The notes beneath the pieces were generated by a model, which worked only from the letters and a program-made list of their open reading frames with translations, made no database searches and was not told the DNA's origin. 64,000 nucleotides of DNA from contig NC_134030.1 in the NCBI RefSeq assembly GCF_964204645.1, positions 907,855 to 971,854 of the forward strand. The letters run 5' to 3'. The stretch's first letter is position 1. Every line of letters starts with the position of its first letter. The stretch comes from Tubulanus polymorphus. Lineage: Eukaryota; Nemertea; Palaeonemertea; Tubulaniformes; Tubulanidae. Shown here piece after piece: positions 1-64,000 of this stretch. Both the position numbers and the translations under genes were made by a program.

Positions 1-384
1 TGTAGGAAATTACTGTGAATTATATCCGAAGAATTCCCAACTGTATTTCATAATTGAAGTCGAAATGTTTTACACCCTGGGACTTTCCGGACTCCCGAGA
101 CTCATTCGAAATGAATAGATTTATGGAGTCTTTATAGTAATTGAACGGGGAATAGTTATTCTAAAGTTGTTGATGTTGATGAATCGTTGTTATTATTATT
201 CAGTTTTAAGACTGTAGAATTAGATCCGTAGCCTCAGCTTCGTAGAATATTGATGAAACGTTTCAATTACAAAAAAGTAATTTACAGAAATAGTTAACGT
301 TGTATTGTATACAAACTGTAAAACATCACTGTCATATTATATATAAGTTTTAATTTATTTAATACATGATTTGATATTTTTCAG

Positions 385-1753
385 TATGGGGTTGGAGTTC
401 GTTATCGGTACTAGTGATCAGTCTTGTCGGGTTGCTAGGCGTCGCTATTGTTCCCGTCATGCGAAAAGTTTTCTACAATCATCTCATACAGTTCTTGGTG
501 GCGCTAGCGGTCGGCTCGTTAGCGGGTGACGCTATGTTACATCTTCTACCTCATGTAAGTATTCATTCGTGGAGCACCGTAACCTCCAAAATACAACTGT
601 GGGGCACCATAACCTCCAAAATATAACTGTGGGGCACGGTAACCTCCAAAATACAACTGTGGGGCACCGTAACCTCCAAAATATAACTGTGGGGCACCGT
701 AACCTCCAAAATACAACTGTGGGGCACCGTAACCTCCAAAATATAACTGTGGGGCACCATTACCTCCAAAATATAAATGTGGAGCACCATAACCTCCAAA
801 ATATAACTGTGGGGCACCGTAACCTCCAAAATATAACTGTGGGGCACCGTAACCTCCAAAATATAACTGTGGGGCACCGTAACCTCCAAAATATAACTGT
901 GGGGCACCGTAACCTCCAAAATATAACTGTGGGGCACCGTAACCTCCAAAATATAACTGTGGGGCACCATTACCTCCAAAATATAAATGTGGAGCACCAT
1001 AACCTCCAAAATATAACTGTGGGGCACCGTAACCTCCAAAATATAACTGTGGGGCACCGTAACCTCCAAAATATAACTGTGGGGCACCATTACCTCCAAA
1101 ATATAAATGTGGAGCACCATAACCTCCAAAATATAACTGTGGGGCACCGTAACCTCCAAAATATAACTGTGGGGCACCGTAACCTCCAAAATATAACTGT
1201 GGGGCACCATTACCTCCAAAATATAAATGTGGAGCACCATAACCTCCAAAATATAACTGTGGGGCACCGTAACCTCCAAAATATAACTGTGGGGCACCGT
1301 AACCTCCAAAATATAACTGTGGGGCACCGTAACCTCCAAAATACATTTGTGGAGCACCATATCCACCAAAACACGACTGTGGTGCACCATATCCACCAAA
1401 TGGAGTGGTAAAACTTTCTTCTAGCAATAGCAATTGCATACTTATTACTTATTTATTTACCAAAAGCCAAATTTCATTTAAACCAGATCTAAACTATTCT
1501 AAATAAAACCGTTCATCAAATCAGTGGTTTGTTTATATATTTCCAGTCTATAGCTGGTGGACATAGTCACGGTGATGACAGTGATCACGGAGATCATAGT
1601 GATCACGGTGATCACAGTCATGGTGAAGAGGATGATCATTTAGCTGGAGTTTGGAAGGGTCTGATCGGTCTCAGCGGTATTTATATATTCTTCCTCGTTG
1701 AGAGAATCATGGCTATTGTTAATAACAGAAAAATTAGACGAAAAAACAAGGTA

Positions 1754-1816
<63 letters not shown>

Positions 1817-4800
1817 GCTGATGGTATTATTATTATAATTCAGTCAGTCCAGAGGCTGAGAGCAATTTTATGAATTAAGTTTCACAGTTCTGGACTCAGT
1901 TTCACAGTTCTTTGAGTTAACCCTTTCAGTGCGGTGTATAAATCGGTGATGGATTTTGCTAGTACACCGCACTGCGATGTATTGATGTAATTAGTAATTA
2001 TCTCTATTGAAAGAGTATATATAGTGAATAGTGAAATACTAGTAACTAACGATACACCGCGCCGCGGTGTAGACGCACTATAGCGCTATTCCCGTTGTTC
2101 AACACACTAGGGTGGAATTTTTAAAAATTTTCAAATCACCTCCAGCACCATAGGGTATTTATTAATCAGCACTGAAAGGATTAAAATATCAGTATAATTT
2201 TACTGAGAAATTTGTCGCGTTTGTGGTGAAAAGCCTTACAAAATTCCAGTTTGATAAAACTGAGAACCTTGTGTGTAACATGTAAAGCCTCACAATACTC
2301 CCGATATCTAACAACAGAATCATTTAATAACGTTGCTAGTCGTAAAACTACTCCGACGATATTTAAAACTCTGTTAACCGTATAAAGTTTCTCGCCGTAA
2401 TTTCATGTCTTTCGTTTCGTTTTTTCCGTAGCAACATCGGAAGAAATTCCGCACGCCGAACACGCGGAGTAACGTGATCGGCGATCGACTGTGTAATCAT
2501 AGCGTTCTTTATAAATCATGTGAGGACGTTGTGTTAGTCATGCATAATAACAAAGGTAAGTCCTACGATAAGTTATTTGATAAGTCTCTGAAATGGTAGC
2601 GAGCGGATGATATTAATACGCGATATGGATGAGAAGTGCATGCGATGAAACGGGCGCTGTATCGCGGTGTTTTTTAGTTCCTAGCAGCGGTGCTAGGTGG
2701 CGCTCGTACGCATGAACGGTTTAAAAGTGCATGAGATTCAGTCCCCTTGAACCGATCAGCATGAGCGGTCCAGTTTTATAGAAAATAAGTTTAACTTTAA
2801 GCTAAAACTGTTTCGTGAAACTGGACCTGGGCCCAGTTTCACAAAAAAGTTTAAGCCTAAAACGGTTAAGTTTGAATTGTTGTCCTCATTGAAAACATGA
2901 AGTAACCAATGAAAAATTACACCAAAAATTTGAGTTTAACTCTTTTGTGAAACTGGGCCCAGTGCCCGGTACCGCAGTTGTGAGTTAGAATGAGTTTTAT
3001 CTCTCAGTAACTGTGGAATCGGGTCCTGGTTGTCAATTAATTCATTGAACCTATAGAAACAAGATGAAAAACTTCCGAAAAAAAGATGTTGATTTGCATG
3101 AAATGTTGCTTTAGGCAAATATTAATTGTTGTAAAAGTAAATTATCACTTTGCCCCCTCCCCCAGACAGCCCCCCCCCCCGATGCCGGTTTATGAGAGAG
3201 GGTTATGAGACGTAGTATTTATAATATCTATTGTCTAGTAACAGCAGAATTAGACGGAGCTGGTTCATCATTTACCGGATCAACAACCGACCGCGACGAT
3301 CAACGATTAATTTCATCTGAAGATTATTGTGAGTGAGACGTTCGATCAAAATCTGTCTACAATATATCTCTACAATATAATATCTACAATAGCGGCACAC
3401 AGTGGATCAGATCAAAATATGAGAGAGATAGAGACTTATCTGTATGAGGGAGAGGTATCTCTGAGCTATCAATAAATTCCATACAGACTCAGTTTCTGAG
3501 ACACCAACAATCTCAATCTAAACAATTATTCCTGTTTCGTACGTTTCATGTGGAATCCTTCCACCCATCTTCACAGCTTATTTGAATAAACTGGTGGAAC
3601 ACACGTGGAAGGATTCCACGTGGAACTTTGAGAAATAAACAGCGACAGTTGTTAAGATTGAGATTGTGCATTTCTCTAAATGATAGGTATCTGATACCTT
3701 TGATACTACATGTATCTGATACTTTTGATATAACATGTATCTGTATATCACTCTACAAACAGCTCTCATATTTTGTATCAGTTTCACACAGCTACTAATC
3801 AGCACTGCTTATACCTGTCAGGGGGGTTTAAGGGGGAGGTGTTCCGTTTCTCTGGGGAGGGAGGGAGGGAGGGAGGGAGGGAGGGAGGGAGGGAGGGAGG
3901 GAGGGAGGGAGGGAGGGAGGGAGGGAGGGAGGGAGGGAGGGAGGGAGGGAGGGAGGGAGGGAGGGAGGGAGGGAGGTAGGGAGGGTTAGGGTGGGGACAA
4001 GGAGGTAGACAGTGTCCCGCCCTGGTATGTAATTACTGCTAACAGTAAGCTGCTGAGAGCTGTGGTAACCACTCAGGTAGAGATTCAGCAGGTGTTCTCT
4101 TAATCCCCCCTCCCTCTCCACTCTCCACTCCCCTCTCCACTCCCCTCCACTCTGCTGCATGTGTGGTCTGTATTGTTAATAGTTCTGTCAGTCGGATGCC
4201 ATTGTTTGAAATATATGTTAGTTAACCGTTTAGTGCTCGCAATGATTTTAACTAATTTCTAATCAACACAAACTAATGATTAATAATCTCATACTGAAAT
4301 TATGATTGAATACAATAGATTCCGCTCAAGTCAGACCTTTTGGGACGGTAAAAATGTGTCATTATTCTCTGAGGGTGACAGTATCCTAGTTACCTATAGC
4401 CTAGGTGATTGTATCCTAAGCGACTGTATCCTAGGTAACGGTATCCTAGGTGACATTTTATATTCCGATTGTTGAATGTATGTTGGTTTTTGATTTCAGC
4501 GTTGAAAGGGTTAGCCAGCGGTGTCGGAGGTCACGGGTCGAACAGGGTTCACTGCGCTAATGGTGACCTGGATGAAGCGAGTCAGATGACTCAATTTACC
4601 GATGACGTGATAGACTCAGAGGCAACAACGCCCAAACATCACGGGCACGGGCACGGGCATAGTCATGGTGAAGTACCTACTACAATATCAGCAGTAGCGT
4701 GGATGGTTATATTAGGAGATGGTTTACACAATTTCAGCGATGGTTTAGCTATAGGTTTGTATTCTATATTTCTATTGCTTTTCAATGAGGACAACAATTA

Positions 4801-7464
4801 CAACTTAAATGATTTTAAAATCTGCCCATCTGTCTGTCCTTCTGTCTGTCAGACTTTCCATCTGTCTGTTTGTCTATCTGTCTGTTTGTCTATCTGTCTG
4901 TTTGTCTATCTGTCTGTCTGTCCATCTGTCTGTCTGTCTATCTGTCCGTAGTGACAGTTCTAGCACCAGACCAGTATAATACTGTCTGTCTGGCTGTCTG
5001 CCTGTGTGTCTGTGGTGCCCCAAAATATCTCCTTTATTTTCAAACATCAGTTTATTTATATTCTACACCCTGATGTTTTATGAATGAATGAATGAATGTT
5101 TAAGTCATTCAACTTATAAACACCTATAGCATATGATTTGAATACAGTCAGTGATCAGTTCACTCAAGTGTCAATAATACACTTGGGCCCACCCACTACA
5201 TACAGGTCACCTGACCTAGTATAAGGGTTTTGATTGGCTGTGATGTCATTGCTTGCTGGACCTTGGGTTATGAATATGTATAAACCCACTGGTCACCTGA
5301 CCTAGGGTTAGGGTTAGTAGTGGTGACTGGTGTCCAGGTCACATGACCTAGGGTTAGGGTTTGATTGGCTGTGTGATGTTGTGATGTCACCGTGAGATGT
5401 CAGCTGACCTAGGGTTAGGGTTTGATTGGCTGTGTGATGTTGTGAGGTGTCAGCTCATAGCTGTGAAACAAAAGTTGTCTGCAATTATAGATTTCTGTAA
5501 ATCGTTGAGCAAATGAAACTGGTAAACATTGGGTGAAACTGTAGAGTATATATTTAGATTGCTGATGAGGAGTTTGTATATATGTTTTCTGTAGATTGTA
5601 GTTAAATGGAAGTTCAATCAGGGAATCCATGCACATAGAATCCTTACCAAACTTCTGTAGATTGTAGTTAAATGGAGGTTCAATCAAGGAATCCATACAC
5701 AGAGAATCCTTACCAAACTTAACTAAACTCACATTTATTGCGCTAGCGGTGCCTCATATACCCTCCATATATTCTAAAATGCTTTACTCTCACACCTATT
5801 GATAAGTCTTCATATTCTATTATTCATACTCTTAATATTTGTTTATTTTGTTTCTGTGGGCTTATTATGTGCATATTTCTTCTGTGGATAGCTTTTTTTT
5901 GATACATTATAATACCTGATGAGACTGAAGTGCTCTTTGACTCTGGCGAAATCAACAGTGCTGTACAAGTTGTAGAAATATATTATTTTCAGGGATGAAT
6001 TTTGTTATATTGATGGCTTGAATGAAAGGATTTATTTGTTTTTTGTTTTAATAGGAGCAGCGTTTGCTAACGGTATTACCGGTGGACTCAGTACGTCTAT
6101 AGCAGTATTCTGTCATGAGCTTCCACACGAATTAGGTTCGTATACATCCCCTCCTCGCCTCCTCGCAACCCCCTGAGTTCACACGGGCTGCTGTTGTCCG
6201 TCTAGAAAACTACCTGACGTTGATAAAATACTCTTAACCGCTGTCAAAAGTTACTGCTATGTTAAAAGAACTACTTCATATTGCGAAGTAGAATTTTCAC
6301 ATTATCTAATCATACAGCGGATAAAGCACTTAATTATTTTCTGTTCAGCCACTCAAACTGAAACCTGTAATTCTCATGCGCGGACTATGTTATATATAAT
6401 TTCAGGTGATTTCGCTGTTTTATTGAACGCCGGAATGTCCGTAAAACAAGCTCTCGTTTATAACATTGTGTCTTCCGTATTGTGTTTCATCGGTATGATA
6501 ATAGGTGTCTCCATCGGTAACATCAGCACCGCTAGTTTGTGGATATTCGCGCTGGCTGGTGGAATGTTTTTATACATCGCGCTCGTTGATATGGTAAGCA
6601 CGATTACTGATGCTTCGAGTATTAGTTATCATTTCTAAAATATCCCATAACTTACCGGATAATAATGATAGAATAGAAAAGTTAGTTCAGCAGTTCTAGG
6701 TTATAATACATGTTTGTAACTACCGCACCAATGGAATGAACTACAGTACAAGTTCTTTATAAAACCAGCGCTGTTTGGACAAGTTTAAACAATGGTATTC
6801 TCCATTGAATTTGATTGGGGGTAAACCTGTTGTCTGAAATATGTCTACATTAAGAGTGAGGGGTGGCATTAAAAAGGATGTTATAATGAACTTTGACTGT
6901 AATTCTACCTTTAAAAGACAAACATAACTTATAACTGATTAGGACTCTCTCTCTCTCTCTTTCTCCTGTCCTCCTTTCTCTCCCATATCCTCTCTTTAAT
7001 CCTTCCTCTTCCCCTTCCTCTCTCATCTCTCTTCTTCCCCTCTCTTCTCGCCTCTCTCCCATATCCTCTCTAATCCTTCCTCATCCCCTTCCTCTCTCCC
7101 CTCTCTCCTCGCCTCTTTCTACTATCCTCTCTATCCCCCTTCCTCTCCTTTCCTCTAATCCTCTCCCTTTCTCCCTCTCTCCTCTCTCTCATAACTAATG
7201 AGTAGGATTCAGTTCCATAATTGAACTTTGAATAAATTTGAACTGTCACAGCGCTGTTAGTCTACAGGTTTTATACGGTAACTTTAACCATGTGTGTTTG
7301 TTTATTACTATTTACAGCTTCCAGAAATGGCTGCGGCGAGTGAGCACGAACAGCACGCGGTGGCGTTTCTCGTTTTACAGAATTTCGGAATATTTATAGG
7401 AGTAGGAATTATGTTATTGATAGCGATCTACGAAGACGATATTCGAGTGAATTTTGAATTATGA
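385..7464 (+). CDS. SLC39A6/10-like: LIV-1 subfamily zinc transporter, ZIP6/ZIP10-like, copy 1 (3' part; 5' exons before the window)
   Basis: Exons by splice signal and phase: 385-554, 1547-1750, 2432-2555, 3248-3328, 4500-4754, 6055-6135, 6406-6593, 7318-7464 (TGA). They join in one frame to give 415 residues. The family moves Zn2+ (and other divalent metals) into the cytosol. Exon 1 holds two membrane helices ending in [10 protein letters not shown]; exon 2 is a His/Asp-rich loop ([18 protein letters not shown]) plus the next helix; exon 5 has an [10 protein letters not shown] cluster and the helix with [10 protein letters not shown]; exon 6 has the signature CHELPHELG, whose His and Glu residues bind metal; exon 7 continues [11 protein letters not shown]; exon 8 is the last helix, ending IRVNFEL. 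The signal peptide and long ectodomain must lie upstream. Compared with copy 2 it has an extra exon (3248-3328) and an extra intron (4755-6054). Family assignment is firm; orthology to ZIP6 versus ZIP10 is not resolved. Confidence 0.92.
569..1395. repeat. 30-bp minisatellite in the first visible intron of zinc transporter copy 1
   Basis: About 28 head-to-tail copies of a 30-bp unit (core ACCTCCAAAATATAACTGTG) start 14 bases after the splice donor at 555. A variant pair (ACCATTACC, then AAATGTGGAGCACCAT) recurs at regular intervals, giving a higher-order pattern. Because 30 is a multiple of three, several frames are open throughout. On the minus strand one frame reads [10 protein letters not shown] repeatedly (see findings). 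Confidence 0.95.
1754..1816. repeat. (ATT)n microsatellite directly after a splice donor
   Basis: About 20 ATT triplets begin four bases into the intron whose donor is at 1751. Confidence 0.95.
1918..2184. mobile_element. piggyBac-like MITE, copy A (TTAA-flanked, TACACCGC palindromes)
   Basis: The element starts TTAACCCTTTCAGTGC and ends GCACTGAAAGGATTAA, so it has inverted termini beginning CC and TTAA on both sides, as in piggyBac-type transposons. Inside are palindromic motifs such as ACACCGCGCCGCGGTGT. There is no coding capacity. It lies in an intron of zinc transporter copy 1. Confidence 0.7.
2768..2963. mobile_element. Two adjacent short inverted-repeat elements (GGGCCCAGTTTCAC type)
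   Basis: A 60-bp hairpin (GGTCCAGTTT to GAAACTGGACC, 2768-2827) is followed by a 135-bp element whose ends are TGGGCCCAGTTTCACAAAA and TTTTGTGAAACTGGGCCCA. Both look like non-autonomous DNA elements without coding capacity. Looser relatives are at 31012-31182 and 49655-49756. Confidence 0.55.
3248..3328 (+). CDS. Extra exon of zinc transporter copy 1, absent from copy 2
   Basis: The exon lies between AACAGCAG and GTGAGT and reads [14 protein letters not shown] then [13 protein letters not shown] in the phase required by both neighbours (phase 1 in, phase 1 out). It lengthens the cytosolic loop between helices 3 and 4 by 27 residues. In copy 2 the flanking exons join directly. The sequence is low in repeats and has balanced codon use. 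No homology is recognised. Confidence 0.7.
3853..3977. repeat. (GGGA)n microsatellite, about 30 units
   Basis: A nearly perfect run of GGGA tetranucleotides, purine-rich on the plus strand, lies in an intron of zinc transporter copy 1. Confidence 0.95.
4829..4955. repeat. (TCTG/TCTA)n imperfect tetranucleotide repeat
   Basis: The run mixes CTGT and CTAT tetranucleotides inside the intron (4755-6054) that is present only in copy 1. Confidence 0.9.
5196..5455. repeat. Repeats with GGTCACATGACC and TTTGATTGGCTGTG
   Basis: Three or four imperfect copies of a 60-100 bp unit contain GACCTAGGGTTAGGGTTTG and ATTGGCTGTGATGT. A related block is at 27365-27545, so this is a dispersed repeat and not only a local one. 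Confidence 0.75.
6949..7195. repeat. CT-rich low-complexity tract in the last intron of zinc transporter copy 1
   Basis: Nearly pure pyrimidine with TCTCTC and CCTTCCTC motifs, about 120 bases before the final exon. Confidence 0.85.
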
Positions 7465-8127
7465 TAGTTTCAACTACGACTTCAACCAGGATCAAAACTA
7501 TTCTCACATAAAAAAGAACAAATAATTATAATCATGATCACTGAATTTTTAAAAATGTATGAGTTTTTTTTATTTTGGCCACAAAATTCAATTTGGACGT
7601 GGTTAACTGGTTAACTCCTGGTTAACTTTGTGAAGTGGTTAACTCTTAGGTGTGGTTAATTGGGTCAGTGCGTGATTAATTCAGGTGGTTAACTGGTCAA
7701 TGCGTGTTTAACACTTGAGGTGGTGTGAACTCCTGTCTTATAATGTGGCCTTTATATCCTTACATATTCATACATTTACTGAACTACAAAAACAATGTAT
7801 AAAAACAACAGTAGATATATATTTTATATACGATATAACATTATCCTCATCAATCAATACTTAGATCAATACTCCACCTGACATGTGTTACATGTACCTG
7901 TAACATGTACATTCTTGTGTATATGTATCTCTATATAATATCTCTCCTGAAGCAAGTAAGGAAGTTGTTGGTTGTGATATTAGCATTTACTGAGATCTAA
8001 CATCATTTAAATCCCGGTTCCTTTTCTATTTTTAAGTTATTTCTCGTTCGATTCGAGTTTTATTTGTAATTAACTGATTTTTCGGCTGGTGTCGAATTAA
8101 TTCCCGCTTGATTTTTTTTTTGTATTA

Positions 8128-8273
8128 CAGGGCCGATCTAAACACTTGTCCGATTGCCCAGGTCAAGTATATTATCGTAAGGGCAAGTAGGTTATTATTA
8201 TCACTTGTCCCCCGGGCTATTGCAATCTAATGTCGCCCGGGCAAGTGGCTCTTATTCCTTAGATCAGACCCTG
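8128..8273. mobile_element. hAT-like MITE
   Basis: The ends CAGGGCCGATCTAA and TTAGATCAGACCCTG are imperfect inverted repeats that start CAGGG, as in many hAT elements. Inside is a palindromic GCCCGGGCAAGTGG region. A clean 8-bp target duplication is not visible, so the superfamily is tentative. Confidence 0.5.
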
Positions 8274-8529
8274 TGTTATGTTCAAAAAGGGTAAAAATAT
8301 TACGTTCAAACTATTAAAGTGATGATTTTCTCATTGACAAGATCCGAATGGCGACTTTCATATATCAGACTGAATTGGAAATACAAATTTGGACTGAAAG
8401 ATTTGAGTCAACTTCAGTAGTCTTATCCAAATGATGACTTTAACAAGTTTGACTATAATAATGGCTTATTAGTTTAATTCCAGGAGATGAAATCTAAATG
8501 CGTGTGTCAAAATTACTCCATAATGCTGA

Positions 8530-8696
8530 GGGATCATTGATTTATTACGTACGCATTAAGGGAGGGGGAGGGGTCAGTGCAATTGTGTACTGTTACACTT
8601 AATTTATATGAAAAAATGGCCGATTTTGCGTACAGAGGGGGTGGGGGGGTTGAAAAATTTGAAATTTTATGCGTACGTAATAAATGAATGATTCCT
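8530..8696. mobile_element. MITE of the GGGATCATT family, copy A
   Basis: The ends are GGGATCATTGATTTATTACG and CGTAATAAATGAATGATTCC, near-perfect inverted repeats with GTACGCA/TGCGTAC inside. The second copy is at 60697-60826 and shares the internal GGGTCAGTGCAATTGTGTAC. There is no coding capacity. Confidence 0.75.
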
Positions 8697-9755
8697 TTGA
8701 TTTGGAGAGGGAGGGGGAAGAAAGGTTGGCAATCGGTATGAATTTAGGCTAAAAAGAAATGATACCTTGTTTCCGCTAATCGGTCGGGTCGTTTTGTAAA
8801 CTGCAATAACATTTGTAATCAGTTCATTTTCTATATCTGCGGGATCTGTTGTTGTTAGCTTGTTGATTAATTATTTAAGTAATGTACAGGATAGATAGGC
8901 GGCCGCGGTCGGGTCAACTTTTAAACTCAGCAGAAACGAGAAACAAGTTATCAATTTTTTTTAGAGTATGTATCTGTATGGCCCCTGAATATTATAGATC
9001 TGAAGCTTCATTTATCTTTTATTCCTTCATTTATGTTTGTGTATAATATGCTGTAGTGGCATTTAAAATCTCAAACCCGATAGATCGTTAAACATTCCTA
9101 GTCCAGGAGTTGCTGCCATCTGGTGGTAAATTATGGAACTACCGAACCCCGTATCTCAAATCAACTATGAAACTATTTAATGAATAATTATTATTCGAAA
9201 CGATATTTGTTTTTTGAGCTTTTGTTTGTTTGTTTGTTTGTTGTTTTTTTTAAATATTTTTTGTACAGAACTGTTTACAACTAAAAACTGAAAACATTGG
9301 CAAGCTGTATAACTGTATAAGGTACATTTAAAACGCTTCCCGGGTCCGTGTAGGATGTTCGCTCAGCTCACACTAAACGTTCCCTGTTGGTTTGAAATAT
9401 TCAAATGTGTTTGAAATATCAAATGATCAAACATATTTTACCGGTACTTATAAAAATATATAGAAATAGATAGAAACTACGGACGTGTTTACACCGAGTG
9501 ATGATGATTATATCAGGATTTATAAAAGTGATTTTCTCAGGAACAATACCACCATCTTTCTTAAGTGTCTTGAGACAGAGCAGTTCAGTAGGGAGCGCTC
9601 TAAAGGGTAGGGGTAGGGTTTGTATCCTATCGGTGTAAACTGTACAAATGATTACCTCAGTCCACCACTTGGTCGTTATCAAACTTTGTCAGTTTCCACT
9701 CTACACAAAAATAATTTTGTGTTTTCAAAATGCGAAATGTCAGTGGATGAAATCC

Positions 9756-10176
9756 CCTCCTACTCTCAAACTCTTGAGATCTGATCCCCTCAGACTCCTG
9801 AGATCTGGAACCGGTCCCCCTCAGACTTCTGAGATCTGGAACCGGTTCCCCTCAAACTCTTGAGATCTGATCCCCTCAGACTCCTGAGATCTGGAACCGG
9901 TTCCCCTCAAATTCTTGAGATCTGATCCCCTCAGACTCCTGAGATCTGGAACCGGCCCCCCTCAGACCCCTGAGATCCGATCCCATCAGACTCGTGAGAT
10001 CACGACCCCTGGACCTCCTCGGACTCCTGAGATCTGGAACCGGTTCCCCTCAAACTCTTGAGATCTGATCCCCCTCAGACTCCTGAGATCTGGAACCGGC
10101 CCCCTCAGACTACTGAGATCCGATCCCATCAGACTCGTGAGATCACGACCCCTGGACCTCCTCGGACTCGTGAGAT
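9756..10176. repeat. Minisatellite with CTCCTGAGATCTGGAACCGG units
   Basis: Imperfect copies of a unit of about 25-30 bp, arranged in longer blocks, alternate ACTCTTGAGATCTGATCCCC and ACTCCTGAGATCTGGAACCG. Confidence 0.9.
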
Positions 10177-10630
10177 TTATAAGGCTTGAACCTCCGTTTT
10201 TCTCGAGTGAGTTATTGATTGTGATATTGTATCTGTGAAATATTGTTTTAAATTTCGCCGGAAAAAAAAAACAAAGTTCAGATTTTGACGGAAAAATTAC
10301 GCGATTTTTGTTTCGCGCATTTTATCAACAAGTCGTAATCATTAATCGGATTCGATTGGAAAATTTTGAGAAAAGTTTTAACGATTGAATTATTTTTATC
10401 AGATTCGATTCCAAGTTCCGGTGTTGATGTAAATACTTACAAAACTCGTAGTAGAGATGATAATCAGGGGATTTCTTTTTATTATAATTAATCAATAAAT
10501 ACTTAATTCAAACTAATTGAATAATCAATATTATTGATATTGTGATAATTATTATTGTAAGTAAGAGCTGTACATGTGTAGAAGTAGTATTGTAATGCGT
10601 TGTATGTGATGACTGTAACTTGTCTCAGTT

Positions 10631-10690
10631 AATTATTATTATTATTAATATTATTATTATTAATATTATTATTATTAATATTATTATTAA
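10631..10690. repeat. AT-rich (ATT)n/(AATATT)n repeat
   Basis: ATTATTATTAATATT units are repeated about four times. Confidence 0.85.
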
Positions 10691-11095
10691 GTATCATACA
10701 GTGATATATTATATGATATTCTGGAGGAATAAAACAAGATTTTCATAAACGTAGATATAAAGAAATAAGTGCATTTTGTTCTCTTTCCTTCTCGGTGCTG
10801 CTGTTGCAGATAGGACTCGGGCTAAATGGATCGCACTCTTTTCCCGAAATCTTCACCAAAAATCGCCTCATTGTTGGTTGAAACCTGATGGTGTTAAAAC
10901 GAGAAAGAAATCCCACAATAAATTCAGCCAAAAATGAAAAGTTCTTTAGTAAAATGATTATATTCCAAGCAACGTTTCGGCTAAATGCTATTATTAGCCA
11001 TTATCAGGCGTACTGATTGACTTATACCAACCTTCCCATTTCTGACTCATTAAACAAAAGCTGCAGACAGGTTACTCATGGTTCCTAGGTCTAGA

Positions 11096-11284
11096 AACAC
11101 CTTCAGTGATGGACACAGGGGTTCCGGATACCCACCCTCCCAAACACCTTCAGTGATGGATACCGGGGTTCCGGATACCCACCCTCCCAAACACCTTCAG
11201 TGATGGATACCGGGGTTCCGGATACCCACCCTCCCAAACACCTTCAGTGATGGATACCGGGGTTCCGGATACCCGCCCTCCCAA
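11096..11284. repeat. 47-bp tandem repeat, four copies
   Basis: The unit contains ACCTTCAGTGATGGATACCG and GGTTCCGGATACCCACCCTC. The first copy is diverged (GGACACAGG) and the rest are almost identical. Confidence 0.95.
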
Positions 11285-11699
11285 TTGAGGTTGCCCTATT
11301 TTCGATAAGAGAGAATTGGTTTAAACCTATAAATTTTACATTCATTTTCTCGGAAATTGCCTTTTTTCCAGTAGATTTCCTCAAAATATCTCACCCCTGA
11401 TGGTGGAATCCGACTTGAGATATGCCCTTTCATTCCCAAGCAGCCATCCAATCTTCCCAGATTCCACCCCTTCCGTGTCACTTATTTCCAAAAACTACGG
11501 TGGATGATCTTAGGGAAAATAAGGGAATGAGTGCCCCTTTTATTTATTGGATTTGTTAGGTCACCTTTCAAACCACACCAGCCACACCTACCGAGGACGA
11601 GACAGGGTGTTAGTAGATTCGGATGAAGGTGGATGTGAGTGGATTTAAACTAGTTTATAGTGGATGTAAGTGGATATAAACCTTTGACTATTACTGTGT

Positions 11700-11949
11700 A
11701 TATCTTAGCTATAGTACACGTGTAACGGTGCAGTGGGAGTGAACGCCGTTATCGGGAACAGCCTGAATTGTTACGGGAAGCATTGGAAGACGCACTGCTC
11801 GCTCGCAGTTCGCTCGATTCACGACGGATTTAACCTCATATTTTCATCCGATACCCGACATAAGTTCGCATACAGCTGACCAGTAGCAGGGACCGCTGTA
11901 CTGACCGATACAGGAGTCTATCGTGAGTTTCTGAAAGGCGGTAGACCAG
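11700..11949 (+). other. Candidate non-coding first exon of zinc transporter copy 2
   Basis: A stretch with higher GC than its surroundings and no simple repeat ends in ACCAG followed by GTAAGT at 11950. The coding exon of copy 2 begins at an acceptor (17155) only 16 bases before its ATG, so an upstream non-coding exon is required. This is the better of two candidates; the other ends at about 16340 before GTAAAA. The 5' boundary is a guess. Confidence 0.35.
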
Positions 11950-12867
11950 GTAAGTTGAATTTGGTGTTTCACCTCACAAGTGTAATGTGAATCACACGCA
12001 CTACACACTAGCTGTCTATGTCTATGTACACTGTTTCTATGCGTACAATATGAGAAACTCTACACGCATTTTACTAATCGTTTCGATATTTAGGTCATCG
12101 TTTAAATAAATACCGAATACTTTACCCTGCCTCACCGGGTGTTTTAGAGTTCACATTTTATACCTGGTTTCTAACAGTTGAACTTCAAATATTTTTTCAA
12201 CATCAGACATAAGTTAATCCTTTGATTTGAATAATTATCCGGATTAGGGCTAGTTGCTGGTCTAAAATCTTAAACGCTATCATACCGGCATGTAGGGGCT
12301 TCAATTGCTCAGCTATGAATGATTCAAGTCAGGAATGAATCTTTTGTGGCAACTTTCTCCAGAAAGTTTTTAAAAATTACAAACATAAAGGGTTGTAAAT
12401 CAGTTTGATTTTTCATGAACAGTCCCTTTGTAATGTGATATGTTCAGGTGTTTATTGAGAATATCTTTTCGTGTGAATATAAAGGAATGGTTTTAGTTGG
12501 AACTCGTTGTGGTCAGACACACTACATACAGCATAGTGAACTCATTCAGTAGGCCTACACTGCATAGATTATATACATCGCAGGTTTTTGTAAAGACGAC
12601 CCAAGACATAGTTTATAATCTGTCTAATGTCTATAATAAAGACATAGTTTATAATCTTATTCATTCTAAATGTGTCAAAAGTTTTGAATAAACAGGATAT
12701 GTTTAATTATCGACTAGGCGTATGATACTAAGGGCTGTCAGTTCTATTGAAAAATTAGATGCATTTAGGTTGAAATTAGCAATGAAAATTTGTTCAAAAC
12801 TTCACCGTTTTATAAACAAAAGTTTTAGGGAGAATATTCTAAGGTCATCACTCCCCCTGGATCTGCC

Positions 12868-13215
12868 ATTGTTACTAAAGTCATCTCTATTTTTTAGTCC
12901 CAATCTATATTTCTTAACTAAGTGTAAGCCATTATTTGGATAAGTTGTCACATTACTGAAGTCATCTCTATTTTTGAGTCTCAATTTGTGTTTCTAATTC
13001 AATTTACTAAGTGTGTAAGTCATCATTTGGATAAGTCGTCACATTACTGAAGTCATCTCTATTTTTGAGTCTCAATTTGTATTTCTAATTCAATTTACTA
13101 AGTGTGTAAGTCATCATTTGGATAAGTCGTCACATTTCTGAAGTCATCTCTATTTTTGAGTCTCAATTTGTATTTCTAATTCAATTTACTAAGTGTAAGT
13201 CATCATTTAGATAAG
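12868..13215. repeat. 91-bp tandem repeat, about 3.5 copies
   Basis: Each unit contains GAAGTCATCTCTATTTTTGA and TTTACTAAGTGTGTAAGTCA; the first copy is partial and diverged. Confidence 0.9.
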
Positions 13216-14607
13216 TTTCACTGTAGTTCTTGTTTTTGTAAAGACAAGGAGAGACAATGATTTGAGTAAATGATTTCTTTCAAGAACTCAAGAGTTCCCT
13301 GAATGACAGTATTCATTGGTAAAACGTATATAATCAAACAATAGTTCTCGTGAAAGTAAATTCTAGATTTTAGGTCAAAAAGCAGCAATTGAGATTTGAT
13401 AATGGGGAGAGGGGTCGACTTCACTTTGAATTGAACAAATATAATTAACCCAGATAATACAAGTACGTATTATCAATAACTGTTCTTTGATTCTTTAAAG
13501 CTTATCTCTGTTACTTATCAAATAGATCTTATCCTATATATTTTGTGTGTGCGTGAATTTTTTTTCCAAAAAATCAGTTTTCAGTTGTAAACAAACTCTG
13601 GAATATATAGTAAGTGAATAGAATAAAATTGGCTTAGTTTCAAATGTCATTTGCGTAGTTATGTTATGGCTCAGGTTTAGAACATTTAAGTTCTTGTCAA
13701 TCTCACAACATAAGACCAGTCTTAAGATTTACCGTAAGACCACTATCGGACTTTGTAAGTCACGACTGTCCAGTTGTTATTTCAAGTATTGTCTAACTCA
13801 TATCTCAAGAAGTGAACAGTAATTTTTGATAATATGTGATGGTTGTTAGGTTACAGAATTTCACTTAATTTGGCACAGTCTCAAAAGTTGTTATATCAAA
13901 TTACCCGGTATTGTCAATGACTATGACATGTCTAAATTCAGATCAAAAGGGAATTAATTTAGGACACGGTATGATGATCACCGGCCGTGATTGAACCACC
14001 AGGTCCCAGACTCCCAGTTGCCAGGTCTGCACCTACTTCAGGGACCGTAAAGAAAAAATTGAAAAATTGATATTAATTTCATATGGAATAAGTCATTCTG
14101 TCTGAAATGCTGCCTGTATTATTAGACATGGCATCATTCTCTTGTTTCAATCGATAAAAGGAGAATCTTATTTACGCTGACTGTGGCATGTGAGTAGTCC
14201 GTACACCTGGGAAGAGATCAGTCTCTTATTCTCGCTCGCTATCTTGTCCAGGTCGCCATGGAAACTGGTATTAACTCTCGCGGATCTGTCGTTGTCGACG
14301 GCGACGCAGTGAGAGAGCAGACGTATGAAGGTGTTGAAGATGAGTTGAGGAGGAAACTGAGGCAGACGGCAACGCGGGGGGGGGGGGGAGGCTGCTGTTT
14401 AACCTGGCTGGATCAGAGACAGGTTCCATAATCGAGACCTAATTCTGAAATTGGTCTTAAATCTTTAGATTGTGTTAGACTTGTCTTTATTGTAAGCCAT
14501 GTCTATAGAATCGAACGGAGGACTTAGATTTAAGTCTAACTTCACTTGATCGACAGTCATTCGGAACAGTTATATGTTTTAAGGTGATTCAGAGACTAAG
14601 TCTGAGT

Positions 14608-14722
14608 CCTGGGCCCGGTTGCACAATCTTAAATCTTGAGACTGGTCTTAAGATTGGCTATAGAACTAAGTTGGTTTTAGACTGGTCTTAAATCTAAGCC
14701 ATAACTATGCAACCAGCCCCTG
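14608..14722. mobile_element. MITE family M1, copy 1
   Basis: It begins CTGGGCCCGGTTGCACAATC and ends CTATGCAACCAGCCCCTGG, inverted-repeat ends of the M1 family, with GACTGGTCTTAAG motifs inside. A diverged partial copy follows to about 14810. Confidence 0.75.
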
Positions 14723-17117
14723 GGGCAGTTTGGCCGGTTTCATAGTCATGACTCAAGTCAAAAAGTGGTCTTGTTAGATCGGTTTTAGACTAGTCTTAAA
14801 TGGAAGCTCTGCGTAGTGCAAGTTTTCCTATGAATGCATACCGTAATGTTTCTATTGACAAAGTTGATGAGGATTTCCACCGGTCTTATATCATATCACT
14901 CTCTAAATACCGGTAATTGTTTTTAGTGAGAAGGCGGAAAGCAAATAAAATGTTTAAAAATAAAAACAAACAGACTATTGAATGAAGTGTCGAATATGTT
15001 GAATTAATCATGTTTTTTTTACCGGAGCTGTCCTATTTTTATTATCACCGCACAAAAAAACTGATTCCAGGTACTAGATTTTTCAGGTAAAATTTGCTAC
15101 AACGCGTGGTTTTGTTTGTACCGGTAGTCGTCGATGTCACGTGTGAATTAGAAACCAGTTATACACACGCACATATAGACCTAATGATTACTGAATAATG
15201 AATAGGTTTTAAAACGAAATGTATTTCTATTAGAATTCAATTGAACAACGTTGAACCTAAATTGAAGGAAATAAAGATATGATGTATTAATGATTGAAAC
15301 ATGTCTTATATTAAAAACGGCATGTCGGGACGTATGCACGGGTGGTACGTACGGGACGTATGGACGGGTGGTACGTCAGGGACGTACACTCTGGTTTATA
15401 CAGCCATGCTATAAACTTAGGGAAATATTTAATTAAACTGTTAAACATTTGATGAAACACTCCCTGAGTCTGTTGTGTAACGATGATATAAAATCCCTGC
15501 ACACTAAGAAGTAAATAAGAGTCTGAAATGTTTCCTTTGAGCTTGTGTCATTTATTCAACGTTTTCACTATATCCTACATCTTCAGAAATACTGTAATAA
15601 TAAAAAAACTATTATCCGTTTAAACAAAGAGATTTTATGAAGATGTGATTCAAACTAGGAGGTAATATGCATGATTAAACTTATCATATCTAACATCAGT
15701 CGCTCGGTTGTAGATATATATCTCTATTATTTGTTAACACAGTATTTGGTTGTGCTTAGTAGATTCTAAATAGAACAGGGGTTCCCAGGAGTCCGGTGAC
15801 TCTCAAAGCTGAAACTTTGTGGTTTAGAGTCTTTATATTTATGCAAGCAAGAGAGTCTATGAGTTAATAACATTTCGAAGGAAAAAGGACAAGCACCTTC
15901 CGTATAAAGGCACCCTATCCCACACCTCGCCCCTCCCCTTACTATTGTAAGACAGTTAACCGACTTTAAAGAATGAAATTGGTTTAGTTTGGTCGCAATA
16001 TTCAAATAACAGTCGTATGTGACTGTGCAAAAACCTGTCAAACGGTAAATAATCAAATTTCCTAGAATCGAATTCATATCAGACACTGAAACAGATAGCA
16101 GATAAGAATATCTTGTAATTGACTTATTATTTCGATAAAGTAAAGAAGATTTCGAGACTAAAAATGTGTGTTGAGGATTATTGTGGGTTTGGCAATTGTC
16201 CACGCTGGTGCAGTGCTGCGTAATGTCTCATTCATTCAGCTCAGATCGGAACTATCCAGCGCCGAGTACTGACATACACAACACTCTCTCGGATTATTAT
16301 AGTTTACTCATTGATCATAACGCTTTATTCTGCTTAAAAGGTAAAATAATGATATGAAAATTTAAACTTTCTAAACAAATCTATTTTCATATTGATGATT
16401 TTCAGCAGATCATTGACTTGAGTCATGAGTAAATTGATCGCAATTTTTGTTTTAAATCTTTTCTCTATTTAATAAACATAAAGCGCAAAGATTATTACAC
16501 TTAAAATATTACGCTTTATAACAAAATGCTTCGTAACTTTTTTCATAAACTTTAAAGTTTTCAATGATTTCCATTTGTTTCGGTGAAGCAAGAAGGAATT
16601 TGTCAACACATTTAGATGATCGAGCTTAAAAATGTTGCGCTACATAAGAAAATGATTCATTACTTTTTTCATGTTAAGAGTTTTTGAAAAACGATATATC
16701 AAAGCAAGAAATCAACAGTATTTTGTATTTTGTAAATACGAATCACCCGGGCACCACCTTTGTTTTACAAACTATTTTCTTTACGCCTGTTTTGTGTTGG
16801 AGATTTTCAATTATTTCACTTTATTGATGTCTGAAATCTCAAAGAAATGTCAGGAGCTAAGATTTCAGTTGTGGGATTTTTATAAAGTTTTTTTAGTTTA
16901 CTTATATCAAGTGTCAAAGATTTTTATCGATTTCACTTAATTTGATAATAATAATAATAATAGTAATGAAAATAATTTATTATCTAAAAATCTCAAAGAA
17001 ATATTTCTGAAATGTAATGTTTTAGTTGCGAAAGCTTCGATCTCAAATCTCTTTACAAAATATGTATATATTTCCTAAAAAGGGAGTTCATCATGCACCT
17101 GTATTTAAACACACTCA

Positions 17118-17149
<32 letters not shown>

Positions 17150-17157
17150 TTTCAGTG

Positions 17158-17171
17158 ATGATATCGCAACA

Positions 17172-17184
<13 letters not shown>
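17158..17184 (+). promoter_or_regulatory. Upstream ORF overlapping the start of zinc transporter copy 2
   Basis: An ATG at 17158, two bases into the exon that starts at 17156, opens an eight-codon frame (MISQQWRS) ending at TAG 17182-17184. It overlaps the main ATG at 17172 in another frame. Ribosomes starting there would miss the main start. The main start is supported by the signal peptide that follows. Confidence 0.5.
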
Positions 17185-34277
<17,093 letters not shown>

Positions 34278-34614
34278 CAATCGTATCCGTAACTATAACA
34301 ACAACTCAACAATCGCAGCAATGACAACGACTCCGCGTACCTCGCGTGTTACCGTAGTAACAATTTCCTTTTCGTATTCGGAGCTGGCGTGTTGCCAAAA
34401 ATAGTGCGAATTGCTCAACTTTTACCCAAAAAGAGAAGAAAAGAGTAGAGATAGGAGAGAGGAGAGAGAGGAGGAGAGAGAGGATTGTAAATTACTCGTC
34501 ATCCACACTCAGCAAGCATATCACACACTCACATACAACAAACAGAGTAAAATCAAAGAATCGATGAAAGATGTACATATCAAATATCGCATCATTCCTT
34601 AACGTTTACTGGAA

Positions 34615-35316
34615 ATACAGAGATATCAGATACACATCATTGATATATCCCTATCGGATACACGTCATTGATATATCCCTATCAGATACACGTCATTGAT
34701 ATATCCCTATCGGATACACGTCATTGATATATCCCTATCAGATACACGTCATTGATATATCCCTATCGGATACACGTCATTGATATATCCCTATCGGATA
34801 CACGTCATTGATATATCCCTATCAGATACATGTCATTGATATATCCCTATCGGATACACATCATTGATATATCCCTATCGGATACACATCATTGATATAT
34901 CCCTATCGGATACACATCATTGATATATCCCTATCGGATACACATCATTGATATATCCCTATCAGATACACATCATTGATATATCCCTATCAGATACACA
35001 TCATTGATATATCCCTATCGGATACACGTCATTGATATATCCCTATCGGATACACATGATTGATATATCCCTATCAGATACACATCATTGATATATCCCT
35101 ATCAGATACACATGATTGATATATCCCTATCAGATACACATCATTGATATATCCCTATCAGATACACGTCATTGATATATCCCTATCAGATACACGTCAT
35201 TGATATATCCCTATCGGATACACGTCATTGATATATCCCTATCAGATACACGTCATTGATATATCCCTATCGGATACACGTCATTGATATATCCCTATCG
35301 GATACACGTCATTGAA
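34615..35316. repeat. 28-bp minisatellite, about 25 copies, just after zinc transporter copy 2
   Basis: The unit is CGGATACACGTCATTGATAT plus ATCCCTAT. Variation is limited to CGG/CAG and ACG/ACA/ATG positions. It may lie in the 3' UTR. Confidence 0.96.
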
Positions 35317-35814
35317 AGTTACTTCAAGATAGGATGGATGTGGCTGATAAACCGATGTATTCTTAGTGATTGAGGTAATAAATATTGATGATATCTCAAA
35401 GTTTATTCATCTGAAAGTTTAGAGATTTATGTAAATCTCATCTTCAGGGAAACAGTAAATATGTAACGGTTGTTATTCATTATAGCAAGGGATGTTGAGA
35501 TTCAATGATAGAACAAAAGATATCTGATTGTGAGATCTCATCGAGATATCTTTGATCTAAATCTCAGATCAGATATTCAGAAATACTATATGAGATATCA
35601 GAATTTATAATTGAATATTTGTGATATTTTTTTATGTTAAACTATTTTTCGTGGTCATCATATTGTCTTCCATTCTTTAAATGTATAAATGAATTAATTA
35701 ATTCCTGTTATTAATTCTTTATTCTTTTTGATTCTGATTATGAAAGTTTTATTATTAGTTTTTAGTCGATCGATTAATTTGAAATGATTTTGTCGTTATG
35801 ATTTGTAGAAAATC

Positions 35815-35960
35815 TATATCGGCAGGGATTCGAACTTGATGGTGTTGTGAGGCAGCCATGGCATGGAATGCGAGTGCATGTATGACTTAGCCTTTGCACC
35901 CGTGCAACTGGGACTAATCTCGCTGGTCTTCCTACTATGACAGTCTCAGAATTCCATCAG
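35815..35960 (-). mobile_element. tRNA-like SINE candidate
   Basis: On the minus strand AAGTTCGAATCCCTGCCGA resembles a tRNA B box (GGTTCGAATCC), following AGACCAGCGAGATTAGTCCC. A related piece with GATTCGAACCTGATGGCAT is in the CYP20 gene at about 55420. No poly-A tail or target duplication was identified. Confidence 0.4.
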
Positions 35961-36482
35961 TTTCAAATCCCTGGCAAAGGAGGATGATATCGTGTTCGCT
36001 GCTACATCGCAGCGCCACCTAATTGGATTTCAAGGAACTATATTCATTGTACTCTCAAGTGCCACCTGCTGGGATTTCAATAAACCGTTGTATTTTATAG
36101 AATCTATCACTGGCTCATTACTGATTATAACGATTCTGCATTCAACATTTATTAATGGAAAGAGATTTGAGCGGGTGGGTGGAAGGTGATATTCCCCCTC
36201 ATTGGGTGAAATATCTCTTATCTGAAAATACCTAATGACTGATCAGAAGTGCTTTAAATGCCTTTCTTTCAATGTTTGTGAAATTGAATATCAATTCAGG
36301 TATCGAGAGAGATTGTATACTCATACTCAGATAGATACATTTAATTAGTTAATGCAATATTTTGTTTGTATAATGCAGATATTTCTTTAAATTCATGTAA
36401 CACTTGTTTATTTAACGTAACTGTGATAAGTGATGTATTCCGGTAATATCTTCTCTGTTCATGGACACATAATCAAAATATT

Positions 36483-36690
36483 TCAAATGTAACAATCTTG
36501 GTTATGGTGTAACAACCTTGGTAATGGTGTAACAACCTTGGTTATGGCGTAACAACCTTGGTTATGATGTTACAATCTTGGTTACGGCGTAACAACTTTG
36601 GTTACTATGTTACAATCTTGGTTATAGTGTAACTATCTTGGTTACAGTGTAACAATCTTATGATGTAACAATCTTAGTTACAATGTAACA
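36483..36690. repeat. 19-20 bp tandem repeat
   Basis: Units resemble GTAACAACCTTGGTTATGGT, about ten imperfect copies. Confidence 0.9.
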
Positions 36691-38887
36691 ATTAATCACA
36701 TGTCTGTAAGATCAATGAGATACCTTACATTTCGAACAACTTATAGAATAGAAAATAGAAAATTTTGGTCTTAAATGAATCTCTCAGAATTTTCTGTAGT
36801 AATGATTCCTTCTCTGTTGGTGACAGCATCCGATTATTTCTTAGAACATGGTTGATAATGATGAAATATAATGTAACTTGTATTTGGATGGGGGGGGGGG
36901 GTTATAGAGGTAGTTATTGGGAGGTCAGTTGGGAGGGCGGTTTCACCTCACTCATTACGTGCTTATGTTTTGCTAGTTATAATGTGTTTTCTAGTATTTT
37001 GTTGTGTAATATCAATGCATTTAGTTTCTATATACAATAATGTTAATGATAACCAGAGAATAAACAACCGGGTTTTCTACTTAACTTCAATTATTATTAG
37101 ATATATATATATATATTAATATTAATATTAATATTGTATTTTTTGATTGTAAATATTAACGTGTGTATCGTGTAAATGTTTGTGTCCGATTGGATGAATT
37201 TAAAACGTTTTAAATGAAAATCTTCGCAAATATTAGAATATTATCTCCAGATATTTTCGAGACTTTCATGACTCAATTCGTTTTTGTGAAATAGTAATGT
37301 TTGAAAATGATTTGATTGTTTATTGCTCAGCCTGCGAAATGCTCATAATAGAAAAAAAACAGCCTCGATTTATTTTGTGATTCAATTTAATTGTAGCGTT
37401 TATTTTTTACATTGTAACCATTTCTAAACAGTAGTTACAACTAAATGAATTAGTTACAATGTATTATGAAATCCCACATTAAGAATACTTGAAATGTCTC
37501 TTTGGAAATGTCTCTTTGAGCTAATATTTAATTAAACTTTTCAACTATATCCTAATAATCATTTTCAGGGATACTGATGTTGTCCTCATTATAACCATTG
37601 ATGAAACATTCTGAGTTTGTGTTGTGAAGATAATATAAAATTCCTGCATACTAAGAGTTTATACGAGAAATATTTCCATGAACTCAATGTTTATTCCATG
37701 TTTCGACTTAAACCCGATAGTCATCTTCAGGAATACTGACCAGACTAAATTATGTTTTTTTCGAATAGACCACCGTTTCATGGACAATTATCCGACTTAA
37801 TTTTTCTTTCTTACTGTGCAGAGATTTTATTATATAGTTTCAAACAGAAACTCAAGAGTTTTTCACTTACAATTCAACCAATAGTTCGAAATGTAATTAA
37901 TATTGATAACTAATTGGTTTATTTCGTGTAAATATTGTGAAAATTGAAACAAGTTTTAATTAATGTTGATATATCAATACATATCAATATATAGATATAT
38001 TTTACTGGCATAATTTCAGATATATCGAAAATCAATAATACACGAGCATAATTCAAATCAATAATATCAGTGCTTCCAGTGTATTGGTCGTCATATCAAC
38101 AACGATCGTCATTGTTAATTCAGGTCCAGTAGTAGATTATAACAACGCCTACCACCGGGTGGCGTTAGCGTAGTAATTGATTGTCAAATGTCAAATTCTA
38201 GTCGAAAAACATGTGATAACAAAAAATGAAAATGAATGATTATGTAAGAAAGTATAATTTGCGATGACAAAATTGGTATATTGTGTATAAAGGAATGATA
38301 ATTGTAGTGTTTGATAGTGTTGTAAGTGTTTCCCAACCCCCCGGTTCCAGCCACCCCCCTGATCGAGTCGACCCCCTTTTCTCTTTTCAATTTGCTCCTT
38401 GTATATACAATACGTAACATTGACAGTAATAATGTATCATTGTAATCTAATGAACTGATAAAAATCGTGTCATATTTGCATAATATAAAGTTATATATAG
38501 TACTGACTCTGTGGGGTGTGTCGTGGGGTGAAGGTCAACATGGGGTTTGGAGAACTTTAGGGGATCTGAATAGACTAGGGGTAGGGCGAGTGAGGGATTG
38601 ACAAGACAAATAGGGTTACGGGGTATCAAGGTTATAGGGAGTAAGTAGGGCTATATGGGGATTGTACCTGGGCATGATGGGTTAGTAATGGGGTTCTATG
38701 GGGTTCCCAGGTTAAAGGCCTGGGATTTAAATATATATTGTATATATTGATAGGTGCTATTCAACCAGTGAATAAACAATGAATAAATGAAAACGAATTT
38801 CTTCTTCTTGTTTTTGAATTTTCTTATGAAGTAATCGTGAATAATTGTCGTTGGTGGTTTTAGACTTTATCAAAGAATTTTAGGTAT

Positions 38888-39215
38888 TTGAAAGAAAATC
38901 TATATTACTCGCGTGCCATAGTTAGATGCAATATCACACTCCGTCAAGTGCTGCCCCTTTACAAATCGTTAGCGGTGAATCTGAGAACTAAATTTGTACT
39001 CGCATGCCACAACAGGAATATCGAACTATTTCAGTTTTCGACCGTCGGATGCTGCCCCTATATTAACGATTAGTGGCAAAACTGTGAACTAACTTATAGC
39101 TCGCGTGCCGCAGTAGAATCATACCGAGTTCATTTAAATCTTGACCGTTTGGTGCTGCCGCTACGATAATAAGTAGTGGTGAATCTGTGAACTAACTACT
39201 TGCGTGCCACAGTTG
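38888..39215. repeat. 100-bp tandem copies of the GTGCTGCC dispersed repeat
   Basis: Three units contain CTCGCGTGCC, GTCAAGTGCTGCCCC and GGTGAATCTGTGAACTAACT. Single or paired relatives occur at 44450-44525, 50620-50820 and 58580-58745. Confidence 0.8.
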
Positions 39216-39607
39216 GAATATCGAGATAAGCTCGTTATGCAGCTGTGACGCAGAATCTAGTTTCAGATCAAACATTGAATAAAAAAGCCACTAAATCATA
39301 GTTTAATGACACTGGGTGATTCGTGGGTATCAAAATATATATGCCATGAATTATATTGAATACGGTTTAGTAGTTGGATTTCTGGTGACGGTAGTTACTT
39401 CAAGCTGTTACGCGCGCTTAAAGTAATCCCAATTAAAACGTATTTAAGTTAAATAGTCTATAGTTTTCGTACATGCACCGCAGGGGACTGAGTGATATCT
39501 GCTGACATACAGCACCCCCAGGACGTTCTTCTTTAGTGTTCTTACAGTATTTGACTACAAGGGACAGTACACAGAAACCCCGGATCTAACTTAAGTTACC
39601 TCACGGT

Positions 39608-39741
39608 ACTAGCCGTTCCATAGTCAAGACCAAAGGTGGTCTTGAATCTTAAGACTGGTCTTAAGCTGTTAGATCAGCTATAGGACTAAGTTGGTTTTAG
39701 AACGGTCTTAAGTCTATGCCCTGACTATGGAACCAGCCCCT
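39608..39741. mobile_element. MITE family M1, copy 4
   Basis: From TAGCCGTTCCATAGTCAAG to CTATGGAACCAGCCCCTGG, with AAGACTGGTCTTAAGC inside. Confidence 0.75.
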
Positions 39742-40391
39742 GGAGCCCACGACGTAACTCATGTTACCCCGAAGCAGTAAACTACCCACAGTAGCTCTAG
39801 ACGAACTTATACAGCTCCTCAGTATCCTAGTGGCGCGTTGTCATAGTATCATTACATCCAGGTTTCCTAAGCTACCTTTTAGTGCAACAAGTCACTGACA
39901 GTCGCCAGGCCGACCTACGCCCGGATACAGAGCCTGGGTAAGATTCATAGAACTGGGCCCCTCGCTGAAGATTTGTAAATAGAAAAATGATTCTTTTTTC
40001 TCATTCTTCCAGTTATAAAAACAATCACATCGAATAGTCCAGCCGGATTTTAGGCCTATATCAATGCGGGAAATTTTGATAATGTTTTTTCATAGTGATT
40101 TATGTAATTTTTCATAAATAATTCAGGAATCATTACATCAACATGTGACAAGACTTATATACAATACAAACACTAAACAGCTCTTTGCCACTGAGCCGCG
40201 CGCGCGCACGTCATAATGCCAGATGTTTAAAATCGATAATTTACCGATCCGATATTCTCTATATAGAAACTCTGTTCTTCATAAACGGCTTTAGTTCGAA
40301 TGAAAATTTGATTGGTTTTTCTGCAGTTGTTACTGTGTGCATGTTGTTGTTGTTTTGTGAGGTCCGCGCGTGACACTTCGTCATCAGCACT

Positions 40392-40605
40392 GTGATACTC
40401 TGGTGATACTCTGGTGATACTCTGGTGATACTCTGGTGATACTCTGGTGATACTCTGTGAGACTCTGTGAGACTCTGGTGATACTCTGGTGATACTCTGG
40501 TGATACTCTGTGAGACTCTGTGAGACTCTGTGATACTCTGGTGATACTCTGGTGATACTCTGTGAGACTCTGTGATACTCCGTGATACTCTGTGATACTC
40601 TATGA
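40392..40605. repeat. 10-11 bp tandem repeat (TGATACTCTGG)
   Basis: Units TGATACTCTGG and TGAGACTCTG alternate over about 210 bases. Confidence 0.95.
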
Positions 40606-41155
40606 GATACGTATATGACTGAATCAGCACAGTTTGATTTCAGGTTAGTAGTTCTATAGGTAGTTTAAGATGTAGTGTGGTTTGAAAGGGTTAGGTTGAG
40701 GGCGGTAATTTGAGGAGGGAGGGGGGGTGTAGTTTGAAAGGGGTAGTTTGAGACTCAATTTCAGCTGAGTAAGCCATCGGGTTAAAGTAAGTACCGGTCT
40801 ATAAATCTCGTCCCATGAAAATCAACTTGGAATTGAACTCAGTTCAGTAAATTCTGACACCCCTGATTTGCATATCTAATGCAAAGCAGACCTGAAAATT
40901 GAACTTGAAATTGAACTCTAAAACTCTCTAAAATTAGATTTCACTGTTACATAGGTAAAAATATAGGGGGTCTATGGCGAAGGGGTTCGTGATTAGACCG
41001 ACAAAATACCAATTTAGTAAATTCTGACTCTCCTAATTTGCATATCTTATGCAAATAAGTTCTGAAAATCAACTTGAAATTGAAGCTGTGTATTCGGTTT
41101 CACTGTTACAAACACACATCAATGTGTCATATTGATTGTTTATTTAACGTGTCAC

Positions 41156-41160
<5 letters not shown>

Positions 41161-41216
<56 letters not shown>
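41161..41216 (+). repeat. (TC)27 tract directly before the start of the fusion gene
   Basis: A perfect TC run ends 19 bases before the ATG at 41236 and is followed by GCGCTCACCAGAATG. It could be the polypyrimidine tract of a 3' splice site in the 5' UTR, or part of the promoter. Confidence 0.9.
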
Positions 41217-41220
<4 letters not shown>

Positions 41221-41235
41221 CCCGCGCTCACCAGA

Positions 41236-44200
41236 ATGACAGATGGTAAAATATGGATGAACAAAGGATACGATATATTCAAAGATGTGAAAGGTTTAAA
41301 AGCTTTCGAGGATTTACAGAAAATACAATTCAAAGTAAGCGCAAAACCTTCTTAAGTATAAACGCTCCATTTTTATATTGTTTTACTGTGTAGTAACGTG
41401 TGCAGGCCCTCTTCCATACATGGCTTGGTATTTACGGATTGAAACGTATTCATACGTCACAACAATCCTGCAATCCATGTATGGAGTGTTGACGTACCTA
41501 CACACGTCACAATAACCTAGAAATATCTTTTGCACTCATCGGAGCTCATGGCCGCACTATATTAGTCCTACGTAGACACATACGTCACTTCCAGACTTAT
41601 TCATTTACATTACTTCTATTTATTGTTTATGTATGACGTTCGCATCGCAAAGTTTTCAGGTTTTCATTCTTGTATTTCGTTGTAGAAAGCCGGATGTGGC
41701 GGTGGGTCTGTCGGGTTGTGTTTGGAAACGTTTAAATTTAAAACTATTTTCGGCGTCGCTGCCCATAAACAAGGACTGAGACCGAGCCACCCGACAGGAG
41801 TTGGAGGTCTGGGATTCGCTGAAATTTTAGAGAACGATCAAATTCCAGAAAATGATTTTTTTATACCCGGTAGAAGGTGAGTACATAGACCCTAAAATGT
41901 CCAAAAAACATAATTTTACTTGTTTGGTTAATGGGGGTCGAAATCTTACTCTTGGTCAAAAGACATTCGAACCTAGAGTATTTAACTAAAAGCAACTGCG
42001 GTACTGGGTCCTGAAGCCCTCACTCACCAGCGACTCGAATATGATAGCATCTCTCCTCGTCTAAATACCAGTCGTTGTTAGGGTTCCCTACAACGTCTGA
42101 CGCCAAACTGTCATAAAAAGGTTAACTCCTGTTTATTGCAATGGAACAACTGATTTTAGTGTCAAATCAAACCTTTGTACTCAAATAGATTAAATAGTTA
42201 CTCCCTGTATTTTGGCGATGTCGTCACGTTCCTATCCCTATTGAGCTTGACTCAACCGTAACCGTTGCCGAAATCGCTTCATTCACAGATTGATTTAACA
42301 TAGAACATTTTCATTGAAGCCTCGCTATAGTATTGCCACGTGTAGTTCTGCGTAAGGAATCGCTGTTCTTCCCGAGATATCCTCAACATATGTAGTATTT
42401 TGTCGGTGTTGATACCAAAATGATGTTACCACATCTTTTCAAGAGACACAGTGAATCAGGTTCGAACCCCGCTAACGCTTTGAATTCTCATAGTTTCACT
42501 AGAAGAATCAGCTCTGCGCGAAATGACCTCAAATTCACGATATATATGAAAAAATTAACAGCACTATTTGCGATCATTAAAACACCCCCGATAAGGTGCG
42601 TCAAATGATTTATTTGAGTTGGTAAATACTTCATTTTGTCAGTCGCATAGCTAAACAAGTTGATTACAGTATTTGGTGCGTTAAACACGAAAAAGGCTAC
42701 GATTATGCAAATTAGATTGCGTACGCATCTTCGTTGCTGTTCGGAAATGTTCGTCTTCGTGAACTGGACATCTCGTCTGACAAACTGAATAGCGATAAGA
42801 ACTGTAGAAAATATAAAACCAATCCAAGGAATTATTGTCATCATTGAGAAATTATAAATTGCAAGTATTTGCTCAATAATTCTTGAAAAGGTTTTCAACT
42901 GGCAGTTTTTTAAGCCATGCCCAATTGTTCTAATGTGGAAAGTAACACCCAAAGCAGCTTCCGTTACGGCGTAGTATAGAAAAATTGACGAAACAAGATT
43001 CCGGCGTCGAGCCCGGGTCACCAGTCTCCCGATGCGCAAAGGAACCAGTACCGCTATACTGCGCTCCACGGCAAAACACAACAGAATCCACGTAGAGATT
43101 TCAATACTGATATTGATGAGCACCATTCCCAGTTTACACGTGACTTCATTAACGGCGTAGAACACGTAGCGGCCATGAGCCTCGGTGCCGGCCACTATAT
43201 GAATTCGTTCCAGACACTTCAACGAAAAAGTGACGACAAAACTCGTATCAGAAAAAGCTAGCGGTATCAGATACTGGAAGGTGCACGCGTCTATCGTACG
43301 ACGCAGACGGAACAAAACGACTACAGACAGTAAACCCCCCGTAACACCGGTCACCATCCAGAAATAGATGTAAATATTAAACGCATACCAAACTGCGTTC
43401 TGCCACGCACCGGAACGTAGAAACGCGTAACTAACCGTAACGGTGTCGTCTGTTGAGTTTGTCATCGGTGACATCATCCTATCTCAATTTGATATTTGTT
43501 AATGGCCATTTGGTATTCATGTATTTACTACACTTTGATCTTAGCCAATAGGCCGAGAAGCCTATTGGCTAAGTTGGTGAAACACTCACACACTGTCAGT
43601 CCATTAAAAGCTCTCAATTCTAAATACTTTTAAAACCAAAGCAAACTAGAATGAGCTGTTAATGCGTATTTAGGACCAAATCGTAAAGTCAGGAATGATT
43701 CGAACGTTAAGATGAATTTACACCAAAGTTATTGATCTATTTCATTTAGAAATACACTGTAGCAAATTTGAAATGTGAAAACTTCAAGCAACAAAATAAA
43801 GATGCGTTAATTTCACCAGTCAACAGAGGCTTGTAATTAATTAACAATTTGCTCAAACGACGCCTAGTGAGATATTCCCAGTACCGGTAGTTGCAATTCA
43901 AATGCAAAATCTTTCTCCCGTGCCCAAATTTAGGTCGGGTCTGGTCCGACTTTTTGGTCGGGCCAAATTTAGCCTATGACCAATGATATACTTATTATCT
44001 ACAAGTATTGTGGTTATTTACAGATTTCGAGTTCGAATTCGTCACGGTAATTTCAACCTCGATGACGACGCTGGTTTAGACGGACGATCAGCATCCATTA
44101 AGTTTATCGATGCGGAAGATGGAGGTCCATTGGATCTGGTAATGAATACCGGTCATATCAATTTCTTCCACAATCTCGTATCGTTCGGCGAATTCACCGA

Positions 44201-47200
44201 ATCGTTCATACTCGATAATATCAACGGATTTAGAGATTGGCTTTTCAAATATCCGATCAAGTAAGTTCTCTTTTTCAAATTCATCCCTGTTTTGAGAACT
44301 TGCTTTGATATATCATTTATAGTTTATCATCTAAACGAGTCCAAATAGCAGGCGAGTCTTGAGAACAGATTTCACAAAAAAAAATATTCAATGAATTTAT
44401 ATTTATAAGTGAGATTACATCGTAATTATCAACTGCAGTAGGAATGCCTATCTCTATCGGATTTCGACCGTCAAGTGCTGCCCCTATATAAATCATTAAC
44501 GGCGAATCTGTGAACTAACTTGTTTTAGAATAAGTTTTTTCCACTCATGAACCTGTTTATATTCATCAAACTATTTCATGTTCCTGTAGCACAGAGGAAA
44601 CCTCAGTCTAGGGACCAGTTAATCAGCAAACAATACGTAGGTCCTCTTTATATTCTAGTATCTACACCGTAATCGAATTGATGAGACGAGCCCCGGATTC
44701 CTATTGTAATATGACGTATTATTGCCACGCAACGGAAATATTCTACGCCAAAGATGGAAAACGGCGATACGCGAGGTTCCGTTTGGTGCCGCGTGATGGC
44801 GTTGCTGACCAAGATTCCGGATTGCCCGATGAGCAGGATCAAAGGGAACTGTGGTAAGTGAGGGATAACGGAAAATACTGAAGTACAAAATATTTGAGTT
44901 GAATTTCGACGAAAAATGAAGTTTTCATTGAAAAAGTTTTTTACTTCATTTTCAACGAAGAGAAATGTTATTTTCGGTGATTTTAATTTCGTCAAGGAAA
45001 AGAGGCAGACGCGAAAATATCGATCTTCCGAAAAACTATCTGCGTCAAGAATTTAAAACGAGGCTCCGTTCCGGTCAGACTGCCAACTATGTCCTACAAA
45101 TACAGCTCCACCTGGTGACGGATACTGACACCCATGAGATATTCAACTCGAGCGTCGCCTGGAATGAGAAGACCCATCCGTGGTTATCGGCAGTAGCCGT
45201 TACTATAACAACCGCCATGGCAGACGACGCCATGGAACGGACGAAAACTAATCTACGTCATCACCCGAAAATGTTGGCCTTTCCGGAAGCGAGAAATCAG
45301 TACGATTACAACTCGCTGGCGCATGCGCGGATAAAAGTCTACCCGGTGTCGCAGGCGGTGAGATTGCGGCGGCTGGCTCCGACAACTGAACCGCAAACTG
45401 AGTATGTAATAGTGGTAAAAACGAGTAATAAAGAGAAGGCGGGAACCGATGGAAGCATCTATATCACTCTTATCGGTAAGATATCATAATCGATCTTTGT
45501 CACTCATTATTTTTGATTACCTAGTTGATCCTGTTTACTCTAGTTATAGTGTCATTCTGCCTATAAATATTGTTAGTGTTTTCTCCATTTACTCATTTAC
45601 CCGATGAAGCTACTACGATGCACTAGCGAAAGTTCGTACTTAGAATAAGTCTCCTTAACCTTCAAAGTATGCCTTAACGTTAAAACTTCCTGGGGCCAGT
45701 TGCACAGTCGCGACTTAAGTCCAAAAGTGTCTTAAATCTTAACACTGGTCTTAAATTGTTGGATTGGCTATAGAACTAAGTTGGTCTTAGACTGGTCTTA
45801 AGTCTAAGCCATGACTATGCAACCGGCCCCCTGTGGCAGTTGCATAGTCATGGCTTAAGACTTAAGACCAGTCTAAGCTCAGTCTTGAGATACTTAAGAC
45901 CACTATTCGACTCGGGAATTAGCGACTGATTCCTGCAGGTATAAAATCAGTTTATCATTTTCTATCTATTTCTGTTAATCAGGCTCGTTGTCCTCGACTC
46001 AACCGATTCTACTCGATCACGAGTTAAAAGATGATTTCCAGCGCGACTCGTTATTGGCCTATGAAGTTTACAGCGTGGACGTCGGAGAGATTCTTGCTAT
46101 AAAGGTTTTTGTACAGTGTTTTTTTTTTATTTCCCTTAATCAGTCGTCAGATTAAATATGAATCATGAATGCTTCATTCTCTCTGATAAGAAATAATTAA
46201 TAAACAAATACAATTTGAAAAATAATTTAAACACGATTTAATCGTAATTTGCTACTAACCTCTATTTTAATCTAATTCAGTAGATTCCGCCTGATAGCGG
46301 TACGTCAGGTCTATTCGCTAAACCGATAGAATAATGGAACTAATTCCTGTCCCCACTGTTTATCAGTGTGAAAAAAAAATCCGAATATTTGCACCAGAAT
46401 TTTTTGTCTGTACCGGCGGTAAAATCGTTATTTTGGTCGAGTCCACTGTGTATTCATTTTAATTGCATTCGGTTCTTCATTTCGAATTAATGATATTTCA
46501 AAACTCAAAAACTCTCAACGAACGTAAGCCTCATACATTGCGATACTATAGGTGCTACCAAAACATGTGTCATCACAGCTCCAGACAGCAGTAGCATTCA
46601 GAGTTGGTCAGGGGCAGTGGTTGACAGTAAATCACGAGTATTCAAAGGTTTTTCTTAGAGTGAATAATTTTTCATATTTTTCTCTGTTTTTCAGATGGAA
46701 TTAAAGACCGGTTTTAAAGATTATGTTTGTTTAGATTATGTTCTAGTGTTTCATACAGAGATGAAATATCACACTGAATTCCCGTGTTATATGTGGTTGA
46801 AAGATGTACTGTATTTACCTAGAGGACATGGTACGTGGATCGACGCACGAGGCGAGCTGAGCCAACTCTCAAAATTATGTTACTCAATTCCATTATAAAA
46901 TGTGAATTAGCTCTGTTGAATTCAGTACCGTAGTTTCTTCTATTGAATAAAATTCCAAATCATAACTGACGATTTATAGCTGCTATTGTTTGAATACATA
47001 GAAAGATCAACTTATCTGTGTCTGACACAACTCATTAGTTGAATTTGACACTACAGTAAAACAGTTAAAGTTAGTTCATTTTCAATTAGTTGCTTTTTAG
47101 AATACAATTTCTAAGCTTCCAACTGGCTGTTTATATTCGCGAAATGGTGGGGGGGGGGACAACTATCCCTTAAAATCGGGTCACAGGTAATAGTTGGTTC

Positions 47201-49896
47201 CAAATCTGATAACTGTTGTTCAATGTTTAAGCAAATTGTGACACATGGTTCGCGGGTTAAAACTTTGAAGAGTGTTAAAAATATGGTTCGTTGTTTTGGG
47301 CAAAACTTGATAACTTTCCGTGTAAATTTTAATTTATTCATTTTCTATCTATCCTTGTTTTTAGCGTCGATATCTGAAGATGAAAATTCGTTTCTGAGAG
47401 AAAATCGAAAAATAGAAATCGCTGAGCGACGATCGAGGTTTGATTGGAGAGAGAGGGATGGATTACCTAGCGGTTTATCAGTGATCGATCAGTTACCCAT
47501 AGAAACCCAGCATCCGCACATCGATACCAGCTGTAACCACGTTAAACCCTTTTCAAACGATATCTCAATCGATACAGAATTGAGATATCAATTCTGTGAG
47601 AATCTCAAAAACGATGTTGAGTTCGGACGCGATTTCGTAAACGGCGGTAACATGTATAACTTGAAGAGATGCAGTAGTATGCCTCCTTGTCTATCGGCAG
47701 TCGATATATCACAAACACTTGATATTCAAATCCAAGATGAAATGAAGGTACAATTACAGAAATTAAAATTACAGAAAATACAATTACAGAAATTACAATT
47801 ACCGAAATTACAATTACATAAAGTTTGACTGGGTTTCTTATAAACAGTAAATACGTAATAACCTATACTAAATGACGACCTAATCATTCTCAATAAACTT
47901 CAACGATTCAGCAAAATTATGATTTGTTACCATAGTTACGACCTTCCGACTCTCCTCAATCAATTCAGTAAAATTATGATTGTTTTCTCTGCTGCGTATA
48001 ATGATCTAAATTGAATAACAGAATCATGTTTATTCGTGAAGAATGAAATGTTTTGTGTAACTATTCTCCGACAGGCTGGCAGAATCTACCTGGCGCAATA
48101 CCCGCAGTTGAGGGCGCTGTTAGAAGGAACCAGTACAGATAAATACGTCTCATCTCCGGTCGCCTTATTCCACGTGACATCCGACAAAACCGTTCTTCCG
48201 ATCGCGATCCGACTTTATCCGGAAAACGGCGAAGATAATCCAATATGGCTGCCGACTGACGATCCCGTTGATTGGTGGAACGCGAAACTCTGGTTGAAAT
48301 GTGCCGACATTCAACAACAGATTCTCGACGTTCATCTGTTCAGATCTCATTTCGTTGTTGAACCTTTCCTTGTCGCCTGTTACCGGAACCTATCGTCTGC
48401 CAATCCCGTTTATAAATTGATTACGTCATACACACGTGGTCTATTGGCGCGTAATCTGATTGGCTGGTCGCAGGCGGAACGGCGACATCCGGGTCCCGTA
48501 TCTTACTTGTCTAATTTAGCGTTCAAATTCGACGCGAACGATTTATTTTTGAAGAAGGTACTGGCTAAAAACGGTTTGGCGGATTCGGACAAGTTGCCGG
48601 ACTATCGACTGAGAGAAGATGGAAGTCGTATGTGGGATACGATCGAGGAATTCGTACAGAATATCGTCAACGCATCGTACACAGACGATCAACAGTTGAT
48701 CGACGATCGGGAGCTTGAGAATTGGATCAACGATGTAAAATTGAACGGATTTCCGAAAGGTTCGATTTCTGAGGTGATTCCAGATAAATTCACAAGTCTT
48801 CAACTATTAGTCGAATGGTTAACGATGATTGTGTTCACGGCTACTTGTGTTCATTGTCGCAGTAAAATCACAAAACAAACCGATTGTGCCGGGTAAGCTT
48901 AACATATACCAGGGACGGCCAGTCAGAGCTTACACTTTAAGACCAGTTTAAGCTCATTTTGGTTCTATAACCAATCTAACAACTTAAGATCAGTCTAACC
49001 TCATTTTTGTTCTATAGCTAACAAATAAAGACCAGTCTAAGACCACCTGGTTTCTAGAGGGCTCAGCCGTGACTTAAATCCAGTAGCCTTGAATCTTATA
49101 AGATTAGTCTTAAGTCGTAGGAGAACGGTCTTAAATGTGAGACATAACTGTGAAGCTGGTTCCTGGCACGGATTTAGGCGGTATTTCCGAGTTCTGGACC
49201 CAGCCTTCAACTGAGGCTACTCCTGACATTTTTACGTTGGTGGCACACGAGTTTTAATTGCATGTGTAATTTCAGCGCTGTTTTGGACTGGTTGCCGTTT
49301 ATGCGTCAGTCTCCTCCCACTGCGAAAGGAACGACAACACCGGAAGACATCTACAATGCGTTACCAATAGCAACCGATAGTTTAGTGAAACGTGTGACTG
49401 AACCGAGCAGCAAACACGAGAAAAAGGTGAATATTAGCTCGAAATCATAAGGTGGTTTGGAAAGACTGGTCCAGTATTTGAGGGTAAAACTTTTGCTAGA
49501 AATATTTTGTGAAAGATTTTTATGTTTCGGCGATACGTTTTGTTTTGCCGCGTGACCATTCTCAAGACCACAGTTTCGGTACAAGTTTGCGTGGGCGATT
49601 TGCGTTGCGAGACCATTTATGATGAAAATCAGTTTCTTTAAGTGAATAAGGTCCTTGGGTCCAGATTCACCAAAAGTTTAAGATTTTGAAAACGTGAAAT
49701 TGCACATAAAGCAACTAAACCAAAGATTTTGGTTTAACCTTGGAATTTGGACCTGACGAAATTGATTATATTTCAGGTGAAATTGGCTCAGTTCCTGCCG
49801 TGTTCATTCACTGACGAATGTTACAAAAAAATCATTCATAAATTACGCGACAATTTGACAGATCTACCCGACTTCAAATGGTCGTATTGTTGTTAG
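41236..49896 (+). CDS. Fusion protein: catalase-like allene oxide synthase domain, PLAT domain and degenerate lipoxygenase domain
   Basis: Exons: 41236-41334, 41686-41876, 44024-44260, 44659-44853, 44997-45475, 45983-46104, 46695-46830, 47365-47747, 48075-48892, 49276-49426, 49777-49896 (TAG). All phases agree; the product has 976 residues. It aligns end to end with the coral allene oxide synthase-lipoxygenase fusion. Residues 1-370 are the catalase-like heme domain: distal His68 in SHPTGVGG, Asn138 in VMNTG, and Arg352/Tyr356 in RIKVY as proximal ligand motif, matching coral His67, Asn137, Arg349/Tyr353. Residues about 375-487 are PLAT, which in the family binds membranes with Ca2+. Residues about 488-976 are lipoxygenase-like (FVNGGN, DNPIWLP, LFRSHFVVEPF, PPTAKG). 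Lipoxygenase iron ligands are lost: the first His is Gln696, the Asn is Lys878, and the C-terminal Ile is Cys976; His701 and His874 remain. The heme half may still process fatty-acid hydroperoxides; the other half is probably inactive. Confidence 0.9.
42488..43477 (-). CDS. Rhodopsin-class (class A) G protein-coupled receptor, intronless, nested in an intron
   Basis: A 329-residue open frame has seven hydrophobic segments in GPCR spacing (about 33-56, 68-86, 111-136, 160-180, 205-230, 253-276, 292-315). Other marks are an N-glycosylation site (NST, 7-9) outside, Cys114 and Cys192 as the likely extracellular disulfide, ERS at 138-140 in the DRY position, NAP at 266-268 in helix 6 where CWxP is usual, and NSAVNFFIY (304-312) replacing NPxxY. 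The divergent motifs resemble invertebrate peptide-receptor-like orphans; the ligand is unknown. Three in-frame Met codons (1, 2, 5) could start it. It lies antisense in intron 2 of the allene oxide synthase-lipoxygenase gene, and the lack of introns suggests a retrogene or a lineage-specific expanded family. Confidence 0.85.
   Translation of the reverse strand: MMSPMTNSTDDTVTVSYAFLRSGAWQNAVWYAFNIYIYFWMVTGVTGGLLSVVVLFRLRRTIDACTFQYLIPLAFSDTSFVVTFSLKCLERIHIVAGTEAHGRYVFYAVNEVTCKLGMVLINISIEISTWILLCFAVERSIAVLVPLRIGRLVTRARRRNLVSSIFLYYAVTEAALGVTFHIRTIGHGLKNCQLKTFSRIIEQILAIYNFSMMTIIPWIGFIFSTVLIAIQFVRRDVQFTKTNISEQQRRCVRNLICIIVAFFVFNAPNTVINLFSYATDKMKYLPTQINHLTHLIGGVLMIANSAVNFFIYIVNLRSFRAELILLVKL
43526..43560 (-). 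pseudogene. U2 snRNA 5'-end fragment (pseudogene)
   Basis: On the minus strand from 43560 the sequence reads CTTCTCGGCCTATTGGCTAA then GATCAAAGTGTAGTA. This matches U2 snRNA from about base 5 through the branch-site recognition sequence GTAGTA, with one substitution and one inserted A. The match stops there, so the rest of U2 is missing. On the plus strand, 43540-43552 and 43561-43573 are exact inverted repeats, so the fragment sits in a hairpin. It lies about 50 bases upstream of the GPCR start. Confidence 0.7.
45690..45831. mobile_element. MITE family M1, copy 5
   Basis: From CTGGGGCCAGTTGCACAGTC to CTATGCAACCGGCCCCC; complete. It lies in an intron of the fusion gene. Confidence 0.8.
45832..45926. 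mobile_element. MITE family M1, partial copy adjacent to copy 5
   Basis: It begins GTGGCAGTTGCATAGTCATG followed by TTAAGACCAGTCTAAGC, so it is in the reverse orientation to copy 5, and decays by about 45926. Confidence 0.6.
48903..49168. mobile_element. Degenerate M1-type MITE pair
   Basis: Two diverged M1 relatives contain TTAAGACCAGTTTAAGC, TCTAACAACTTAAGATCAG and AAGACCAGTCTAAGACCAC. Confidence 0.5.
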
Positions 49897-52816
49897 TGTT
49901 GTCGCTCGGGGCGACGGTCGACCATGGTGGCACACGAGGTCAAGGTCAAATCTCGAATTCAATCTGTTCTATATACGTTACAAAAATAAGGCCTGGTGAA
50001 TTCACGAATATGTACGGGTGCCTCCCCCTAGTGTTGAACAAACATGTTAATTTCTAATGCATTTCCTCATGTGGGTTTAGAATTTAACCAGTGATAAAAT
50101 AGTTTACCTGAAATCTAATACGTCTGACTCATTTTCAAACTTAATATTATCATTTTATCTTGATTCTAAATGCGGAAATGTTTCATCAATCGTCAAAATA
50201 TCTTGAGAATCCGCAAGAAATATTGTTAAACTTTATTCGTGAAGATGACTATTAGGATATCGGCTAAACGTTGGAATAAACTACACTAGCTCAAGGAAAC
50301 CTTTCCAGATTTCATATCATTTTTTTTGTTATTTTTGATCTAGAAATAGGGATTGGTCCTGTCATTTATTTGATTTGTAGATTTCGTTTGATTTGTTGTG
50401 GGATTATCGTCAGCACGGATGATAGTGTTTTATCAATCGGGTTATAATGCTGTATCAGAATTTTGTTATTTGATTCAAAAGATTTCATTTCTCTATTCAT
50501 ATCGTCTGTTAACAGTTTACAAATTCTTATTCTCTTCGGTAATAAAATGTTCTAAGAACTCGTTGAAAAAAAATCATTTGTGTCTCTTTGTATTGTAATA
50601 TTCGTCGTCGTTTGAGTCATCGCTTGCCACAGTCGCAATCCATTTTTTACCGTCGAGTGCTGCCCTCCTGTAAATCAACAGCGGCAAATCTGTGAACTAA
50701 TTCATACCTCGCTAGCCACGGTTAGATACCGATTTTAGATCATAATGTTGACCGTCAAGTGCTGCCAATCATTGGCGGTGAATATGTGAACTAATAGATT
50801 ACTCGCATGCCACAGTAAGACACAGCTAGAGTGTAGGAAATAAATTACTGCCAGGTATCTCAGAATTCAGAGGGTTCTCAGAATCGATCTCCAGGCACTG
50901 TTCTCTCACGATTCTAAGAAAATAAGAATTTCAGCGAGACCTTGACAGAATAATTCTGTCAAGTTCCTGTCGTGTAAATGAAGGACAACTCATGAACAAG
51001 ACCACTGTAATGATTCGCAAAATTTAGAATCAAAAGAAATAAGAAAATTGATGCGACTTTTAAGATTTATCATAATAGATATTCATCATGTTTGCACCAA
51101 CAAATATCAAGGAATGTCTTTCAATGATTTTTTGAGCTGAAATTTCAGGGAGTTTTCAAGATATTTGTCGATATTTCTAATGCGTTGTTGGCTGAAAGCA
51201 CTCTAATCTATATATCTGACTGAGCTTATTTCAAAATCAGATCATTTGAAATAAGTTAATTCTCAAATTGAATATTTTCTCCACGCAACTGCGGAGAGCT
51301 GGATTTTCTCCTATACCCAACAATCATTGAATCGCGATAGGAAGTTTGTAAAAGTCGTTAGTTATTTCCTAGAAACCGATGCGGCCTGTCTTTGTTACGT
51401 CGAATTGTAAAGAATGAACGGAACGCGTTTTGAAAGTTTTTTTTTTCAAATAGTCGAAAAGTAATTCAATTTCTTGGAAAAGTCATTGAGCAAAGTTTCT
51501 TTGATTATTTTCGCGGAAAACCTAACCGACCGTACGACAATCCAACCCTCCCCTACTACACTTCCACAGTTCTCGGTTTAGTGGACCCAGTCCCGCTTTC
51601 CCAGACTCCACTTCCACAGTTCTCGGTTCAGTGGACCCAGTCCCACTGTCCCAGACTCCATTTGCACAGTTCTCGGTTTAGTGGACCCAGTCCCACTTTC
51701 CCAGACTCCACTTCCACAGTTCTCGGTTCAGTGGACCCAGTCCCACTGTCCCAGACTCCATTTCCACAGTTCTCGGTTTAGTGGACCCAGTCCCACTTTC
51801 CCAGACTCCACATCCACAGTTCTCGGGTCAGTGGACCCAGTCCCACTGTCCCGGACTCCACTTCCACAGTTCTCGGTTCAGTGGACCCAGTCCCACTGTC
51901 CCGGACTCCACTTCCACAGTTCGCGGCTCAGTGGACCCAGTCCTACTGTCCCAGACTCCACTTCCACAGTTCTCGGTTCAGTGGACCCAGTCCCACTGTC
52001 CCAGACTCCACTTCCACAGTTCTCGGTTCAGTGGACCCAGTCCCACTGTCCCGGACTCCACTTCCACAGTTCGCGGCTCAGTGGACCCAGTCCCACTGTC
52101 CCGGACTCCACTTCCACAGTTCGCGGTTCAGTGGACCCAGTCCCACTGTCCCAGACTCCACTTCCACAGTTCGCGGTTCAGTGGACCCAGTCCTACTGTC
52201 CCAGACTCCATTTCCACAGTTCTCGGTTCAGTGGACCCAGTCCCACTGTCCCCAGACTCCGCTTCCACAGGAAAATGCCCTTTCTCTTGAAATAGAACTG
52301 TCCATCAAAACAGCTCGGTACGGACCTGATAATTCACTATGCGGCCTGGAATTTATTTAGGAAGAAAAGAAAAGACTCATAAATTGCATGAATGAAATTC
52401 ATTCCAAGAAGTCAATTGCTGTTTCAGTCATAAATTACCGTCATTGAAATCAACTTGGAGTTTTTTTTACGATTGGGAACATTCGTGTTTTGGGCGGCAC
52501 TAACAGCGGTCGGGCTCAGTGTGTACGACGCGTACACACCGCTTAGATCTGTGTTGACTTCATTCTTTCTAACACGGGTCAATAGACAAACCTACCGTCT
52601 CCCTATCTAAACAAGCGAGTTTCTTTTTGCGTGTGTAAAATCGAGTTGATTTCACTTGACGGAATGTTCGAAGCTCGTCAGTATAGTTCGCAGCTGTGGT
52701 CTGTATGTAAGAGTAATGCAGCTCTGTTAACGGCCGGATTAAACAGTGGTCGCGTCATGTTGTTAGTTAAAATAGGTAAATTAAGTACGGTGATTAAAAC
52801 TAAGGCAGGAATTGTA
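49897..52816. other. Region between the fusion gene and CYP20
   Basis: The 3' UTR of the fusion gene starts here, with AATAAA-type signals at about 50276 and 50540. A fragment of the CAACGTTTCGAC element (50215-50310), GTGCTGCC repeats (50620-50820) and the 50-bp minisatellite follow. The CYP20 promoter and 5' UTR should lie in about 52490-52816, where the DNA is free of repeats. I saw no other coding exon. Confidence 0.6.
51555..52272. repeat. 50-bp minisatellite, about 14 copies, upstream of CYP20
   Basis: Units contain CCCAGACTCCACTTCCACAG and TTCAGTGGACCCAGTCCCAC. As 50 is not a multiple of three, one frame cycles through all three phases of the unit; the three long open frames are repeat artefacts. 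Confidence 0.96.
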
Positions 52817-55800
52817 ATGATATCGCCGTGGACGGCTTTACTATTACCAGTAGTACCTATTATGATTGTGGCTACAGTTGCTTATATCAGAAAGGTGAGA
52901 TGTGAATTCGTCTGAGAATGCTTGCATTCAGATCATAACCATTGATGCTTAAACAATCGTTGCTGTAAAGATAATATAAAATCCCTGCACACTAAGAATA
53001 AAAAGAGTTTGAAATGTTTCATTGAGCTAGTGTAGTTTATTCAATGTTTCAACTATATCCTAATAGTCATCTTCAGGAATACTGTATTCCTTGAGCTAGT
53101 GTTGTTTATTCAACGTTTTGACTTTATCCTAATAGTCATCTTCAGGAATACTGTATTCCTTGAGCTAGTGTAGTTTATTCAACGTTTCGACTTTATCCTA
53201 ATAGTCATCTTCAGGAATACTGTATTCCTTGAGCTAGTGTAGTTTATTCAACGTTTTGACTTTATCCTAATAGTCATCTTCAGGAATACTGTATTCCTTG
53301 AGCTAGTGTAGTTTATTCAACGTTTCGACTTTATCCTAATAGTCATCTTCAGGAATACTGTATTCCTTGAGCTAGTGTAGTTTATTCAACGTTTCGACTT
53401 TATCCTAATAGTCATCTTCAGGAATACTGTATTCCTTGAGCTAGTGTAGTTTATTCAACGTTTCGACTTTATCCTAATAGCCATCTTCAGGAATACTGTA
53501 TTCCTTGAGCTAGTGTAGTTTATTCAACGTTTCAACTTTATCCTAATAGTCATCTTCAGGAATACTGTATTCCTTGAGCTAGTGTAGTTTATTCAACGTT
53601 TCGACTTTATCCTAATAGTCATCTTCAGGAATACTGTATTCCTTGAGCTAGTGTAGTTTATTCAACGTTTCTACTTTATCCTAATAGTCATCTTCAGGAA
53701 TACTGTATCCTTGGCCTAGAAGTTTATTCAACGTTTCGACTATATCCTAATAGTCATCTTCAGAAATACTGTATTCCTTGAGCTAGTGTAGTTTATTCAA
53801 CGTTTCGACTTTATCCTAATAGCCATCTTCAGGAATACTGTATTCCTTGAGCTAGTGTAGTTTATTCAACGTTTCGACTTTATCCTAATAGTCATCTTCA
53901 GGAATACTGATGTTGTCCTCATTATAACCTTGATTATTAAAAATCAGAGTCCGTGATTTTATATAATCTCACAACATGGACTCAGGGTGTTTCATCAATG
54001 GTTATAATGAGGACAACATCAGTATTCCTGAAGATGGCTATTGGGATAAATTACTAGTTCATGGAAACATTTCGAAGCTAGTAATTCTACTCAATATCCT
54101 AAATGTCATCTTAAGGAATATATAGTATTTTCCCGACCATTAAGAAGCAGTCAAAACGTAAAACAATAAAATCTCTTTATTCTAGTCAAAGAAACTGAAA
54201 CCATTGACAGGACTTTCGCCGACTCATTCACAAAAAGGAAACATCCCTGAGATAAAAGCGGCCCGAAGTTTCCATGCATTCCTGGCTGATCTGCACGATA
54301 ATTACGGCCCTGTGGCCACGTTCTGGTACGGCAGGCGTAAATGTTGCAGTATCAATTCGCCTGAACATTATCAGCAAATAGAGACTTTATTCGACAGACC
54401 AGGTGCGTGCTACTATCTCCTAGTAATCCTCCCCACCCCTTACACCAGAGCACAGCTGTACTGCACGAAAGTGGTCTGAACTCATAAACTTGATAAAGTT
54501 GTTAGATTCCTTATAGAACAAATATAAGCTTACATGGTCTTAAATTGTTAGATTGGAAATAGAACCAATATGTGCTTAGAGATTGAACTTGATTTGTTAG
54601 ATTTGTTTACTAACATAACTTAGACCGGTCTTTAATTGTTATATTGCCGATAGACCTAAAATGAGCTCAAACTGAATTAAATTTGTTGTATTAGCTATAG
54701 AACTAAAATGGCACCTCAGAATTATACATGCTAATGGAAGAACGAGTGTTGGGCCGGTTTTATAGACTGGTATTTATTCAAACCTTAGGGCTGACTCAAT
54801 TCATTTCCTATTTCCTATAACCCCAAGGGTAAAGTTGATACCAGTCTATAGAATCAACCCCTGGGCAATATTTCAATATTATCAATTATTCTTTTTGAGA
54901 TAATTTCAATTTGTTAAATCTTTCATCGACAGTAACACTGTTCCGGTACAGTGATATTCTATATGGCGAACAGTCGGTTATGTTTACTAACGGAACGGAC
55001 GGTAGGCGGCGCCACAAGTTGTATGCTAATGCGTTTAGCCATCGCGCGGTGGCGCCACTGTACCAAACACTGCAGCAGGTGAGAGATCAGTAAAAAGTTA
55101 TAGCTATCAGTCCAATAATTTTTTAATGAATATATATATATTGATATTATATCAAATTTTTTTTGTTTCATAGTTGGCAGACGATGTCGCTGACGCCTGG
55201 GAGAAACTGCCCCCTGGTGATAAGATTCCCGTCATGGCGACAATGTTCGATTACGTCATACGATGTGTGACGCAATCGATTTTCGGGGACGCCTTTAAAG
55301 ACGAAGCTAAGATTAACAAACTCGTGGAATCCTACGATTACGTAAGTATCTTATATTTCAACATTATTGCACTGTAGAATATCGAGAATTAATCATTTTA
55401 ACCATCTCGCTAGGCTGGGATTCGAACCTGATGGCATCGGGACATATGCAAATTTATGCTAATTCCGTGCGGTAGTAGAGTTTCGATGTTATCAGGTTCG
55501 AGTCCCGGTCTAGGCAAGATGCTGGTTCGAAGGGTTTCGATTTTTTTAAGGTAAGAAACAATATGGAAAAGGTGTCGCTAGGAGGCGGAGATGCGGAGCA
55601 GATGGAGAAAGGTCTGAAAAATTTAAATAATGGAACATTTTAATTGTCACTTATGAAATCATAGGCTCGCAATAGAAACGTTTTACATCAATTCAACATA
55701 GCAAAAATTGATATCAGATATCAGATATTTCTTTTCTTATGTCATCGTTTTTAGTTGCTAAGGAGATTGTTGCTATTTTGGATGATGTAATAAAAATGCG

Positions 55801-57843
55801 TCGCCATAGAAACGACGATGATTCCGATAATTACGTGTTGTTTATCGAGGTATTGTTGGGTGCCGGATTGAAGGATGACGTTTTACGCGATGACGCTAGG
55901 ACGTTTTTATCGAACGCTTTGGATAAAACAACCAGCGGTAAGCGATATTGCAATATCACATCTCAACCCTCCTTCATTGAGATATACTCGTTCCAGCTAT
56001 TGTGATGATGAATTGAATCACAAAATGCATTATAATTAATTGTTTAAAAAATGACATGGTCGTCATTTTAGTTACTAATTATAATTTTACAGTTTACAGA
56101 ATCATTGAAGCTATAGATTTTAGATTTATTAAGACTAGTCTTCTTTGTTCTGTATTGCGAATCTTAAAATTTTAGACCATTTTAAGCTCATTTGTATTTT
56201 ATAACCGAAAAAAATTATTTTCAAACCAGTATTACGAATAGTTTAGATTTACGGTAAGGTGTGGCGTTGACAGTGATCCCTGATTTGGTTTTTGTTGTAT
56301 CTGTAGCTGCGGCGTGGGTTTTGTACTATTTAGCTGAGAATCCGTCTGTACAGGAAAAATGTTACGCGGAAATAGACACAGTGTTAGCAGCTGATGAGAT
56401 TTTACAGACGACCCACATCGGCCAATTGAGGTAAATTCCTACTAATACAGAGTCTTCTTGCTTTAGACATTATATTTCATTTTCCAGAAATAAGTTATTG
56501 AAAAGACAAAATGATATATAGTTTTACGACGTCGATTGTAACGAATTTCAATTTTGAAAATAATGATAATAATAAATATAGCTGCAAAGCAGCGATATCG
56601 GGTTTCTGCGTTGCTGGTTTAAATGTCGCACTGGGGAAGCGTACAGAGAATTTATCGAAATAATTCAAATCAGTTATTATTGATATGATATTTACAGATA
56701 TTTAAGGCAGGTGATGTGTGAAGCGCTCAGATGTTCATCCATCGTATCGTTTACGGCAAGATTCAATCCGTATTCTGATACTACTATAGGACAGTACAGT
56801 ATTCCTAAAGGGGTAAATAAATATCTATGCTCAGAATACACCAGAAAATTGTATCATTGGTTTCAAGTTCAACTAAATTCATGGCTTCAATTTCTAAATT
56901 CTTAAATTCAGGTTGTCAATGAGGACAACTATTCAATTTTAAGAATCTGGGGCCGATTACAAAGTCAGACCAGTTTAAGACAATCTAATTACTATAGTCA
57001 ATCTAGCGACTTAAGATTCAAGACCACTTTCGAACTTAAGTCTCAATTATGGAACTTGCCCCAGGGCACAGTCATGACTTAAACCCTTAAATGGTCGTTA
57101 ATCTTAAGGCGGGTCTTATAGAGGTCTTAGATTAAAGCCTTTGTTGCAACTGGTCCTGGGCCCTGATCTGAGCTGTTGGTGTCAAATCATTGTTCCTTGT
57201 TTTCAGATGCCGATCGTTTCAGCTATCGGGTCGACCAATCAGAACGAGGAATTATTCCCGAACCCGAAACAGTAAGTAAGAACCGTCACGTGACTTTGAT
57301 CGCACTTCCGGGCCTGTCTAAGCTCATGCTGGTGAATCGGAGCAGTCTTCAGTTTTAAGACAATTTTAATCTTAGTTTTGACTGCGGGACAGTTCCACAG
57401 TAGATCCACAGTAGGATTAAGACTCACTAGCAGAAGTCAATTCATTTTGAATAACTCTGAGTCAATCTAAACTCACGACTGTGTAAACTGAATCCGGCCG
57501 TTACTAATAAACCTATTCCCAACTCACTGTTTGATTTTCTCAAATATAAGATAAACATGTATATATTTTATCAATGATTCCCTTTTTCAGATTTGACCCC
57601 GCGCGATTCGACCCTGAACACGTCACACTTAACGGTCACCATTGTTTCGAACCTTTCGGATTCGCCGGCAACCGGAAGTGCCCGGGATTTAGATTCGCGC
57701 ACGCGCAAATATTCACGTTGCTCGTGACGTTGTTGCAGAGATTCCGATTGAGACTGGTTCCCGGCCAGAACGTGCGCAAACGATACGGAATCGTAACCAG
57801 TCCAAACAAGGAATTTTACATTACTGTTGAAAAACGATTATAG
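52817..57843 (+). CDS. CYP20A1: Cytochrome P450, CYP20 family
   Basis: Exons: 52817-52894, 54186-54402, 54933-55078, 55174-55341, 55551-55611, 55755-55937, 56307-56430, 56698-56812, 57207-57271, 57591-57843 (TAG). Phases agree throughout; 469 residues against 462 for human CYP20A1. Residues 1-26 are a hydrophobic anchor. Then follow GLSPTHSQKGNIPE and DLHDNYGPVATFWYGRR, which are diagnostic of CYP20, EALR (K-helix ExxR, Glu334/Arg337), FDPARF (about 387-392) and the heme loop with Cys416 in FAGNRKCPG. The start was chosen because it gives the family's anchor length; the frame is open upstream to an ATG at 52631. The fifth exon (55551-55611) has a weak GTCTGA donor and is the least certain. 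CYP20 is an orphan, endoplasmic-reticulum-type P450 with no settled substrate. Confidence 0.92.
53015..53912. repeat. 69-bp tandem array, about 13 copies, in CYP20 intron 1
   Basis: Units contain CTTGAGCTAGTGTAGTTTAT, TCAACGTTTCGACTTTATCC and AGTCATCTTCAGGAATACTG. The same unit occurs singly at 15535-15600, 37499-37600 and 50215-50310, so the array expanded part of a dispersed element; an inverted piece follows at 53913-54060. Confidence 0.93.
54750..54865. mobile_element. MITE family M2, copy 1
   Basis: The inverted ends are GGCCGGTTTTATAGACTGGT and ACCAGTCTATAGAATCAACC. It lies in a CYP20 intron. A second copy is at 62988-63101. Confidence 0.7.
55408..55515. repeat. Inverted repeat with tRNA-B-box-like arms, in a CYP20 intron
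   Basis: The left arm CTGGGATTCGAACCTGATGG and the right arm ATCAGGTTCGAGTCCCGGTC are imperfect reverse complements with about 50 bases between. Each contains a GGTTCGA box. Confidence 0.5.
56947..57062. mobile_element. MITE family M1, copy 6 (reverse orientation)
   Basis: From CTGGGGCCGATTACAAAGTC to TTATGGAACTTGCCCCAGGG; a further decayed relative follows to about 57160. Confidence 0.6.
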
Positions 57844-58199
57844 AATCAAAGCTTCAAAGCAGGAATAACGGGTTTTCTGCGCTACTGGTGTCGATGTACT
57901 GAAAAATGCAGTGAATGGAGTTCCATTAATTTAGCGTCATTGTGGAGGATGAACAACTTTTTTTAACGTATTTTTAACTTTTTAAAGTTGAAATCACAAA
58001 GATCAAATTCTTTCCAGCAAAGTATAAGTTTCAAGGCTAATCACTTTTTCAATATCGGAATTTCAATGTCTGTGATTTACGATTGTGGTTTGTCCTGCAT
58101 TTGGACGCAGCAATTGATGACAAACAGTAAATTCTTTTCGAGACGAAAAAAACGAACAGATACTCCGTGACCAGCACCTTCAAGAAACCGTGTCTGCCA

Positions 58200-58485
58200 T
58201 AAATACTTATCCGATATACACACTAACTTTAGGCAATGTAAAAATGATATTAGGCTAGAGAAGAATATAATAGAACTTGATGATGACTTAGTAACTAGTT
58301 TATTTGAATTTATGATCGGGTCCTATATTCTACCTGTGAAGAAATTTTCAAACCTTCATCGAGACAGAGTTGATAGAATTGTAATACTTTAGGTGATGAA
58401 TCTCATTTCCTGTTTGACTGTACCTTACTTAATGAACCCCGCAAAAACTATTTGAATTTTAATACCTTTAATAATAAATACTGAT
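58200..58485 (+). pseudogene. Possible remnant of a non-LTR retrotransposon C-terminal region
   Basis: One frame reads FMIGSYILPVKKFSNLHRDR then stops; the next frame continues GDESHFLFDCTLLNEPRKNY. The pattern GDExHFLFxC is typical of the cysteine-containing tail downstream of reverse transcriptase in LINE-type elements. A frameshift and stop separate the halves, and no reverse transcriptase domain is present. Confidence 0.4.
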
Positions 58486-58594
58486 TCAGAGTGGTCCAGA
58501 TGCTGATTTGAGGATGTACAGGGTTGTGCCGGGTTCGAACCCAGTAATTACTCTTACAGGACATTGAAATCGACGTGATGCCATTTTACACCGT

Positions 58595-58740
58595 CCGGTG
58601 CTGCCGCTATGCTCAACATTAGCGGATTTTTCATGCACTAACGTCAATCGACTCTGGCAATCAAGGAGAGTCTACTGCCAGAGTCAGTTCGTGTTAGTTT
58701 ATGCAAAATCCGCTAATGTCGATCATAGCGGCAGCACCGT
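58595..58740. repeat. Long inverted repeat (65-bp arms, 16-bp loop) of the GTGCTGCC family
   Basis: The left arm 58595-58659 (CCGGTGCTGCCGCTATG to GACTCTGGCA) pairs with the right arm 58676-58740 (TGCCAGAGTC to CATAGCGGCAGCACCGT) with a few mismatches. Confidence 0.85.
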
Positions 58741-58782
58741 ACAGCACTGTTTACTGACACCAATTCAGAGCGGTATCATCTT

Positions 58783-58835
58783 CACCAGTCATGGGATTCG
58801 AACCCACTACGCTAAAGCTGTTCCTCGGACTGGTG
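58783..58835 (-). repeat. tRNA-like element
   Basis: On the minus strand an exact 8-bp stem (CACCAGTC/GACTGGTG) encloses GTGGGTTCGAATCCCATG, a T-arm with B box. It is shorter than a tRNA and lacks a clear A box or anticodon arm, so it is a SINE head or tRNA relic. Confidence 0.4.
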
Positions 58836-59477
58836 GAAGCGATGATGGAGCGGTACTGATACTAAATTGCTGTAAACTAAGGTAATTTTTCGCGTAGCAA
58901 CGGTAAGTTCATAATGCCACTGCTGTAACTCGTCACCAGCAACAACAAGACACCAATCAATCCATTCAGATATCCTCCGATTTTTCCAGACACACGGAAT
59001 TCCCTCTTGATTTTGTAATAACCGTTGAATATCTTGTTTTCACTGTGAAGGAAAACTAAAATAAGACTAAACAAAATTCCAAGTGACAGAAACTTTTTTA
59101 CTGTATATATTTTACTAAATGCTTTTCAACAAAATTGTTTCCAATTTTTGACAAAGAATGAATATTATCTGTATTTCACACATAGTAGCTGTAGTCTTTT
59201 TTTTGTAAATTCTAATTATAATTTCGTACAATCACCTCACAATCAAACAATCAATTGTTACTTCATATTATCATCGTAATATTGATTCAGTAAAATGTGC
59301 TTAGGTTGGATCTAACCCTTAAACTCCAGAGACACCTACACCACCTGGGGCTGCAGGTGTTCAAGAGTTGTTGAGAGATAACCAGTTGATGTAGTGACTT
59401 AGTGACAATTCAAATTGCATTGTAACAACGGTATTTAACCACCAGTTACCTCTAACTAACAACTGCTGCCCCGGTTC

Positions 59478-59606
59478 AGAGGTAACTGAATACCTCAAGA
59501 GATAACTGTTTAACTCAGAGATAACTGTTTAACTCAGAGATAACTGTTTAACTCAGAGATAACTGTTTAACTCAAGAGATAACTGTTTAACTCAAGAGAT
59601 AACCGT
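59478..59606. repeat. 19-bp tandem repeat (GAGATAACTGTTTAACTCA), six copies
   Basis: Nearly identical units; the last two carry an extra A. Confidence 0.95.
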
Positions 59607-60696
59607 TATAAGTCATAGATCCAACTCGAGCAGAGTGTACTGCATTCACTACACTGGGAAGAGGTTTGAATGATCGCGTCAGGAGTTCAGGAGTTCAGGA
59701 GGGCAACAGCAAATAAAACAAAGATCTTACATAGAAATTGGTATCGTTACAACAATGCTTTAGTGTGTGTCATATATATATATACATAAATATATATATA
59801 TATATTTACAGAATGATTAAAAAAAAATTGTTAGACTTTGCGCACCTCTCTAACAACACTCCTCTGTTTAACCTCAAAGCGGTCTTCAGCGGTTCAGATA
59901 ATTTCTTAAAACTCAGTATTTGATCAAAACCCAATCTACACTTGTTCATATGAATTCAGTTTTTAAATTATTCGCACTTTTTAGCTTCATTCGTCATTGT
60001 TACATTGTTATCACTTGTCGGGGATCGTTTTTCTGAAATATTTCAAACCGATCCGATGATATCTAATTATTATAATATAAAGCCGTTATTCCTCGTCTGA
60101 TATTTACACTATATACACTGCACATTGTAGCATACACTAATACAGGGATCATCCATTTATCACATAGGTACAATATATCTATATTACACATTAGTTTTAC
60201 CCCCCCCCCCCCTTGAACACTATGTACATGATACAAACCCTTTGTATACCTTCCACCCCCTTATACAATAATGGACAATCCCTATTTATTTCACAAACCC
60301 ATTATCATGAATAATAGATTTTTTTAACGATAGCAAGGTTTTTAACTTTTTTTGGATTGAGAGATTTTTTAAAACCTCGCTTTAATAATAGCAATAATAA
60401 TAATAATATTTTTAAGAAGTTGCGGTGTTCTATGTACAAAGACCGAGATACAAGCGCGCACTATGACACCACCACGCCACTTAGTATTCATAAGAATTAA
60501 CATTTTTGTGGATGAACATGTGTCTGGAATTATACAACACACGCTTAAACCTAACTGAGGTCGCGCACGAGATCCGACCCGATCATCGGATCGTAAGGAA
60601 ACCGACAGCCAGTCGTGAATTTTCAGTCAGGAAACTTTTGCGACATCAGCGTTCTACAGACCGGATCAGATCTTAGTGCAACCTTAACTTCAATCA

Positions 60697-60826
60697 GGGA
60701 TCATTCATTTATTACGAACATATTAGGGTAGGGGGAGAGGGTCAGTGCAATTGTGTACTGTAATGCTTTATGTATAATAGGTTGAAAAATTCAAATTTTA
60801 TGCGTACGTAATAATGAATGATCCCC
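60697..60826. mobile_element. MITE of the GGGATCATT family, copy B
   Basis: The ends GGGATCATTCATTTATTACG and CGTAATAATGAATGATCCCC are inverted repeats; the interior matches copy A at 8530-8696 (GGGTCAGTGCAATTGTGTAC). Confidence 0.75.
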
Positions 60827-61508
60827 AAGATAACGCCATTAATCCGAAATAATTTGTCTTCATTCCATAAAACGATTTCTTAATTCAAAAATATACTGAA
60901 TCGATTGTAAAACATGTCACTGCTCTATCAAACCGTGCTTCATAAATGTACATTGAATCAATTGTAAAACATGTAAAAACATGTATGTGATCTATGAAAT
61001 CAGACACAGAATCGTGAGGTTCCGTTACTAGAGGTAGCTATACACGGCACGGTTAACACTAATAACAGTTCATACAACGGACTGTATTCGGTATAAATAA
61101 TAATAATAATCATATCGTTTTTTCTTCTGTTCGTTTGTTCATTCGGAGGTTCTCCGAAGAAAAAAATAATAATAATCATAATAAACCCCAATCATTTCGA
61201 AAAAACAATAATAAAGACATTACGATAAAATAATAATAATAATAATAATCAAAATTACAATTGTAATAAAGCACGAACCTATTGATAGGTTAAACACTAC
61301 CAAAGGGTAAATCCCCCTTCCCCTAACAGTAACAGGGTTTCAGTATTGCGCAAGGGCAGAGGGATTCAGAAGACCCCGTTTCCCAAGGGAGGGTATTCAG
61401 AATTCCCTGTTTCCCAAGGGAGGGGATTCAGAAACCCCTGTTTCCCGGGGGGAGGGGGATTGATTAGTATTTGTAGTAAACACACTTCAGAAATAGTTGA
61501 AATCAGTT

Positions 61509-63734
61509 TCATCTTCGGTGAAGTCTCATCACTAGATTACCACCGCTACCAGCAGCAGCAGCAGCAGCTGCCGTACCTGCAGTAACTGTGTATTCATCAT
61601 TCTGCTCATCTTCTCTTTCATCTAATATCGTCCACTCAGGGTCGTAAGGATCGTCAGTAACCGATGATGTTGATGATGTTGAAGGTAACGGTGATCCCGG
61701 GTTACTGCTCGCCGGTGTCCCTAATTTCAATTTATCCATCGTTCTCGTCGTCATGACTACCGGCATCACGTCGTCATCGGTAACCGATTTCATTTTCGTC
61801 AACTCGTCCTCCGATATCGGGAAAGTTCTAGGTTGCCACGGTAACACTTCCTCTTCGTAGAATTCGTCGTCGTTATCGGCGGCGATGAATATGGATTGTT
61901 GTCGTCCCTCGCTGGAGACGGAGCGATCGCGTCTCGGAGCTGGAGGAATCAGACCGGAGAATGAACTGCTCCGGCGACGAGTATCGTCTTTAAAAGTGAA
62001 TCCGATAGACGGAGTTTGTGGTGGCGGAGGAGACGCGACCGCGGCCGGCGTCTCAACGAAACAATCGGGCGATAACGGATCGGGGGTCGCCGTGCCGCTG
62101 TCCGTACGTGAACTACGCGCTCGCCGCAGCAAGTTCGTTTTGTACGTCATGAATCGGCGTTTCTCTTGTATTTCACAACGTAGGTGGCGCTCCGCGAACT
62201 CGATATCCGACAAATTCTCGATCTATAGAAAAATATAGAAGATATCGCGTTAAATTACAACCAGAGAAAAAAGGAATCAGGGCTTAGGCTTAAGACCAGT
62301 CTAAGACCAACTTAGTTCTATAGCTAATCTAACAACTTAAGACCGATCTTAAGATTTAAGACCACTTTTGGACTTAAGTCTCGACTATGGAACCGGCCCC
62401 AGGGTTCCAAAGTCCCTCAAGATATCCTCAGTGAGGGCTGTTTTTTTTAAGAGGTTCCTCGCACCAAAATTCAAATTCCCTGATTTTCTAGATGAGGGTC
62501 AGTTATTTCTCCGATCTATAAGAAGAAACCTTTGGAACTAGCTATAAACCGTAATGCGGACTTGTTTTTGGATACTTACGTCCTCGGTTTCCTCGATGAG
62601 TTTTTTGACGATTATTTGAGGCGTTGGTGGATTATGATTTTGAGGTTTCGGTTCGTCGTTATCAGACGTATGAACTGATTGTATCAGATTCACTTCGTCC
62701 GATGACGGTTCATCGCGTGTCAAATCTCTCCATCTAGAAATATAAATCATATTCAAATGTTACAATTCATTCATCATTTTTACATGTTGCAGACCAGCTT
62801 AGAGGCAAAAGTGAATCGAAGAAGTCGGTCGCAAGTTGATAATTTCTTTTTTAATTAGACCAGTCAAAGACCTGTATCATCTACCCAATCGCCAAATCCC
62901 ATAATTCCCCAAATTTCTTAAAACTTCGATTTCAAATTTGCAATTCCACATAAGCTATTCCCAGAAATTCTACATTTTCCAAAACTCCTGGGCCCGGTTT
63001 TATAGTCTGGTATTAACTTTAACCTAGGGGCTTACTCTATTGAAATGCATCAAGTTGACCCCCGGGTTAAAATTGATGCCAGTCTATAAAACCGTGCCCA
63101 GAGTTTTACAGGATTTTGGTGAAATTTTAATTACAATCTTTTTTTAGCTTATTATCTATATTGTCACATCTGAATGTGGCTATTCTTCTGATATCTTAGG
63201 GTAAGATATCGATATATGTGATCATAGATTGATATAGCTGATTATAGATTATTTATATATCTGATCATAAATTATTTATATATCTGACCCTATAATATTG
63301 ATATATCTGATAGTAACATTATCACAATATCTGAAGACAGTAAAATGGTGAATAAAACATTGATTTAGTTAGATAGTGAAATATTTGAGATGACGATATC
63401 GATGTATCTAAATGAATTGATATACTGAGATTGATTTATGAAACTTACTTCGGCGTTACGATTTCTTTATATTCTAGTTTAGTAACTCTAGTTGCCGCGG
63501 CGATGCTGTACGGTATAACGATATTGTTGATGTCGTAATCGCTCTCTAGGCGGCGCTTACGCATTAAATCTTTCATTTCACGCAGCATTCCGTGCGGACA
63601 GCTCTGAGACATACCGCCGCCGCCACCAGGGGGCGGTGTATCTCGAGGACTGGTTAATGTAGAACTAGACGGTGTACGTTCACGGTCGAATCGGTTGTAA
63701 GGGAATGAGAGACTGCTTCGACGTTTCTTCAGAG
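61509..63734 (-). CDS. KANSL1: KAT8 regulatory NSL complex subunit 1 homologue (3' part with PEHE domain)
   Basis: Three exons on the minus strand: 63449-63734, 62580-62733 and 61509-62222 (stop 61511-61509); the gene continues beyond the window at its 5' side. Phases agree across both introns (CCGAA+A = Lys, then GAC|ATC). The first contains [19 protein letters not shown] then [12 protein letters not shown], the second starts WRDL, and the third starts [20 protein letters not shown]. Together this is the PEHE domain, which in KANSL1 and MSL1 binds the histone acetyltransferase MOF/KAT8. A later PWQPRTFPI matches the conserved PWERRTFPL of KANSL1. The C-terminus is low complexity with an Ala run from a CAG/CTG repeat. 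The role is a nuclear scaffold for H4 acetylation, by family. KANSL1L is the alternative but is usually less similar here. Confidence 0.88.
62276..62404. mobile_element. MITE family M1, copy 7 (reverse orientation), in a KANSL1 intron
   Basis: It runs from AGGGCTTAGGCTTAAGACC to CTATGGAACCGGCCCCAGGG and contains CTAATCTAACAACTTAAGAC. Confidence 0.75.
62988..63101. mobile_element. MITE family M2, copy 2, in a KANSL1 intron
   Basis: The inverted ends are CTGGGCCCGGTTTTATAGTC and CCAGTCTATAAAACCGTGCC; it is about 114 bp, like copy 1. Confidence 0.7.
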
Positions 63735-63789
63735 CTATAAATATACAATCACAACTTCAGTAATTCATCAACTTCACACGTTAAATCTG

Positions 63790-63955
63790 ACTGTCTCGAC
63801 CCTACACCCCTCTCAGTCGGACCCTGCGTCCCCCTCAGCCTGAACCCTTCTCAGCCTGGACCCAGAACCCCTCTCAGCCTAGACCCAGAACCCCTCTCAG
63901 CCTGGACCCAACAACCCTCTCAGCCTGAACCCCTCTCAGCCTGGACCCAACACAT
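63790..63955. repeat. 20-23 bp repeat (CTCTCAGCCTGGACCCA units)
   Basis: About seven imperfect copies lie in the KANSL1 intron near the window end. Confidence 0.9.
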
Positions 63956-64000
63956 ACGTACTCTCATCCCCCAACTCAGATATCTGATACTTCATCCCCA

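Follow-up and report, generated by a model that had tools for sequence, protein, structure and literature searches.

The window, a 64,000-nucleotide stretch of contig C6 in the 268-Mb Tubulanus polymorphus genome, holds on its plus strand a gene at 41236-49896 that encodes a protein of 976 amino acids. Splice borders and phases place its 11 exons at 41236-41334, 41686-41876, 44024-44260, 44659-44853, 44997-45475, 45983-46104, 46695-46830, 47365-47747, 48075-48892, 49276-49426, and 49777-49896. When we rebuilt the model from the sequence, all borders were GT/AG, the phases agreed and no internal stop occurred, and the result was identical, down to the residue numbers, to the 11 in-phase exons and open frame of a preliminary description of this DNA. 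A spliced alignment, made by a purpose-written splice-aware aligner with the coral allene oxide synthase-lipoxygenase (AOS-LOX) protein as query, gave 10 of the 11 exons with the same borders except at its own two ends; it begins within exon 1 and ends within exon 10, leaving exon 11 unreached. Intron 2 of the gene contains a 331-amino-acid open frame on the minus strand (42488-43483) that scores 57.6 bits with 7tm_1, a receptor domain of the rhodopsin family. Elsewhere in the window lie exons of ZIP zinc transporters (PF02535) in two places, 4454-6638 and 31621-32046; three minisatellites, at 20674-22681 (a 47-base unit repeated 42.7 times), 51555-52270 (50 bases, 14.3 times), and 53018-53909 (69 bases, 13.0 times); and a CTG repeat of about 370 bases at 24486-24852 (122.7 copies, 99% match), open in several frames.

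The gene is a real AOS-PLAT-LOX gene, built like the coral AOS-LOX fusion. Exons 1-5 encode a catalase-type AOS (or hydroperoxide lyase) domain (41236..45390, residues 1 to about 372) that phmmer matches to the coral AOS 1u5u at E 7.9e-79. A PLAT domain follows, placed between the heme and LOX domains (45391..46830; PF01477, 52.2 bits against a cut-off of 23, residues 377-477), and exons 8-11 encode a LOX domain with an incomplete metal site (47365..49896; PF00305 and phmmer), whose homology is clear from a PF00305 score of 81.2 bits against a cut-off of 23.6. The best PDB match of the protein is coral AOS-LOX 3dy5 (phmmer, E 1.2e-146). The Pfam catalase model scores 21.2 on it, under the cut-off of 25.

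At least two further full AOS-PLAT-LOX gene models are present in the genome, which the preliminary description had overlooked. We refer to them by contig as C4 (1051 amino acids; G000:C4:26947000-26966800, minus strand, loci L010 and L011 combined) and C5 (1065 amino acids; G000:C5:24164000-24173900, locus L009). Each has 13 exons, an open frame and GT/AG borders, and both are predictions joined by the splice-aware aligner from genomic DNA alone. The genome searches scored the best candidates only, with at least 20 exon matches for LOX and at least eight for the coral AOS. A genome search with the catalase model PF00199 returned the true catalase on contig C1 and did not recover the window, C4 or C5 fusions.

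We scored eight heme-pocket positions of the coral AOS taken from the available text of two papers, namely R64, T66, H67, R102, N137, R349, Y353, and R360 (PMC5617202, PMC5793058). Their window equivalents are R65, S67, H68, R103, N138, R352, Y356, and R363; seven of the eight are identical, and the sole change is Thr66 to Ser. By phmmer and a four-way alignment of the coral, window, C4, and C5 proteins, the distal pair Ser67-His68 (coral Thr66-His67) lies at 41785..41790 and Asn138 (coral Asn137) at 44145..44147, and alignment places the proximal heme ligand motif, Arg352 to Tyr356 (coral Arg349 and Tyr353), at 45328..45342. The window protein thus has the heme domain of a catalase-related AOS-LOX fusion, and its complete-looking heme site suggests that a hydroperoxide-using activity has been kept. 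The product of this half is not predictable, because Phe151 occupies, in the four-way alignment, the position of coral Leu150, which according to the available text is Phe in the Capnella lyase and affects the lyase versus AOS outcome (PMC5617202). The heme half might act as a hydroperoxide lyase, or as some other hydroperoxide-using enzyme, instead of an AOS; we rate this tenable possibility short of even, and it would be compatible with the explanation preferred below. Phe151 speaks for it, as do Gln and Asn in place of coral Lys60 and Lys107, but the same source, in the part available, reports that Leu to Phe by itself left the AOS product profile unchanged, and where the lyase has Tyr-Ser for Asn-Leu as a second feature, the window protein has Thr-Val (PMC5617202).

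The LOX half presents a different picture of its active site. The ligand set described as common to all LOX comprises three His, a residue that is His, Asn or Ser, and a terminal carboxyl, usually of Ile (available text of PMC13059375); in coral AOS-LOX these are H757, H762, H943, N947, and I1066 (available text of PMC5793058). The four-way alignment pairs them with H701, H706, H874, K878, and no residue in the window protein, so three His are kept, the Asn is replaced and the terminal Ile is absent. The stretch His701-LFRS-His706 (48333..48350) lies opposite the HLLRTH or HLLRCH pair in all five HMMER alignments listed for this region (PDB 3vf1, 2fnq, 3fg3, 3fg4, and 3dy5). The preliminary description, which had read Gln696 as the first ligand, had slipped by five residues, and the correct pair is H701/H706, not Q696/H701. 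His701 and His874 do remain, as it stated, with His701 as first ligand and His706 as second; its count of three lost ligands falls to two of the five. Both of those two losses are borne out. By the HMMER and four-way alignments, His874 is kept and Lys878 stands in for the fourth ligand (HCRSK for HAAVN; 48852..48866), a position that would read as Ile if a one-residue insertion were placed earlier and that is Asn, His or Ser in other LOXs. By model and alignment, the last exon (49777..49896) encodes a shortened C-terminus that ends in SYCC, with Cys976 as the last residue. The alignment is also not gap-free around the ligands, as had been claimed, since one residue is inserted shortly past HCRSK and two 10-residue stretches are absent near and at the C-terminus. 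In addition, the conserved GGGG loop keeps just one of its four glycines, a loss that had escaped notice, and the QPH motif has lost its Pro-His.

With two ligands, the Pro-His and three loop glycines gone, it is likely, judging from alignment, that the window LOX half is without oxygenase activity; because all three histidines are kept, weak metal binding may still occur. An AlphaFold model of exon 9 alone, from a two-row alignment, had a mean pLDDT of 42.5, too low to speak to the fold. Three-His non-heme iron enzymes such as cysteine dioxygenase exist, and the LOX half could in principle keep a three-His metal site that, lacking the carboxylate, serves other chemistry or binds a structural metal. 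All three His are indeed kept in a domain that retains 65 of the 132 sites at which coral, C4, and C5 all agree, but at this 49% retention the probability of keeping three His by chance is about 12%. The GGGG loop, moreover, is mostly lost, as is the QPH motif, and the Asn has become Lys. We regard a retained site of this kind as quite improbable.

It is more doubtful still that the missing ligands are an artefact of the gene model, with an unseen splice form that restores the HAAVN region or the tail. The intron that follows exon 9 (alignment column 1000, phase 2) does lie at a position where C4 and C5 have none, which is what such an artefact might produce, but exon 9 continues past the HAAVN position into residues aligned to Q-x-D, and the window gene, C4, and C5 agree in both column and phase of the last intron. 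A displaced canonical tail exon downstream was sought by a pattern search of the window and by tblastn, with nothing convincing found; with three tails as queries and E up to 100, the best tblastn hit between 49401 and the end of the window (14.6 kb) had an E of 0.022 and lay on the opposite strand.

The two sister fusions differ from the window gene in which half appears altered. All five LOX ligands are present in both C4 and C5 in the four-way alignment. In the C4 heme pocket all four Arg are present, as are His67 and Tyr353, with Thr66 changed to Val, which we take to be the catalase-like residue, and Asn137 to Ser. The C5 heme pocket is degenerate: Arg64, Thr66, His67, Asn137, and Arg349 are lost and Arg360 has become Lys, while Arg102 is kept; the proximal Tyr is kept in one alignment and replaced in another. 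We modelled nine further LOX stretches (one at C10:5.57M, and L012, L013, L016, L017, L018, L019, L020, and L021), among which only that at C10:5.57M has all five ligands, so full sets occur in at least three genes of the genome: C4, C5, and C10:5.57M. Six others (L013, L016, L018, L019, L020, and L021) cover fewer than five ligand positions and have standard residues at each position reached. In L012 the third position reads Tyr and the fourth Arg; this fit was probably forced, since the later exons of L012 are located elsewhere.

Comparison with coral reveals crossed evolutionary rates. Counted in the four-way alignment with gapped and X columns excluded, identity to coral in the AOS half is 139/360 for the window, 121/358 for C4, and 94/360 for C5; in the LOX half it is 126/407, 204/448, and 184/447, and in the PLAT domain 32/108, 35/109, and 35/110, respectively. 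The difference between the window and C5, AOS against LOX, has a z of 4.7. With coral as outgroup, relative-rate counts of unique changes in the LOX half were 94 for the window against 35 for C4 (p 2e-7) and 90 against 53 for C5 (p 0.0025), and in the AOS half 30 against 75 for C5 (p 1.3e-5). Rates did not differ significantly between the window and C4 in the AOS half (38 to 55, p 0.10), and they were alike in PLAT (7 to 5 against C4, 13 to 10 against C5). End branches for the window, C4, and C5 measured 0.88, 1.81, and 3.32 in the AOS tree and 1.81, 0.37, and 0.87 in the LOX tree, and neither the AOS nor the LOX trees fix the order of the three genes. Indels confined to one lineage in the LOX half, counted on the protein alignment, numbered 10 in the window, none in C4, and one in C5; that they are in frame follows from the open gene model. 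Thus, the window LOX and the C5 AOS evolve fast. The pattern, which comprises four sequences and has long branches for the C5 AOS and the window LOX, is consistent with constraint having been relaxed on the AOS half of one paralogue and on the LOX half of the other.

A LOX half that evolves fast, carries deletions and has a shortened tail is also what would be expected if the gene were dying, the LOX half being neutral debris and the whole locus on its way to loss. However, the 11 exons are open with GT/AG borders and contain no stop, frameshift or broken splice site, even with ten indels in the LOX half, and the window AOS is closer to coral than the AOS of C4 or C5. Further evidence comes from an incomplete copy of exon 2 with its flanking sequence, on the minus strand elsewhere on the contig (L036, G000:C6:11537014-11537199), 80-90% identical and with the donor GT changed to AT; the remaining parts of the gene were not found in the 29.7 kb around it. 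Mismatches between exon 2 and this copy number 2, 4, and 14 at the first, second, and third codon positions (of 64, 64, and 63; Fisher p 0.0006, third versus rest), and the exon differs less from the copy (171/191 identical) than does the downstream flank (375/464; p 0.006). The third-position bias and the lower divergence of the exon indicate that AOS exon 2 was constrained at the protein level during at least some of the period since this copy arose. We accordingly hold the dying-gene explanation to be improbable. Exon 9 offers no such comparison, as it matched only itself in the genome at the sensitivity of the search. For the opposite half, the C5 AOS keeps 49 of 83 invariant sites.

We favor, with somewhat better than even confidence, the explanation that the fusion was partitioned after duplication, the window gene now encoding a heme enzyme that acts on hydroperoxides supplied by other LOXs and carries a LOX module no longer catalytic. 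The window gene would belong, as a paralogue, to a small group of catalase-AOS/PLAT/LOX fusions whose catalytic halves were split up after duplication via active-site decay. In the window copy the heme site would be retained and the LOX half stripped of its fourth ligand, its terminal Ile, and three GGGG-loop glycines; the protein would act, like an AOS or a hydroperoxide lyase, on fatty acid hydroperoxides made by other LOXs. Candidate sources in trans would include C5, with its own AOS half degenerate, and C4, with its LOX ligands complete, among others. The retained LOX half would be non-catalytic, and we can only guess that it may serve stability, membrane association or pairing. The earlier view of the gene as a pseudo-lipoxygenase fused to an AOS therefore survives in its incomplete metal site, heme positions and open frame, and needs amending for the three kept His. 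Its further suggestion that hydroperoxide comes from elsewhere is supported in principle, because C4, C5, and C10:5.57M have full ligand sets, and supply in trans is plausible. The coral domains reportedly work when separated. Against a strict partition, C4, with only Thr66 to Val and Asn137 to Ser noted in its heme pocket, seems to keep both halves, and the split is therefore not required for the pathway. In a related and rather unlikely alternative, opposite decay would have un-fused the pair reciprocally into a heme-only window protein and a LOX-only C5 protein, and the dead halves would persist in folded form, perhaps enabling the two proteins to associate and pass the hydroperoxide on.

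If partitioning is the right explanation, its interest lies in how fused enzymes are understood, as fusion is often explained by the passing of substrate between the halves. An intact-looking fusion together with heme-only and LOX-only copies in one genome would permit a direct test of handover, for where it matters a split should either carry a cost or be offset by pairing. The genes also place catalase-type AOS-LOX fusions, with both domains shown, in a probable bilaterian. One troponin-like exon of the genome (PF00992, E 6.7e-10, with troponins matched in the PDB as well) suggests a bilaterian, troponin not being known outside that group. The 9.9 kb read of the 15.6-kb contig C77 contained no mitochondrial genes that could be recognised, and a COX1 search gave 0 matches.

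The coral AOS-LOX fusion (PDB 3dy5; Plexaura, Gersemia, and Capnella) shares with the window gene the AOS-PLAT-LOX order and the heme-pocket residues. It differs in length (1066 amino acids against 976), in host and in its LOX half, which has the fourth ligand, the terminal Ile, and the three GGGG-loop glycines that are absent from the window protein. According to the available text of PMC5793058, the AOS-LOX proteins predicted for corals have the LOX ligands, bar one short prediction without its C-terminus, and a clade of them has altered AOS residues. These stony-coral proteins (Orbicella XP_020618715.1, Acropora c002903, and XM_015912608.1) have one half altered and resemble C5; with AOS altered and LOX ligands kept, they are the reverse of the window gene. 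The same text describes ligand replacement, as in the window, in A. millepora c006594 and A. tenuis isotig09255, in which the first His is Lys or Tyr and, in c006594, the Asn is Thr; unlike the window fusion, however, these are listed as LOX and not as AOS-bearing fusions, and as far as that text goes no loss of the C-terminal residues is reported for them (PMC5793058). The Capnella imbricata HPL-LOX has Phe at 150, as in the window, but its LOX half makes 8R-HpETE, unlike the incomplete-site LOX of the window (available text of PMC5617202). Cyanobacterial catalase-LOX fusions (Acaryochloris and Anabaena) likewise join a catalase-related domain to a LOX, although they are bacterial and their LOX is reported active, and the likeness drawn here is one of reported architecture (available text of PMC11719350). 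Within the available portions of the open-access literature, we found no fusion with heme residues kept and LOX ligands lost and, among the matches listed, no clear case of a published pseudo-lipoxygenase or of an AOS-LOX fusion outside cnidarians. Mollusc transcripts named 'allene oxide synthase-lipoxygenase' do occur in the visible parts of annotation tables, by name alone and with the heme half unstated. Changes in the AOS half of corals and single ligand changes in coral LOX are thus already published, and the reverse fusion state was not found in those portions.

Ligand replacement also occurs in another LOX of this genome, the L017 stretch at C6:4.26M (G000:C6:4258500-4268400, exons at about 5239-8748). 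Two of its iron His are replaced, the first by Asn (in SNICFTH) and the third by Tyr (in GYAAAN); the second His and the Asn are kept, the C-terminal residue is Leu, and one donor of the model (after 7834) is GC. From these residues, L017 is likely a second pseudo-lipoxygenase in the genome.
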